Part shown: piece by piece, positions 1 through 64,000 of the stretch
Layout of the letters: each line of letters opens with the position of its first letter
Position numbering within the stretch: position 1 is the first letter of the stretch
Source of the DNA: Bradyrhizobium sp. dw_78
Lineage (GTDB): Bacteria; Pseudomonadota; Alphaproteobacteria; Rhizobiales; Xanthobacteraceae
NCBI RefSeq assembly: GCF_018449525.1
Contig: NZ_JAAVUS010000001.1
Coordinates: 1 to 64,000 of the forward strand
DNA length: 64,000 bases
Direction: 5' to 3'
Made by a program: the position numbers and the translations under genes
The notes under the pieces: generated by a model
Told to the model about the DNA's origin: nothing
The model's input: only the letters and a program-made list of their open reading frames with translations
Databases searched by the model: none

Positions 1-486
1 TCGCGCCCTTCGGCAGGGGAACGGGCTGATCAAACGGACGATCCCAGGACACGACGCAGCACTCCGCGGCAGAACCCGCATTTAAATCCGGTCCCGCAGG
101 ATTGGTTCCTGGCTAACGTCGGCGGATTCCATGAGAGCCGGCTGGGACGGGAAATCGTTTCGGTGCAAGGAACGATAGGATCGGACGGACGTCGTACTAT
201 CGTCGCCGAATGTTCTTCTCAGGTTGGTTCGGTGGCACTCAGCACGGCTCCGGTGTATGCGTGGATAACGCCGGGGCCGTTTGGTTAGTCCGATCAACGA
301 ATATGAGCCAATTCGATAGCGGCAGCCGTAACAAGCAAAAAGACCGCCCGAAAACGGTCTTCGTGCAGATTGGCGAGACGGTCGAGGATCAAACTACGGC
401 GAATGCAACGACCGCGCGCAGGATCGTTGCTCCGAACAAACAATGAGAGAGCACGATGAGACCTCGACCTGGAGGATCTCGCATAG
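1..486. other. Leading stretch without a convincing gene
   Basis: Short open frames exist on both strands, but none has a recognisable domain, a ribosome binding site or consistent codon use. The only structured element I see is the minus-strand terminator-like hairpin at 333-361. This may be decayed accessory DNA downstream of the broken autotransporter. Confidence 0.4.
333..361 (-). terminator. Rho-independent terminator-like hairpin (minus strand)
   Basis: AAGACCG and CGGTCTT form a 7-bp stem around an 8-nt loop (340-361). On the minus strand this is followed by TTTTGCTT. It would end transcripts coming leftwards from the small ORF at 487-618 or from the autotransporter. Confidence 0.55.
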
Positions 487-618
487 TCACCGCGCAGCGC
501 GCACCAAAAGGGTTTCTTGCGGCGGGCCGCTCGAATCGGTAGGCGGAACCGCCAGCGCGAACGCTGCCACCAGCACAATAATCGAACTAACAATGATCGC
601 GAGAAATTTATATTCCAT
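487..618 (-). CDS. Possible 43-aa single-pass membrane peptide
   Basis: An ATG at 618 opens a 43-codon frame starting MEYKFLAIIV. It has one strongly hydrophobic segment (about residues 5-25) followed by a Pro/Ser-rich tail (PPTDSSGPP). No good Shine-Dalgarno sequence is visible and I recognise no family. Support comes from the clean membrane-segment pattern and from the terminator-like hairpin ending on the same strand about 130 bp downstream. It could be a chance frame. Confidence 0.28.
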   Translation of the reverse strand: MEYKFLAIIVSSIIVLVAAFALAVPPTDSSGPPQETLLVRAAR

Positions 619-691
619 TAGCTATCAACGACGTTCTGTTGATCCCGTTCCGCAGGCTCTTTCAACCGGCCAAATGCAGCGCCGTTTCCAT

Positions 692-2709
692 TCACCAACT
701 ATAGCGCACCCGTGCGGACCCGATATAAGTCTGGGAATGCTGGCTCAGTTCAGAGTCGAACTTACCAGCGAGCGATATCCCGTTCCTTAAACTGACCTCC
801 GCAACGGCCGAGGCGAGCAATAAGTCACGCGTCGGTGGAGCGCCCGTCTCAGTCCAACTCGATCCGGGTAGCGATTGGAAGCTGGGGGTGTAGTCCAGGT
901 TGGACCAATCGTCGTGCGCCCAGGCGGCGCGGCTGCGCAGCGACAGAATCGCACCGTCGTCCAGCGCGAACGGCCAGTCGAACCAGGCGCCGAGCTCGGA
1001 TCGGATCACGGTCGTGGTGTGGGCGTCGTAAGTCAGCGCGAAGGCCGACGAACCGGAGACGGCGGTCTCACTGTAGGACGGCGTGTGGAGGGCCTGCATC
1101 TGCAATGCAGCGTAAGGCGTGAGCCCGAACCCCGTCAGGTCGAGAACGCCCGGAAGGGCGAACCGATAACCGCCCTCGATCCGGCCGCCGATGTTGTTGG
1201 CGGAGAAGTCCGCCGTCAGTTGGTCGAAGCCCGCCACGGTCACTATCCGGTCTGTCGACGCCTGATGCCAACCATAGGCGAGTGCCGCCGATAGATAGGC
1301 CGCATTGACACGCGTCAGACCATAGATGGCCGCCTGGAACATGTCGCTGTGTCCATTGCCCAAGGCATGGCCAAACCAAAATTGGTGCCGCCGCCTCCCA
1401 GCGCAAAGCCGACGATCGTGCGGGGCGCGACGCGGTAGTCGAGGCCGGTCGCGAAGCCGTAGGCTCGCGCCGTCAGATCGTGACTTCCGGCGGCAGCATC
1501 GCCGTTTAAATTGCTTTGGCCTCCATAGCCCGCGGCCCAGATATTCCAGCGGCGCGGATCGACCACGGCCTGGTTCAGCGCCTTGTAGTACAGCGCAGGC
1601 CGGGGCAGCGGACTCTCCGGCGCGAAGCCGCGGTACTCCGCATAAGGATTGGTCACCAGCGACAGGAACGAGTTCATCGCCTGCACACCGGCCTGGGCGA
1701 AGCCTGTGCCGGCCTCTCCCTGGATTTGCGTCAGCGCGTTCGCCAGATTCCCAGGCGACAGGTTGAAGAGGCCCAGAAACCCGAGAGGCAATGCGCCGCC
1801 TCTGGCGACGAAGGTATCAATAGCCGTCGCCACGGCGCGTTGACTGTCATTGGCCACGGACGGCAGCATGGACGCGATGAGCGGGACACCAGTAGGACCG
1901 AGGATAACGCCGCCGCCGCCACTGCCACCACCCATACCAATACCGGCTGCGGCGATGAGATCACACAGGGCAATCGTATTGGTATCCAATGCCACGGCGC
2001 CGGTGCTTGACCAGGCGGCACCGCAGGTGATCCTGGCGCCGGTATTCAGCGTGATGCTGGCATTGGCCAGGATGTCACCGACGAAGGATGTTGTGGTGCC
2101 GAGCGTCGCGGAACTGCCGACTCTCCAAAATACATTGCCGCCTTGCGCGCCGTTGATCAGGTTGACCACAGAAGCGTTGGCGGTGGTCAGCGCGGTCCCG
2201 ATGTTGAAGATAAAGACCGCGTTGGGGTTGCCGAGGCCGTTGAGGGTAAGAGCTCCCGTCAGCTGAGCCGCTGAGGCAAAACTATAGACGCCCGGTGTAA
2301 GCGTCAGGCCGCCGAGATTCTGACCCGTCAGGTTCGCCGTGGTCGGCCGGCTCGCCAGAATATTATAGGCATTCGTCAGGTCGACCTGAGCCTGGTTCGC
2401 GATCGCGTCGCTGATATGGATCGTCGCTCCCGGCCCGGTCAAGAAACCAGGGGGAAATCCGACGATCGCGCTGCCCGGGCTGAGGCCGAGATTACCAGGG
2501 TCCGCGGCGGTTCCGCTGAGGACAGTGGCGCCGACATTCGTGACCGTCGAGCCGCCCAGCACTGCGAAGCTCCCGACGGTACCCAGGTTGGGCGCCTGCG
2601 CATGAACGGAAGATGCCGGGGCGAGCATTGTCAGGCCGAGGACTGCAGAAGCGACGATCGAACACCAAAACGGACGCCGATGCACAACAGTCGGACATAC
2701 AGCACCCAT
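692..2709 (-). pseudogene. DUF3494 (ice-binding-like) autotransporter adhesin, broken by one frameshift
   Basis: Two reading frames join into one protein. The first (start ATG 2709, with GAGGAGG 5-11 nt upstream) encodes a signal peptide ending SSVHAQA and a DUF3494 beta-helix domain (about residues 30-230: LGTVGSFAVLGGSTVTN..., TLTPGVYSF). A glycine-rich linker and the start of an autotransporter beta-barrel follow. The frame is lost at about 1366-1370. The +1-shifted frame then continues the barrel (ALGNGHSDMFQAAIYG...) to the C-terminal RVRYSW, a typical outer-membrane end. Reading GLANALGNGHSD needs one extra A in GCCATGCC, so a single-base deletion explains the break. The protein would be a surface adhesin exported by a type Va mechanism. 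The break is either a real pseudogene, phase variation or a sequencing error. Confidence 0.75.
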
Positions 2710-3240
2710 CGCCCCCTCCTCGCTCACGCCGAGGACGGGAGAGCGATAAAGCTCACGCCACCCCGCTTCCAAGTCAGATGTCTGTTAGACAAACCGCGAT
2801 CTGCGGCTGAACTGATCGACAAACGAGAAAATAAAGATTTAGCCCCGCCGGATGTGAAACATCGGTCACCCCAAATCCGGATCGAACAATCAGTATGTTA
2901 TAAATTTGCCGCCGCTATGTCTGAGCAATACTGAACACCTTTGCTAATTTAGTTGTGCGGCCTGCGTCATGATCGAAGTTTTTGGGGTAACGCGAGCGCG
3001 ATGCCGAGAGAAACAGCCTTGCCCGGATCGACCTTGGGTGTGCAAAAACCAGCGATGCTGCTGTCTTTCAGCAACGGCTAATTTGAGATCAGAATAGGCG
3101 CCAGCGTGCATGTTTTCGGCGAACGCCTCCGTTACTTCGCTTCTTCTGAAACGAAGAGAGGTAACGAAGAAGTTTGCATCAGCATGGGTAGAGAGCCAAA
3201 TGGTTAAAAGACCACTGTTAACCCGAATGACACAAACTGA
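2710..3240. other. Non-coding stretch upstream of the autotransporter
   Basis: This AT-richer stretch should contain the promoter of the leftward autotransporter. I see only very short frames. The one clear structure is the inverted repeat at 3130-3166, described separately. Confidence 0.4.
3130..3166. repeat. Long imperfect inverted repeat
   Basis: CGTTACTTCGCTTC (3130-3143) and GAAGAGAGGTAACG (3153-3166) pair over 14 bp with one mismatch and one G-T pair around a 9-nt loop. There is no T-run, so it is not an obvious terminator. It may be an operator, a processed RNA or the end of a decayed mobile element. Confidence 0.4.
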
Positions 3241-3435
3241 TCATATGGCGCAGACTACCTGGCTGCCCGGCGCGCTGTAATCCGGCATCGGGGCGTCCGG
3301 GAAGATGTGGAACGGAACACGGCGATCGGGCGAATGTTCGCCTCGAAGCAGTCGTGGGGTACAATTCAGAGTGTGACCGGCTGCAGCCATGCGACCATCG
3401 CGAAGATTGCCAAGCGCTTAAAGCAGGTTGCCTGA
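3241..3435 (+). pseudogene. Remnant of a helix-turn-helix (recombinase-like) protein
   Basis: A 64-codon frame without a good start ends KQSWGTIQSVTGCSHATIAK followed by IAKRLKQVA. This resembles the C-terminal helix-turn-helix tail of serine recombinases and related proteins (pattern SWxxIxxxTGCSxxTIxK). Upstream in the same frame is YGADYLAARRAVIRHRG and then a stop, so the N-terminal part is missing. I infer a decayed mobile-element or phage gene. The family match is by eye only. Confidence 0.35.
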
Positions 3436-3572
3436 CGCAGGCGATCGATCCGATCGTCAGGTCATTGCTGTCTTACGATCCAGAAACCATTCCAGCTGTC
3501 GCTTCGTCCCGCTAACGAATTAGAAAATTGCCTCGGCCACATTCGGGCCGGGATAAAGACGGGAGAACGATC

Positions 3573-3779
3573 ATGAATAGCAACGCAGTTCTGGAAAATG
3601 TACGCCGGTATCGCGCGACCGCTTCGCTGTACCGCCAGGCAGCGGCGTTTCGTCCGCGACAGAGCTGGTCCTTGCTGGAGCAAGCGAGGGAATGGGAGAG
3701 TTTGGCGGTTGCTGAGATCGAAGCCTATTTCGCGGCACGGAGCAATTTAGCTCAATCACTGGCTTCAGCTTTTTCCTAG
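3573..3779 (+). CDS. Small hypothetical protein (68 aa)
   Basis: The start ATG at 3573 is preceded by GGGAGAACG, a usable ribosome binding site. The protein is alpha-helical in character (NVRRYRATASLYRQAAAF..., SWSLLEQAREWESLAVAEIEAYF), hydrophilic, with no signal peptide or metal motif. Its Arg/Ala-rich helix followed by a Trp-Glu-rich helix resembles small ORFans common in Bradyrhizobium, but I cannot name a function. It stands alone between decayed genes. A longer start at 3528 has no binding site. Confidence 0.5.
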   Translation: MNSNAVLENVRRYRATASLYRQAAAFRPRQSWSLLEQAREWESLAVAEIEAYFAARSNLAQSLASAFS

Positions 3780-3841
3780 TCGCCCACGATAAGATAGTCC
3801 GCGTTAGTGAAAATCGGGTGAGATCTCGACCACTCGAATCC

Positions 3842-4309
3842 TTATGAGAGGTTATCCAATTTTTTAAGCTCGTCTCGCCATCGGTACCACATTCCCTCCA
3901 TTCCCTGGCACCAGGGGGCACGACTGCCGCCCTCTCGACCGAAAACATCGCGGCGCAGCCTGTTGCCAGCGTCGGATCGCACCTCGCGGCCCGTCCGCCG
4001 GCCATCTCGAGCGTCGCGTTCCTTGATGTCGGCCTGAACGGCCGATCGCACGGTAGGGACCGGCCCCGTAGTCTGCGCCGCGACTTCTCCGTTCTGGCGA
4101 GGCGACGGATTCTTGTGCTGCTTTCTTGGCCTGGTCGAAGGTTAGAGTCCCGTCGGCTGGCTTGTCATTGGCGGGCAATACCAATGGGCGCCTGCTTGTA
4201 GTTGGCGCCTTCGCGATGATGGCGCCAGCGGACGGCTTCTCGGCAGCTGCTCGCCCTTCATCGGGTGAACTCTCACCAGGTGGCCAAGAATTTCCTCTTC
4301 ACGTAACAT
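3842..4309 (-). pseudogene. Decayed hypothetical gene with two frameshifts
   Basis: Three minus-strand frames read as consecutive pieces of one protein. An ATG at 4309 gives MLREEEILGHLVRVHPMKGE. Near 4243 the sense moves to a second frame (AEKPSAGAIIAKAPTTSRR..., DGTLTFDQAKKAAQESVASPE). Near 4093 it moves to a third (NGEVAAQTTGPVPTVRSAVQ..., ending WYRWRDELKKLDNLS). Each piece has plausible composition, while the continuations beyond each switch turn Arg/Pro-rich, as shadow frames do. I recognise no family. The 5' end overlaps the shared motif upstream of the P450. Confidence 0.4.
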
Positions 4310-4320
4310 GAAACATGTCA
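4301..4320 (+). promoter_or_regulatory. Operator-like motif, copy 1 (upstream of P450)
   Basis: The core ACATG-AAA-CATGT (4306-4318) is a perfect dyad. The 20-bp block matches 6316-6335 upstream of the ABC transporter at 17 of 20 positions. It lies about 70 bp before the P450 start. I infer a shared regulator; no regulator gene is adjacent. Confidence 0.5.
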
Positions 4321-4390
4321 TATATATGGACCGTCGCCGGCGCTTGGGGCGCGGGGAGACGAGGGGCGTGATCCGTCGATGGGGAGCGAG

Positions 4391-5656
4391 ATGGCGGTAC
4401 CAGCAAATGTCGGTTCGTCAGACCAGCAGGCAGGCGCCGTAGCGGGCTGCCCTTTTCACCACGGTGCCGCGTCGGCCTATCCGATGCCGCGGGATTATCC
4501 GCTCGATCCGCCACCCCCGCTTGCCGACTTGCGAAAAGACCAGCCCATTTCGCGAGTCCGGCTGTGGAACGGGCAGGAAGCCTGGCTTGCGACGCGATAT
4601 GACGATGTTCGTGCGTTGCTGACGGATCCTCGCGTCAGCGCGGATACCACCCGGCCTGACTTTCCCGGTCATAGTCCCGGAATGTCATTGGTGCGCAGCC
4701 GCTACCGCACCTTCATGTCGATGGATCCGCCCGACCACACGCTGCACCGGCGCATGCTGACCGCGGAATTTACCGTGAGGCGGATAGATCAGCTTCGCAC
4801 CAGGATACAGGAAATCGTCGACCAGCGTATCGAGGCCATGCTCGACAAAGGGCCGCCGGCCGAACTGGTCGAAGACCTGGCCCTGGCGTTGCCGTCGCTC
4901 ATCATCTGCGATCTCCTTGGGATACCTTATGAAGATCAGGATTTTTTTCAGAGCCGTGCGGCGATTATCGCGTCCTCAAACACGTCTCCCGAAAAAGCCG
5001 CGGAGGTCACCCGGGAATTGTGTGACGGCTATCTCGGCGATCTGATCGATCGCAAGAGCGCCGATCCGCAGGACGATCTCTTGAGCAGGGTGATCGTCGC
5101 TCAATTCCGCTCCGGCAATCTCGACCGTCACGGCCTCATCAGCGTCGCCCGACAGTTGCTGGTTGCCGGACACGAGACATCCGCCAATACGATCGCGATG
5201 GGCGTCCTGGCTTTGCTGGAACATCCTGACCAGCTCAAGGCGCTAAAGGATGATCCATCCTTGCTTAACGGCGCGGTCGAGGAAATCCTTCGCTATGTGG
5301 ATGTCGCCCATGCGGGACGCCGGCGAATAGCGCTTGCCGACATCGAAATCGGTGGCTGCCTGATCCGCAAGGGCGACGGGATCATCGCGCATAATCCTTC
5401 CGCAAACCGCGATGCCCGGGCATTCGATGATCCCGATCGTTTCGACATCCGGCGCGACGCACGCCACCATGTCGCCTTTGGATTCGGTGTCCATCAATGC
5501 CTCGGCCAGCCGCTGGCCCGCGCGGAACTGCAGGCCGTGTTTGGAACGCTGTTCAAGCGGATACCGGCGCTTCGTCTCGCCGTTCCTGTCTCCGCACTCA
5601 AGTTCAAGGACGACATGTTCGTTTACGGGGTCGATAGCCTGCCGATCGCATGGTGA
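4391..5656 (+). CDS. Cytochrome P450, bacterial class I type
   Basis: A soluble 421-aa P450 that would mono-oxygenate a small hydrophobic substrate using electrons from a ferredoxin. Seen: I-helix oxygen-activation motif AGHETSANT, the ExxR pair (E298/R301 in EEILR), and the heme-binding loop FGFGVHQCLGQPLARAE with the axial Cys at about residue 370. There is no membrane anchor. I prefer ATG 4391 because GGGGAG sits 5-6 nt upstream; ATG 4379 is the alternative. The 3Fe-4S ferredoxin gene starts 19 bp after the stop and is presumably its redox partner. No ferredoxin reductase is nearby. The substrate cannot be told from sequence. Confidence 0.93.
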   Translation: MAVPANVGSSDQQAGAVAGCPFHHGAASAYPMPRDYPLDPPPPLADLRKDQPISRVRLWNGQEAWLATRYDDVRALLTDPRVSADTTRPDFPGHSPGMSLVRSRYRTFMSMDPPDHTLHRRMLTAEFTVRRIDQLRTRIQEIVDQRIEAMLDKGPPAELVEDLALALPSLIICDLLGIPYEDQDFFQSRAAIIASSNTSPEKAAEVTRELCDGYLGDLIDRKSADPQDDLLSRVIVAQFRSGNLDRHGLISVARQLLVAGHETSANTIAMGVLALLEHPDQLKALKDDPSLLNGAVEEILRYVDVAHAGRRRIALADIEIGGCLIRKGDGIIAHNPSANRDARAFDDPDRFDIRRDARHHVAFGFGVHQCLGQPLARAELQAVFGTLFKRIPALRLAVPVSALKFKDDMFVYGVDSLPIAW

Positions 5657-5675
5657 GTTTCGTCGGGAAAAATGC

Positions 5676-5870
5676 ATGAAAGTTTTGATCGATCAGGCAA
5701 AATGCTGCGGGGCCGGACAATGTGTCCTGGTTGCGTCTGCTGTGTTCGACCAGCGTGAGGAAGACGGCGTCGTTTTCCTCCTGAATCCGGAGCCGCCACC
5801 CGAGCAATTTGAGGCCGTGCGGCAGGCGCAGAGGATATGTCCCGCGCTGGCCATTGAAGTTCAGGACTGA
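5676..5870 (+). CDS. 3Fe-4S ferredoxin, partner of the P450
   Basis: A 64-aa ferredoxin that would pass single electrons to the adjacent P450. Cysteines at 10, 16 and 55 (KCCGAGQC... and RICPALAIEV) fit the [3Fe-4S] pattern, in which the second cysteine of the usual CxxCxxC is replaced by Gly/Ala. C11 is extra. The frame MKVLIDQAKC is typical of P450-linked ferredoxins. It lies 19 bp downstream of the P450 and is almost certainly co-transcribed. Confidence 0.9.
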   Translation: MKVLIDQAKCCGAGQCVLVASAVFDQREEDGVVFLLNPEPPPEQFEAVRQAQRICPALAIEVQD

Positions 5871-6021
5871 CAGGTTTGAATGGCGTTGTCTTTGGCTTGG
5901 TCGCCGGCTTGGCGGTGAGCAAAACCTGACGCCGATAAGTGTGAGAGCGAGCGCCGTTGAGCGGGCTTACTTGCCGTGTGTGCCGGCACCGTGTGATTTC
6001 CGGAGATCCTCGCATCACGAG

Positions 6022-6104
6022 CCCTATCGGTTCTGATTGAATCAGAACCGGATTCTCATATTTGTTTTGACGCGTTTTCTTCGCGCGGATCGCAAGTCGG
6101 CACT
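6022..6104 (+). repeat. Dispersed dyad repeat, copy A
   Basis: It begins with the palindrome GGTTCTGATTGAATCAGAACC (two arms of ten bases), continues through TTTTGACGCGTTTTCTTCGCGCG and then diverges. The same block recurs at 44644-44750, 54492-54598 (inverted) and 60298-60402. This copy is the most degraded at its 3' end. Confidence 0.75.
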
Positions 6105-6315
6105 CAGCCGCGCATGCTTGGCGAGTATCGCTTTCATTCTTCAGCAAAGCCGCTGCTGCTTTTCGGAGCCCTGTGCCCGCAAACAGGGCGCAGCAATCCG
6201 TCCGTGATTTTCCCGGCGCGCCCGGCAACCGGTCCCCCGGTACCGAACCGGGCTCGTTATCCATTCCGTTTCAGCGGCGGTGCCGGAATTTGCCTGTGGC
6301 ATGCTTCTTGCTGAA

Positions 6316-6335
6316 ACGTGACATGAAACATTTAA
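6316..6335 (+). promoter_or_regulatory. Operator-like motif, copy 2 (upstream of ABC transporter)
   Basis: ACGTG-ACATG-AAA-CATTT differs from 4301-4320 at three positions; the right arm of the dyad is imperfect here. It lies about 200 bp before the substrate-binding protein start. Confidence 0.45.
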
Positions 6336-6535
6336 CGTGGTCCGGTGCTCTTGCTACGGGCCGAAAGGCGAAAAGCGGGACGCGTCGACAGGCTACGGGA
6401 TCAGCAAACCAGCGGAATTTGCGGAGGGTGGTCGCAAACCCTGCGATGGAGTCGAGCTTGGCGTCTTCATGATCGAACGAAAATGGAAGCGACAAAAGCA
6501 TGGTCGTCCGACGCGGCACTAAAGGGGAAGTCAGT

Positions 6536-7636
6536 ATGATAGAGGCTAATGTGAATACGCGCTGGTTCGGTCGCTATCGGGCGGCTGTTGCGTGCCTGGC
6601 GGCGATGTTTCTCGTGACGCCGGCCGCAAAGGCGGAATCGGTCAAGCTTGGCCAGCCGGCCGCCACCACGCTGACCTTCGGGCCGATATTCGCGGCCATG
6701 CAGCTTGGATATTTCAAGGAAGAGAACATCGACCTTGAAATTCTGGACTTTAGCGGCAGCTCGACATTGCTGCCGCTGATCGCCAACAAGACGATTACCT
6801 TTGGCTTCCCGGGATCCGATCCGCTGATCGTCTCCCGCCAGCCCGGCCGCGATCCGCTGCCGATGAAGTTTGTTTACAACGCCGCGCGGCGCAACATCTG
6901 GCAATTCATCGTTCCGGAGAACAGTCCGCTCAAGACCATCGCCGATCTGCGCGGAAAGACGATCGGTGTCGCCGCCCTGGGTAACGCTACCGTGCAGATG
7001 ACAACGGCGATGCTGAAGGAAATCGGCCTCACGGCCGGCAAGGACTACTCCTTTCAGACCATCGGGATGGGACCCTCGGCCTTTCGCGCGACATTAACCG
7101 GACAGGTCGACACCTATAACACCTACGACACCAACATTGCGGCGTTTGCGGCGACCGGGGCCGAGCTGCGCAGCCTGCCGCAGCCGGACAAGTTCCGTAA
7201 TTTGTTCTCGAACGGCTTCATCGCTCATCTCGACACCATCGCGCAGCGGCCGGATCTCATCATCGGGTTCGGCCGCGCCGTGACAAAGGGGATTCTGACC
7301 TGTGAGGTGAATCCCGATTTTTGCGTGCGCAACTACTATAAAATGCGGCCCAATCTGAAGCCGTCCGGCGTAAGCGATGAAGAGGCGGTCGCCATCGGAA
7401 AACGGATTCTCGAGTCCCGGATGGAAAGCTATCTGGCCTTTCCAGAAGGCGCGCCGAGGCGCTTTGGCGAATATTCCGAGCAAGATTGGAAAAATCACAT
7501 TGAAATTCTGTACGAGGGCGGAGTCGTGACGACAAAGGATATCGATCCGTCAACGCTGTACACCAACGCTTTCGTCGACCAGATCAACAATTTCAACGTC
7601 AAGGAAGTCCAGGACCGGGCAAGGCAACTCAAGTGA
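6536..7636 (+). CDS. ABC transporter substrate-binding protein, NMT1/SsuA-like
   Basis: Periplasmic binding protein of 366 aa for a nitrate/sulfonate/taurine/thiamine-precursor type importer. An N-terminal signal peptide ends AAKA-ES. The first beta-alpha unit (VKLGQPAATTLTFGPIFAAMQLGYFKEENIDLEI) is typical of the NMT1/THI5-like family, as is LRGKTIGVAALGN. The start ATG 6536 follows AAGGGGAAG. ATPase and permease genes follow on the same strand. Its ligand is unknown. The motif shared with the P450 hints that the ligand could be the P450 substrate or a precursor, which is inference only. Confidence 0.88.
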   Translation: MIEANVNTRWFGRYRAAVACLAAMFLVTPAAKAESVKLGQPAATTLTFGPIFAAMQLGYFKEENIDLEILDFSGSSTLLPLIANKTITFGFPGSDPLIVSRQPGRDPLPMKFVYNAARRNIWQFIVPENSPLKTIADLRGKTIGVAALGNATVQMTTAMLKEIGLTAGKDYSFQTIGMGPSAFRATLTGQVDTYNTYDTNIAAFAATGAELRSLPQPDKFRNLFSNGFIAHLDTIAQRPDLIIGFGRAVTKGILTCEVNPDFCVRNYYKMRPNLKPSGVSDEEAVAIGKRILESRMESYLAFPEGAPRRFGEYSEQDWKNHIEILYEGGVVTTKDIDPSTLYTNAFVDQINNFNVKEVQDRARQLK

Positions 7637-7708
7637 AAGGCAGCTCAACTGATGCCGTCGCGTCAGTTGTTCTTGATGGAAGCATAAGTCGAATGCGGAG
7701 AGCATGAG

Positions 7709-8551
7709 ATGTTTCAACGCCGCGCGCGCGAGCTAAGAATAGAGCCCGATGTCGCAAACACCGAGGCCGGTCTCCACCATAAAGATAACGTGCTGGAGGC
7801 GGAGCATCTTTCCGTCGTATATCAATCCAGCCGTGGGCCACAGCGGGCAGTCGACGACCTCTCGCTGTCGATCCGGGCCGGTGAATTTGTTTCCATCCTG
7901 GGGCCTTCCGGTTGCGGAAAATCCACCTTTCTCAACGTTGTCGCCGGCCTTTTGCAGCCGTCGAGCGGCGGCGTGAAAGTGCTGGGCGAAACGGTCGCTT
8001 CCCCGCGCGCCGATGTTGGTGTCGTCTTTCAGAAGCCGACACTGCTGCCCTGGGCGACGGTGCTGGAGAATGTCCTGATTCCGGTTCGGGCACTGCGCCA
8101 GGACGTTGCCGCGGCGAGGCCGAGAGCGCAGGAACTATTGGCGCTCGTCGGCCTGCAGGCGTTTGCCCATCATTATCCGGATGAACTTTCGGGAGGCATG
8201 CAGCAGCGCGTCGGTATCGCGCGGGCGCTGATCCGGGACCCGGCGATCCTGCTGATGGACGAGCCGTTCGCCGCTCTTGATGCCATGACGCGCGAACGCA
8301 TGTCGATCGAGTTGCAGGATATCTGGACCGCGAGACGGAAGACGGTGCTGTTCATCACCCATAGCATTCCAGAGGCGGTGTTCCTGTCGGACCGCGTTCT
8401 GGTCATGACCCCGTCACCGGGCCGGCTGCATGCTGAAATCATCATCGATCTGCCGCGTCTGCGGTCGCTCGATTCCATGTCGTCGCCGGCGTTTGGAGCC
8501 ATATGCGGAAAGATCCGCCGAATGTTCAACGACCAGGTAAAAGCGCCATGA
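7709..8551 (+). CDS. ABC transporter ATP-binding protein (SsuB/TauB type)
   Basis: Cytoplasmic ATPase of 280 aa that powers the importer. Walker A GPSGCGKST, Q-loop VVFQKPTLLPWATVLENV, signature LSGGMQQRVGIARAL, Walker B ILLMDEPFAALD and the switch His in FITHSIPEAVFL are all present. About 30 residues precede the ABC core, slightly more than usual, so the true start could be internal. The stop overlaps the permease start (ATGA). Confidence 0.92.
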   Translation: MFQRRARELRIEPDVANTEAGLHHKDNVLEAEHLSVVYQSSRGPQRAVDDLSLSIRAGEFVSILGPSGCGKSTFLNVVAGLLQPSSGGVKVLGETVASPRADVGVVFQKPTLLPWATVLENVLIPVRALRQDVAAARPRAQELLALVGLQAFAHHYPDELSGGMQQRVGIARALIRDPAILLMDEPFAALDAMTRERMSIELQDIWTARRKTVLFITHSIPEAVFLSDRVLVMTPSPGRLHAEIIIDLPRLRSLDSMSSPAFGAICGKIRRMFNDQVKAP

Positions 8552-9330
8552 GAAACCGGATATCTTCCGTGATCTATCCGCTCTGCACCTTTGTCGTGCT
8601 GGTGGCGGTATGGCAATTGTCGATCGAGCTTCTGGGCGTTCCTGATTATATTCTGCCTCGCCCTCTCGCGGTGCTGGCGTGTCTCAAGGCGGGTTATATC
8701 GACGGCGAGTTCTGGCCTCACTTCGCCTTTACCTTGTCGTCGACGCTGATCGGATATGTACTCGGCTGCTCGGTCGCGATCGTGATCGGAGCGGTTCTCG
8801 CGGAGTCGCGGACCTTCGAGAAGAGTTTTTATCCCTTCATCGTTGCCCTGCAATCGATGCCGAAGGTCGCGCTCGCGCCGCTGATCATCGTCTGGTTCGG
8901 CTATGGCATATGGTCGAAGATCGCGATGGTGGCGCTGATGTGCTTTTTCCCGCTTTTTGTGAATACGGTCGCGGGAATTCGTCAAACCGATCCGGCGCTG
9001 CTGAACATGATGAAGGCATTCTCCGCGCCCGGATGGATGACTTTCCAGCGGGTCAAGCTGTTCGCGGCGGCCGGGCATATTTTCGCCGGCTTGCAGATAG
9101 CGGTCGTGTTGAGCCTGATCGGAGCCGTGGTTGGAGAGTTCGTGGCCTCGAGCGAGGGGCTGGGCTGGCTTATCCAGTCGTCGCTCTCCAATTTCGATAC
9201 GGCGCAAATGTTCGCGGCCTTGTTCAGCCTGGTGATGATCGGACTGATCGGAACGACGGCGATCCAGGTTTTGCATCGACGGCTTATTTTCTGGGACGGC
9301 AATAAACGCATCGCGGCGCCGGCGGAGTAA
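8548..9330 (+). CDS. ABC transporter permease (SsuC/TauC type)
   Basis: Inner-membrane permease of 260 aa with about six hydrophobic segments, beginning ISSVIYPLCTFVVLVAVWQL. It carries the binding-protein-dependent transport signature with the EAA-like loop region (GIRQTDPALLNMMKAFSAPGW). The ATG at 8548 overlaps the ATPase stop, showing translational coupling. It completes the three-gene importer; the next gene is convergent. Confidence 0.92.
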   Translation: MRNRISSVIYPLCTFVVLVAVWQLSIELLGVPDYILPRPLAVLACLKAGYIDGEFWPHFAFTLSSTLIGYVLGCSVAIVIGAVLAESRTFEKSFYPFIVALQSMPKVALAPLIIVWFGYGIWSKIAMVALMCFFPLFVNTVAGIRQTDPALLNMMKAFSAPGWMTFQRVKLFAAAGHIFAGLQIAVVLSLIGAVVGEFVASSEGLGWLIQSSLSNFDTAQMFAALFSLVMIGLIGTTAIQVLHRRLIFWDGNKRIAAPAE

Positions 9331-9399
9331 CGCGATTTCAACAAGGCGATAGTGCTTCTGCCGGACGTCGCGTCGTACACCGTCGATTTCGTGCTTCGT

Positions 9400-11754
9400 T
9401 CAGCCGCGGGCGGCCGAAGAGCGCCGTTGCGGTTCGTCTGCCGCCTCGTCCGCCTCCGGCTGCTGAGCGGGCAGATTCTGCACGACGACGGTCGTTTGTG
9501 AGGGCTGGGCGATCTCGATGCCGAGTTCCTGAAAGCGCTTCTTCATGCGCCGGTAGAATTCGCGCTGGACCGGCCAGCGTCCGGCATCGGTGCAGACGAT
9601 CTGGCCAACGATGGTCGCCATCGTGGCGTCCACCTTGTCGACGCCCCAGAGATCGAGGTCGCTGCGAATCAGCGGTTTGAACTCGGGATCCTTCCGGATC
9701 TCTGCGGCGATCTCCTTCAGCACCGTGCCGACCTGGTCGGTGTCCTCCTTGTAGGCCACGTTGACGCTGACCGAGGCGTTGCCGATGCCCCGGTTGGTAT
9801 TGGTGACGCTCGTGACCGAGCTGAACGGAACGATGTGAATGGAGCCATCGCCCGCCCGCAGTCGGATGGTGCGGATCGACAGGTTTTCGACCACGCCCGA
9901 CAGTCCGGACACGGAGACGGTCTCGCCCACCTGCATCGCGTTCTCCAGCAGCAGGAACAGTCCGGTGATGACGTCCTGCACCAGCTTCTGCGAGCCGAAA
10001 CCGATGGCGATGCCGATGATCCCGGCGCCGGCCAGCAGCGGCGCGATGTTGACGCCAATTTCGCTCAGCGCGGTGAGCGCCACGATCGTGACGATGATCG
10101 ACAACAGGGCGGTCCGCGCCATCGGCAGGAAGGTTCGCAGGCGGGCGGCGCGCGCATAGCGTCCGTCGCGCGAAAGCTGCGTGAGATGCTGATCGATCGC
10201 GGCATTGATCGCCTCCCAGATCGCCAGCGCGACGGCCCCGGCAATGCCGATCGTGACCACGGCGGAAAGCAGGCGCCCGCCGATCTGATCGCTGGAGAAC
10301 CATGCGGTCGCGTCGATGCCCCAGACCTCGAGCAGAGCAATCACGGTAATGACGGCGATCATCCCGGAGACTATCCGGCGCAGCGCCGGAAAATAGCGGT
10401 TGGCGCGGGCCTCGAGGCCGGGAAACTGGCGCAGGAACTCCGGGCTGATCCGGAAAAGACGATCCAGCGCCGTCATCATCGCGATCGACACCAGCCGCGC
10501 AATCACCAGGACGGCGATCCCGGCGAAGAAGTACCGCAGCAACAAAGCATAGCCGTTCTGCACCCGGAACGCCCACACCGCCCACAGCGCCAGGTCGAGG
10601 ATGATCGCCAGGATGTGCCAGACATCGGCGAGGCGGTTACGCATCACGGCGAACAGCCCATGCTCGGCCTTTGGCGAACGGATCAGCTCGGCGACGTTGC
10701 GGCGGCATTGCAGGATGATGATGACGAGGAACAGATGGGCGATCAGCATCACCAGCCGGATGGCGGCCGCATAGGCCGGCCGGTAGAGGCCGAGCAGCAA
10801 TGCGATGTTGGCCGTCGCGACGCCGAAGATCGTGACGGCGACGATCCGCCGCCACCAGATGTCGAGATAGGCCGCGGTTTCGTCGCGAATGACGAAAAGG
10901 CTTGGCTGGCTCGATGCCGGCGAGATCACCGCGGCGGTGACATAGGTAATGGTGCTGTAGAGGACATAGGCATTGACCATGGCCAGAATCACCACGCGCG
11001 GCGTCGCCGCCCGGCCAAGGTCTGTTGCCAGCAGGAGATTGCCGATCGCGGCAAAGCAGATCACCGGCAGCAGGTCCAGGAACAACCGAGCGAGCACGAA
11101 GGGCAGCCGCAGCACGAGCTGCCACGCGTAAGCCAGGCTTGCGTGCCACCGGCGCACTTGCTGCGCGTCGGCCACAGATACAGCTCCGTCAGCGGGAGGC
11201 GGTTGCAGATCGTCGGCTTGACGTCCACGGTACGGAACGTAGCGGTCGACGGCAGCCAATGGACGGCGCACCACGCGACGAATGATCCATTCGGCGACGA
11301 ACGCGCAGAAGATCACCAGTGCCAGCCGCCACGCCGTGTCGATCAGCGTCTGGCGCGCGAACGGATTGGTCGTCAGCTGGACCAGCCAGTGCCAGATCAT
11401 CGGAAAATCCGACACGGTGCGCGCGGCGCCGGCGAGCTGGTCCGATACGTCGCCGAACCAGTCCGAAACCTGCACCAGAAGCTGCACCCCGAGATTGTCG
11501 TTCGGCGCGATCGATGCTGCTGCCGGCGCCGTCGCGATGGGTTGCGATGCCTTGGCGATCGTCTGCAAGGTCTGGATCAATTGCGCGCGCTTGCCGTCAT
11601 CCTGCAGGATGTCGAGAACCTGCTGCGCCTGCGCAGGCGTTGTCGCCGCATCGGGCTGCGTCGGGGAACCATACACCTCCTGCGCGCTCGCCGGATGAAC
11701 CGCCAGCAGACAAACATACGCAACCAGAATGAATCTCAGGCTTGTCTTCAGCAT
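9400..11754 (-). CDS. Large MscS-family mechanosensitive channel (YbiO-like)
   Basis: A 784-aa inner-membrane protein expected to open under membrane tension and relieve hypo-osmotic shock. Seen: signal peptide (ending HPASAQE), a periplasmic N-terminal segment, many membrane helices between about residues 130 and 560, and the MscS core at about 560-680 (AGAGIIGIAIGFGSQKLVQD, the pore-lining TM3, then GLSGVVENLSIRTIRLR). The core is followed by a C-terminal domain and a variable tail. Length and layout resemble E. coli YbiO rather than the short MscS. It is convergent with the ABC permease. Confidence 0.9.
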   Translation of the reverse strand: MLKTSLRFILVAYVCLLAVHPASAQEVYGSPTQPDAATTPAQAQQVLDILQDDGKRAQLIQTLQTIAKASQPIATAPAAASIAPNDNLGVQLLVQVSDWFGDVSDQLAGAARTVSDFPMIWHWLVQLTTNPFARQTLIDTAWRLALVIFCAFVAEWIIRRVVRRPLAAVDRYVPYRGRQADDLQPPPADGAVSVADAQQVRRWHASLAYAWQLVLRLPFVLARLFLDLLPVICFAAIGNLLLATDLGRAATPRVVILAMVNAYVLYSTITYVTAAVISPASSQPSLFVIRDETAAYLDIWWRRIVAVTIFGVATANIALLLGLYRPAYAAAIRLVMLIAHLFLVIIILQCRRNVAELIRSPKAEHGLFAVMRNRLADVWHILAIILDLALWAVWAFRVQNGYALLLRYFFAGIAVLVIARLVSIAMMTALDRLFRISPEFLRQFPGLEARANRYFPALRRIVSGMIAVITVIALLEVWGIDATAWFSSDQIGGRLLSAVVTIGIAGAVALAIWEAINAAIDQHLTQLSRDGRYARAARLRTFLPMARTALLSIIVTIVALTALSEIGVNIAPLLAGAGIIGIAIGFGSQKLVQDVITGLFLLLENAMQVGETVSVSGLSGVVENLSIRTIRLRAGDGSIHIVPFSSVTSVTNTNRGIGNASVSVNVAYKEDTDQVGTVLKEIAAEIRKDPEFKPLIRSDLDLWGVDKVDATMATIVGQIVCTDAGRWPVQREFYRRMKKRFQELGIEIAQPSQTTVVVQNLPAQQPEADEAADEPQRRSSAARG

Positions 11755-12301
11755 GAACGCAGCGAAGCCTCATTGTTGTTGGAGAGGCTTAATCTGCAAC
11801 GAACGTGCGGCCATAGTTTGACGTCCGGATGGTAGGTGTTCCGATCCTCGCCGGAACATCAACATCGGCGTCATGGACTCGTCACGAATGAAGAGTGCGA
11901 AGCTGATCGAATCCGCGCGCGTATCGTCAGGGCGCGAGCGCCGCGACGGCTTCGCGTGATGGCGCGACGGACGCGCGATATGTTTTCGATGTTCCGGTGC
12001 GGAAGCCGCGAACATTCGTTGGGCAGAACGCGGATGCCGAGCGATCATTGCAGCCCATCCGCGGCGGATGCTTCACCTGAAACCGCAGGCCGGAAAAGTC
12101 CATCGTTTTAAGTGGCCTTGCGCCGAACCTGACCTAGTTGGGCCTTCGGTGCGGCTGGATGGGAGATCCTCCCATGCCGGGCTGCCGGCTCGCCTGAATA
12201 TGAACGAAAGTGCATTTTATTGGGTGGTTAAGGCTAGACTCCCATCCGAATTCATGCATAATAATTCATAATCTGGGGAGTTAGAAACGTAGAGGGCACC
12301 A
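11755..12301. other. Intergenic region between the channel gene and boxC
   Basis: About 550 bp holding both divergent promoters. A small hairpin TGTTCCG-loop-CGGAACA lies at 11837-11858. The last 60 bp before boxC are AT-rich (ATTCATGCATAATAATTCATAAT), a likely promoter or operator. TGCA occurs at 12211 and 12255; TGCA-type sites are bound by BoxR/BzdR regulators, but the match is too weak to claim. No gene is supported. Confidence 0.5.
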
Positions 12302-13990
12302 ATGGCCGGTGAAGACCGCGTCCTCGCGGGCGGCGCGAAATACATCGATTTTCAGACCGATCCGTCGCGCTATCGGCACTGGAAGCTCGGCGTGGACGGC
12401 GATGTCGCCACGCTGACGATGGATGTCGACGAGAATGGTGGGCTGTTCGAAGGCTATCAGCTCAAGCTGAATTCCTACGATCTCGGCGTCGATATCGAAT
12501 TGGCCGATGCCGTGCAGCGGCTCCGTTTCGAATATCCCGATGTTAAAGTGGTGGTGCTGCGGTCGGCCAAGAACCGCGTGTTCTGCGCCGGCGCCAATAT
12601 CCGGATGCTGGCCGGCTCGACCCATGCCCACAAGGTCAATTTCTGCAAATTCACCAACGAGACCCGCAACGGCCTGGAAGATTCCAGCGAGAATTCCGGA
12701 CAGCGCTTCATTACCGTCGTCAATGGCACGGCGGCCGGCGGCGGCTATGAACTCGCGCTCGCGACCGACCATATCATCCTGGCGGACGATGGCGCGGCCG
12801 CCGTGGCGCTGCCGGAAGTGCCGTTGCTGGCGGTGCTGCCGGGCACCGGCGGCCTGACCCGCGTGGTCGACAAGCGCAAGGTGCGCCGCGACCACGCCGA
12901 TTATTTCTGCACCATCGAAGAAGGCATCAAGGGCAAGCGCGCGGTGCAATGGCGGCTGGTCGATGAGATCGCACCCAACAGCAGGCTGGAGGCCAGGATC
13001 GCCGAGCGCACCAAGGAATTCGCCGCTGCCTCGAAACGTTCCGGCAGCGGCACGGGCATCGCCCTGACGCCGCTCGACCGCAGCATCGGCGAGAACAGCA
13101 TCCGTTACGGCTTCGTCAGCGTCGATATCGATCGCGCCGAGCGCATCGCGACCATTTCGATTCGGGCGCCGGAAACGCCGCCGCCTGCGGATATCGACGG
13201 CCTGATCGCGCGGGGCGCCTCGTTCTGGCCGTTGCAGGTCGCGCGCGAGCTGGACGACGCGATCCTGCATCTGCGCATCAACGAACTCGAGATCGCGATG
13301 CTGGTGTTCAAGTCGCATGGCGACCGCGCTGATGTCGTTGCCCATGACGCCTTTCTCGATACCCATAAGGCGCATTGGCTGGTCAACGAGATCAGGCAGT
13401 ATTGGAAGCGTGTGCTGAAGCGGATCGATGTCACCTCGCGCACGCTGGTCGCGCTGGTCGAGCCGGGCTCGTGCTTCGTCGGCACGCTGGCCGAGCTCGT
13501 GTTCGCGGCCGACCGCTCCTACATGCTGATCGGCCAGAAGCAGGGCGACAACCGTCCGCCGCCCACAATCGAACTGACCGCGATGAATTTCGGGCCCTAT
13601 CCGATGAGCCACGGCCTGACGCGATTACAATCGCGCTTTCAGGCCGACCCGTCCGACCTGGAGCGCGCGCAGGCCAGGATCGGCGAGGCGATCGATGCGG
13701 AGCAGGCCGAACAACTCGGCCTCCTTACCTTCGCGCTCGACGACATCGATTGGGACGACGAGGTGAGGGTGTTCCTTGAGGAGCGCACCAGCTTTTCGCC
13801 CGACGGGCTCACCGGCATGGAAGCGAATTTGCGCTTCGTCGGACCCGAGACGATGGAATCGAAAATTTTCTCGCGCCTGACGGCGTGGCAGAACTGGATC
13901 TTCCAGCGCCCCAACGCGGTCGGCGAAAACGGCGCGCTGCGCCGCTACGGCAGCGGCGAGAGGCCGCTATTCGATATGACGAGGGTCTAA
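12302..13990 (+). CDS. boxC: 2,3-epoxybenzoyl-CoA dihydrolase BoxC (benzoyl-CoA-dihydrodiol lyase)
   Basis: A 562-aa enzyme of aerobic benzoate degradation. It hydrolytically opens the ring of 2,3-epoxybenzoyl-CoA, giving 3,4-dehydroadipyl-CoA semialdehyde and formate. It belongs to the crotonase superfamily. The N-terminal half shows CoA/oxyanion-hole features (SAKNRVFCAGANIRML, NGTAAGGGYELALATDHIIL) and a second crotonase-like half follows. The length matches known BoxC. It is first in a boxCBA operon; boxB starts 76 bp downstream. Confidence 0.93.
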   Translation: MAGEDRVLAGGAKYIDFQTDPSRYRHWKLGVDGDVATLTMDVDENGGLFEGYQLKLNSYDLGVDIELADAVQRLRFEYPDVKVVVLRSAKNRVFCAGANIRMLAGSTHAHKVNFCKFTNETRNGLEDSSENSGQRFITVVNGTAAGGGYELALATDHIILADDGAAAVALPEVPLLAVLPGTGGLTRVVDKRKVRRDHADYFCTIEEGIKGKRAVQWRLVDEIAPNSRLEARIAERTKEFAAASKRSGSGTGIALTPLDRSIGENSIRYGFVSVDIDRAERIATISIRAPETPPPADIDGLIARGASFWPLQVARELDDAILHLRINELEIAMLVFKSHGDRADVVAHDAFLDTHKAHWLVNEIRQYWKRVLKRIDVTSRTLVALVEPGSCFVGTLAELVFAADRSYMLIGQKQGDNRPPPTIELTAMNFGPYPMSHGLTRLQSRFQADPSDLERAQARIGEAIDAEQAEQLGLLTFALDDIDWDDEVRVFLEERTSFSPDGLTGMEANLRFVGPETMESKIFSRLTAWQNWIFQRPNAVGENGALRRYGSGERPLFDMTRV

Positions 13991-14066
13991 AACGAATAGG
14001 GAATAGCGAGCAGCGAGTGGGTGTTTTCTTATCCATTTGCGGCTCGTCCCAACAGGGAGCAACGCC

Positions 14067-15512
<1,446 letters not shown>

Positions 15513-15529
15513 CGAACGAGCGACCGACG

Positions 15530-16729
15530 ATGAACGAACCGGTGCAGGAGCTGTTGAAGCAGCATCTGATCGATCCTGAAATATGCATTCGCTGCAACAC
15601 GTGCGAGGAAACCTGCCCGGTCGATGCGGTGACGCATGACGGCAACAATTATGTCGTCGACGCCAGCATCTGCAATCACTGCATGGATTGCATCTCGCCA
15701 TGTCCCACGGGTTCGATCGATAATTGGCGGGTCGTCGCGCATCCCTATACGTTGGCGGAACAATTTTCCTGGAGCGATCTGCCGCCGCAGCAGGAAATCG
15801 CGGTTGCGGACGCGGGAGCCGTCGAGGCGCTCGAGGACGAGATCGACGCCCTGCTTGAAGAGGCGCGCAAGGGACTTGGCGGCAAGCCGGTCGCGCCCCG
15901 TTCCGCCAGCAAGCCGACCGTCAATCTGTATAATCGCAACAGGCCGGCACGGGCGACCGTGACCGGCAATTTCCGGCTTACCCATGCGGATGCCGATTCC
16001 GATGTGCGCCACATCATCCTGGATTTCGGCGATCAGCCATTTCCGGTGCTGGAAGGCCAGAGCATCGGCATCGTCGCGCCGGGAACGGCGGCGGACGGCA
16101 CGCCGCACAGGGTGCGGCTTTATTCCATCGCCAGCGCCCGCGACGGCGAGAAGCCGAACGCGAATAATCTGTCGCTGACCGTCAAGCGCGAACCGGGCGG
16201 GGTGTGCTCGAACTATCTTTGCGATCTTCCGCGTGGGGCCAAGGTCGAAGTCAACGGCCCGTTCGGCGCAACCTTCCTGCATCCCAACGATCCGGCGGCG
16301 AACGTCATCATGATCTGCACCGGAACGGGATCGGCGCCGTTCCGCGCCTTCACCGAGCGGCGCCGCCGCGAGATGCCGGAAGCGCCGGGGCGGCTGTTAC
16401 TGTTCTTCGGGGCGCGGCGGCCTGAAGAATTGCCGTATTTCGGCCCGCTGCAGAAAGTACCCGAGAAATTGCTTGGTAAATATCTCTGCTATTCGCGGGT
16501 GCAGGGCCAGCCGCGCGTCTATGTGCAGGATCGCATTCGTTCGGAGGGGGCGACCGTCGCAGGTCTTCTCAAGGACGCGCAAACCCACGTCTATATTTGT
16601 GGCCTCAAGGGTATGGAGACCGGCGTCAATGAGGCCTTTGCCGATGTCTGCCGCGGCGCCTCGATCGACTGGACGATCCTCAAGGGCGCGATGCGCGACG
16701 AGGGGAGATATCACGTCGAGACTTACTAA
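15530..16729 (+). CDS. boxA: Benzoyl-CoA 2,3-epoxidase, reductase subunit BoxA
   Basis: A 399-aa reductase feeding electrons from NADPH to BoxB. Order: two 4Fe-4S clusters (about residues 17-58: CIRCNTCEETCP and CNHCMDCISPCP), a linker, then a ferredoxin-NADP reductase module with the FAD motif RLYSIAS and the NADP-binding CTGTGSAPFRAF. The architecture is that of known BoxA. It is last in boxCBA. No benzoate-CoA ligase, boxR or benzoate transporter lies in the window, so these must be elsewhere. Confidence 0.92.
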   Translation: MNEPVQELLKQHLIDPEICIRCNTCEETCPVDAVTHDGNNYVVDASICNHCMDCISPCPTGSIDNWRVVAHPYTLAEQFSWSDLPPQQEIAVADAGAVEALEDEIDALLEEARKGLGGKPVAPRSASKPTVNLYNRNRPARATVTGNFRLTHADADSDVRHIILDFGDQPFPVLEGQSIGIVAPGTAADGTPHRVRLYSIASARDGEKPNANNLSLTVKREPGGVCSNYLCDLPRGAKVEVNGPFGATFLHPNDPAANVIMICTGTGSAPFRAFTERRRREMPEAPGRLLLFFGARRPEELPYFGPLQKVPEKLLGKYLCYSRVQGQPRVYVQDRIRSEGATVAGLLKDAQTHVYICGLKGMETGVNEAFADVCRGASIDWTILKGAMRDEGRYHVETY

Positions 16730-16765
16730 TCGGCAAGCCTCCCCATGTCGGGCGGTTCGTCTGCT

Positions 16766-17221
16766 CTAGAACGGCAGCGCGATCTCGTATTTGATTTCTT
16801 TGAGAATGACGTTCGTTCGCACGTGGCGGATACCCGGAATCTTGAACATGAAGTCGTCGAGGAACCGGTTATAGGCGGCCATGTCGCTGACGACGACGCG
16901 GAGATGATAGTCGGCGTCGCCGGTCGTCGCGAAGCATTCCAGCACTTCCGGCCGCTGTGTCACCCGCGACACGAATTGCGCGACGAATTTTTCGTCGTGC
17001 CGGTCGAGCGCGACATGCAGGATCGCGGACATCGCAAACCCCGCCTGCTCCCGATCCACCAGCGCGGTGTAGCGCGCGATCACGCCGGACTTTTCCAGCG
17101 AGTCCACCCGGCGCCAGCAGGCCGACGCCGACAGGCCGGCCTGATCGGCCAATTGCTGGTTGCTCAGCCGGCTGTCCCTTTGCAGGTGCAGCAGCAAGCG
17201 ACGGTCCTGGGAATCGAGCAT
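16766..17221 (-). CDS. Lrp/AsnC-family transcriptional regulator
   Basis: A 151-aa DNA-binding regulator: N-terminal helix-turn-helix (LSNQQLADQAGLSASACWRRV) and C-terminal RAM effector domain (about 65-145). Such proteins bind amino acids or related acids and often control an adjacent divergent gene. Here that gene is the indolepyruvate oxidoreductase at 17374, separated by a 150-bp region with two dyads. This suggests local control of aromatic amino-acid degradation. Confidence 0.9.
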   Translation of the reverse strand: MLDSQDRRLLLHLQRDSRLSNQQLADQAGLSASACWRRVDSLEKSGVIARYTALVDREQAGFAMSAILHVALDRHDEKFVAQFVSRVTQRPEVLECFATTGDADYHLRVVVSDMAAYNRFLDDFMFKIPGIRHVRTNVILKEIKYEIALPF

Positions 17222-17250
17222 CTAATAGCTCCTCTGGTTCGCGACCAGTA

Positions 17251-17316
17251 ATATCCGGATATCTGCCTAAAATCGGATAATTATACCATTCTATCGGGAA
17301 TACGCGAATAGAATGG
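17251..17316. promoter_or_regulatory. Dyad-rich operator region between lrp-type regulator and IOR
   Basis: ATATCCGGATAT (17251-17262) is a perfect palindrome. CCATTCTAT (17286-17294) and ATAGAATGG (17308-17316) form a perfect 9-bp inverted repeat with a 13-bp spacer. Several dyads in a row fit binding of Lrp/AsnC oligomers; the regulator is presumably the divergent gene. Confidence 0.55.
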
Positions 17317-17373
17317 ATAATCTGACCGGCTGTTTCGGCCGATGATTCCGCCATCATCCGTGGGATCACCGAC

Positions 17374-20300
17374 ATGGCATCCATCGCTCCGGACGAACGC
17401 ACCGACATCGAGACCTATGCGCTGCTGGATCGATACATCAGACCCAGCGGGCGCGTGCTCCTGACGGGAACGCAGGCCTTGGTGCGCATCCTGCTCGATC
17501 AGAGCGATCGCGACCGCGCCGACGGACTGAAGACCGCCGGCTTCGTCTCGGGTTATCGCGGATCGCCGCTCGGCGGCGTCGATCTGGAATTGTGGCGCGC
17601 CAAGAAATTTCTAAGTGAGCGCCGCATCGAATTCCTGCCGGCGGTCAATGAGGATCTTGCCGCCACCGCGGTTCTCGGCTCGCAGCAGGTCGAAACCAAT
17701 CCAAGACGGGAGGTCGAGGGAGTCTTCGGCCTCTGGTATGGCAAGGGACCCGGCGTCGATCGCTCGGGCGACGCCTTGAAGCATGGCAACGCCTATGGCT
17801 CGTCGCGGCATGGCGGCGTGCTGGTGGTGGCCGGCGACGATCATGGCTGCGTCTCGTCCTCGATGCCGCACCAGTCCGACGTCGCGTTCATGGCCTGGTT
17901 CATGCCGACGCTGAACCCGTCGACGGTCGCTGAATATCTCAGCTTCGGCGAATATGGCTACGCGCTCAGCCGCTTTTCGGGAATGTGGGTCGGCTTCAAG
18001 GCGATCTCGGAAACGGTGGAGTCCTGCGCTTCCGTAGAACTGAAGCCGCGCCGTCGTTTCGAAATTCCGCCGTTCGCGATGCCCGCCGGAGGTCTTCATT
18101 ACCGATGGCCGGATCTCCCCGGTCCGCAGATCGAACAGCGGCTCGAATTCAAGAAGAACGCCGTCCTCGCTTTTGCCGCGGCCAATCCGATCGATCGCCG
18201 AATCTATGACATAAGCGACGCAAGCTACGGCATCGTGACCACGGGGAAGGGCCATCTCGACGCGATGGAGGCGTTGGCGCTGCTCGGCCTGACCGAGGTG
18301 GAATGCCGGCGGCTCGGCATCGATATCTACAAGGTCGGGATGGTGTGGCCGCTCGCCCATCACGATGCGCTGGAGTTCGTCCGTGAGAAGCGCGAGATCC
18401 TCGTGATCGAGGAAAAGCGCGGCATCATCGAAAGCCAGTTCAAGGAATATTTTTACGACTATCCGGGCCACAAGCCCGAACGCATGGTCGGCAAAAACGA
18501 TGAGAACAACTTGCCGCTGGTGCCCTGGACCGGTGAGCTGTCACCGCTTCTGCTGGCGCCGATCATCGCGCGGCGGCTGGATGCGATCTTTCCCGGCCTT
18601 GGCCTGCTCGATCGCGCCGAAAAGCTGCGACCGTCGCCGTTAAGACTGATCGATGTTTCCGGCGCGACACGCACGCCCTATTTCTGCTCGGGCTGCCCGC
18701 ACAACACTTCGACCAAGGTGCCCGAGGGCTCGGAAGCGCTGGCGGGTATCGGATGCCATTTCATGGCAAGCTGGATGGACCGCAACACCAGTTCGTTGAT
18801 CCAGATGGGCGGCGAGGGCGTCAACTGGGCGGCGTCCTCATTGTTCACCGGGCGCGGGCACGTCTTCCAGAATCTCGGCGAGGGCACCTATTATCACTCG
18901 GGATCGATGGCGATCCGGCAGTCCGTCGCGGCGAAAGCCAACATCACCTACAAGATCCTGTTCAATGACGCCGTGGCCATGACCGGCGGTCAGCCGGTCG
19001 ATGGGCCGATCAGCGTTCACGCCATCGCCCATGAAATGCGCGCCAATGGCGTGCAGCGGATTGCCGTCGTCACCGACGATCCGCTCAAGTTCGATCTTGG
19101 TGATTTCCCCAAGGGGACCACGATTCAGGCGCGCGGCCAACTCGATGCGGTCCAGCGCGAATTGCGTGAGATCCCCGGCGTGTCGGTGCTGATCTACGAG
19201 CAGGAATGCGCCACCGAGCGTCGGCGGCGACGCAAGCGCGGGCAGGCGCCAGATCCGCAAAAGTTTGCCTATATCAACGATCTCGTCTGCGAAGGATGCG
19301 GCGACTGTTCGGTGGAATCGAACTGCCTGAGCGTCGAGCCAAAGGAGACGCCGTTCGGCCGCAAGCGCCAGATCAATCTCTCGAGCTGCAACAAGGATTT
19401 TTCCTGCCTCAACGGCTTCTGCCCGAGTTTTGTCACGGTCGAGGGGGCGACGCGCCGGAAGAAAACGGGAGTCGGTATCGATGCATTGGCCCGCGCCGAT
19501 GAACTTCCTGCCCCGGCGCTACCGAATCTAAACAAGCCGTACAATCTGCTGGTCACCGGCGTCGGCGGCACCGGCGTCATCACGATCGGCGCGCTGGTAA
19601 CGATGGCCGGGCATCTGGACGGAAAGGGGGCGTCGGTCCTTGACTTCACCGGCTTTGCGCAGAAGTTCGGGCCAGTGCTGAGCTTCATCCGCCTCGCCGC
19701 GACCCCGAATGCGATCCACCAGGTTCGCATCGATCACGGCGCCGCCGACGCGCTGATCGGCTGCGACATCGTCGTCAGTTCTTCCATTAAGGCTTCGACG
19801 GCCTATGGCCCGGCCATGCGCGCGGTCTTGAACACCGCCGAGATGCCGACCGGCGACGTCGTCCGCAACCGCGACGCCGATCTCGCCGCGCGCGAGCGCT
19901 TGCAAGGCATCGAGCGGCTGATCGGGCCGGACCGGATGGTCAGTTTCGATGCCAATCAGGCCGCCAGCGATCTCTACGGCGATACGGTCTTCGCCAACAT
20001 GATGCTGTTGGGCGCGGCCTGGCAGCAGGGGCTGGTCCCGGTCACGCTTGGCGCCCTGATGCGCGCCATCGAGCTGAACGGCGTGGCGGTCGACCAGAAC
20101 AAGCAGGCCTTCGCGGCCGGCCGCCTCGCTGCTGCGGGCCGGATGGTCGGGGTTTCGCATGGGATATCGAAGTCCGTGGCCGAATCGCTGGACGACCTCA
20201 TCGCCCGTCGCGCCGCGTTCCTTGCCGCCTATCAAGATGCGGATTATGCCGCGCGGTATCGGAAGCGCGTGAACGACGTGCGTGCCGCCGAAGACCGCGC

Positions 20301-20829
20301 CGTGCCGGGCTCGACGCGGCTGACAACGGCCGTCGCGCGGTCGCTGTTCAAGCTGATGGCCTACAAGGACGAATATGAGGTCGCTCGCCTGCACCGGGAT
20401 GCGGCCTTTGAACAGGCGCTCAACGCGGAATTCGACGGCGACTTCAGGATCAGCCATCACCTTGCGCCGCCGTTCTGGCCGGCGGGCAAGGACGCGCGGG
20501 GCAGGCCGCTGAAGCGGCAGTTCGGAAGCTGGATTCGTCCATTATTCGGCGTGCTGGCGCGCCTGAAATTCCTGCGTGGGACGGCCTTCGATATTTTCGG
20601 CTATACGGAAGAACGAAGGATGGAGCGCGAGCTGATCGGCTGGTACGACCAGCTCGTCTCGGAATTGCTTCCGTCATTGCGCGCGGACTCGCTCTCCGCG
20701 CTCACCGCGATCCTGTCGCTGCCGATGGAAATCCGCGGCTTCGGTCCGGTGAAACAGACGGCGATACAGGCCGTCAAATCGAAGGTCGAATCGCTCCGGA
20801 GCGACATGTCCCTTGCCGAAGCCGCCTGA
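17374..20829 (+). CDS. Fused indolepyruvate:ferredoxin oxidoreductase
   Basis: A 1151-aa fused enzyme that decarboxylates aryl pyruvates (such as indolepyruvate or phenylpyruvate) to the aryl-acetyl-CoA thioester, with reduction of ferredoxin. Seen in order: N-terminal pyruvate-binding domain (SGYRGSPLGGVDLEL), the CSGCPHNTSTKVPEG segment, the TPP-binding domain (GGEGVNWAASSLFTG to NDAVAMTGGQPVDG), a 4Fe-4S motif (CEGCGDCSVESNC) and a gamma domain (GVGGTGVITIGAL). The C-terminal extension is that of the long proteobacterial form. It is divergent from the Lrp/AsnC gene. Confidence 0.9.
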   Translation: MASIAPDERTDIETYALLDRYIRPSGRVLLTGTQALVRILLDQSDRDRADGLKTAGFVSGYRGSPLGGVDLELWRAKKFLSERRIEFLPAVNEDLAATAVLGSQQVETNPRREVEGVFGLWYGKGPGVDRSGDALKHGNAYGSSRHGGVLVVAGDDHGCVSSSMPHQSDVAFMAWFMPTLNPSTVAEYLSFGEYGYALSRFSGMWVGFKAISETVESCASVELKPRRRFEIPPFAMPAGGLHYRWPDLPGPQIEQRLEFKKNAVLAFAAANPIDRRIYDISDASYGIVTTGKGHLDAMEALALLGLTEVECRRLGIDIYKVGMVWPLAHHDALEFVREKREILVIEEKRGIIESQFKEYFYDYPGHKPERMVGKNDENNLPLVPWTGELSPLLLAPIIARRLDAIFPGLGLLDRAEKLRPSPLRLIDVSGATRTPYFCSGCPHNTSTKVPEGSEALAGIGCHFMASWMDRNTSSLIQMGGEGVNWAASSLFTGRGHVFQNLGEGTYYHSGSMAIRQSVAAKANITYKILFNDAVAMTGGQPVDGPISVHAIAHEMRANGVQRIAVVTDDPLKFDLGDFPKGTTIQARGQLDAVQRELREIPGVSVLIYEQECATERRRRRKRGQAPDPQKFAYINDLVCEGCGDCSVESNCLSVEPKETPFGRKRQINLSSCNKDFSCLNGFCPSFVTVEGATRRKKTGVGIDALARADELPAPALPNLNKPYNLLVTGVGGTGVITIGALVTMAGHLDGKGASVLDFTGFAQKFGPVLSFIRLAATPNAIHQVRIDHGAADALIGCDIVVSSSIKASTAYGPAMRAVLNTAEMPTGDVVRNRDADLAARERLQGIERLIGPDRMVSFDANQAASDLYGDTVFANMMLLGAAWQQGLVPVTLGALMRAIELNGVAVDQNKQAFAAGRLAAAGRMVGVSHGISKSVAESLDDLIARRAAFLAAYQDADYAARYRKRVNDVRAAEDRAVPGSTRLTTAVARSLFKLMAYKDEYEVARLHRDAAFEQALNAEFDGDFRISHHLAPPFWPAGKDARGRPLKRQFGSWIRPLFGVLARLKFLRGTAFDIFGYTEERRMERELIGWYDQLVSELLPSLRADSLSALTAILSLPMEIRGFGPVKQTAIQAVKSKVESLRSDMSLAEAA

Positions 20830-20975
20830 CGAACCGCAAGCCGGTTGACGTGGCCACCGCGAGCGTCGGACCGGGTGCTTGCCCCTGCATTCACGCAAAC
20901 TTCATCGCCGGTTGGAGAAATATCGGGGACCCGCCTGCGTTTACCAGTTTGGGGCCTCAGCAACCGGAGAATGAG

Positions 20976-21518
20976 TTGTCCAACTCAATTTGGATCCGCG
21001 CATTGACATTGTTGGTCGCGGGCTTTGCGATTTTATCGGTATTCGAACAAGCCGCCACGCGTGCTCAAGACGCGACAGCGGTAGTTTCGGCAGCCACTCA
21101 ACATCCCGCCGAGGCTCCTTTCATCGCCGAGAACGATGCGGCGATGAACAAAATGATGAAAGGCATGGATGTGAAGCCGACCGGCGACATCGATGCCGAT
21201 TTCGCCGCCATGATGATCCCGCACCATCAGGGCGCCATCGACATGGCGTTGTCGGAGTTGCGCTATGGCAAGAACGAACAGCTGCGCCGGATCGCGCAGG
21301 AGATCATCGTCGAGCAGCAGCAGGAGATCAACGCCATGCATCTGGCGCTCGGCCAGCCGTTGCCGCCCGATGCGCCGGCGCCGACGCAAGTCTTTTCCAA
21401 CCAAGTCACTTCCGGTCAGGTCACTTCCAGCCAGTCGCCAACCACCATGCCGGATCACGCCATGTCGGGTCACGCCGCGATGCCGCATGATGGCATGTCG
21501 ATGATGCCGATGAAATGA
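20976..21518 (+). CDS. DUF305 secreted protein, probably starting at TTG
   Basis: Export-targeted helical protein of about 180 aa with the DUF305 core (MMIPHHQGAIDMALSELRYG), a ferritin-like family of unknown function often linked to copper. The C-terminus is Met/His-rich (MPDHAMSGHAAMPHDGMSMM), a pattern typical of copper binding. I prefer TTG 20976: it follows GGAGAATGAG and starts directly before a signal peptide (WIRALTLLVAGFAILSVFEQ). The first ATG, at 20850, would add an unlikely 42-residue leader. Its stop overlaps the next gene's region. Confidence 0.78.
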   Translation: MSNSIWIRALTLLVAGFAILSVFEQAATRAQDATAVVSAATQHPAEAPFIAENDAAMNKMMKGMDVKPTGDIDADFAAMMIPHHQGAIDMALSELRYGKNEQLRRIAQEIIVEQQQEINAMHLALGQPLPPDAPAPTQVFSNQVTSGQVTSSQSPTTMPDHAMSGHAAMPHDGMSMMPMK

Positions 21519-21529
21519 GGATTGATGAA

Positions 21530-23011
21530 ATGAATATGATTGCCGTGAACCGTTATCTTGTCTCCGCGTGTTTTTCTGTGACGCTTGCGATTTGCTCGCC
21601 GGCATGGGCCGGTCAGGCGCCGGCCGCGGCGTCAGCGCCGGATATTCCGCTCAGCCATCGCGACCGCGTCTATGCGGCCGAGCAATTCTCCAACACGGTG
21701 TCGGTCACCGATCCCGCCGACAACAGGCTGCTCGGCGTCATTCGTCTCGGCGATCCGCAGCCGGGCAATTTCAGCCCGCTATATAAGGGACAGGTTCTTG
21801 TTCACGGCATGGGCTTTTCGCCCGACCACAAGACGATCGCGGTGGTGTCGATCGGCTCGAACTCGGTTACCTTCATCGATACCGCGACCAACGCGGTGAA
21901 GCACACGACTTATGTCGGACGCTCGCCGCACGAAGCCTTCTTCACGCCGGATGGCAGCGAGGTATGGGTGACGGTGCGGGGCGAGGACTACGTCTCGGTG
22001 CTGGACGGCAAGACCTTTGAGGAAAAGGCCCGCATCAAGACGCCGAGCGGCCCGGGCATGCAGATCTTCTCGCCCGACGGCAAGTATGGCTATGTCTGCT
22101 CGTCCTTCAATCCGGAGACCGATGTGGTCAGCGTCGCCGATCATCAGATCGTCGGCCGCGTCACGCAGGCGAGCCCGTTCTGTCCCAACATCGCGGCGAC
22201 GCCCGATGGCAAGCAGGTGTGGTTCACACTGAAGGACACCGGCAAGACCCAGGTGTTCAACGCCCAGCCGCCGTTCGAGGTCATCAAGACGCTCGATACC
22301 GGGCCGATCACCAACCATGTCAATATCGCGCGCAATGCCAATGGCGACTTCGCCTATGTGACGGTCGGCGGCCTGAATCAGGTGAAGGTGTTCCGCACCG
22401 ATAATTTCGAGCAGGTCGCGACGATTCCGGTCGGCAAGCTGCCGCATGGCGTCTGGCCGTCGGGTGACGGCAGCCGGGTCTATGTCGGTCTGGAAAACGA
22501 CGACGCGCTGGCCGCGATCGATACGCTGACCAACAAGGTGATCGCGACGATCCCGATCGGACAGGCGCCGCAGGCGGTCAATTATGTGCCGAACGCCGTA
22601 CCCGAAGGCGACGGCAAGCAGGATTTGCAGCCGCTGGGCCTGGCGGGACAGGCCGCTCATCTGGTGCTGATGCCGCGATCGACCACCGGCTCGTCGGCCG
22701 ATGCGTCGAGAACGCCGACCAGCGTTTCGCTGTTCGACCAGGGCCTTGTCCAGATCTTGCAGGCCTCGGTGACCAGGCTTGAGCCGAAGAAGCCGTATGT
22801 GCTCGCTTTCTCGTCCAACCGTGACGGCAGCGGGCCGTTGCAGCCGCTCGCGAATTTCATGACCAATCCGGCGGGCTCGGCGATCGTCAATGCGGCCGGC
22901 CCGATCCGGCAGCTGGTGGACGACGCGGCTCTCGCGCAGAAACGCTATCTCGTCATCGCGGAAGGCGGCGGCGGAAAACCGGGGGACGTCGTGCAGGTCG
23001 AGGCGCGGTAA
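21530..23011 (+). CDS. YncE-type beta-propeller periplasmic protein
   Basis: A 493-aa secreted protein with signal peptide (ending SPAWAGQ) and repeated propeller blades of the YVTN/YncE type (EQFSNTVSVTDPADNRLLGV, GSNSVTFIDTATNAVKHTTY, VYVGLENDDALAAIDTLTNK). Propellers of this class bind partners or ligands; no enzymatic residues are evident. I chose ATG 21530, with AGGA 9 nt upstream; ATG 21515 overlaps the previous stop. The tight spacing with the DUF305 gene suggests one operon, possibly for metal handling. Confidence 0.85.
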   Translation: MNMIAVNRYLVSACFSVTLAICSPAWAGQAPAAASAPDIPLSHRDRVYAAEQFSNTVSVTDPADNRLLGVIRLGDPQPGNFSPLYKGQVLVHGMGFSPDHKTIAVVSIGSNSVTFIDTATNAVKHTTYVGRSPHEAFFTPDGSEVWVTVRGEDYVSVLDGKTFEEKARIKTPSGPGMQIFSPDGKYGYVCSSFNPETDVVSVADHQIVGRVTQASPFCPNIAATPDGKQVWFTLKDTGKTQVFNAQPPFEVIKTLDTGPITNHVNIARNANGDFAYVTVGGLNQVKVFRTDNFEQVATIPVGKLPHGVWPSGDGSRVYVGLENDDALAAIDTLTNKVIATIPIGQAPQAVNYVPNAVPEGDGKQDLQPLGLAGQAAHLVLMPRSTTGSSADASRTPTSVSLFDQGLVQILQASVTRLEPKKPYVLAFSSNRDGSGPLQPLANFMTNPAGSAIVNAAGPIRQLVDDAALAQKRYLVIAEGGGGKPGDVVQVEAR

Positions 23012-23072
23012 GTTCGAGCGTTTATGGCCGAGAATATGTGCCGCCATGCCTGAAACCTGATACAGCTCACGG

Positions 23073-23741
23073 ATGGCTATCACCTGCGTCATTCCGGATC
23101 TTCACGGCAGGGCGGACCTGCTCAGCGACGGTCTTGCCGCGATCGTCGCGCATGCGCGCGGCGGGGCCGGGACGATCATCGCGCTCGGCGATTACGTCGA
23201 TAAGGGACCCGACGCCAAGGCCGTCATCGATCTCCTGCGCAACGATCCCGCGCCGGGATGGACCTTCGTCGCGCTCAAGGGCAATCACGACGCCATGATG
23301 GTCGAAGCCTTGCGCGTTCCATCCAGAATGGCGCCGTGGCTGGAGCGGGGCGGCGATGCCGTGATCAGGTCCTATGGCGGCGATCCCTTGCAGGTGCCGG
23401 CGGCCGATATTGAATGGCTGGATGGGCTGCCGTTGCTGCACACCGACCGTCATCGCATTTACGTGCATGCCGGCGTCGATCCGGAACTGCCGCTCGATCA
23501 GCAAACCGAAAAGACGCTGCTGTGGAAGCGCTATCCGGAAGGATCAGGCTCCGGTCTTGATGGGCGCTATGTCGTCCACGGCCACGATTCCTTTCCCGGC
23601 GGCCCGAAGCTCTATCAGGGGCGGGCCAACCTCGATACGCGCGCATGGCGGACCGGACGACTGGTGATCGGCGTGTTCGAGGACGACAGGCCCGGCGGGC
23701 CTGTCGATTTTATCGAAATATCGGGCCCGCCGCGCGGTTAG
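23073..23741 (+). CDS. PPP-family metallophosphoesterase (serine/threonine phosphatase-like)
   Basis: A 222-aa cytoplasmic phosphatase. The di-metal motifs PDLHGR (GDxHG class), GDYVDKGPD and KGNHDAMM are all present, with a later His in VHGHDSF. This order is that of bacterial PrpA/ApaH-like PPP enzymes. It could dephosphorylate proteins or cleave dinucleoside polyphosphates; sequence alone does not decide. It is 61 bp downstream of the YncE gene on the same strand and may be co-transcribed. Confidence 0.85.
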   Translation: MAITCVIPDLHGRADLLSDGLAAIVAHARGGAGTIIALGDYVDKGPDAKAVIDLLRNDPAPGWTFVALKGNHDAMMVEALRVPSRMAPWLERGGDAVIRSYGGDPLQVPAADIEWLDGLPLLHTDRHRIYVHAGVDPELPLDQQTEKTLLWKRYPEGSGSGLDGRYVVHGHDSFPGGPKLYQGRANLDTRAWRTGRLVIGVFEDDRPGGPVDFIEISGPPRG

Positions 23742-23785
23742 AGCATGATGAGATCAGGTCGAGATCGAGCGTCAGCGGCAGTCTG

Positions 23786-23901
23786 CCCCCTCCCTCTTGG
23801 GAGAGGGTTGGGGTGAGGGGGGTACGGTCTATCGATGGAGCATAACACCTCATCCGGCGCTGTGCGCCGACCTCTCTCAACGGGAGTCTCAACGGGAGAG
23901 G
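23786..23901. repeat. Intergenic GC-rich stem-loop repeat with 12-bp tandem duplication
   Basis: CCCTCTTGGGAGAGGG-type stems and CGGCGC-TGT-GCGCCG lie in a spacer between convergent genes. TCTCAACGGGAG occurs twice, exactly in tandem (23875-23886 and 23887-23898). The layout resembles intergenic palindromic repeats common in this group. Confidence 0.6.
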
Positions 23902-23959
23902 TAAAGAGACAGCGTGGACGACGGCGATTCATCTCACTCCGGGTGGCGCCGCACCGACC

Positions 23960-26026
23960 TCATCGCCACATGCCGCGCATCCGCGCGCCGATGTCGATCC
24001 TTGGCCCCATGCTGCGCACGCTGTCGCTCGCGGCAAAGGCCGGCCAGCCGGTACGCTCGAACAGCCCGAGCAGCCGGTCGGGAATGAAGCGCGTCCGCGC
24101 CGCATAGACATGGCGGTCGCCTTTGGCGTGCTGGCCGTAGGTGAAAAAACGCTGCGGCACCATGAGGTGCAGATCATCTTTGGCGCGCGTCATGCCGACA
24201 TAAAGCAGGCGGCGTTCCTCCTCGAGTTCGGCCGACGTTCCGGCGCCGAGATCGGACGGCATGCAGCCATCGACGACGTTCAACATATAGACCGATTTCC
24301 ACTCCTGTCCCTTGGCGGAGTGGATCGTGGACAGGATCAAATAATCCTCGTCGCGCAGGGCAATTCCGGCCTGGCCGCTGGTCGCGTCCGGCGGATCGAG
24401 CGTGAGCTCGGTGAGAAAACGCTGCCGCGACGGATAGCCGGTTGCGATCTGCTCGAGCTGGATCAGGTCGGCCCGCCGCGTTTCGGCGTCCTCGTGGATA
24501 CGGTCGAGATGCGGCTCGTACCACAGGCGCGCGCGCTCGATATCGGCAGGCCATTCCGAATAGCGCAAATTGGCCACGGTCTCGACAAAAGCGCTCCAGT
24601 CGGCGCCGGCGCGGGGCGGCGCGCGCAAATGGCACAGCGCGTCTGCGGGATCGGCCGCTTCCGCCACCTGATCGAGCACGCGCTGCGCCGAAGCGGGCCC
24701 GACGCCGGGCAGCAAATGCAGAACCCGGAAGCCCGCGACGCGGTCGCGTGGGTTTTCGATAAAACGCAGCAGCGCCAGCACGTCCTTGACATGGGCCGCG
24801 TCGAGGAATTTCAGGCCGCCGAATTTCACGAAAGGAATGTTGCGGCGGGTCAGTTCGACTTCCAGCGGACCGCTATGCGATGAGGTGCGAAACAACACCG
24901 CCTGCTGCTTGAGAAGGGTTCCGCTTTCCCGGTTCTCAAGCACCTGCTCGACGATATAGCGGGCCTGGTCGGCCTCGTCGCGGACCGTGACGAGCCGGGG
25001 CCTCGCCGACGACGCCCGTTCGCTCCAGAGGTTTTTGGTGAAACGCTCTTTGGCGAGATCGATCACGCCATTTGCCGCCGCCAGGATTGGTTGTGTCGAA
25101 CGGTAGTTGCGATTGAGCGTCACGATCTCGGCGCGCGGCGCGAATTGATCGGGAAATTCCAGGATATTGCGCACGGTCGCGGCCCGGAACGAATAGATCG
25201 ACTGGGCATCGTCGCCGACCACCGTCAGCCCGTGGCCGCCCGGCCTCAATGTCCGCAGGATCGAGGACTGCAAGCGGTTGGTGTCCTGATATTCGTCGAC
25301 CAGAATATGATCGAAACGGCCGCCCACGTCAGCCGCGATCGCGACATCCGACATCATCTGCGCCCAGTACAGCAGCAGGTCGTCGTAATCGAGCACGTTC
25401 TGCTTCTGCTTGGCTTCGACATAGGCGGCGAATAATTGCTTGAGCTCGTTGCTCCAGCCCGAGCACCACGGGAAGAATTGTCCGAGCACCTGCTCGACCG
25501 GCAATTCGGCGTTCACGCAGCGCGAATAGATCGCAAGACAGGTACCCTTGGCCGGAAAACGGCTTTCGGTCCTGGACAGGCCGAGTTCATGCCGCACCAG
25601 GTTCATCAGGTCGGCCGAGTCCTCGCGGTCATGGATCGTGAACGCCGGATCGATCCCGATCTGCTCGGCGTGCTCGCGCAACAGCCGCGCGCCGATGCCG
25701 TGGAAGGTTCCGGCCCAACTGAGCGCATCCGTCATGATCGAGGCGTTGTCGCCCAGCACCTTGCGCGCGATGCGTTCGACCCGGTGCGCCATCTCCGTGG
25801 CGGCGCGTCGCGAAAACGTCATCAACAGGATCCGGCGCGGATCGGCCTTGTTGACGATCAGGTGCGCGACCCGATGGGCGAGCGTGTTGGTCTTGCCGGA
25901 TCCCGCGCCGGCGATCACCAGCAGGGGCGCGCCAATATGGCCAGCGGCCGTCACGCCATGTTCGACCGCGCGCCGCTGTTCCGGATTGAGTGTGTCCAGG
26001 TATGGAGCGGCAGTGGACGCCGGCAC
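23960..26026 (-). CDS. UvrD/Rep-family ATP-dependent DNA helicase
   Basis: A 688-aa superfamily 1A helicase expected to unwind DNA 3'-5' in repair or replication restart. Motifs: Q motif LNPEQRRAV, Walker A AGAGSGKTNTLAHR (about residue 36), Walker B VDEYQDTN (about 242), motif III VVGDDAQSIYSFRAA, motif IV LNRNYRS, motif V/VI STIHSAKGQEWKSVY and VGMTRAKDDL. The start is a GTG at 26026 with GAGGGG about 8 nt upstream and an in-frame stop just before. It lacks the long C-terminus of UvrD. Confidence 0.93.
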   Translation of the reverse strand: MPASTAAPYLDTLNPEQRRAVEHGVTAAGHIGAPLLVIAGAGSGKTNTLAHRVAHLIVNKADPRRILLMTFSRRAATEMAHRVERIARKVLGDNASIMTDALSWAGTFHGIGARLLREHAEQIGIDPAFTIHDREDSADLMNLVRHELGLSRTESRFPAKGTCLAIYSRCVNAELPVEQVLGQFFPWCSGWSNELKQLFAAYVEAKQKQNVLDYDDLLLYWAQMMSDVAIAADVGGRFDHILVDEYQDTNRLQSSILRTLRPGGHGLTVVGDDAQSIYSFRAATVRNILEFPDQFAPRAEIVTLNRNYRSTQPILAAANGVIDLAKERFTKNLWSERASSARPRLVTVRDEADQARYIVEQVLENRESGTLLKQQAVLFRTSSHSGPLEVELTRRNIPFVKFGGLKFLDAAHVKDVLALLRFIENPRDRVAGFRVLHLLPGVGPASAQRVLDQVAEAADPADALCHLRAPPRAGADWSAFVETVANLRYSEWPADIERARLWYEPHLDRIHEDAETRRADLIQLEQIATGYPSRQRFLTELTLDPPDATSGQAGIALRDEDYLILSTIHSAKGQEWKSVYMLNVVDGCMPSDLGAGTSAELEEERRLLYVGMTRAKDDLHLMVPQRFFTYGQHAKGDRHVYAARTRFIPDRLLGLFERTGWPAFAASDSVRSMGPRIDIGARMRGMWR

Positions 26027-26318
26027 GAATCATTCCCCTCGCATGCGCCACGCTCGGCGATTTCGGCCGGAATCGCAATGAGATCGTCCTTGGAGATCGT
26101 CTCTAGGTAACGCATGCGCGGCAAGGCGGATGATGGAGGACGAGGGTGCCCAAATAACGGACATGAAGCCGCACAACAAGCTCGCGTCGTGCCGTCCGGA
26201 ACGGCAGATCGCCTCGTAGTCACAAAGAGTTGCGCCCGAATCGACCGGGCGTGGTGTGGGCGAGCTTGAACTTTATCTCGCAGTTGCGAATTCTAGTGGG
26301 GGAATTGAAGGGATCGGC

Positions 26319-29572
<3,254 letters not shown>

Positions 29573-29576
<4 letters not shown>

Positions 29577-30934
29577 ACGTAATGGCCAAGGTAGAACCGC
29601 AGCCGCCGGCGAACGACGCCCACGGGCAAGCGCGAAAGCCCCAGCCGCCTTCGCTGCGGCTGTTGTGGCTGGTTTTGGCGATTGTTGCGGTCGTGCTCGG
29701 ATTTGGGGCGGTTGGTCACTGGCGGACCCATGCCGCTGCGGAGCAGACGCAAGAGGCAATCAACAGCGACGAGCCGATGGTGCGGACGGCCGCGGCGAAA
29801 GTCCTTGCCGATCCGATCAAGGTTACCCTGCCCGGGCAGACCGAGGGGTTTGACCGCGCCAGCATCTTTGCGCGCGCGACCGGCTACATCGCCGAGCGCA
29901 GGGTCGATATCGGCAGCCACGTCAAGCGGGGCGATCTGTTGGCAAGGATCGCCTCGCCCGATCTGGACCGGCAGCTCGATCAGGCGGAAGCGCAGCTGTT
30001 GCAGGTCACCGCCGCGGTGGCGCAGGCGAAGGCCCAGGTGAGCCTCGCCGAGGCCAATCTCAAGCTCGGCAATGTAACCTTTGCCCGCATCGACTCGCTT
30101 GCCCAGAAGGGATTTGAGACGATCCAGAACCGGGACAATCAGCAGGCCAACATGTCGTCGCAGCAGGCCAACGTCGAGGCGGCCAATGCCGGGGTCAAGG
30201 TGGCCGAGGCCAACGTGCAGGCGCAGCAGGCGACCGTGAACCGGCTGAAGACGCTGGCGAGTTTCGAGGAAGTGTGTGCTCCCTTCGACGGCGTGGTCAG
30301 CGCCCGCAACGTCGATATCGGCGATCTCGTCAACGCCGATAATGGCGGCGGGACGCCGATGTTCAGCCTGGTCCAGGACGATGTGTTGCGCGTCGCCGTC
30401 AATATACCGCAGACCCAGGCGGTCGGCATTCGCGACGGTCTGTCGGCAAAGGTCACGGTGTTCGAACTGCCCGACCGCACGTTCTCGGGCACCGTGGCCC
30501 GCAACGCCGGCGCACTGCAATCCGCCAGCCGCACCTTGCCGGTCCAGGTGGACGTGCCGAATCCGGATCACGCGCTGAAAGCCGGCATATTCGTCAATAT
30601 CGAGATCGAGGTGCCGCGCGCGCATCCCAATATTCAGATTCCGGCCGAAGCGTTGATCTTCAACCAGCAGGGATTGCATGTCGCGGTCGCCAAGGACAAC
30701 CAGATCCATTTCAAGGACGTGAAGATCTATCGCGATCTCGGCGACGTCGTTGAATTGGAAAGCGGCCTCAGCGGTCAGGACCAGGTCGTGCTGAACCCGC
30801 CGACCACGATCCACGAGGGGCAGAAAATCAAGGTCGCTCCGCCTTCGGAAGGCGACGGCCAGAAGGTGGCTTCGGCGGGCCAGCCGCCGGCCGGTCAGGC
30901 GGCTGACCCTGGCAAGGCGCAAGGCAAGCAATAA
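29573..30934 (+). CDS. RND periplasmic adaptor (membrane fusion protein)
   Basis: A 453-aa adaptor that links the RND permease to an outer-membrane channel. Seen: N-terminal membrane anchor (LRLLWLVLAIVAVVLGFGAV), lipoyl half-motif (GYIAERRVDIGSHVKRGDLLARI), an alpha-helical hairpin rich in Ala/Gln, the second lipoyl half (CAPFDGVVSARNVDIGDLV) and the beta-barrel domain. Its start overlaps the permease stop. No outer-membrane factor gene is adjacent, so a shared TolC-like channel is presumably used. Confidence 0.92.
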
Positions 30935-30961
30935 GGCAAATAGCGACCCACGCGCGCCGGA

Positions 30962-31663
30962 TCAGGATGCGCGCAACGGCCATTGGCCGGTGATTTGGAA
31001 ACGCGCCAAAGGATGGTCCTGTCGAAACAGGGCGATCTGGTCGATCGCCAGCGACGTCATTTGAAGCGCGGCAAACCGCTGCCGCAGCAACGCGACGATC
31101 GTCTCGCGTCGTTCGGCTGGCAGCCTACCGGTCAGCGTCATGTGGAAGCGGAATTCGTCCATCACGTAGGGATAGCCCCAGCGGTCGAGATAGTCGCATT
31201 GCCTCGGCGTCAGCTTCGACGGATTTCGCCGCGCGCGGTCTTCCGCCATGAGCGGCGCGCGGAACGAATCGAAGGCGCGGATAGCGTCGGCGGCTAACTG
31301 CGCAAGCTCGGCCGAATGTGCCGCCGGCACGATGGCGATGAAGTCGCTAATCGTGTTGACGACGGGTTGGATGACCGGAACGGCCCGTGGCGTTTGGGCA
31401 AACGCTTCGCAGGCCGCGAGCAATTCGGCCTCGGTCTTGCCGGCCGCCAACGTCAGCGGCGCTTTCAGCGTGGCGTGGAGGCCGTATTTGCGCGGATCCT
31501 GCGTCAGCTCCCGCCAGTCCGGCACCATCTGCTCGATGCCGTCGGCAAACGGGAGATCCTTGCCGCTGAAGGTGTCGTAGCCGAGCAAATGCGCACCGAA
31601 GCGGTCGAGATCGCTGCCGGGCGGCGGGGCATAATAGATCGCATAGCGCGGAGCATCGGTCAT
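30962..31663 (-). CDS. DUF1045 phosphonate-cluster protein, 2H phosphoesterase fold
   Basis: A 233-aa protein of a family found almost only in phosphonate clusters. Two H-x-T motifs (YGLHATLKAPLTL and FRFHMTLTGRL) mark the 2H phosphoesterase superfamily, whose members act on cyclic phosphates or 2',5'/RNA ends. PhnP, the usual phosphoribosyl cyclic phosphodiesterase of the C-P lyase pathway, is missing here. I infer that this enzyme may hydrolyse the 1,2-cyclic phosphate product in its place. It is last in a minus-strand operon, 20 bp after the PhnM-like gene. Confidence 0.8.
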   Translation of the reverse strand: MTDAPRYAIYYAPPPGSDLDRFGAHLLGYDTFSGKDLPFADGIEQMVPDWRELTQDPRKYGLHATLKAPLTLAAGKTEAELLAACEAFAQTPRAVPVIQPVVNTISDFIAIVPAAHSAELAQLAADAIRAFDSFRAPLMAEDRARRNPSKLTPRQCDYLDRWGYPYVMDEFRFHMTLTGRLPAERRETIVALLRQRFAALQMTSLAIDQIALFRQDHPLARFQITGQWPLRAS

Positions 31664-31683
31664 GGGTGAAGCATAGAGCCGGC

Positions 31684-32877
31684 TCAGACGGCTGCAACCG
31701 TCTTGCGTGACACCGCGGGCCTTCGGCTCAGCCGGTCCGCATCGGCGATGTGAACCAGACGGCCGGCGGAGATCACGGCAACGAGGCGCGGCCTCAGCTT
31801 CGGTTGATCGTCGACGAGGAGGACATCGGCGCGACCACCGGGGGCGAGAACGCCGCGATCGGCAAGTCCCGCGGCGCGGGCCGGCGCGGATGAAATCAGA
31901 TCCCAGGCTTTCGGCAAAGTCAGCACGCCGTCATGGACCAGCCGGAAGGCGGCGAGCAATGGCGCCGGATAATAATAATCCGAAGCCAGCACCGAACACA
32001 GGCCCTTGGCGATCATGTCGCTGGCCCGGGTCCAGCCGGTGTGGCTGCCACCGCGCACCACATTCGGCGCGCCGAACACGATGAAGTCGCCGCCATCGGC
32101 GGCTTCGCGCGCGGTCTCTTCATTCACCGGGAATTCGGCGATGGCGATGCCCTGGCTGCGGAAGGCCTGGCGCATCGCGGGGCTGTTGTCGTCATGCGAC
32201 AGCGTGCGGACGCCGGCGTCGTTCGCGGCCTTGGCCAGACGCGCGACCGAGGCGGGCACGTCATGTGCGCGGCCAACGACGCGCTTCACCAGCGCATCGA
32301 ACGCCTCGCTGGAGAGGCCGGTGCGTTCGACCATGCGGTTGCGCTTCTGCGGCTTGGCAAGGTCCGCGACCGTTCCATCCATATGGTCGTTGAAGCCGAG
32401 CAGGTCGATCCGGCCTTCGGCCAGCCATCGGCAGATGTCATCCTCGGCGTCGAGATTGTAGGTCTCGTGCCGCAGATGGAAGCGGGTGTCGGCGGCAAGC
32501 TGCGGCCGCAGGCTTTCGATCGCCTCGAGCAATTGCCGCGCGTTGTCGGCGCTGCGCAGGCCAGGCTCCCACGACCAGGTGGTGGCGTGAAACACCGTGG
32601 TGATGCCGTTGGCGATCGCCTGCCGGTCGCTGTCGACCAGCGCGACGTCGATCGGAAAATCGACGCCGGCGCGGGGCATCATCTGCCGTTCGAACGCATC
32701 GCCATGCAGGTCGACAATGCCCGGCAGCACCAGCAGGTCTCCGGCGTCGATCGCAAGCGAGCCGTGCTGCTGTCCGGCGCCGACGGAGCTGATCTTGCCG
32801 TCCGCGATCCCGAGCGAGGTTTCGCGAATTTCCGCACCGAGAAGTGTCCGGCCGCCTTCAATCAGAACCTCGCTCAT
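31684..32877 (-). CDS. phnM: Second PhnM-like amidohydrolase
   Basis: A 397-aa amidohydrolase of the PhnM family (alpha-D-ribose 1-methylphosphonate 5-triphosphate diphosphatase). The metal site reads DLHGDAFER rather than HTDHLE as in the paralogue at 42898; later motifs [15 protein letters not shown] and the shared [11 protein letters not shown] are intact. ATG 32877 (MSEVLIEGG) overlaps the upstream hexapeptide gene stop (ATGA). A longer reading frame upstream is shadow. Two PhnM proteins in one cluster suggest different substrates or conditions. Confidence 0.88.
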
Positions 32878-33539
32878 GACGCGGCCCTTTGCCGCGGCGC
32901 TGATGCCCGCGCGGTGTTCTTGGTCTCGTATTTTTCGAGAAATTCCTCGATGCCAAGCTTGCGGAAGTCCGGCAGCGCAAGGCGCAGCGTTTCGTGGTCC
33001 CACTCCCACCATGCCAGCGCCGCCAACCGGTCGCCGATGGTTTCCGGAAACCGTCGTTTGATCACGCGCGCGGGATTGCCGCCGACGATGGTGTAGGCTG
33101 GAATGTCCTTGGTCACGATGGCACCGGCCGCGACCACGGCGCCGGTGCCGACGTTGCGTCCCGGCAGCACGATCGCGCCGTGGCCGATCCAAACGTCATG
33201 GCCAATGTCTACGTGATGCGCGCGCCGCCATTCGAAGAATTCGGCATCGTCGCTCTCTTCCGCAAAATAGGCGCTGGCGCGATAGGTGAAGTGCGCTTGC
33301 GTGGCGCGATGCATCGGGTGATTGCCGGGATTGATCCGGGTCATCGCCGCGATCGAGCAGAACTTTCCGATCGTCGTGTAGGTGATCTGGGAATCGTTCA
33401 CGACGTAGGAGTAATCGCCCATCGTCACGTCGAGCAGCATGGTCCGGGCGCCGACTTCGCAATAGGCGCCAAGCCGGGTGTCCTGGACCTTGGCCGTCGG
33501 ATCGATCGTGGGTTCGACGGAGAGTCGCTTGCCGGCCAT
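32874..33539 (-). CDS. Phosphonate-cluster hexapeptide-repeat acyltransferase
   Basis: A 221-aa left-handed beta-helix transferase (LbH/XAT type) of the family found in phosphonate operons. Hexapeptide turns are visible ([13 protein letters not shown]..., [30 protein letters not shown]), as is the catalytic-type His in [17 protein letters not shown] infer acetylation of an aminophosphonate, the role of the GNAT enzyme PhnO in E. coli, which is absent here. It is first in the operon with the second phnM and DUF1045, behind a triple Pho-box-like repeat. Confidence 0.85.
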
Positions 33540-33594
33540 ACCAGTTTCCCTACCGTTTGTTCATCGAAAGGCTTGCACGTCATCGATAGCCTTC

Positions 33595-33623
33595 ATGACG
33601 ATATAATGACAACTCAATGACGC
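33595..33623 (-). promoter_or_regulatory. Triple Pho-box-like repeat for the hexapeptide-phnM-DUF1045 operon
   Basis: On the minus strand GCGTCAT-TGAG-TTGTCAT-TATA-TCGTCAT gives three 7-bp half-sites exactly 11 bp apart, the period of PhoB sites (consensus CTGTCAT with 4-bp spacers). It ends 55 bp before the ATG at 33539, with a TATCGAT -10-like element between. Confidence 0.65.
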
Positions 33624-33663
33624 GGCAGCCTCCAATGTTGACGGTTGCCGCACCGCAGTGCGA

Positions 33664-33681
33664 TTGTCACATAACTGTTAA
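33664..33681 (+). promoter_or_regulatory. Pho box upstream of phnC
   Basis: TTGTCAC-ATAA-CTGTTAA fits the tandem CTGTCAT-N4-CTGTCAT PhoB consensus with 11-bp period. It lies 43 bp before the phnC ATG at 33725. Confidence 0.6.
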
Positions 33682-33724
33682 ATCCCGACGCTAGCGATGA
33701 TCGGCGGCTACGGTGGAGCATCGC

Positions 33725-34552
33725 ATGTTGGTGGTGGAAGGTTTGACGTGCCGTTTCGGCGCGAAGGCCGCGGTCGACAATGCGTCGTTCTCGGTTGAAC
33801 CGGGCACATTCGTCGGTGTGATTGGCAGATCGGGTGCCGGCAAGTCGACACTGTTGCGGATGATCAACCGTCTCGCCGAGCCGACCTCGGGACGGATTCT
33901 GTTCGACGATCTCGATGTGACGGCGCTGCGTGGCAGAAATCTGCGCAAATGGCGGGCGCGCTCGGCGATGATCTTCCAGCAATTCAATCTGGTCGGCCGG
34001 CTCGATGTCCTCACCAATGTGTTGATGGGCCGGCTTGCCGATATTCCGGCATGGCGATCGCTGGCGCAACTCTGGCCGGAAGCGGACCGGGCGCTGGCGA
34101 TGTCGGCGCTGGAGCAGTTCGACATCGCCCAATATGCCGCGCAGCGCGCCGACCAGCTTTCGGGCGGCCAGCAGCAGCGCGTGGCTATCGCCCGTGCCCT
34201 GGTGCAGCAGCCGGATATCATCCTCGCCGACGAGCCGATCGCCTCGCTCGATCCGCGCAACACCAAGATCGTGATGGATGCGCTGTTGCGCATCAACAAG
34301 CATTTCGGGATCACGGTTTTCTGCAATCTTCATTCGCTTGAACTGGCGCGCGGCTATTGCGACCGCCTGATCGGCATGTCGGCCGGGCGCGTGGTGTTCG
34401 ATGGCGCGCCGGCCGCGCTGACCGACCACATCGCGCGCGAACTTTACGACCTCGAGGCCAATGAAGTGATGGGCCATGAAGTCATGGGCGGTGCGCCGGT
34501 GCCTGCGCCCGATGGCGCGACGGTTCCCGCTCTCGGTACCGTCGCGGCCTGA
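33725..34552 (+). CDS. phnC: Phosphonate ABC transporter ATP-binding protein PhnC
   Basis: A 275-aa ATPase of the phosphonate importer. Walker [10 protein letters not shown] (about residue 35), Q-loop [21 protein letters not shown] (typical of PhnC), signature [15 protein letters not shown], Walker [13 protein letters not shown] and switch His [10 protein letters not shown] are present. ATG 33725 follows GGAGC; a GTG four codons earlier is the alternative. phnD follows after 97 bp. Confidence 0.95.
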
Positions 34553-34649
34553 AGGCGCGATCGAACCTTGGATTTTACGAAGACGCGGCCGTCGCAAGCC
34601 TGCAATCGGCCGGCAGTAATATCGCACGGGACTCAACAAGGAGATCACC

Positions 34650-35582
34650 ATGATCAATCGTCGTATTGTTCTTGCCGGCGCCGCGTCGCTGGCCTTTGTC
34701 CGTACCGCCATGTCGGCGGAAGACTGGAAAGCGAAATATCCGGAAATCACCTTTGCGGTGATTCCGGCCGAGAACGGCTCGGGCGTGACCGAACGCTTTA
34801 CGCCGTTCGTGAATTATCTGTCGAAGGAACTCGGTATCAAGGTGACGCTGCGCGTCGCCAACGACTACGCCGCCGTCATCGAGGGACAGCGCGCCGGTAA
34901 TATCCAGATCGGCTATTACGGACCGGCATCGTTCGCCCGTGCCCTCGTCACCGGCGTCAAGACCGACGCCTTCGTGATCGACGTCAATTCCGACGGTTCC
35001 AAGGGCTATTATTCGGTGTTCTATGTGCTGGCCAAGAGCCCCTATCAGAAGCTCGAGGATTTGAAGGGCAAGAACCTCGGTCTGGTCGATCCCAACTCGA
35101 CCTCCGGCAACAACATGCCGCGCTTCAAGATGAACCAGATGGGCATCGATCCCGACACCTTCTTCTCGCAGGTGGTGTTCACCGGCAGCCACGAGAACGC
35201 CGTGCTGGCGCTGGCACAGGGCACCGTCGACGTCTGCGCCAATTGGTGGAACGCCGAGGACGATTCGAACCTGACGCGCATGCTCTCCAAGAACATGGTC
35301 AAGTCGAGCGACGGCACGCCGCTGAAGAAGGAAGACTTCCGGATCATCGTGAAGTCCGACCTCATCATCAACTCGCCCTACGCCTATCTCAGCGAATTGC
35401 CCGATGACATGAAGGCGGCGATCAAGCAGGCCTTCCTCGATGCGCCGAAAAAGGACAGCGAAGCCTTCAAGAAGCTCTCGGATGGCAAGAACCAGCCGTG
35501 GCAGTCGGTCGGCAACGCAGACTACGACAAGACCATCGAGCTGATTAAGTTCGTCGACAATCTGCGCAAGAAGGCGTCCTGA
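34650..35582 (+). CDS. phnD: Phosphonate ABC transporter substrate-binding protein PhnD
   Basis: A 310-aa periplasmic phosphonate-binding protein. It has a short signal peptide (MINRRIVLAGAASLAFVRTA). The PhnD-type fold shows IPAENGSGVTERFTPFVNYL, GYYGPASFARAL and the phosphonate-pocket-type DPNSTSGNNMPRF. AAGGAGATC precedes the ATG. A strong terminator-like hairpin follows the stop, so this gene may be expressed above the permeases. Confidence 0.95.
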   Translation: MINRRIVLAGAASLAFVRTAMSAEDWKAKYPEITFAVIPAENGSGVTERFTPFVNYLSKELGIKVTLRVANDYAAVIEGQRAGNIQIGYYGPASFARALVTGVKTDAFVIDVNSDGSKGYYSVFYVLAKSPYQKLEDLKGKNLGLVDPNSTSGNNMPRFKMNQMGIDPDTFFSQVVFTGSHENAVLALAQGTVDVCANWWNAEDDSNLTRMLSKNMVKSSDGTPLKKEDFRIIVKSDLIINSPYAYLSELPDDMKAAIKQAFLDAPKKDSEAFKKLSDGKNQPWQSVGNADYDKTIELIKFVDNLRKKAS

Positions 35583-35602
35583 TCACAGGATGCCGACACA
35601 GG

Positions 35603-35635
35603 AGCCGGGTCCGCCGCGACCCGGCTCTTTTGCTT
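35603..35635 (+). terminator. Terminator/attenuator hairpin between phnD and phnE1
   Basis: AGCCGGGTC (35603-35611), a 6-nt loop and GACCCGGCT (35618-35626) form a perfect 9-bp stem followed by CTTTTGCTT. It is placed inside the operon, where partial termination would favour the binding protein. Confidence 0.7.
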
Positions 35636-35664
35636 GAGATGAAGCGCCCGCGGCCATCGGCACC

Positions 35665-36552
35665 ATGACAACAACAGCCGTATCCATTCTTCCCGGTCAG
35701 CAGCTTGCCGCGCTCAACGAGGCCTATGGCAAGGCAGTGGCGCGGCGGCGTCTGCGCTTTACGCTCGCAACCGCCGTATTCTGTACCGCGCTGATCATCG
35801 CCGCGATCGGGGCGGATGTGAACCTGAGGACGCTGTTCACCTATTTCGGACATTTCGTCAGCTATTTCGATCGCATCCTGACGCTCGATGACAGCCACCG
35901 GGTCTGGACCAATATTCCGGAATGGCTGTGGGGCTGGCGCAAATGGTCGCTGCTCTTGGGCGAAACCATCCTGATCAGCTATGTCGGCACCTTGTCCGGC
36001 GCGGTGATCGGCTTTGCGCTCAATTTTCTCGCGGCTGAAAACACCTCGCCAGGACCGTGGACGCGCTTCACCATCAAGCGGCTGATGGAATTCTGCCGCA
36101 CGGTTCCCGATATCGTCTTCGCCCTGATCTTCGTCATCGCGTTCGGTCTCGGCCCGATGGCCGGCGTGCTCGCGATCATGATCCATTCGATCGGCGCGCT
36201 CGGAAAACAATATGCCGAGATGGTCGAGAACATCGACATGAAACCGGTGGAAGGCGTGCGTTCCACCGGCGCCGGCTGGATCTCCTGCATGCGGTTCGCG
36301 GTGTTGCCGCAGGTCGCGGCGGGCTTCGCCAGCTACACGCTGCTGCGCTTCGAGATCAATGTGCGCAGCGCCTCGGTGATGGGTTTCGTCGGCGCCGGCG
36401 GCATCGGGCTGGAACTGATCACGGCGATCCGCAAATTCTATTATTCGGATGTGAGCGCGATCCTGCTGATGATCATTCTGACCGTCTTTGTCATCGACAT
36501 CGGCACCGGCTGGATCCGCGGCCGGCTGTTCGGCGGGGAACGGCGGTCATGA
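35665..36552 (+). CDS. phnE: Phosphonate ABC transporter permease PhnE1
   Basis: A 295-aa inner-membrane permease with about six TM segments. The inner-membrane transport signature is AEMVENIDMKPVEGVRSTGAGWISCMRFAVLPQ (EAA-like loop). It is paired with a second, related permease that overlaps its stop by ATGA, which suggests a PhnE heterodimer as in other rhizobia. The ribosome binding site is weak. Confidence 0.93.
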   Translation: MTTTAVSILPGQQLAALNEAYGKAVARRRLRFTLATAVFCTALIIAAIGADVNLRTLFTYFGHFVSYFDRILTLDDSHRVWTNIPEWLWGWRKWSLLLGETILISYVGTLSGAVIGFALNFLAAENTSPGPWTRFTIKRLMEFCRTVPDIVFALIFVIAFGLGPMAGVLAIMIHSIGALGKQYAEMVENIDMKPVEGVRSTGAGWISCMRFAVLPQVAAGFASYTLLRFEINVRSASVMGFVGAGGIGLELITAIRKFYYSDVSAILLMIILTVFVIDIGTGWIRGRLFGGERRS

Positions 36553-37397
36553 CCAAAGTCTCGATACCCGAACCCGAAGGGCTGCGGGCACGATATCCGG
36601 ATGTTTTCGAGCGGCCGGCCTCGGCGCGGCTCGCCTGGCCCTTGATGCTGCTCGTCGCGTTGGCGATTTTCGTGTTCGGGCTGGTCCATCTCGGATTTTC
36701 GCCCTGGCGCATGCTCAACGGCCTGCACCAGCTCGGCTGGATCACGCTGATGATGTTGCCGCCCAACCCCGGCTCGTCGCTGCCGACCTACCTCCACGCG
36801 CTCGGCGAAACCCTGTCGATCGCGCTGCTCGGCACCACGTTGGCCGCGGTGTTCGCGCTCCCGGTCAGCCTGCTCGCGGCCAAGAACATCGTGCCCTCGA
36901 ACATCTTCCGTTTTCCGATTCGCCGCTTCCTCGACACCATCCGCGGCGTCGATACCCTGATCTGGGCGCTGGTCTGGATCAATGTCGTCGGCCTCGGCCC
37001 GTTCGCGGGCGTGCTCGCCATCGCGGTGTCGGATTTCGGCGCGCTCGGCAAATTATTTTCCGAGGCGATCGAAGGCGCGGACCGCAAGCAGGTCGAAGGC
37101 ATCCGCGCTTCCGGCGGCAATGCGCTGCATGAGATCCGTTTCGGCCTGATGCCACAGGTGTTTCCTGTCATCGCCGGCCAGGTGCTTTATTTCATCGAGT
37201 CCAATACCCGTTCGGCGACCATTATCGGCATCGTCGGCGCCGGCGGCATCGGCCTGCAACTGGCCGAGCAGATCCGCGTGCTGGAATGGCAAAAGGTGTC
37301 GTTCCTCATTCTGATGGTTCTGATCGCCGTTGCCGTGATCGACTGGATCTCGAGCAAGCTGCGTTTCGCCATCATCGGCCCGCGCGCGGTGGTGTAG
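36549..37397 (+). CDS. phnE: Phosphonate ABC transporter permease PhnE2
   Basis: A 282-aa permease homologous to PhnE1, with the matching EAA-like loop SEAIEGADRKQVEGIRASGGN and about six TM segments. ATG 36549 overlaps the phnE1 stop; reading further upstream in this frame is shadow of phnE1. It ends the phnCDE1E2 transport operon and is convergent with phnF. Confidence 0.93.
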   Translation: MTKVSIPEPEGLRARYPDVFERPASARLAWPLMLLVALAIFVFGLVHLGFSPWRMLNGLHQLGWITLMMLPPNPGSSLPTYLHALGETLSIALLGTTLAAVFALPVSLLAAKNIVPSNIFRFPIRRFLDTIRGVDTLIWALVWINVVGLGPFAGVLAIAVSDFGALGKLFSEAIEGADRKQVEGIRASGGNALHEIRFGLMPQVFPVIAGQVLYFIESNTRSATIIGIVGAGGIGLQLAEQIRVLEWQKVSFLILMVLIAVAVIDWISSKLRFAIIGPRAVV

Positions 37398-37398
37398 C

Positions 37399-37422
37399 GC
37401 ATTCCGTTTGGATGGAATGACG
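37399..37422. repeat. Short inverted repeat between phnE2 and phnF
   Basis: CATTCC-8 nt-GGAATG lies between the convergent stops. It is a possible bidirectional transcription end or a fragment of an intergenic repeat; there is no clear T-run. Confidence 0.35.
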
Positions 37423-37430
37423 CCGCTGCT

Positions 37431-38159
37431 CTAAACGTTCTCGACCAGGAACTCGACGCGCTCGGCGGCAAAGCGCGAGCGCTTGGTGACGAGCGGCTGG
37501 CCATCATTATCGACGTCGGTGGAATCGACCACCAGAATGGGGCGTCCCAGCGTGAGGTCCAGCCGCGCGGCGTCGGTGGCGTCGACGATCGCCGCGGTGA
37601 TCCGGGTGGAAGCCCGGCGATAGTCGCGAACGCCGTAATGCGTCAGCAGCTTGGTCATCGAGCGCGCGCTGGCGAAGACATTGCCGGCATCAGGAAAACG
37701 TTCGGCGGAGAGCCATGTGGTGCTGATACAGACCGGCGCGCGGTCGGCGAGCCGCAGCGCTTCGATCCGGGCCAGCGGCGCGCCGGTCTTGAGGCCGAGC
37801 AGTTGCGCCAGTTCGCGCGTCGCCGGCTCTTCGGACGCATCGATCAGCTGGCCGCGCGGCTCGCGCCCGCCGGCGCCGACGATTTCGGAAAAACGTGTTC
37901 GCGAGCGCAGCGGATAGGCCAGACGAGCGGTTTCCACATAGGTGCCGCTGCCGCGTTCGGCGCGCACCAGCCCGCGTTCGGCCAGCGCCGCCAGCGCCCG
38001 GCGCACGGTATGGCGATTGACCCGATAGGTTTCGGCAATCTCCATCTCGCCGGGCAGTTTCTCGCCGGCCGTGAAGCGGCCTTCGGCGATGCCGCGCTCG
38101 ATCCCGTCGGCGACCTGCCGCCACAGGGCCACGCCGGAACTGATGTCCTGCATATTCAT
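37431..38159 (-). CDS. phnF: GntR/HutC-family repressor PhnF
   Basis: A 242-aa regulator. A GntR winged helix (about 12-75: AEGRFTAGEKLPGEMEIAET, HTVRRALAALAERGLV) is followed by a UTRA ligand-binding domain. It sits divergent to phnG, and a perfect TTGTCTAT-N4-ATAGACAA palindrome lies in the shared spacer. Members of this family repress phosphonate or phosphate genes and release DNA when the inducer is bound. Confidence 0.92.
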   Translation of the reverse strand: MNMQDISSGVALWRQVADGIERGIAEGRFTAGEKLPGEMEIAETYRVNRHTVRRALAALAERGLVRAERGSGTYVETARLAYPLRSRTRFSEIVGAGGREPRGQLIDASEEPATRELAQLLGLKTGAPLARIEALRLADRAPVCISTTWLSAERFPDAGNVFASARSMTKLLTHYGVRDYRRASTRITAAIVDATDAARLDLTLGRPILVVDSTDVDNDGQPLVTKRSRFAAERVEFLVENV

Positions 38160-38198
38160 GGCGCGGGCCAGCCGGAAAAAATCATCCAGAAAGTCATT

Positions 38199-38216
38199 TT
38201 GTCACGAAACATTCAT
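38199..38216 (+). promoter_or_regulatory. Pho-box-like site upstream of phnG
   Basis: TTGTCAC-GAAA-CATTCAT fits a degenerate tandem Pho box with 11-bp period. It ends 58 bp before phnG and 17 bp before the PhnF-type palindrome. Confidence 0.45.
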
Positions 38217-38233
38217 TGGCAACGCTTGGCAAG

Positions 38234-38253
38234 TTGTCTATTATCATAGACAA
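38234..38253. promoter_or_regulatory. PhnF operator-like palindrome
   Basis: TTGTCTAT-TATC-ATAGACAA has perfect 8-bp arms and a 4-bp centre. It overlaps a TATTAT -10-like element (38239-38244) for phnG, so a bound repressor would block transcription. PhnF is encoded next door. Confidence 0.7.
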
Positions 38254-38274
38254 CTCGATTCAGGCAAGGTTGAG

Positions 38275-38766
38275 ATGTCCGCAAGCGACGATGCAATCGA
38301 CGTTGATGTCCGTAACGGCGATAACGGCAAGCAGGCGCTGCGCAAGGCGGCGATGGCGGTGCTGGCGTATTCCGACGCCGCCCAGATCGCCGCGCGGCTC
38401 GATATGATGGCCCTGCCGGCCCACGAAGATCTGCGCGAGCCGGAAAACGGCCTGGTGATGGTGCGCGGCCGGGTCGGCGGCGACGGCGCGCCGTTCAATC
38501 TGGGCGAAGCCACGGTCTCGCGTGCGGCGGTGCGGCTTGTGACCGGCGAGGTGGGTTTTGGCTATACGCTCGGCCGCGACCGGCAAAAGGCGCGCCTGAT
38601 CGCGTTGTGCGATGCCCTGATCCAGACCGCCGGCCATGCCGATATGGTCGAGGCGCAGGTGCTCGCGCCGCTGCGCGCGGTTGTCGCGTCCGATCGTCAT
38701 CGCAGGGCGCGGGAGACGGCGGCGACGCGAGTCGATTTTTACACGATGGTACGCGGCGAGGGCTGA
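38275..38766 (+). CDS. phnG: C-P lyase core subunit PhnG
   Basis: A 163-aa subunit of the PhnGHIJ C-P lyase core, which helps transfer phosphonate onto ATP-derived ribose. PhnG features: RENGLVMVRGRVGGDGAPFN-like region (EPENGLVMVRGRVGGDGAP) and TGEVGFGYTLGRDRQKARLIALCDAL. The ATG at 38275 starts MSASDDAID; the N-terminus before KQALRKAAMAVL is longer than usual and acidic. First gene of phnGHIJKLMN. Confidence 0.93.
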   Translation: MSASDDAIDVDVRNGDNGKQALRKAAMAVLAYSDAAQIAARLDMMALPAHEDLREPENGLVMVRGRVGGDGAPFNLGEATVSRAAVRLVTGEVGFGYTLGRDRQKARLIALCDALIQTAGHADMVEAQVLAPLRAVVASDRHRRARETAATRVDFYTMVRGEG

Positions 38767-38769
38767 ACG

Positions 38770-39378
38770 ATGACCACAGTTGCCGAAATGCCAGCGGGTT
38801 TCGCGGACAAGGTGGTGTCCGCGCAAAAGACCTTTCGGTCGGTGATGGATGCGATGGCGCGGCCCGGCAGCGTGCAGCGTATTTCGGCGGCAAGCGGGAC
38901 GCCTCCCGGCATGATGCGCGGCACCGCCGCGATCGCGCTGACGTTGTTCGACCACGACACGCCGCTTTGGCTCGACCCGTCGATGTCCGCGGCCTCGGAT
39001 GTGTCGAAATGGCTGAAATTCCATACCAGCGCGCCTGTCGTCACCGACTCCTCGGTCTGCAATTTTGCACTGATCGGCGATGCGAAAGCGCTTCCCGCGC
39101 TCGACCGCTTCGCTTTCGGCAGCAACGAATATCCTGACCGCTCCACCACGCTGATCCTCCAGGTCGAAAGCCTGAGCGAAGGGCCGGCGGTCGAACTGCA
39201 AGGCCCCGGCATCGACGGCGTTGCGGTGTTGCGGGCCACGATCCAGCCTTCGGATTTGTTCGAACGGCTTGCCGTCAACGCCGCGCTGTTTCCGCGCGGC
39301 ATCGATGTCGTGCTGGTTCATGACGATTGCATGGTCGCGATCCCGCGCACCACGCGGCTGGCAGCCAAGGGAGACTGA
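38770..39378 (+). CDS. phnH: C-P lyase core subunit PhnH
   Basis: A 202-aa core subunit, dimeric in known structures and related to PLP-fold proteins without cofactor. Typical parts: N-terminal FRSVMDAMARPGSVQRI, LFDHDTPLWLDP, and the C-terminal FPRGIDVVLVHDD. It starts 3 nt after phnG. Confidence 0.93.
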   Translation: MTTVAEMPAGFADKVVSAQKTFRSVMDAMARPGSVQRISAASGTPPGMMRGTAAIALTLFDHDTPLWLDPSMSAASDVSKWLKFHTSAPVVTDSSVCNFALIGDAKALPALDRFAFGSNEYPDRSTTLILQVESLSEGPAVELQGPGIDGVAVLRATIQPSDLFERLAVNAALFPRGIDVVLVHDDCMVAIPRTTRLAAKGD

Positions 39379-39381
39379 CGC

Positions 39382-40485
39382 ATGTATGTCGCGGTCAAGG
39401 GTGGCGAGCGCGCCATCGACAACGCCCACCGTCTGCTGGCGCATGAGCGCCGCGGCGACCGTGAGGTGCCGGAGATTTCGCTGGCGCAGATCTCCGGCCA
39501 GCTCAGCCTTGGCGTCGACCGCGTGATGACCGAAGGCTCGCTCTATGATCGCGAACTCGCGGCGCTGGCGATCAAGCAGGCGCGTGGCGACCTGATCGAG
39601 GCGATCTTCCTGGCCCGCGCCTTCCGTGCCACCTTGCCGCGCTTCGGCGCCACCGAGCCGGTCGATACCGGCGCGATGCAGGTACGGCGCCGGATCTCGG
39701 CGACCTTCAAGGACATCCCCGGCGGTCAGATTCTCGGGCCGACGTTCGATTACACCCATCGGCTGCTCGATCCGCAGCTTGCCGGGGGATTCGTCCCCGA
39801 ACAGCCTGCGACCTCGGACGCCTCGGACGCGGCGATGCCGCGTGTCACCGACATCCTCGGCCGCGACGGCCTGATCGAGCCGTCTCCGCCTGCGGATACC
39901 GGCGCGCCCGTCGGCGATCTGACCCGCGAGCCCCTGAATTTTCCCGCCGACCGCGATCTGCGCTTGCAGAATCTGGCGCGCGCCGATGAGGGCTTTCTGC
40001 TCGCGCTCGGCTATTCCTCGCAGCGCGGTTACGGCCGCAACCATCCCTTTGCTGGCGAAATCCGGCTTGGAGAGGTCGAGGTCGAGTTCATGGCCGAAGA
40101 TGCCGGCTTCACGGTGCCGCTCGGCCCGATCACGCTGACCGAATGCCAGATGGTCAACCAGTTCAAGGGCTCGGCGACCGAAGCGCCGTGCTTTACCCGC
40201 GGCTACGGGCTGGCGTTCGGACACAGCGAGCGCAAGACCATGTCGATGGCGCTGGTCGACCGCAGCTTGCGCGCGCGTGAGCTTGGCGAGGAAGTTCTGG
40301 CGCCGGCGCAGGATGAAGAGTTCGTGATGTCGCATTCCGACAATGTGCAGGCGACCGGATTCGTCGAGCATCTCAAGCTGCCGCATTATGTCGACTTCCA
40401 GTCCGAGCTCGGGCTGTTGCGCAAGCTGCGCCAGGAATTCAGCGAGGCCGTCGAGCCGTCGCAGATCAAGGAAGCTGCGGAATGA
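39382..40485 (+). CDS. phnI: C-P lyase core subunit PhnI
   Basis: A 367-aa core subunit; with PhnG, PhnH and PhnL it forms the 5-triphosphate ribosyl phosphonate from ATP. Family features: MYVAVKGGERAIDNAHRLLA at the start, QISLGVDRVMTEGSLYD-like segment, and the C-terminal SDNVQATGFVEHLKLPHYVD. The stop overlaps phnJ (ATGA). Confidence 0.95.
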   Translation: MYVAVKGGERAIDNAHRLLAHERRGDREVPEISLAQISGQLSLGVDRVMTEGSLYDRELAALAIKQARGDLIEAIFLARAFRATLPRFGATEPVDTGAMQVRRRISATFKDIPGGQILGPTFDYTHRLLDPQLAGGFVPEQPATSDASDAAMPRVTDILGRDGLIEPSPPADTGAPVGDLTREPLNFPADRDLRLQNLARADEGFLLALGYSSQRGYGRNHPFAGEIRLGEVEVEFMAEDAGFTVPLGPITLTECQMVNQFKGSATEAPCFTRGYGLAFGHSERKTMSMALVDRSLRARELGEEVLAPAQDEEFVMSHSDNVQATGFVEHLKLPHYVDFQSELGLLRKLRQEFSEAVEPSQIKEAAE

Positions 40486-41366
40486 GCGCGCCGACCTATA
40501 ATTTCGCCTATCTCGACGAGCAGACCAAGCGGATGATCCGCCGCGCGATCCTCAAGGCGATCGCGATCCCCGGCTATCAGGTGCCGTTCGCCAGCCGCGA
40601 GATGCCGATGCCCTATGGCTGGGGTACCGGCGGAGTACAGGTGACGGCGGCGATCCTCGGGCCCGACGATGTGCTCAAGGTGATCGACCAGGGCTCCGAC
40701 GACACCACCAACGCGATCTCGATCCGCAAATTCTTCGCCAAGACCGCCGGCGTCGCGACCACCACCAGCACGGCGGATGCCACCGTGATCCAGACCCGCC
40801 ATCGCGTTCCCGAAGCGCCGCTGCATGCGGGGCAGGTGCTGGTCTATCAGGTGCCGATTCCGGAACCGCTGCGCTACCTCGAACCGCGCGAGACCGAAAC
40901 GCGGCGCATGCACGCGCTCGGCGAATACGGCCTGATGCATGTCAAGCTCTATGAGGACATCGCCCGCTTCGGCCATATCGCGACCTCCTATGCCTATCCG
41001 GTCAAGGTCAACGCGCGCTATGTGATGGACCCGTCGCCGACGCCGAAATTCGACAATCCGAAGATGGACCATTGCGCGGCGCTGCAATTGTTCGGCGCCG
41101 GGCGCGAGAAGCGGATCTATGCGATCCCGCCGCACACCCCGGTGGTGTCGCTCGACTTCGAGGATCATCCGTTCACGCGCTACCGCTTCGACGCGCCCTG
41201 CGCGCTGTGCGGCGCCGATGATTCCTACCTCGATGAGATCGTCACCGACGACAAGGGCAGCCGGATGTTCGTCTGTTCCGACACCGATTACTGCGAGACC
41301 AGGCAAGCGCAGGGTCATCGCGGCAGCGAGAGCGCGGCGCCGCACAAGGAACGCGCGCATGGCTGA
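40482..41366 (+). CDS. phnJ: C-P lyase catalytic subunit PhnJ (radical SAM)
   Basis: A 294-aa radical-SAM enzyme that cleaves the C-P bond of ribose-1-phosphonate-5-phosphate, giving the alkane and a 1,2-cyclic phosphate. The four key cysteines are at 240, 243, 265 and 271 (CALC...MFVC...DYC), the same spacing as E. coli C241/C244/C266/C272. The Gly-rich radical region and HALGEYGLMHVKLYEDI are present. It overlaps phnI and phnK, showing tight coupling. Confidence 0.96.
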   Translation: MSAPTYNFAYLDEQTKRMIRRAILKAIAIPGYQVPFASREMPMPYGWGTGGVQVTAAILGPDDVLKVIDQGSDDTTNAISIRKFFAKTAGVATTTSTADATVIQTRHRVPEAPLHAGQVLVYQVPIPEPLRYLEPRETETRRMHALGEYGLMHVKLYEDIARFGHIATSYAYPVKVNARYVMDPSPTPKFDNPKMDHCAALQLFGAGREKRIYAIPPHTPVVSLDFEDHPFTRYRFDAPCALCGADDSYLDEIVTDDKGSRMFVCSDTDYCETRQAQGHRGSESAAPHKERAHG

Positions 41367-42162
41367 GACAGGCAACGCCGTGCAGGACAATGACGCGCCG
41401 CTGCTGGTCGCGGATGACTTGAGCAAATCCTATGGCCGGCTGACGGCCTGCCGCGACGTGTCGTTCGCGCTCTATCCCGGCGAGGTGCTGGCGATCGTCG
41501 GCGAGTCCGGTTCGGGCAAGTCGACGCTGCTGCAATTGCTGTCGGCGCAGCTGGCGCCGAGCGCGGGCGGTGTATCGTACCGGATGCGCGACGGCGTGAT
41601 GCGTGATCTCGCCAGTCTCGGCGAGGCCGAGCGGCGGTTTCTGTTCCGCACCGATTGGGGCTATGTGCATCAGGATCCGGCGCAGGGCCTGCGCATGGCG
41701 GTGTCGGCCGGCGCCAATGTCGGCGAGCGGCTGATGGCGGTGGGCTGGAATCACTATGGACGGATCAGGGATGCCGCGTCGTCCTGGCTGGAGCGGGTCG
41801 AGATCGGCATCGACCGTATCGACGATGAGCCGCGGACCTATTCGGGCGGCATGCGGCAGCGGTTGCAGATCGCGCGCAACCTCGTCACCGAGCCGCGCCT
41901 GGTCTTCATGGACGAGCCGACCGGCGGGCTCGACGTGTCGGTGCAGGCGCGCCTGCTCGACCTGATGCGCAATCTGGTCAGCGAGCTCGGCCTGGCGGCG
42001 ATCGTGGTCACCCATGATCTCGCGGTGGCGCGATTATTGTCGCACCGCGTAATGGTGATGAAAGGCGGTCGCGTGATCGAGACCGGGCTGACCGATCAGG
42101 TGCTCGACGATCCCCGCGAGCCCTACACCCAACTTCTCGTTTCCTCGATTCTGCCGGCATGA
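41359..42162 (+). CDS. phnK: C-P lyase ABC-type ATPase PhnK
   Basis: A 267-aa ABC-fold protein that binds the core complex at PhnJ rather than a membrane permease. Walker A GESGSGKST, signature YSGGMRQRLQIARNL and Walker B LVFMDEPTGGLD are intact. ATG 41359 overlaps the phnJ stop by 8 nt, and its own stop overlaps phnL. A longer frame upstream is phnJ shadow. Confidence 0.94.
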   Translation: MAETGNAVQDNDAPLLVADDLSKSYGRLTACRDVSFALYPGEVLAIVGESGSGKSTLLQLLSAQLAPSAGGVSYRMRDGVMRDLASLGEAERRFLFRTDWGYVHQDPAQGLRMAVSAGANVGERLMAVGWNHYGRIRDAASSWLERVEIGIDRIDDEPRTYSGGMRQRLQIARNLVTEPRLVFMDEPTGGLDVSVQARLLDLMRNLVSELGLAAIVVTHDLAVARLLSHRVMVMKGGRVIETGLTDQVLDDPREPYTQLLVSSILPA

Positions 42163-42881
42163 GCGCACCCAGGGCTGAAATGATGACCGCGATGATCGAT
42201 ATCAGCAACGCCCAAAAAAGCTTTGTGATGCATTTGCAGGGCGGGATCGAATTGCCGGTGGTGCGCGGCGTCTCGTTCCAGGTCAATCCTGGCGAATGCG
42301 TGGTGCTGTCGGGGCCGTCAGGCGCCGGAAAATCCTCGATCCTGAAGATGATCTTCGGCAATTACCGCTGCGATGGCGGACGGATCGGCATCCACCATCA
42401 GGGCAAGGTGATCGATCTGGCCAGGGCCGAGCCGCGGCAGGTGCTCAGCGTGCGCCGCTCTACCATCGGCTATGTCAGCCAGTTCCTGCGCGCGGTGCCG
42501 CGCGTCGCTACCGTCGACGTGGTGGCCGAGCCGTTGATCGCAAACGGGACCGCGCGCGCCGAGGCGCGCGAACGAGCGGGGCAGTTGTTGCGCCGTCTCA
42601 ACATTCCCGAACGGCTGTGGATGCTGCCGCCCTCGACCTTCTCAGGTGGGGAGCAGCAGCGCGTCAACATCGCGCGCGGATTCATTTCCGATCTGCCGAT
42701 CCTGCTGCTGGATGAGCCGACCGCCTCGCTCGATGCCGCCAATCGCGCGGTCGTGGTCGATTTGATCGATCAAAAGAAACGTCAGGGCGTCGCCATGGTC
42801 GCGATCGTGCATGACGACGAGATCCGCCATCTGATCGCCGACCGTACCGTCGACGTGACATCGTTCGCAGCCGCCGCATGA
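42159..42881 (+). CDS. phnL: C-P lyase-associated ABC ATPase PhnL
   Basis: A 240-aa ABC-fold protein of the C-P lyase machinery. Walker A GPSGAGKSS, signature FSGGEQQRVNIARGF and Walker B ILLLDEPTASLD are present, and QFLRAVPRVATVDVVAEPL is typical of PhnL. The ATG at 42159 overlaps phnK; internal ATGs at 42180 and 42192 are possible starts. Confidence 0.93.
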   Translation: MSAPRAEMMTAMIDISNAQKSFVMHLQGGIELPVVRGVSFQVNPGECVVLSGPSGAGKSSILKMIFGNYRCDGGRIGIHHQGKVIDLARAEPRQVLSVRRSTIGYVSQFLRAVPRVATVDVVAEPLIANGTARAEARERAGQLLRRLNIPERLWMLPPSTFSGGEQQRVNIARGFISDLPILLLDEPTASLDAANRAVVVDLIDQKKRQGVAMVAIVHDDEIRHLIADRTVDVTSFAAAA

Positions 42882-42897
42882 AGGAAGATATTTCAAG

Positions 42898-44052
42898 ATG
42901 AAGCCGACGCCCGAAACCGTCATCGGCAATGCCAGGATCGTGCTGGCGGATCGCGTGATCGATCGCGGCTGGATCGCGGTCGTCGATGGCCGCATCGCCG
43001 GTTTTGGTGAGGGCAACGCGCCTGCGGGCAGCGAGGACGCGAGCGGCGATCTGGTCATGCCCGGCCTGATCGAACTGCACACCGATCATCTGGAAGCGCA
43101 TTACGTGCCGCGTCCGAAAGTGTTTTGGGATCCGATTGCCGCGGTCGTCTCCTATGACGGGCAGCTCGCGACCTCCGGCATCACCACGGTGCTGGATTCC
43201 TTGCGGGTCTGGCGCGAGGACGGCGCCGAGGACGTGGACGGGCGGGCCGGGGTGCTGGCCGAGGCGATCGCGGTCGCGCGCGCCGAAAATCTGCTGCGGG
43301 CGGATCATTTCCTGCATCTGCGCTGTGAAATCCCGATGCCCGACGTGGTCGAGGAAGCCAAGGAACTGGTCGGGCGACCGGATGTGCGGTTGATGTCGCT
43401 GATGGATCACACGCCGGGCCAGCGCCAGTTCCGCGACGAAGCCAAGCTGCGCGACTATTATCGCGGCAAGGGCGCCGGCATGACCGATGCCCAGCTCGAC
43501 GTACTGTTCGAGAAGCGCTTTGCCTATCAGAAGGCCTACGCGGCAACCAATATGCGCGCGATCGTGGCGCTGGCGCAGCAGCACGGCATTCCGCTCGCAA
43601 GCCACGACGACACCACGGAAGAGAACGTCACGGATGCGATCCATGACCGGGTTTCGGTGGCGGAATTTCCGACCACGATGGAAGCCGCGCGCGGCCTGCA
43701 CCAGGCCGGCATCGGCATCCTGATGGGGGCGCCGAACGTGGTGCGCGGCGGTTCGCATTCCGGCAACATCGCCGCTGTCGATCTCGCCGTCGAAGGGCTG
43801 CTGGACATCCTGTCGTCCGACTATGTCCCGTCGAGCCTGTTGATGGGCGCGCTGCAATTGCCGCAGCGCGTGCCCGCGATCGATCTAGCGTCCGCGGTCC
43901 GCACCGTCACCAAGACACCCGCGGAAGCTGTCGGTCTTTCCGACCGCGGCGAGATCGCCATCGGCAAGCGCGCCGATCTCATTCGGGTGCATGTGGCGCG
44001 CGATATTCCGGTGGTGCGTTCGGTATGGCGGGAGGGGCAACGGGTGGCATGA
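42898..44052 (+). CDS. phnM: PhnM: ribose 1-methylphosphonate 5-triphosphate diphosphatase
   Basis: A 384-aa amidohydrolase that removes pyrophosphate from the 5-triphosphate before C-P cleavage. Canonical motifs: [52 protein letters not shown] and LSSDYVPSSL. It follows phnL after 16 bp and its stop overlaps phnN. A divergent paralogue lies at 31684-32877. Confidence 0.95.
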   Translation: MKPTPETVIGNARIVLADRVIDRGWIAVVDGRIAGFGEGNAPAGSEDASGDLVMPGLIELHTDHLEAHYVPRPKVFWDPIAAVVSYDGQLATSGITTVLDSLRVWREDGAEDVDGRAGVLAEAIAVARAENLLRADHFLHLRCEIPMPDVVEEAKELVGRPDVRLMSLMDHTPGQRQFRDEAKLRDYYRGKGAGMTDAQLDVLFEKRFAYQKAYAATNMRAIVALAQQHGIPLASHDDTTEENVTDAIHDRVSVAEFPTTMEAARGLHQAGIGILMGAPNVVRGGSHSGNIAAVDLAVEGLLDILSSDYVPSSLLMGALQLPQRVPAIDLASAVRTVTKTPAEAVGLSDRGEIAIGKRADLIRVHVARDIPVVRSVWREGQRVA

Positions 44053-44645
44053 CGGACACATTGGCGATATCCGGTCAACGATCGCAGGCGATTGGGCCGG
44101 GCCGGCTGATCTTGGTGGTCGGACCGAGCGGCGCCGGCAAGGATACGCTGCTGGGCCTGGCGCGAGCGGCCTGTGCGGACAATGCCGGCATCGTGTTTGC
44201 GCGCCGCGTGGTGACGCGCGAAGCCTCCAGTTTCGAGGACAACGAACAAGTCAGCCATGATGCCTTCCAGCAGGCGCTCGCGAGCGACGCCTATGCGATG
44301 CATTGGGAGGCGCATGGCCATTGCTACGGCCTGCCGCGCGTGATCGATGACGAGATCCGCGCCGGCCGCACCGTGATCGCCAACGTCTCGCGCACGGTGG
44401 TAGGCGCGATGCGCGAGGCTTATCAACATGTCGTAGTGGTTTCGATCACGGCGCCGCCGCAGGTTCTTGCCGAGCGGCTGGCGATGCGGGCGCGCGGCAG
44501 CGACGGAAAAATCGAGCAGCGGCTTGGCCGCGCCGTCGATGGCGCCGCGGCCGTGCCCGATTTCACGATTCTGAATGTCGGCATCGCCGATTATCACGCG
44601 CGCCAGCTCGTCCGGATCATCAAGGCCGAACGCTGGGACGATTAG
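44049..44645 (+). CDS. phnN: Ribose 1,5-bisphosphate phosphokinase PhnN
   Basis: A 198-aa guanylate-kinase-fold enzyme that phosphorylates ribose 1,5-bisphosphate to PRPP, returning the ribose carrier to metabolism. P-loop GPSGAGKDTLL, then RRVVTREASSFEDNEQVSHDAF. ATG 44049 overlaps the phnM stop. It is the last gene of the operon; dispersed repeat copy B follows directly and may mark the transcript end. Confidence 0.94.
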   Translation: MTDTLAISGQRSQAIGPGRLILVVGPSGAGKDTLLGLARAACADNAGIVFARRVVTREASSFEDNEQVSHDAFQQALASDAYAMHWEAHGHCYGLPRVIDDEIRAGRTVIANVSRTVVGAMREAYQHVVVVSITAPPQVLAERLAMRARGSDGKIEQRLGRAVDGAAAVPDFTILNVGIADYHARQLVRIIKAERWDD

Positions 44646-44750
44646 AGCACGATCGGTTCTGATTGGATCAGAACCGAAGCTCCGGATTCCTGTTTTGACG
44701 CGTTTTCTTCACGCGAACCGATACCCACTTCGTTCGAAGACGCTCTAGTA
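44644..44750 (+). repeat. Dispersed dyad repeat, copy B
   Basis: A full-length copy: GGTTCTGATT-GG-ATCAGAACC dyad, TTTTGACGCGTTTTCTTCACGCG and terminal CACTTCGTTCGAAGACGCTCT. It fills the spacer between convergent phnN and the patatin gene and touches the latter's stop region. Confidence 0.8.
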
Positions 44751-45905
44751 ATCCCGCTCGCGATGCACGTCATGCACGACGATGCTGGTGCCGTCTTCCG
44801 GCATCGACAGCCAGTCGCGGCGAAGCAGGGTTCGCCTGGTGTCTTCCAGGCCGCTTTGCCAGTGCTCGCGCATCGAGGTCGCCGAGAATTCATGGTCCTT
44901 GGAATCGCCCTCGTAGATTCTCTGCTGATAGATCAGCTGCAGGATGGTGATCCCCGCCAGATGCGCCAGCCGATCGCGCGCCGCGCGCTCCTGGTTGCTT
45001 AATTTGTCTTCCGGGATTTTCAGCAGCGCCTGGTAGTAATCCGCTTTCAGATTGTTCATGCGCTTGTAGACATCGGTGTTGTAGCGGGTGCGCGAGGAAT
45101 AGACGATGTCCTTGTGCCGCGCCATGACCTCCTGAATGTCGCGGGGCAGCAGGCCGCGGGCGCTGAACAGGTCGACCTGGAACACCAGCGAATTCTTGCC
45201 GTCGTCCTGCTCCAAGAGGTGCTGTAACGGCGTGTTGGAAACGATGCCGCCGTCCCAGAAATGGTCGGTGCCGATCTTCACCATCGGCAACGCCGGCGGC
45301 AATGCGCCGCTGGCCATGATGTGCTCCGGACCGATCACTTCCTTCTTGTTGTCGAAATACAGGAAGTTGCCGGTCAGCACGTTGACGGCGCCGACCGCAA
45401 AATGCAGCTTGCGCGAATTGATCAGGTCGAAATCCACCAGCTCCAGCAGGGTGTCGCGCAGCGGCATGGTGTCGTAATAGCTGGTCGCCGTTTTCGCGCC
45501 GGCGGGGCTGAGCCACGGGTTGAGCTCGTGCGGCTTGAAGAAGCCGGGCTGGCCCAGCGTCGTCGTCAGCCATGTGCTGGTGAGGTTACGGGCCTTGCGA
45601 TAGACATCGCCGTCCGGCGTGTAATGCCACACCTTCCGGGCCGTGATGCGATCCCAGAAGGCTTGCAGCCTTTCAAGCCGCCGCTCCGGCGGATTGCCGG
45701 CGATGATGGCCGAATTGATGGCGCCGATCGAGACGCCGCACACCCAGTCCGGCTCCATGCCTTCTTCATGCAGCGCCTGATAGACGCCGGCCTGATAGGC
45801 GCCCAATGCGCCGCCGCCTTGCAGCACCAATGCGATCCGGTCGCATCGGTCGGGCCGCCAGTCTGATGTTGCGGAAGGCTCAGTGTCGGGCGCTCGCGCA
45901 TCCAT
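44745..45905 (-). CDS. Patatin-like phospholipase with DUF3734
   Basis: A 386-aa lipid acyl hydrolase. N-terminal patatin domain: oxyanion motif QGGGALGAYQAGVYQAL, nucleophile elbow GVSIGAINSA (Ser of GxSxG) and the catalytic Asp in DGGIVSNTPL. The C-terminal DUF3734 region follows (YSSRTRYNTDVYKRMNNLK). No signal peptide, so probably cytoplasmic or membrane-peripheral. It sits between the phosphonate operon and betaine-lipid genes, so a role in phospholipid turnover is plausible, but I saw no Pho box before it. Confidence 0.88.
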   Translation of the reverse strand: MDARAPDTEPSATSDWRPDRCDRIALVLQGGGALGAYQAGVYQALHEEGMEPDWVCGVSIGAINSAIIAGNPPERRLERLQAFWDRITARKVWHYTPDGDVYRKARNLTSTWLTTTLGQPGFFKPHELNPWLSPAGAKTATSYYDTMPLRDTLLELVDFDLINSRKLHFAVGAVNVLTGNFLYFDNKKEVIGPEHIMASGALPPALPMVKIGTDHFWDGGIVSNTPLQHLLEQDDGKNSLVFQVDLFSARGLLPRDIQEVMARHKDIVYSSRTRYNTDVYKRMNNLKADYYQALLKIPEDKLSNQERAARDRLAHLAGITILQLIYQQRIYEGDSKDHEFSATSMREHWQSGLEDTRRTLLRRDWLSMPEDGTSIVVHDVHRERDY

Positions 45906-46208
45906 GATGTGCTCTTCGAATTCGGGTGGATTGGAATTCGCCGGTGGATCGACGCCTTGCAGGATTCAAAAATGCGATGACGCCGTTGTGACAAGGCGCT
46001 TTTTTCGGCACGCGCCACGCATCGCTAGAAGATCATGGCGGTCATCCCTACGCGGCCCACGTAACGAGGGCGAACGGCTTCATACCCCTGTCAAACACTG
46101 CCGGTAGCGTTGTTTTAGTAGTTTGCTCCGCCGATTGGGTACCGTTCGAACATTCATCAGGTAACCGTTCATCAGGGACACCCTTGATCAGGGACAAAGG
46201 GTCATTCG
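45906..46208. promoter_or_regulatory. Divergent promoter region with ATCAGG direct repeats
   Basis: About 300 bp between the patatin and acetoacetate decarboxylase genes. ATCAGG occurs at 46156, 46171 and 46187 (15-16 bp period); the last two are within the 10-bp repeat ATCAGGGACA. These lie within 55 bp of the decarboxylase start and could be an activator or repressor site. Nothing else stands out. Confidence 0.4.
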
Positions 46209-46982
46209 ATGCGCAAGGCAGATATCCTGAAGCTTCCGTCGATGCCGATGGCGGGTCCGAGCTATCCGGCGGGACCTTATCGCTTCATCAACCGCGAATT
46301 CCTGGTCATCACCTATGAGACCGATCCGGAGCTGATCCGCGCCGGCCTGCCCGAACCGCTGGAGCCGATCGAACAGCCGCTGATGCATTACGAGTGGATC
46401 AGGATGCCGGACAGTTCGGGTTTTGGCAGCTATACCGAGTCCGGTCTGGTCATCCCGGCGCGGTTGAATGGCGAAGAGGTCAATTTCGTCTCGCACATGT
46501 ATCTCGACGACGATCCGCCGATCGCCGCGGGCCGTGAGATCTGGGGCTTCCCCAAGAAGTATGCCCACCCCAAGCTCGAAGTGGCAAAGGATACGCTGAC
46601 CGGCACGCTCGAATATGCCGGCCAGCTCGTTGCGATGGGAACCATGGGTTACAAGCATGAGGCGATGTCCGGCGACGGCGAATTGACGCGCGCGACGCTC
46701 TCCAAGACGCAAATCAACTTGAAACTGATTCCGGGCGTCGATGGGCATGCGGAAGTCTGTCAGCTCGTCGCGATCAATCTCACTGACATTGTGGTGAAGG
46801 GATCCTGGAGCGGACCCGGACGGCTTCACCTCGTGCCGCATGTCAACGCGCCGGTCGCCGATTTCCCGGTGCGCCGCATGATCGGCGCGCACCATTTCCT
46901 GGCCGACCTGACGCTGCCTTATGGCCGCGTGGTCTATGATTACAACAAGCAGGGTGAGGATCTGGCGGAAGCCGCAGAATAA
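46209..46982 (+). CDS. Acetoacetate decarboxylase family protein
   Basis: A 257-aa enzyme expected to decarboxylate acetoacetate to acetone and CO2 through a Schiff-base lysine. The active-site segment GREIWGFPKKYAHP holds Lys 116/117, matching the catalytic Lys pair of the family. Length and the N-terminal YRFINREFLVITYETDPELI fit true ADC. It stands alone, followed by a strong terminator. In rhizobia it may vent acetoacetate from PHB or fatty-acid turnover, which is inference. Confidence 0.9.
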   Translation: MRKADILKLPSMPMAGPSYPAGPYRFINREFLVITYETDPELIRAGLPEPLEPIEQPLMHYEWIRMPDSSGFGSYTESGLVIPARLNGEEVNFVSHMYLDDDPPIAAGREIWGFPKKYAHPKLEVAKDTLTGTLEYAGQLVAMGTMGYKHEAMSGDGELTRATLSKTQINLKLIPGVDGHAEVCQLVAINLTDIVVKGSWSGPGRLHLVPHVNAPVADFPVRRMIGAHHFLADLTLPYGRVVYDYNKQGEDLAEAAE

Positions 46983-47026
46983 CACCGTTTCGCGTTCGGC
47001 GTTCGTCCCGTTCCGTTAACTTGGGC

Positions 47027-47057
47027 ACCCTTCGGATCCCCCGGAGGGTGTCTTTTT
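47027..47057 (+). terminator. Rho-independent terminator after acetoacetate decarboxylase
   Basis: ACCCTTCGG, loop ATCCC and CCGGAGGGT form a 9-bp stem with one G-T pair, followed by GTCTTTTT. Confidence 0.85.
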
Positions 47058-47136
47058 ATGAGGAGGATTTCTTAGCAAGGCACTTTTCATGAGCGGCAGC
47101 CGGCGATGACAGCCCCGGATTTGCGTTCCCGGAAAT

Positions 47137-47358
47137 TCAGGCCGCGAGATCCCACAATCGCGCCGAGCCTCTGACCAGCACCTTGCGGCCCGTGTCGGTA
47201 ATGACGGGGCCATCGTCGGCCATCGCGGCCAGCTGGAGTGCGACGAGTCTTTCGATGATAAATTGATTCAATGTGCGCCGAATGGCGGCGGTCAGGCGGA
47301 GCGCCTTCAGCACTTCCCATTGATCCTGCGTCAGATCGTAGTCGAGTTCCGCGCTCAT
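47137..47358 (-). CDS. Small hypothetical protein, winged-helix-like (73 aa)
   Basis: ATG 47358 follows GAGGAATC, a good ribosome binding site. The protein (MSAELDYDLTQDQWEVLKAL..., LNQFIIERLVALQLAAMADD, GPVITDTGRKVLVRG) has the pattern of a compact winged-helix domain with the final DTGRKVL wing. It may bind DNA or act as an adaptor. No family is named with confidence. An upstream start at 47424 lacks a binding site. Confidence 0.6.
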   Translation of the reverse strand: MSAELDYDLTQDQWEVLKALRLTAAIRRTLNQFIIERLVALQLAAMADDGPVITDTGRKVLVRGSARLWDLAA

Positions 47359-47568
47359 GATTCCTCGAATCATTATGAGTTCGCCGCTTCTTACCGAGGC
47401 CGCGTGAACGGGATGCGACGGCAATGCGCCGGGACTCTGCTTACGAAATAGCGGGAATCACGATGTGTTTAGAATGACTGGTAACGCCGCTGTCATATCG
47501 GCGTGTCAATCCATGTATGGACCGCACCGAATCAGTTGGCTCGATCGTCGAGATCGCCGCCCGAATGG

Positions 47569-48552
47569 ATGCAAGCCCTGACAATCCTTTCGTCGCAGAA
47601 GCGGTTTTTGAGCAGCGGCTGGCTGAAAGGTCTCGGTATCGTCATCAGCGCCGTCATCGTCGCGATGGCGGTATTCGCGCTGATGCACACATTGAAGAAT
47701 ATCCACTACAGCGAAGTCGTCGCGGTCGTCGAGCGCACCAGTCCCGGCCTGATCGCGCTGGCGCTGTTGCTTGTAGTTGTTTCCTACGGAAGCCTGACGA
47801 TTTACGACGTGCTGGCGCTTCGCACGATCGGTCACGCCGAGGTTCCGTATCGGATCGCGGCGCTGGCGAGCTTTACCAGCTATCCGATTGCGCATGGCAT
47901 CGGCGCGGTGGCGCTGATTTCGCCGGTCATCCGCTACCGGATCTATGTCTGCAACGGTCTCGGCGCGCTGGACGTGGCCAATATCTGCTTTCTCACCGGG
48001 CTGACATTCTGGCTCGGCAATTTGACCGCTTTCGGATTGAGCGTGCTCTATGAGCCCTCTGCCATCAGCCTGATCGATTATCTGCCGTCGCAGCTCAATC
48101 GATGGCTGGCGGCGGCGTTGCTGATGGGTGTCGGCGCCTTTGTGGTCTGGAGCTGGCGCTCACCGAGAAGTCTCGGGGCGTGGCGCTGGCCGGTGCGCCT
48201 GCCATCCGGGCCGATGGTGCTGCTGCAGATCGTGATCGGCGTTTTCGATCTCGGCGCCGCGGCGCTTGCGATGTATGTGCTGATTCCGGCCGGCGCCGAT
48301 GTCGGCGTTTTTCAGGTCGCGGTCGTCTTCATCATCGCGACGTTGCTGGGCTTTGCCAGCCATGCGCCGGCGGGGATCGGCGTCTTCGACGCCACCATCC
48401 TGATCGGGCTTGGCGGCGACGACAAGGAGCCGCTGGTGGCGGCGCTGTTGATGTTCCGCTTCCTGTATCACTTTCTCCCGTTCCTGATCGCGCTCGGCCT
48501 GTTCGGCGCGGTGGAAGGGTGGAGAAGTCTGCAAGTGAAGCGGCCGTCGTGA
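47569..48552 (+). CDS. Flippase-like integral membrane protein (LPG synthase TM domain, UPF0104 type)
   Basis: An integral membrane protein of about 327 aa with eight or so hydrophobic segments. GASHAPAGIGVFDATIL-like region (FASHAPAGIGVFDATILIGLG) is the hallmark of the MprF/YbhN transmembrane family. The catalytic C-terminal lysyl-transferase domain of MprF is absent, so a lipid flippase or transporter role is the likely reading. The start is uncertain: GTG 47503 or ATG 47569, neither with a clear binding site. It is convergent with the SMR gene. Confidence 0.75.
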   Translation: MQALTILSSQKRFLSSGWLKGLGIVISAVIVAMAVFALMHTLKNIHYSEVVAVVERTSPGLIALALLLVVVSYGSLTIYDVLALRTIGHAEVPYRIAALASFTSYPIAHGIGAVALISPVIRYRIYVCNGLGALDVANICFLTGLTFWLGNLTAFGLSVLYEPSAISLIDYLPSQLNRWLAAALLMGVGAFVVWSWRSPRSLGAWRWPVRLPSGPMVLLQIVIGVFDLGAAALAMYVLIPAGADVGVFQVAVVFIIATLLGFASHAPAGIGVFDATILIGLGGDDKEPLVAALLMFRFLYHFLPFLIALGLFGAVEGWRSLQVKRPS

Positions 48553-48565
48553 ACCTGAGGCGTTC

Positions 48566-48889
48566 TCACACCGGCGAGTTGAGCTTGAGCCCGACCATGC
48601 CGGCCACGATCAGGGTGAGGCAGAGAATTCGCACCGGGTCGGTCGGCTCGCTGTAGACGATCATGCCGACCAGGATCGTGCCCACCGCGCCGATCCCGGT
48701 CCAGACCGCATAGGCGGTGCCGAACGGCAACGACCGGAGTGCGAGCGACATCAGCCCGAAGCTCAGGAGGATCGCGACCAGCGTGGCCACGGCCGGCCAG
48801 AACCGGGTCAGGCCCTCGGAATATTTCAGGCCCAGCGCCCAGGCGACTTCGAACAGACCGGCCGCGACCAGTGCCAGCCACCCGCTCAT
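48566..48889 (-). CDS. sugE: SugE/Gdx-type small multidrug resistance exporter
   Basis: A 107-aa, four-helix SMR protein. The conserved membrane Glu lies in AGLFEVAWALGLKYSEGLTR, and GTAYAVWTGIGAVGTILVG is typical of the SugE/Gdx branch (guanidinium or quaternary ammonium export). ATG 48889 overlaps the stop of btaB (ATGA), so translation is coupled to a betaine-lipid methyltransferase. No guanidine riboswitch is visible upstream. Confidence 0.88.
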   Translation of the reverse strand: MSGWLALVAAGLFEVAWALGLKYSEGLTRFWPAVATLVAILLSFGLMSLALRSLPFGTAYAVWTGIGAVGTILVGMIVYSEPTDPVRILCLTLIVAGMVGLKLNSPV

Positions 48890-49590
48890 GGCGTGTTTGG
48901 TTCCGCAGGAAGCGTCAACTCCGCATATTGCGCGTAACCGCGAAACGGACGTTCGAATTTCAGATTGCCGCGGCAAGCCTCGGCCATCGCCGTCAGCGCC
49001 TGTTCCAGATCATCGCGCGGCGTCACGTCGAACAGTTTGAGCCACTGCAACAGCAACTGTCGCGTCGGGAACGGCAGCCGTTCTTGTCCGCCGAAATCGA
49101 CGATGTGCAGACGGCCGCCGGGCGCGAGACGCGTGACGGCGGATTCAAGCACCCGGTTCCAGTCCGGAATCATCGAAAGGCTGTAGGAAATCATGATGTG
49201 GTCAAAGCTGGGGATACCGAACAAAGCCTGTGGATCAAAAACCGTCGCGTCGCCATGCGCGACCCGGATGCGCGGCGCCAGGCCGCGCCGTGAAATGGCC
49301 GATATCGCCGAGGTCAGCATTTCCGTCGAAACATCGACACCGAAAAATCGGGCATTCGGGTAGCGCTTCGCGGCCAGCGCCAGGTTCCTGCCGGTGCCGC
49401 AGCCGATCTCGAGGACGCTGGCGCCAGGGGCAGGTTGCAGGTCTGCAATCATCCGGTCGCGGCCGAGCAGATAATACCGCCGCGTTGCGTCGTAGATGTG
49501 GCGCTGCCAGCGATACATCCTGTTCATGCGGTCGGTTGCCTCGACCGGCCATGAAATATCCACGCTGACGTCAGAGGGAACCGCGGACAT
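48886..49590 (-). CDS. btaB: BtaB-type N-methyltransferase for betaine lipid
   Basis: A 234-aa class I SAM methyltransferase, predicted to methylate diacylglyceryl-homoserine three times to give DGTS. Motif I is VLEIGCGTGRNLALAAKRYP and motif post-I FFGVDVSTEML; FDHIMISYSLSMIPDW follows. The neighbouring divergent btaA makes the BtaB assignment strong. GGAGA precedes the ATG. A Pho box on the same strand lies 50 bp upstream. Confidence 0.88.
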   Translation of the reverse strand: MSAVPSDVSVDISWPVEATDRMNRMYRWQRHIYDATRRYYLLGRDRMIADLQPAPGASVLEIGCGTGRNLALAAKRYPNARFFGVDVSTEMLTSAISAISRRGLAPRIRVAHGDATVFDPQALFGIPSFDHIMISYSLSMIPDWNRVLESAVTRLAPGGRLHIVDFGGQERLPFPTRQLLLQWLKLFDVTPRDDLEQALTAMAEACRGNLKFERPFRGYAQYAELTLPAEPNTP

Positions 49591-49639
49591 TTAATTAGTT
49601 CTCCAGCAGCAGGTGTCTTTGCTTCCTTGCGATGTTCGC

Positions 49640-49657
49640 GCGACAGCCATGTGACAA
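49640..49657 (-). promoter_or_regulatory. Pho box upstream of btaB
   Basis: On the minus strand TTGTCAC-ATGG-CTGTCGC matches the tandem PhoB consensus with 11-bp period, 50 bp before the btaB ATG. Confidence 0.65.
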
Positions 49658-49673
49658 TTTCGCGCCTTTGTGA

Positions 49674-49691
49674 CTGTCGTAAAACTGAAGC
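49674..49691 (+). promoter_or_regulatory. Pho box upstream of btaA
   Basis: CTGTCGT-AAAA-CTGAAGC matches the tandem PhoB consensus (the second half-site is weaker), 42 bp before the btaA ATG, with ATACGCT as a possible -10. Confidence 0.55.
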
Positions 49692-49733
49692 GAGCCCGCG
49701 ATACGCTCGTCAGATTGACGATTCGGAGATTAG

Positions 49734-50939
49734 ATGAGCTCGCAACTGATCGCGAACGCGGTTCGCAATAGCAGAAGTGATGATCAATCGACCGTTTGGG
49801 ACCGGCTGTTTGCGTTCTGGTTTCGCCGTCTGGTCTACACCCAGATCTGGGAGGATCCGGAAGCCGATCTTGCGGCATTGCAATTGCCGGTCGGCTCGAC
49901 CATCGCCACCATCTCGTCCGGCGGCTGCAACGCGCTGTCCTACCTGACGGCCAGACCGGCCCAGGTCTTTGCCATCGATCTCAACGAAGCCCATCTCGCG
50001 CTGCTCAAACTCAAGCTCGCGGGCCTTCGCGCTTTCTCTGGATATGAGGAGTTCTGGCAATTCTTCGGCGAGGCCGCTTCGCCGGACAACGCCGCGCTGT
50101 ATCGCGACCGGCTGCGGCCTTTGCTTGATACCGAGGCGCGCTCTTACTGGGACAAGCGCAATGTCATCGGGCGTCCGCGGCACGATTATTTCACCGACGG
50201 GTTCTACCGCCACGGCATGCTCGGCGGCTTCATCGGCTTTGCGCATTTGCTGGCGAAATTCGCCAATATCGATCTGGTGGCCCTGTTGAATGCCAGGGCG
50301 GACTCGCCGGAGCGCATCCGGGCGCTGGCCCGCCTGCATCGCCTGTTTCATTCGCCGCTGGCCCGGCTGATCACGGGAACACCGGCGCTGCTTTTCAGCC
50401 TCGGGATTCCGCCGCAACAGCGCGAATTGCTGGGAGGCGGCGAGCCGCTCAACGAAGTGCTCTATGAGCGGTTGCTGCGCCTGATCAACGGCCATCCCAA
50501 CGAGACCAATTATTTCGCCTGGCAGGCGCTGCAACGCCGTTACCCCGGTCCCGGCGACCGCTGCCTGCCGCCCTATTTGCAGCGCGGCCAGTTCGAGCGG
50601 ATGCGCGACGGCGCCGGGCTGATCATTCCCGTTCACGCCAATCTCCGGCAATTCCTGGAAGACCTTCCGGCGCGGCAGATCGATGCCGTCGTGCTGCTGG
50701 ACTCGCAGGACTGGATGGCCCCGGAAGAGATCGGTGCGTTGTGGAACGCGATCGACCGTTCCGGCAGCGACGAGGTCCGCGTCATCTTCCGCACCGCAGG
50801 TAAGGAGTCTCCGCTGGATGGTTCCGAACTGGCGTCGCTGCGCGGCGTCTGGCGCCGTGACGAGCAGCGAAGCGCGATCGGGTTCGAACGGGACCGGTCC
50901 GGGATTTACGGCGCGTTTCACTGCTACGAGCGGTGCTGA
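49734..50939 (+). CDS. btaA: BtaA: SAM:diacylglycerol 3-amino-3-carboxypropyltransferase
   Basis: A 401-aa DUF3419 enzyme that moves the aminocarboxypropyl group of SAM to diacylglycerol, forming the homoserine-ether head group of the betaine lipid DGTS. Seen: YTQIWEDPEADLAALQL, the SAM-binding ATISSGGCNALSYLTARPAQ and AIDLNEAHLALLKLKLAGL, and LDSQDWMAPEEIGALW near the end. A good ribosome binding site (CGGAGATTAG) precedes the ATG. It is divergent from btaB, with opposed Pho boxes in the 143-bp spacer. Confidence 0.95.
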   Translation: MSSQLIANAVRNSRSDDQSTVWDRLFAFWFRRLVYTQIWEDPEADLAALQLPVGSTIATISSGGCNALSYLTARPAQVFAIDLNEAHLALLKLKLAGLRAFSGYEEFWQFFGEAASPDNAALYRDRLRPLLDTEARSYWDKRNVIGRPRHDYFTDGFYRHGMLGGFIGFAHLLAKFANIDLVALLNARADSPERIRALARLHRLFHSPLARLITGTPALLFSLGIPPQQRELLGGGEPLNEVLYERLLRLINGHPNETNYFAWQALQRRYPGPGDRCLPPYLQRGQFERMRDGAGLIIPVHANLRQFLEDLPARQIDAVVLLDSQDWMAPEEIGALWNAIDRSGSDEVRVIFRTAGKESPLDGSELASLRGVWRRDEQRSAIGFERDRSGIYGAFHCYERC

Positions 50940-50955
50940 GCGGTAGCCTCTGCCA

Positions 50956-50981
50956 GAAGCCGCCGTCGGCGCGGCGGCTTC
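50956..50981 (+). terminator. GC-rich hairpin after btaA
   Basis: GAAGCCGCCG, loop TCGGCG and CGGCGGCTTC form a perfect 10-bp stem 17 bp after the stop. There is no T-run, so termination may be weak or factor-assisted. Confidence 0.5.
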
Positions 50982-51041
50982 ACCTCGATTGAAAAAGCGC
51001 GTATCGGTGCTTGGGCTGAGTTCCCGGGGCTCGAGACGGTC

Positions 51042-51917
51042 ATGGCTGATTTTCACGGGGTTTTCCCTTACCTCGTCTCGCCCGTCGATCCCGACGGCAG
51101 GATCCGGACCGAGGTGCTGGGCAAGCTTTGCGACGATCTGATCAAGTCGGGCGTTCACGGGCTGACGCCGCTCGGCTCGACCGGCGAGTTCGCCTATCTG
51201 AACAATGCGCAGCGCGCGGCTGTGGTGCAGGCGACGATCGAAGCCACGAGGGGACGCGTGCCGGTGGTGGCGGGCGTCGTCTCCACCTCGACGATCGATG
51301 CGGTCGCGCAGGCGAAGTCCTACCAGAGGCTTGGGGCCGACGGCATTCTGGCGATCGTGGAGGCTTATTTTCCGCTTCAGGACGCGCAGATCGAATCCTA
51401 TTTTCGCGCCATTGCCGATGCGGTCGATATTCCCGTCGTCATCTACACCAACCCGCAATTCCAGCGCTCGGATCTCACGCTCGATGTCATCGCGCGGCTC
51501 GCGGCCCATCCGCGCATCGGTTACATCAAGGATGCCTCGACCAACACCGGCAGGCTGCTGTCGATCATGAATCGCTGCGGCGACGCGATCCGCGTATTCT
51601 CGGCGTCGGCGCATATCCCGGCGGCGGTGATGCTGATCGGCGGGGTCGGCTGGATGGCGGGCCCGGCCTGCCTCATTCCGCGCCAGAGCGTCGAACTATA
51701 CAATCTCTGCAAGGCCAAGCGCTGGGACGAGGCGCTGGTCCTGCAACGGCGGCTGTGGCGTATCAACGAAGCCTTCGCCCGCTATAACCTCGCCGCCTGC
51801 ATCAAGGCCGGCCTCGCGATCCAGGGTTATGATGCTGGAGATCCGGTCGCCCCGCAGGCGGCCCTGACCGCGGACGAGCGCCAGGCCGTCGAAAAGGTGC
51901 TGCAGGATCTCGGCTGA
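51042..51917 (+). CDS. DapA/NanA-family aldolase or dehydratase
   Basis: A 291-aa TIM-barrel class I aldolase-family protein. [13 protein letters not shown] is the substrate-carboxylate motif and [13 protein letters not shown] holds the Schiff-base Lys. The tyrosine motif reads [12 protein letters not shown] instead of the usual YNxPxxT, so it is probably not the lysine-pathway DapA but one of the many sugar-acid or pyruvate-adduct lyases. No neighbouring gene defines the substrate. Confidence 0.88.
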
Positions 51918-52032
51918 GGGCTCACTGCTGGGCATCATCCGGGGTACGGGAAGCGTGGACCCGGGAGGTTGTTGGCAAGAGATTCCGGTGCCGGGAACCC
52001 CCCGTCGCCGGGCAGGCCATGACGATTTCTTA

Positions 52033-52055
52033 GGCGTTTTCTGCCGCAAAACGCC
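52033..52055. repeat. Perfect hairpin upstream of the molybdopterin hydroxylase
   Basis: GGCGTTTT, loop CTGCCGC and AAAACGCC form an 8-bp perfect stem 69 bp before the next start. It could be an operator, or a terminator of the aldolase gene, but no T-run follows. Confidence 0.45.
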
Positions 52056-52123
52056 AGTTGGCCTTCCCGTGTTCCATCCGCTAAAACCGGCCCAATCCCA
52101 CAAGAGACTCGAAGGACAAACTG

Positions 52124-54451
52124 ATGAATATTCTTCCCGGCAACATGCGTTTTGGTGCGGGCCAGCCGATCAAGCGTTTGGAGGATCAGCGGCTGCTCAC
52201 CGGGAAGGGGCAATTCATCGACGACAGGCCGGAAGACGGTGCGCTTTGGCTCTATGTGCTGCGCTCGCCACACGCCCATGCCAGGATCGTGTCGATCGAC
52301 ACCCAGGCCGCCACCGGGATGCCGGGCGTCGAGGCGGTTTATACCGGCGCCGACCTGATCGCCGATGACATCGGCGCCATCCCGACGCTGGCGATCTTCA
52401 AGCGGCCGGACGGCTCGCCGATGACGGTGCCGCCGCGGCGGTTGCTGGCGCACGAGATCGTGCGCTTTGCCGGTGAGTCGGTTGCGGCCGTGGTGGCGAG
52501 CTCGCGGGTGCTGGCCCAGACCGCGGCCGAAGCGATCACGATCGATTATGAAGTGCTGCCGTCGGTGGTCGATCCGATCGAGGCCATCAAGCCCGGCGCG
52601 CCGTCGGTCTGGCCCGACGCGCCCGACAATATCGTGGCCGTCATGAGCTATGGCGATGGGGCCAAGGTCGAGGACGTATTCGCCAAGGCCGCGCATGTGG
52701 TCTCGCTCGATCTGGCCAGCCAGCGGCTGATCCCGTCCGCGATGGAGCCGCGCTCGACGATTGCCGAGGTCGACAAGAAATCCGGGCGGCTGACCCTGCA
52801 TGTGCAATCGCAGACCCCGGGCTCGACCCGCGACGTCTTGGCCGAGGCCGTGCTGAAGCGGCCGAAGGAGAGCGTGCGCGTGCTGGTCGGCGATATCGGC
52901 GGCGGATTCGGCCAGAAGACCAATGTGTATCCGGAAGACGGCATCGTGGCCTACGCCGCCATTAAGCTCGGGCGCAAGATCCGCTGGCGCGGCGAGCGCA
53001 CCGATGAATTCGTCGGCGGCACGCATGGCCGCGACCTCACCTCGACCGGCGAGTTCGCGCTCGACGCCAAGGGCCGCGTGCAGGCCTATCGTGTGCGCTC
53101 GGTCGGCGGCACCGGCGCCTACAGCAGCGGCACCGGCAACATCATCCCGCTGGTGCTCGGTCCCTTCGTGCAGACCGGCGTCTACGATCTGCCGCTGGTG
53201 CATTTCGAGATCAAATCGGTCATGACCAACACCGCGCCGGTCGGCGCCTATCGCGGCGCGGGCCGGCCCGAGGCGGTGTTCATCGTGGAGCGGCTGTTTG
53301 ACGCCGCGGCGCGGCAGATCGGGATGGATCCCCGCGCGATCCGCAAGGTGAATTACATCAAGCCCGAGCAACTGCCCTACACCAACGCCGCTGGCCAGGT
53401 CTATGATTCAGGCGCGTTCGCGCAGGTGCTGGAGCGCGCCTCCGAATTGGCCGACTGGGACGGCTTCGCCGCGCGCAAGAAGGCGGCGAAGAAGAAGGGT
53501 CTGCTCTACGGCCGCGGCCTGACCAGCTATATCGAGTGGACCGGCGGGCGCGCGCATACCGAAAAGGTCAGCCTGCACGCGACCGCCGAAGGCCGCATCG
53601 TCCTGCATTCCGGCACGATGGCGATGGGGCAGGGGCTGCAAACCACCTACACCCAGATGGTGTCGGAATCGCTCGGTATCCCCATGGACAGGATCGACGT
53701 GGTGCAGGGCGACACCGATCTGGCCACCGGCTTCGGCAGCGTCGGCTCTCGTTCGCTGTTCGTCGGCGGCACCGCGGTCGCGGTCTCGGCCAGCGACATG
53801 GTTGCGAAAGCGCGCGAGAAGGCCTCGAACCTGCTCGAAACCTCGGTCGACGATATCGAATACCGCGACGGCTGGCTCACGGTGGTCGGCACCGACCGGC
53901 GGATCAGCCTGTTCGATATCGCCAAGAAGGAGAGCGGAACCCGGCTCAGCGTCGACAGCCAGGGTGAAGTCGACGGCCCGAGCTGGCCGAACGGCACGCA
54001 TATCTGTGAGGTCGAGATCGATCCGGAGACTGGCGTCAGCAAGGTGGTGCGCTACACCACCGTCGACGACGTCGGCGTCGCCGTCAATCCGATGCTGGTG
54101 ACGGGACAGGTTCACGGCGGCGTCGCGCAAGGGATCGGACAGGCGCTGTATGAGGGCGTGTCCTATGACGCGGAAGGTCAGTTGCTGACCGCGAGCTACC
54201 AGGATTATTGCCTGCCGCGCGCCGACGACATTCCGCCGATCACGGTCACGCTCGATGATTCCGCACCCTGCCGCACCAATCCGCTGGGCGCCAAGGGCTG
54301 CGGCGAATCCGGCGCCATCGGCGGCCCGCCCTGCATCACCAACGGCGTGATGGATGCGTTGAGCGAGCTCGGCATCAAGCAACTCAACACGCCGCTGACG
54401 CCGCACAAGGTCTGGCAGGCGATCCAGGACGCCAAGGCGGCACAGAGCTAA
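52124..54451 (+). CDS. Orphan xanthine dehydrogenase/CoxL-family molybdopterin subunit
   Basis: A 775-aa large subunit of a molybdenum hydroxylase. Moco-binding and active-site segments are visible: GDIGGGFGQKTNVYPED, the active-site loop APVGAYRGAGRPEAVF (form II type, not the AYRCSFR of true CO dehydrogenase), MGQGLQTTYTQM and GAKGCGESGAIGGPP with the catalytic Glu. The medium (FAD) and small (2Fe-2S) subunits are not next to it on either side, so partners must be encoded elsewhere. The substrate is unknown. Confidence 0.92.
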   Translation: MNILPGNMRFGAGQPIKRLEDQRLLTGKGQFIDDRPEDGALWLYVLRSPHAHARIVSIDTQAATGMPGVEAVYTGADLIADDIGAIPTLAIFKRPDGSPMTVPPRRLLAHEIVRFAGESVAAVVASSRVLAQTAAEAITIDYEVLPSVVDPIEAIKPGAPSVWPDAPDNIVAVMSYGDGAKVEDVFAKAAHVVSLDLASQRLIPSAMEPRSTIAEVDKKSGRLTLHVQSQTPGSTRDVLAEAVLKRPKESVRVLVGDIGGGFGQKTNVYPEDGIVAYAAIKLGRKIRWRGERTDEFVGGTHGRDLTSTGEFALDAKGRVQAYRVRSVGGTGAYSSGTGNIIPLVLGPFVQTGVYDLPLVHFEIKSVMTNTAPVGAYRGAGRPEAVFIVERLFDAAARQIGMDPRAIRKVNYIKPEQLPYTNAAGQVYDSGAFAQVLERASELADWDGFAARKKAAKKKGLLYGRGLTSYIEWTGGRAHTEKVSLHATAEGRIVLHSGTMAMGQGLQTTYTQMVSESLGIPMDRIDVVQGDTDLATGFGSVGSRSLFVGGTAVAVSASDMVAKAREKASNLLETSVDDIEYRDGWLTVVGTDRRISLFDIAKKESGTRLSVDSQGEVDGPSWPNGTHICEVEIDPETGVSKVVRYTTVDDVGVAVNPMLVTGQVHGGVAQGIGQALYEGVSYDAEGQLLTASYQDYCLPRADDIPPITVTLDDSAPCRTNPLGAKGCGESGAIGGPPCITNGVMDALSELGIKQLNTPLTPHKVWQAIQDAKAAQS

Positions 54452-54491
54452 GGTCGCGTGTACCCGATACGCGATGGCGCGTCGGGCTGGC

Positions 54492-54598
54492 CCCTATAGC
54501 GTTTTCGAGCCAAGTGGATACCGGTCCGCGTAAAGAAACGCGTCAAAAACAAGAATCTGAAGCCCGGTTCTGCTTCAATCAGAACCGAAAGGGCTTTA
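54492..54598 (-). repeat. Dispersed dyad repeat, copy C (inverted)
   Basis: A full-length copy in minus orientation: GGTTCTGATT-GAAGCAGAACC, GACGCGTTTCTTTACGCG and CACTTGGCTCGAAAACGCTAT. It fills the spacer between convergent genes. Confidence 0.8.
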
Positions 54599-54952
54599 GC
54601 CACCACCCCCGGGGTTCTGCTTGTTCAACGGCAAATAGGTCTGAACGACTTCATAGATCCCAGGCTCAAATTTCGCGATGGAAAGGGCTTCCTCCAGCAG
54701 AGCCCGCGGTCGAGGGTCGCCGCGCATGGCCTGGTAATCATCCTTGCTGCGCCAGCGCGAGTACATCGCGACTTTGGTGCCGTCGAGGCTGCGGTGAAGT
54801 GTGGACGTGATGAAGCCCGGAGCGGCATTCACGATGCCATCGGTTGCGCGCTTCAGAAGGTCGACCAGTTGCTCCTGGTGCGCAGGATCCACTTGAAAGA
54901 CGTTTATCAACGTAAGGGGTTCGTTCCCGCTTGAGACGTGATTCGCACTCAT
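54596..54952 (-). CDS. Antibiotic biosynthesis monooxygenase (ABM) domain protein
   Basis: A 118-aa ferredoxin-like dimeric alpha-beta barrel protein. The ABM pattern NVFQVDPAHQEQLVDLLKRA, PGFITSTLHRSLDGTKVAMYSRWRSKDDYQAM is clear. Such proteins are quinol or heme mono-oxygenases or have unknown roles. ATG 54952 has AGGAGG 7 nt upstream; a longer frame is shadow. Its 3' end abuts repeat copy C. It is divergent from the LemA operon. Confidence 0.85.
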   Translation of the reverse strand: MSANHVSSGNEPLTLINVFQVDPAHQEQLVDLLKRATDGIVNAAPGFITSTLHRSLDGTKVAMYSRWRSKDDYQAMRGDPRPRALLEEALSIAKFEPGIYEVVQTYLPLNKQNPGGGG

Positions 54953-55103
54953 TATTTGCCTCCTGTGGGACGCGTGACGCCTTGTGGCAGACTCGCGTTT
55001 TGTCCCAGTGAACGCGGCTAGATATGAGGGCATGCGACGTAAAATACTACAGCCGTCCTCAAATCCTTCTGCTACTTTGCCGCAAGAAAAGCGGGAGATT
55101 TCA

Positions 55104-55730
55104 ATGCGTAAATTTTTAACCGTGCTGGCGGCGCTGGCGACATTGAGCCTGACCAATTGCGGCTACAACGCCATCCAGACCAATGACGAGCAGGTCAAAT
55201 CGGCCTGGTCGGAAATCCTCAATCAGTACCAGCGCCGTGCGGACCTCGTGCCCAACCTCGTCAATTCGGTGAAGGGCTATGCGCAGCAGGAAAAGGACGT
55301 GCTGCTCGGGGTGACCAACGCCCGCGCCAAGGTCGGCAGCATCCAGGCCACGCCGGACATGGTCAACGATCCCGGCGCGTTCGCGAAATTCCAGGCGGCG
55401 CAGGGCGAATTGAGCAGCGCGCTGTCAAGATTGCTGGTGGTGACGGAGAATTATCCGCAACTCAAATCCGACGCGCTGTTCCGCGACCTGATGGCGCAGC
55501 TGGAAGGCACCGAAAACCGCATCACGGTGGCGCGCAACCGCTACATCAAGACGGTGCAGGACTATAACGTCACGATACGCTCGTTCCCGACCAACCTGAC
55601 GGCGATGGCGTTCGGCTACAAAGAGAAGGCGAATTTCACCGTCGACAATGAAAAGGAAATCTCCACCGCGCCGAAGGTGGATTTCAATCCGGCACCGGCA
55701 CCGGCACCCGCGCCCGCGCCCGCTAAATAA
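55104..55730 (+). CDS. LemA-family lipoprotein
   Basis: A 208-aa helical protein with an N-terminal lipoprotein signal (LTVLAALATLSLTNC-GYN, lipobox Cys about residue 19), so it is probably anchored in a membrane facing the periplasm. The LemA core is clear: TNDEQVKSAWSEILNQYQRR, DLVPNLVNSVKGYAQQEKDV, ENYPQLKSD and LEGTENRITVARNRY. The C-terminus is a Pro-Ala tail (APAPAPAPAPAK). It is first of a LemA-TPM-TPM operon; the family's role is not firmly known. Confidence 0.93.
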   Translation: MRKFLTVLAALATLSLTNCGYNAIQTNDEQVKSAWSEILNQYQRRADLVPNLVNSVKGYAQQEKDVLLGVTNARAKVGSIQATPDMVNDPGAFAKFQAAQGELSSALSRLLVVTENYPQLKSDALFRDLMAQLEGTENRITVARNRYIKTVQDYNVTIRSFPTNLTAMAFGYKEKANFTVDNEKEISTAPKVDFNPAPAPAPAPAPAK

Positions 55731-55752
55731 TCCGGCAACCCGGTTGAGCGCG

Positions 55753-56637
55753 ATGAACGCTGCAAGAGCCTCCCTCGTTGCGCTGCTGCTGTGCTGGGCC
55801 TTTGCAGCGCTGGCCGATGTCGCGGTGCCGCCGCTCACCGGGCGCGTGGTCGATCAGACCGGCACGCTCTCCAGCGGCGATATCGATTCCCTGACGCAGA
55901 AGCTGACGGATTTCGAAGCCCGGAAAGGCAGCCAGATCGCAGTGCTGATCGTGCCGACGACGGCGCCCGAGGCCATCGAACAATATTCGATCCGGGTCGC
56001 GGACGCCTGGAAGGTCGGACGCAAGAAGGTCGACGATGGTGCGATCCTGCTGGTCGCCAAGGACGATCGCAAGCTTCGCATCGAGGTCGGCTACGGCCTC
56101 GAAGGCGCGCTGACGGATATAACCAGCAAGCGCATCATCGACGAGATCATCACCCCGAAATTCAGGGATGGCGATTTTGCCGGCGGCATCTCGGCGGGCG
56201 TCGATCAGATCATCAAGGTGATCGACGGCGAACCGCTGCCCGCGCCGCAGCCGCAGCAAAGCTGGGAGCCGTCCTCGGCCCATATCGATGATCTCTTCAA
56301 TCCCTTCCTTATCTTCGGCGTGTTCATCGGCGGCGCCGTGCTGCGGAGCCTGTTCGGCCGGCTGATCGGCTCGGTCGCCACCGGCGGCGTCGTCGGATTT
56401 CTGGCTTGGCTTCTGGTCGGATCGATCGCGGCATCGGCCATCGTGGCCGTCATCGCCTTCGTCTTCACGATGATCGGCGAGAGCATCGTGTCGTCGAACG
56501 GACGGGGCGGCACCTGGACCGGCGGCGGCTATGGCGGTCCGTTTCCCGGCGGTGGCTGGGGCGGCGGCCGTTCCGGCGGCGGGTTCAGCGGCGGTGGCGG
56601 CGGTTTCGGCGGCGGCGGCGCGTCAGGAAGCTGGTAG
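55753..56637 (+). CDS. TPM-domain membrane protein (YgcG family)
   Basis: A 294-aa protein: signal peptide (ASLVALLLCWAFAALAD), a periplasmic TPM domain (about 25-160: VVDQTGTLSSGDIDSLTQKL, GSQIAVLIVPTT, DDGAILLVAKDDRKLRIEVG), two or three membrane helices and a Gly/Ser-rich tail (GGGWGGGRSGGGFSGGGGGF). This is the standard YgcG layout. ATG 55753 is 23 bp after the LemA stop; upstream frame is shadow. Confidence 0.9.
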   Translation: MNAARASLVALLLCWAFAALADVAVPPLTGRVVDQTGTLSSGDIDSLTQKLTDFEARKGSQIAVLIVPTTAPEAIEQYSIRVADAWKVGRKKVDDGAILLVAKDDRKLRIEVGYGLEGALTDITSKRIIDEIITPKFRDGDFAGGISAGVDQIIKVIDGEPLPAPQPQQSWEPSSAHIDDLFNPFLIFGVFIGGAVLRSLFGRLIGSVATGGVVGFLAWLLVGSIAASAIVAVIAFVFTMIGESIVSSNGRGGTWTGGGYGGPFPGGGWGGGRSGGGFSGGGGGFGGGGASGSW

Positions 56638-56645
56638 GGGTGGCT

Positions 56646-57143
56646 ATGGGCATCAGGCGCATCGGCAGACATCTTCTCCTCCACCGCTGGCAGGCGCGGC
56701 GGATTTTCCCGTCGAAGACGCTGGCTGCGATCGAGCAGGCGATCAAGAAAGGCGAGGCCACCCATTCCGGCCAGGTCCGCTTCGTCGTGGAAGGCGCGCT
56801 GGACGGCGCGCCCTTGTTTCGCGATCAGCCGGCGCGGGAACGTGCGCTGGATATTTTTTCGCAACTGCGGATCTGGGACACCGCGCACAACAACGGCGTT
56901 CTGGTCTATCTGCTGCTCGCCGACCACAATGTCGAGATCATCGCCGACCGCGGCATCGACGCCAAGGTCGGCGCCGACGGATGGGAAAAAATCTGCGCCG
57001 GAATGGAAGCCGACTTCAGGGCGCGGCATTTTGAAAGCGGCGTGATCCGCGGGATCGAAGCGGTGTCGCGGCAATTGGCGAAATATTTCCCGGCGCAAGG
57101 CCGGGGGCCGAACGAACTGCCCGATGCGCCGCTGGTGATCTAG
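56646..57143 (+). CDS. Second TPM-domain protein (soluble form)
   Basis: A 165-aa TPM-domain protein without the Gly-rich tail or a clear signal peptide. Core: AIEQAIKKGEATHSGQVRFV, NNGVLVYLLLADHNVEIIAD and GWEKICAGMEADFRARHFESG, which keep the acidic residues of the domain. ATG 56646 is 9 bp after the first TPM stop. Such LemA-TPM-TPM triplets recur in proteobacteria; a joint envelope function is inferred. Confidence 0.88.
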   Translation: MGIRRIGRHLLLHRWQARRIFPSKTLAAIEQAIKKGEATHSGQVRFVVEGALDGAPLFRDQPARERALDIFSQLRIWDTAHNNGVLVYLLLADHNVEIIADRGIDAKVGADGWEKICAGMEADFRARHFESGVIRGIEAVSRQLAKYFPAQGRGPNELPDAPLVI

Positions 57144-57331
57144 CGTCGTTCGTCATTGCCGGACACGTGCCTGCGCGTGGCCCCGGGAATCCTGGCGGGA
57201 CCGGCCAAAGCCCGTCCAAGGGCCAAAACCGGCCGCAATGACTCCCTAAAATTTCCGTAACTTGGGTGCCGGTAACGATTTCGCAAGCAATAAAAGTTAC
57301 CAAATGGTCAATCTATTTTGGAGAATTAGCC

Positions 57332-58333
57332 GTGAGCGAACAACAGGCTGAGCCTAGCAGCGATGAATCCGGGTCGATCGGGCCGGTGATTTCCGGTTCG
57401 TCCGACGCGCAGCGCCGGCCGGTCTCGGGCGCCTCGCCTGAAATCGGCAGCGTCGAATCTCCGAGGATTGCCCCCGATCAGGAAGAAACCGCTCCCAGGC
57501 CGGATGCGCCCAGGGTCGAAGCCGTCAAGGTGGAAGCCGCCAAGCCGGAAGCGTCGCGGACGCCCGGCAAGCTCATGATCATGTCGCCGGGCGATCGCGC
57601 CTGGGCCCATGAAGGCGTGGCTCCGGAAGCCGCGGCGGGACAAAACGCCGGCGGCGTACCCGGCAAGCGGCGAATTGGAGCGATGGCGGCCGTGGTGGCG
57701 CTGGCGGTGGTGGCGGGCGCGCTGGGTGGCGCGCTGGCGACCGCGGGTCTGGGACATGTTGTCGGCGCGGACACGGCGGCTGCGGGCGACCATGCGCTCG
57801 AAGCCACCGTGGCCCGGATCGATGCGGATGTCGTCGCGCTCAAGGCCAGTGTCGAACACACGTCCAGGACGGACATGGCCCAGCTCAACAAGACCAGCGA
57901 CCGCCTCGACAAGCTCGAGAAGGCGCAGGCCGAACCGGCCGCCAAGCTGGCCAAGCTCAGCGAGGCCGTGGAAAAGCTCCGCCCTGCGCCGGCGGCTGCA
58001 CCCGCCGCGGCAAATGCCGCGCAGGCGGCACAGAAGGAAGTCACCGGGTCGGTCACGCCGCCATCGACCGCGCCCGCTGCGCTGGCCGCGGCTGCGCCCA
58101 AAGCGGATGCCAAGGTCAGCGACGCCAGGAATGAGGTCGGCCGGTTGCCGACCCTCGACGACTGGGTGCTGCGCGATGTCGGAAATGGCGGCGCGCTGAT
58201 CGAAGGCCGGCGCGGCATGTACGAAGTCTATGCGGGAGATCCCGTGCCGGGCCTCGGCCGCGTCGATGCGATCCGGCGTCAGGACGGCCACTGGGTGGTG
58301 GTGACCAGCCGCGGCCTGATCGTCGCCCGCTAA
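57332..58333 (+). CDS. Membrane-anchored hypothetical protein with coiled coil, GTG start
   Basis: A 333-aa protein of unknown function. Order: acidic disordered N-terminus (about 1-105), one membrane segment (MAAVVALAVVAGALGGALAT, about 110-130), a coiled-coil-like stretch (TSDRLDKLEKAQAEPAAKLA..., 170-215), an Ala/Pro linker and a small folded C-terminal domain (LDDWVLRDVGNGGALIEGRR, VPGLGRVDAIRRQDGHWVVV) resembling a pilus/secretion-type PilP-like fold. GTG 57332 has GGAGAATTAGC upstream and is preferred over ATG 57266. A hairpin and terminator follow. Confidence 0.75.
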   Translation: MSEQQAEPSSDESGSIGPVISGSSDAQRRPVSGASPEIGSVESPRIAPDQEETAPRPDAPRVEAVKVEAAKPEASRTPGKLMIMSPGDRAWAHEGVAPEAAAGQNAGGVPGKRRIGAMAAVVALAVVAGALGGALATAGLGHVVGADTAAAGDHALEATVARIDADVVALKASVEHTSRTDMAQLNKTSDRLDKLEKAQAEPAAKLAKLSEAVEKLRPAPAAAPAAANAAQAAQKEVTGSVTPPSTAPAALAAAAPKADAKVSDARNEVGRLPTLDDWVLRDVGNGGALIEGRRGMYEVYAGDPVPGLGRVDAIRRQDGHWVVVTSRGLIVAR

Positions 58334-58343
58334 ATCAGGGAAG

Positions 58344-58370
58344 CACTTCACCTCATCGTGAGGTGAAGTG
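58344..58370. repeat. Perfect 12-bp hairpin downstream of the coiled-coil protein
   Basis: CACTTCACCTCA, loop TCG and TGAGGTGAAGTG pair fully, 10 bp after the stop. No T-run follows directly; the T-rich terminator lies 18 bp further on. Confidence 0.6.
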
Positions 58371-58387
58371 ATCCTGTCCAAGTTCTC

Positions 58388-58417
58388 AGGCTGTCGTGAG
58401 ACAGCCTGTTTCTTTTT
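58388..58417 (+). terminator. Rho-independent terminator
   Basis: AGGCTGTC, loop GTGA and GACAGCCT form a perfect 8-bp stem followed by GTTTCTTTTT. It closes the transcript of the gene at 57332-58333. Confidence 0.85.
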
Positions 58418-58478
58418 CGGCTATAGGCTGCACGCCCATGCGCCGAAATAGGCGTGAACTTGCGGTGTTAGTCAGGAT

Positions 58479-60047
58479 ATGAATCGTATCTCGCGGCTTC
58501 TCGCAGTCTCCGTCCTGCTCTGTTGCGCGCTGCCTGCGCGCGGAACGGAAAACGCCGCGCTGGAGCGGGGCGCCGCGATCACCGATCCCTTTGCCTTGCG
58601 TGAACTCGATGGCGGAAGATTTGCGCTCGGCCGCATGCTGGCGCCGTCGCGGACGGCGGATGCGCCGCTCGCCAACCGCGAATTGTTCGCGCTGCCGTCG
58701 ATGGCGCCGATACGCAAGGCGCTCGACGGCGAGTTCGATCGCTATGTCGCCAGACACAAGGCCGAATTTCCGGGCGAGAGCATCGGCGTCGGCGAGTCCT
58801 TTGCCTTTCGATTGTTCGATCGCGCGCAGCTCTATTCCGATGACTCGCGGTTCGTGCTGTCGGGCATCGTCAACCGGATGGATCGCGGCTATGTCGCGCC
58901 CGACGCCTGCGGCGAAATCCGGCTGATCTACCGGCTGACGCGCACCGGCATCACGCCAGCCGGCGATGACGACGTCTCGCCGCGGTTGCCGATGACGCTC
59001 ATGGTCGTGCTCAAGGCCAAAGGCGATCATGCGGCCGATAACAGCGGCGCCCCCGTCATCTGCGCGGAGATCGCCCGCCGATGGCTGGCCACCAGCGGCT
59101 GGACATCTACCGGCAAGCAGCTTGCGGAAAAGCTGACGGCGCAGGGCGGCCCGCTCGATCCCGTCACGCCTGCGGATGTCGAGCGCATCGAGACCAATCT
59201 TCAGATCGCGCATGCGCCGAAATCGGCCGCCCGCGATTTCCGCACCGACTATCTCATGAAGGTGTTCGACTATCACGCGGAGTCCCGGACCTTTGACGAA
59301 GCGCCGCTCGAGGACCAGATCGATCGCGATCGTATCTTGGCCGATGCAAACCTCAAACGTGCCTTCAAGGCCTGGCTGCTCGATCCTGAACATTTCAGCG
59401 CGCTCGATCGCGGCACCGTTCTGATCCCGCCGGAATTCCTCGCGACCGGCGCGATCGCCACGACGCCGGTCGGATTTGGAATCTCGAATTTGCAGCCGGA
59501 GTTCGGCCTGACGCAGGGCGATGACGCCAAGACCGCCCCGCTGTTCAGCGACAGCGATGTCGTCTCGGCCCTGGAAAAGGCGGCCGGGCGCGGCATGCCG
59601 ACGCAAAATATCCGCTCGGTTGCGGGCTTCGAACGCCGGCTCAACGACATCACCTGCGCCGGATGCCACCAGACCCGCGGCATCGGCGGTTTTCATTTCC
59701 CCGGCGTCGACTGGATGAGGGAGCAGCCCTCCAACACGACATTCGTGCCGGCATCGCCGCATTTCTTCGGCGACCAGATCAGGCGCCGCGATATCCTGAC
59801 CGCGCTGCGTGACGGCAGGCCGCCGGATTATTCGCGCGGTTTCTCGAACCGCCCGCAGCTGCGCGGCAGCACCGAGCTTGCCGGAACCGAATATGACGAT
59901 GGCTGGGGCGCGCATTGCTACCGGCCAGTGCCGGGCGCGAACGCCAGGGATGCAAGCTTCCGGTCGTGGAGTTGCGCCAAGGGACTGGCCTGCCAAGTCG
60001 TGGACGCGACATCGCGCATGGGGATGTGCTTTGTCAAAACCCGGTAG
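58479..60047 (+). CDS. Secreted hypothetical protein with one CxxCH heme-type motif
   Basis: A 522-aa protein with a signal peptide (LLAVSVLLCCALPARGTE). I recognise no named family over the first 380 residues, which are rich in beta-type and mixed segments (DRAQLYSDDSRFVLSGIVNRMDRG). Near residue 393, DITCAGCHQTRGIGGFHFPG gives a single CAGCH, the covalent c-type heme pattern, with downstream Met residues as possible axial ligands. Two Cys-containing loops near the end (HCYRPVPG, SCAKGLACQ, GMCF) suggest disulfides. A periplasmic redox role is inferred. Confidence 0.7.
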   Translation: MNRISRLLAVSVLLCCALPARGTENAALERGAAITDPFALRELDGGRFALGRMLAPSRTADAPLANRELFALPSMAPIRKALDGEFDRYVARHKAEFPGESIGVGESFAFRLFDRAQLYSDDSRFVLSGIVNRMDRGYVAPDACGEIRLIYRLTRTGITPAGDDDVSPRLPMTLMVVLKAKGDHAADNSGAPVICAEIARRWLATSGWTSTGKQLAEKLTAQGGPLDPVTPADVERIETNLQIAHAPKSAARDFRTDYLMKVFDYHAESRTFDEAPLEDQIDRDRILADANLKRAFKAWLLDPEHFSALDRGTVLIPPEFLATGAIATTPVGFGISNLQPEFGLTQGDDAKTAPLFSDSDVVSALEKAAGRGMPTQNIRSVAGFERRLNDITCAGCHQTRGIGGFHFPGVDWMREQPSNTTFVPASPHFFGDQIRRRDILTALRDGRPPDYSRGFSNRPQLRGSTELAGTEYDDGWGAHCYRPVPGANARDASFRSWSCAKGLACQVVDATSRMGMCFVKTR

Positions 60048-60132
60048 CTGAATGCAACCTGGTTGACGGCTGGTTGGCTGGGCCTATCCTCGCCTGAAGT
60101 CGTCTGATGCATCCTCAAGCGGAGGTTCGCCG

Positions 60133-60297
60133 ATGAGTTCGTCCGAACAGGAGAACAAGCAGCGCAACCGCGAGATCGCCGAGAACGAAGCCGAGCGGCA
60201 AACGACTGGCGATATCCGTGTCAGCACGTGGGCGATCGCGGTGGCGGTGGTCATTGGCGTTGCCGCTATCGGTTGGGTGTTGCTGCACAATCACTAG
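60133..60297 (+). CDS. 54-aa membrane microprotein
   Basis: ATG 60133 has GGAGG 7 nt upstream. The protein MSSSEQENKQRNREIAENEA... has a charged, Glu/Arg-rich N-terminal helix and a C-terminal membrane segment (AIAVAVVIGVAAIGWVLLHN). The layout is that of small tail-anchored proteins; function unknown. Dispersed repeat copy D starts at the stop codon. Confidence 0.65.
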   Translation: MSSSEQENKQRNREIAENEAERQTTGDIRVSTWAIAVAVVIGVAAIGWVLLHNH

Positions 60298-60402
60298 CGC
60301 CTTATCGGTTCCGATGGAATCAGAGCCGGGCTCCAGCATTTTGCCTTGACGCGCTTTCTTCACGCGAACAGGAATCCACTTCGCTCGAAAACGCTATAGC
60401 GC
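60298..60402 (+). repeat. Dispersed dyad repeat, copy D
   Basis: GGTTCCGATGGAATCAGAGCC dyad (arms slightly diverged), TTGACGCGCTTTCTTCACGCG and CACTTCGCTCGAAAACGCTATAGCG. It starts at the microprotein stop and ends at the convergent CoA-transferase stop, as in copies B and C. Confidence 0.8.
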
Positions 60403-61608
60403 TCAAGCCACGGCGCCCGACGCGCGCAATTGCCGGATCGCGGCCTCGTCAAAACCGGCCTCGCGCAGCACCTCGTCGCTGTGCTCGCCGATATCGGGCG
60501 GACGCCGCGGTGGGGTCTTTGTGCTGCCGTCGACCCAGATCGGGCTGTTGACGGTCAGCATGGTGTCGCCCTCGAACGGCACCAGCACGTTGTTGTCGAT
60601 CATCTGCCGGTCGTGCGGAATGTCGTCGAGAATGCCGACCACGCCGAACACCAGGCCGTTGCCGTCGAGGGTCTTGCGCCATTCGGCGAGGTCTTTGGTT
60701 GCGAACACCTCGTCGAATATCTGGATCAGCTCCAGCGATCGCGCATGGCGATCGGCCTTGGTCGCAAATCTCGCATCGGTGACGAGCTCCTCGCGTCCCA
60801 GGCATCGCGCCAGCGCCGGCCATTGCCGTTCCTCGTTGAGCAGCGACAGGATGATCCAGCGGCCGTCCTTGCACCGGTAGTGGTTGGTCACGGCATTCAG
60901 CGCGCGTTCGCGCGGACGCCGTTCCCCGAATTTGGCGCCGCATAATTTGGCCTGGGCCAGCACGCCGTTGGCCCAGACGCCGTTGGCCATCAGGTTCGAG
61001 GAAACGTGAGAGCCCTTGCCGGTGCGTTCGCGCTTGTAGAGCGCGGTGACGATCGCGCCATACAGCGCCATCGCGCAGGGGTGATCGCCCATCCCCGAGA
61101 CCGAGCGCGCCGGCGTGGTGCTCTCATCCGCCCGCACCAGATCCATCAGGCCGGAGCGCGCCCAATAGGCGTTGCTGTCGAAGCCGGGCTTGTTGGCTTC
61201 CTCGCCCTGTTCGCCATAGCCGGTGAACGACGCATAGATCAGGCGCGGGTTCAGCGGGGCCAGTTCGGTGTAGGAGATGCCGAGCCGGCTGCGCACGCCT
61301 GGCGGAAAATTGGTGATGAAGACATCCGTCTCCATGACCAGCCGATGCAGCACCGCCTGGCCTTTCGGCTTGCTGAGATCGAGAGCGAGGCTGCGCTTGT
61401 TGCGCGCCTCCAACAGCCACGCGAAATTATGTTCGCTGCGCGGATATCCCGGCAGATTCGGCAGGTTGCGATAGGGATCTCCCGATCCGGGCGGCTCGAT
61501 CTTGATGACCTCGGCGCCGAAATCCGACAGCACGGTTGCGGCGGCGGGCGCCGCGATGAAGCTGGCGCAGTCCAGAACCTTGAGGCCTGCGAAGATGCCG
61601 TCTTCCAT
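60403..61608 (-). CDS. CaiB/BaiF family III CoA-transferase
   Basis: A 401-aa CoA-transferase that exchanges CoA between organic acids through an Asp-bound intermediate. N-terminal KVLDCASFIAAPAAATVLSD-FGAEVIKIEPPGSGDPYR is typical, and the likely nucleophile Asp lies in SGMGDHPCAMALYGAIV. C-terminal TPPRRPPDIGEHSDEVLREAG fits the family. The donor and acceptor acids cannot be told; no substrate-specific neighbours are adjacent. Confidence 0.92.
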   Translation of the reverse strand: MEDGIFAGLKVLDCASFIAAPAAATVLSDFGAEVIKIEPPGSGDPYRNLPNLPGYPRSEHNFAWLLEARNKRSLALDLSKPKGQAVLHRLVMETDVFITNFPPGVRSRLGISYTELAPLNPRLIYASFTGYGEQGEEANKPGFDSNAYWARSGLMDLVRADESTTPARSVSGMGDHPCAMALYGAIVTALYKRERTGKGSHVSSNLMANGVWANGVLAQAKLCGAKFGERRPRERALNAVTNHYRCKDGRWIILSLLNEERQWPALARCLGREELVTDARFATKADRHARSLELIQIFDEVFATKDLAEWRKTLDGNGLVFGVVGILDDIPHDRQMIDNNVLVPFEGDTMLTVNSPIWVDGSTKTPPRRPPDIGEHSDEVLREAGFDEAAIRQLRASGAVA

Positions 61609-61814
61609 AATGGGGTCGCTCCCGTCACGTTTGTTGGTTTTATTCCGCCATGTGGAATCGTCGGCTGCGATCAGCAGATGGCAGGGCGCATTTGACCGAT
61701 GTTGGCGGTGCGATGCAACGGCTGTTTAGGCGTCGTGGCGAGCAAACGGGGCCGCGCGCATGCCCCGGAATGACGAGTGACGGTAGATCGCTGTGCTCCT
61801 CGCGACGTGAATCC

Positions 61815-64000
61815 TCATTCCTCGCCCGACAGCAGCGCGGCATTGCCGCCGGCGGCGGCGGTATTGATCGTCACGGTCTGTTCGGTGGCGAACCGCGCCA
61901 GGTAATGCGGCCCGCCGGCTTTCGGCCCCGTGCCTGAAAGACCATGACCGCCGAACGGCTGCACGCCGACCACGGCGCCGATCATGTTGCGGTTGACATA
62001 GATGTTGCCGACCTGGAGGCGGGCGATCACCTGCTCGATCGTGTCGTCGATCCGCGAATGAATACCGAGCGTGAGCCCGTAGCCTGTGTACTCGATCGAT
62101 TGCAGCGCGGTTTCGAGCCGTTCGGCGGGATAGCGCAGCACATGCAGAATCGGGCCGAACACTTCCTCGGTCAGTCGACCGGCCTCGGACAATTCAAAAA
62201 TATGCGGCGCCACATAATTGCCGGCGGGAGCCAGACCCGCGAAATGCACGCGCGCCTCCCGCTTCATGCGGGCGATATGCGCCTCCAGCCGCTGTTTGGC
62301 CTCAAGGTCGATCACCGGCCCGATATGCACGGCAGGGTCGCGCACGTCGCCGATTTTGAGTTCGCGCGCCGCGCCCGCAATCATCTCGATCATGCGGTCG
62401 GCGACGTCGTCCTGGATGAACAACAGCCGCAGCGCCGAGCAGCGCTGGCCGGCCGAGCGGAACGCCGAGGTCACGACATCGTCGGCGACCTGTTCGGGCA
62501 GCGCCGTGGCATCGACGATCATGGCATTGATGCCGCCGGTCTCCGCGATCAATGGCACGATCGGTCCGTCCCTGGCGGCGAGCGTCCGGTTGATCGCGCG
62601 TGCGACCTCGGTCGAGCCGGTGAAGACCACGCCGGCGATGCCGGGATGCGCGACCAGCGCCGCGCCGATCCGGCCATCGCCCTGCGCCAGATGCAGCGCC
62701 GGGGACGGGATGCCGGCCTCGTGCAGCAATTGGACGGCTTCCGCCGCGATCAAAGGGGTCTGTTCGGCGGGCTTGGCGACGACGCTATTGCCCGCCATCA
62801 GCGCCGCCGTGACCTGGCCGAGGAAGATCGCCAGCGGAAAATTCCACGGCGAGATCGCGATGAACACGCCGCGGCCGCGCAGCCCGAGCACATTGTTCTC
62901 GCCGGTTGGCCCCGGCATGGTCTCGCTCTGGCCGAACAGCCTGCGGCCTTCGGCGGCGTAATAGCGGCAGAAATCGGTGGCCTCGCGAACTTCCGAGAGC
63001 GCGTCGTCGAGCGTTTTGCCGCCCTCGTGCTGCAACAGGGCGATGAAATGCGCCGCGCGTTGCTCCAGCAGGTCGGCCGCTTTGTCGAGGATCGCCGCGC
63101 GCGTCCCGGTCGGTGTTTCGTTCCACGCCCTGAAACCGGCGCGGGCGGCGTCGGCCAGGTTGTTTGCGGCTTCCGGAGTTACGCTCGTAGTCCCGGTGAT
63201 CGCCGGCCGGCTCGCCGCGACCGCCGCAAGCAATTCGTTCAAGGCCGTGCGGTCGCCGAATTCGATGCCGCGCGAATTCGTCCGTTGCGGCCGGTAAAGG
63301 TCGCGCGGCAAGGGGATGTTCGGATGCCGCGCTTGCGCCGCGGCGCCTAAGATCGTGGTCGGCCGCCGCAATAGCGTGGCCGCTGGTATTTTATCGTTGG
63401 CGGCGAGCGCCACGAACGACGTGTTGGCGCCATTTTCCAGCAGCCGCCGCACCAGATAGGCGAGCAGGTCGCGATGGCTGCCGACCGGCGCATAGGAGCG
63501 ACAGGCCAGATCCGGGCGATCCTTGCTCAATTGTTCGTAGAGCGCCTCGCCCATGCCGTGCAGGCGCTGGAATTCGAAGCCGCCTTCGTTGCCCGCGAGC
63601 TCGATCACGGTTGCGACCGTCAGCGCGTTATGGGTCGCAAATTGCGGGAACAGGCGCGGGCGCAGCGCTAGCAGTTTTTGCGCGCAGGCGATGTAATTGA
63701 GATCGGTCATCGCCTTGCGGGTGAACACCGGATAGTCGTCGAGGCCGCGCTCTTGCGCGCGCTTGATCTCGGTATCCCAATAGGCGCCCTTGACCAGGCG
63801 CACCATCATGCGCCGGTCCAGCGTTCGCGCGAGGCGGTCGGCATGGTCGATCACCTCGGCCGTGCGTTTCTGATAGGCCTGGATCGCCAGTCCAAAACCG
63901 TCCCAGCCAGCGAGCGACGCCTCGCTGAAGACGGCCGCGATCGCGTCGAGCGACAGTTCGAGCCGGTCGGCTTCCTCGGCATCGACGGTGAAATTCAAAT
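61815..64000 (-). CDS. putA: PutA, bifunctional proline dehydrogenase / P5C dehydrogenase (3' part)
   Basis: The gene runs off the right edge; about 728 C-terminal codons are visible. The proline dehydrogenase barrel end (RMMVRLVKGAYWDTEIKRAQ, FATHNALTVATV, RSYAPVGSHRDLLAYLVRRL) is followed by the aldehyde dehydrogenase domain with ISPWNFPLAIFLGQ, FTGSTEVARAI, ETGGINAMIVD and the catalytic Cys in SAGQRCSALR. The end NAALLSGEE shows a short PutA without the extra C-terminal domain. It oxidises proline to glutamate. The N-terminus, and any DNA-binding domain, lies outside the window. Confidence 0.94.
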   Translation of the reverse strand, partial: LNFTVDAEEADRLELSLDAIAAVFSEASLAGWDGFGLAIQAYQKRTAEVIDHADRLARTLDRRMMVRLVKGAYWDTEIKRAQERGLDDYPVFTRKAMTDLNYIACAQKLLALRPRLFPQFATHNALTVATVIELAGNEGGFEFQRLHGMGEALYEQLSKDRPDLACRSYAPVGSHRDLLAYLVRRLLENGANTSFVALAANDKIPAATLLRRPTTILGAAAQARHPNIPLPRDLYRPQRTNSRGIEFGDRTALNELLAAVAASRPAITGTTSVTPEAANNLADAARAGFRAWNETPTGTRAAILDKAADLLEQRAAHFIALLQHEGGKTLDDALSEVREATDFCRYYAAEGRRLFGQSETMPGPTGENNVLGLRGRGVFIAISPWNFPLAIFLGQVTAALMAGNSVVAKPAEQTPLIAAEAVQLLHEAGIPSPALHLAQGDGRIGAALVAHPGIAGVVFTGSTEVARAINRTLAARDGPIVPLIAETGGINAMIVDATALPEQVADDVVTSAFRSAGQRCSALRLLFIQDDVADRMIEMIAGAARELKIGDVRDPAVHIGPVIDLEAKQRLEAHIARMKREARVHFAGLAPAGNYVAPHIFELSEAGRLTEEVFGPILHVLRYPAERLETALQSIEYTGYGLTLGIHSRIDDTIEQVIARLQVGNIYVNRNMIGAVVGVQPFGGHGLSGTGPKAGGPHYLARFATEQTVTINTAAAGGNAALLSGEE

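Follow-up and report, generated by a model that had tools for sequence, protein, structure and literature searches.

A DUF1045 2H phosphoesterase as putative replacement for PhnP in a C-P lyase locus of Bradyrhizobium

Introduction

The C-P lyase locus of Bradyrhizobium sp. dw_78 raises the question of which enzyme opens 5-phosphoribosyl 1,2-cyclic phosphate (PRcP) in a cluster that has its core genes and phnN and lacks phnP. We analysed a window of 64,000 nucleotides (contig NZ_JAAVUS010000001.1, positions 1 to 64,000), the whole stretch to which all coordinates below refer. A preliminary description of this DNA had proposed that three genes transcribed divergently from the cluster, encoding a DUF1045 protein, a second PhnM with an altered metal site and a hexapeptide transferase, form an alternative branch that replaces both PhnP and PhnO. 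Taken as a whole, we consider it quite probable that the DUF1045 protein does the job of PhnP, that the second PhnM is a paralogue and that the hexapeptide protein is an acetyltransferase of the XAT type.

Results

A complete C-P lyase cluster faces a three-gene divergent operon

The minus strand carries, in the order of transcription, the gene for a TIGR03308 hexapeptide acetyltransferase resembling XAT/CatB/Vat enzymes (32874..33539; ORF, profile and PDB match), a second phnM of the NF011985 group (31684..32877; ORF, profile, alignment and model) and the DUF1045 gene, also known as TIGR03223 or “RcsF”, whose product is a 2H phosphoesterase and the proposed phosphoribosyl 1,2-cyclic phosphate phosphodiesterase (30962..31663; ORF, profile match, motifs and AlphaFold2 model). 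All three products scored above the cut-offs of their families: the hexapeptide protein reached 342 bits with TIGR03308 (cut-off 202), which bears out the acyltransferase assigned earlier to this operon, the second PhnM 726 bits with NF011985 (cut-off 656), and the DUF1045 protein 278 bits with TIGR03223 (cut-off 249) and 197 bits with PF06299 (cut-off 24). There is a 4-bp overlap between the ATG of the second phnM and the stop of the preceding hexapeptide gene, and 20 bp separate the second phnM from the start of DUF1045; because of this spacing we read the three genes as one operon. In our scan, the named proteins most similar to the DUF1045 protein were from Bradyrhizobium (64-66% identity).

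Divergent from this operon, the plus strand carries phnC (33713..34552), phnD (34650..35582), phnE1 (35665..36552) and phnE2 (36549..37397; start placed by eye, with a 4-bp overlap with phnE1), followed by a phnF-type GntR/UTRA regulator on the minus strand (37431..38159) and, again on the plus strand, by phnG (38275..38766; start inferred), phnH (38770..39378), phnI (39382..40485), phnJ (40482..41366), phnK (41359..42162), phnL (42159..42881), the canonical phnM (42898..44052) and phnN (44025..44645). The three divergent genes are thus real and the C-P lyase cluster is complete including phnN, with neither phnP nor phnO, as had been described. Among the fetched loci, neither DUF1045 nor PhnN nor PhnM was found fused to a different phn family. 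Elsewhere in the window, and unrelated to the phn genes, a DUF305 protein (20850-21515) adjoins an ORF (21515-23011) that looks beta-propeller-like by eye.

The gap between the divergent operons (33540-33712) holds three ATGAC repeats with an 11-bp period (33595..33623, no strand assigned), and 11-bp repeats are typical of PhoB boxes. Among 20 hexapeptide-phnC gaps in the fetched loci, at least one ATGAC pair was present in 17 and a tandem arrangement in 16 (gaps scanned on one strand), against a background elsewhere in the same loci of 0.073 per kb on both strands; the exceptions were three gaps without the repeat (L036, L157, L158) and one with a single pair (L037). With up to one mismatch, the repeat is matched 6 times across the window, 2 of them in the divergent gap, so that the case for it rests on its conservation in relatives. 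The plain PHO consensus CTGTCAT-N4-CTGTCAT with at most 3 mismatches was not enriched in the window (2 matches found against 3.3 expected); both matches fall in the gap. Judging from these letters, a putative Pho-box-like repeat may tie the operon to phosphorus starvation.

PhnP and PhnO are absent from the genome

A phnP gene elsewhere in the genome had been named in the preliminary description as evidence that would speak against its reading. A profile search of the whole genome returned nothing over the TIGR03307 cut-off, nor did any of the 80 genomes of the search set that includes it. The best PhnP-like match was an RNase Z-like metallo-beta-lactamase protein at 47 bits, compared to a cut-off of 272. 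Similarly, no orthologue of E. coli-type PhnO was found in this genome, the best match being partial, on another contig and at 41 bits, while seven clear orthologues in other genomes scored 200-273 bits. Since both genome-wide searches were negative, PhnP and PhnO are absent from the genome and not merely from the cluster. None of the 43 DUF1045-bearing genomes tested had a match above 63 bits to E. coli PhnO, and the cluster of G394 contains a GNAT gene that scores 42 bits against PhnO. The seven PhnO-bearing genomes all lack TIGR03308 over the cut-off, but this non-overlap says little because all seven belong to one family (f52, which we take to be enterobacterial).

DUF1045 and PhnP exclude each other across C-P lyase genomes

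The anticorrelation of DUF1045 and PhnP was assessed in 397 genomes drawn from the phylum of the window (taken to be Pseudomonadota) and rich in its relatives. PhnJ was over the cut-off in 103 genomes (a sub-threshold PhnJ fragment in G040 was excluded) and DUF1045 in 90. Among the 103 PhnJ-positive genomes, 76 had DUF1045 and no PhnP, 25 had PhnP and no DUF1045, none had both and two had neither. DUF1045 was also found over the cut-off in 14 of the 294 genomes without PhnJ, in 11 of them strongly, a set that leaves out the weak scorers G180, G234 and G349. Both states occur within a single family (f46; G204 and G394 as opposed to G312). On the PhnJ tree (109 rows, with bootstrap support not settled), the DUF1045 label needs only 2 changes and the PhnP label 4, suggesting few independent swaps; for this reason, and because relatives of the window are abundant in the draw, a genome-level Fisher p value overstates independence. 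The DUF1045 tree was built from 97 rows, namely the sampled genomes and the window, with named loci and one short DUF1045 piece excluded, and gene order in 14 PhnP-positive clusters is known for the PhnH-PhnL stretch only. In six genomes of family f17, presumably Rhodobacteraceae (G245, G265, G267, G271, G387, G395), DUF1045 is separated from the PhnJ cluster.

Two further observations concern additional copies. In family f3, presumably Rhizobiaceae, there is a second DUF1045 copy located outside phn clusters (L161, L168, L177, L180, L188, L131), and these copies group in a supported clade of their own. A deep second PhnJ clade (L165, L173, L245, L246) belongs to clusters with an HGDM-type PhnM, in genomes that also have ordinary PhnJ.

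The two PhnJ-positive genomes with neither enzyme (G320 and G323, family f52; loci L125 and L113) have PhnN, and genome-wide searches found neither PhnP nor DUF1045 over the cut-off; no third PRcP enzyme was seen beside their clusters in an ORF list scanned by eye. These genomes, together with the weak PhnP-like protein in the genome of the window, could indicate that PRcP is opened by another enzyme of the genome, such as an unlinked metallo-beta-lactamase protein, with DUF1045 as an accessory. We consider this explanation improbable, as the PhnP-like protein is RNase Z-like and far under the PhnP cut-off, and an unlinked enzyme would leave the 76 / 25 / 0 pattern unexplained.

The DUF1045 protein has the motifs and the predicted fold of a 2H phosphoesterase

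Both HxT motifs that had been noted in the DUF1045 protein are present (H63-A-T65 and H174-M-T176) and nearly invariant over 177 rows from the fetched loci, with H63 and H174 each conserved in 176, T65 in 172 and T176 in 160. R6, G28 and P69 are conserved in all 177 rows, and Y60, K67, R135 and R146 in more than 90% of these rows, which are not dereplicated and include close relatives and some repeats; 43 chosen rows were also aligned. A PDB sequence search gave nothing significant. The AlphaFold2 model (pLDDT 97.1, pTM 0.92) yielded 11 Foldseek matches at E up to 0.001 and resembled YjcG (2d4g; Z 14.8), LigT (Z 13.3) and the Arabidopsis Appr>p phosphodiesterase (1jh6, Z 13.3 over 169 residues at 3.9 Å; 1jh7, 12.4; 1fsi, 12.1). 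The paired motifs and the predicted fold both place the protein in the 2H phosphoesterase superfamily.

This assignment is consistent with a reaction on PRcP. The Arabidopsis cyclic phosphodiesterase (1fsi/1jh6) and its yeast counterpart share the 2H fold predicted for DUF1045, and enzymes of this type yield the 1''-phosphate from a ribose 1'',2''-cyclic phosphate, the same chemistry as that of PhnP on PRcP. The Arabidopsis enzyme differs in that its substrate is an ADP-ribose derivative, and identity in structural alignments is 14-15%. E. coli PhnP, for which DUF1045 would take over the same reaction and pathway slot, has a metallo-beta-lactamase fold with metals as opposed to the 2H fold, and homology is not expected. 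In the pathway that we propose, PhnI/GHL and PhnM would form 5-phosphoribosyl 1-alkylphosphonate and PhnJ would cleave its C-P bond to give PRcP. The DUF1045 protein would then open the ring at O2, using its two HxT motifs and no metal, to yield ribose 1,5-bisphosphate, which PhnN would convert to PRPP. The substrate, the regiochemistry and the metal independence of the DUF1045 step are what we infer for this enzyme.

Published operons and growth data point to the same role

A role of DUF1045 in place of PhnP is not a new idea and was proposed in 2009-2014 under the name RcsF. According to a 2023 review (PMC10574752, citing Podzelinska 2009), phnP was present in 27 of 54 operons and rcsF in 16 operons without phnP, and a further paper (PMC8235418) cites the 2014 MMBR review (Hove-Jensen 2014) for DUF1045 as a phosphoribosyl cyclic phosphodiesterase. 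Thus, the hypothesis of the preliminary description and its anticorrelation test had both already been published. The “RcsF”/DUF1045 proteins of phn operons (TIGR03223; Podzelinska 2009 as cited in PMC10574752, Martinez 2013 in PMC3840354, Hove-Jensen 2014 as cited in PMC8235418) match ours in family, by name, in a context without phnP and in the proposed role; nothing essential differs here, where DUF1045 lies in a divergent operon with the second PhnM and the hexapeptide gene.

The published growth data come from a Rhodobacteraceae fosmid, B3_TF_MPn_2, that allows an E. coli delta-phnHIJKLMNOP strain to grow on methylphosphonate (Martinez 2013; PMC3840354). The fosmid lacks phnP and carries, besides the 2H gene “RcsF” and a hexapeptide transferase, a GNAT gene and a second gene resembling phnM. 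An E. coli phnP strain is unable to turn phosphonate into usable phosphorus (PMC3463581). Because the whole fosmid rescues growth without phnP while the phnP strain fails, some gene of the fosmid does the job of PhnP, and the 2H gene is the candidate named by the authors (PMC3840354). The rescue belongs to the whole cluster and not to a single gene, and its “RcsF” is equated with DUF1045 by name only. In Phaeobacter, a “putative C-P lyase DUF1045” protein was raised under phosphorus stress alongside PhnI, J, L and M (PMC10132767). In the open-licence literature, covered by titles and the beginnings of abstracts and with most subscription journals outside its scope, we found no purified-enzyme assay of DUF1045. 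Trichodesmium is described as growing on methylphosphonate without PhnNOP (PMC10574752), which together with G320 and G323 suggests that other routes exist. Given the mutual exclusion, the predicted fold and the published complementation and proteomics, DUF1045 is very likely the replacement for PhnP, as the preliminary description had suggested.

The second PhnM retains the amidohydrolase site

The second PhnM had been described as having an altered metal site on the basis of HGDAFE as compared to HTDHLE. The H-x-D pair is common to both versions. In an alignment of 182 PhnM rows (144 ordinary, 34 of the second type and 4 of a third, HGDM type; not dereplicated, with L001 repeating the window), the pair is found in every row, including 34/34 second-type and 144/144 ordinary PhnMs, and we rejected the altered site on these counts. 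The other residues of the amidohydrolase site, an E, two H and a D, occur in 34/34 second-type rows and in 142-144 of the 144 ordinary ones; H58, D60, E138, H165, H228 and D300 are invariant in a set of 19 second-type rows and in the set of 34. We take the H-x-D, E, H, H and D positions to be the metal ligands. The position read as a lost histidine is H, N or A across PhnMs of different clusters, with A in ordinary PhnMs from the clusters of G048, G312, G378, G210 and G274, and is therefore not a fixed ligand.

Changes are found at other positions (PhnM1 numbering): T63G in 34/34 second-type rows, M170N in 34, D101H in 24 and D304S in 20, H138 replaced by T (21) or L (8), and in some rows H141Q (10) and D171N (9). 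The model of the second PhnM (pLDDT 94.2) has an amidohydrolase fold. On these residues, the second PhnM is probably an active amidohydrolase paralogue with a changed pocket and altered specificity; as a guess, it may hydrolyse a related ribose 5-triphosphate, perhaps simply the ribose 5-triphosphate that PhnI forms.

A second-type profile separates these proteins cleanly (at least 380 bits, compared to at most 306 for others), and of the 87 genomes with strong DUF1045 matches 40 have one, as against 0 of 27 PhnJ-positive genomes without DUF1045, counts that are not corrected for phylogeny. A group with lower scores (380-467 bits) is encoded outside the cluster, mainly in f17 and also in G227 and G091, and is present in the PhnJ-less G083, G164 and G179. 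The PhnM1 of B3_TF_MPn_2, likened to ours by description only, is a second phnM-like gene in a Rhodobacteraceae cluster without phnP (PMC3840354). Sulfitobacter operons resembling this fosmid are reported without phnM1 and mostly without the transferase (PMC5649143), so that the second PhnM and the hexapeptide transferase look accessory.

The hexapeptide protein is probably not a replacement for PhnO

The hexapeptide protein is of the XAT type and not a homologue of the GNAT-type E. coli PhnO. It resembles XAT/CatB/Vat acetyltransferases in sequence (6mfk, E 1e-25), the histidine of MHR being aligned to that of GHR, presumably the catalytic one. TIGR03308 was over the cut-off in 64 of the 76 genomes with DUF1045 and PhnJ, in 5 of the 25 with PhnP and in 1 of the 2 with neither. 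The hexapeptide gene was also found beside PhnP, and its presence in the 5 PhnP-positive genomes indicates that its occurrence does not depend on PhnP being absent; unlike the phn-linked copy, some TIGR03308 copies lie away from phn clusters (e.g. G071, G055, G051). In the published growth table, two fosmids with hexapeptide genes let E. coli grow on 2-aminoethylphosphonate and not on aminomethylphosphonate (AMPn) or 1-aminoethylphosphonate (1AEPn) (PMC3840354). Presuming that the gene is expressed there in E. coli, we rejected the hexapeptide protein as PhnO on this table, and the gene beside PhnP argues in the same direction. It is probably an XAT-type acetyltransferase and not a PhnO replacement for 1-aminophosphonates.

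These results bear on the proposal that DUF1045, a metal-altered second PhnM and the hexapeptide transferase together form a branch replacing PhnP and PhnO. The gene content is as that proposal requires, and the 43 DUF1045-bearing genomes tested lack PhnO matches above 63 bits. Against it stand the intact H-x-D of all second-type PhnMs, the hexapeptide gene in PhnP-positive genomes and, with expression presumed, the two fosmids that gave growth on neither AMPn nor 1AEPn (PMC3840354). With two of the three parts contradicted, we consider the full proposal highly improbable: DUF1045 in place of PhnP is retained on exclusion and fold, while the altered metal site and the PhnO role are given up, and no support was found for a branch handling aminophosphonates.

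DUF1045 and PhnM also occur together without PhnJ

For the genomes without PhnJ, the genome-wide searches across the whole draw covered PhnJ, DUF1045, PhnM and PhnN. PhnM (E up to 1e-40) was found in 114 of 397 genomes, namely the 103 with PhnJ and 11 others, and among PhnJ-less genomes it was present in 9 of the 11 with strong DUF1045 compared to 2 of the remaining 283. DUF1045 adjoins PhnM in four of the nine (G268, G355, G393, G095; loci L126, L136, L130, L128), with PhnN alongside in the first three. Since DUF1045 is strong in genomes without PhnJ, it may have another substrate. It could act mainly on another ribose (cyclic) phosphate with a partial role in C-P lyase, and PhnM-DUF1045(-PhnN) would then be a salvage set feeding PRPP with or without C-P lyase, an explanation favoured by this co-occurrence and adjacency. 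However, six of the nine genomes are of family f17 and thus not independent, PhnM is distant from DUF1045 in five (G083, G160, G164, G179, G373), and the gene order in G355 and G268 resembles the clusters of relatives (G199, G206) with the core cut out, which makes decay possible. Overall, we consider this alternative fairly unlikely, and prefer DUF1045 as the PRcP phosphodiesterase of the C-P lyase pathway.

The PhnJ-less sets may be clusters in the course of decay, may accompany a C-P lyase whose replicon is missing from the assembly, or may be a module that serves a purpose of its own. In the last case, PhnM-DUF1045-PhnN could be a portable module that makes PRPP, without C-P lyase, from ribose 5-triphosphate or from ribose 1,2-cyclic phosphate compounds, and the PhnJ-less lineages would draw such ribose phosphates from a source not recognised so far; we put this forward as speculative and, on balance, unlikely.

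Discussion

Should DUF1045 prove to be the PRcP phosphodiesterase, many genomes with C-P lyase (76 of 103 in our relative-rich draw) would complete the pathway with an enzyme other than PhnP, and the ring-opening step would be a clean case of non-homologous replacement. The unnamed DUF1045 family would become an assayable enzyme, and phnP would be a poor marker of methylphosphonate use and methane release.
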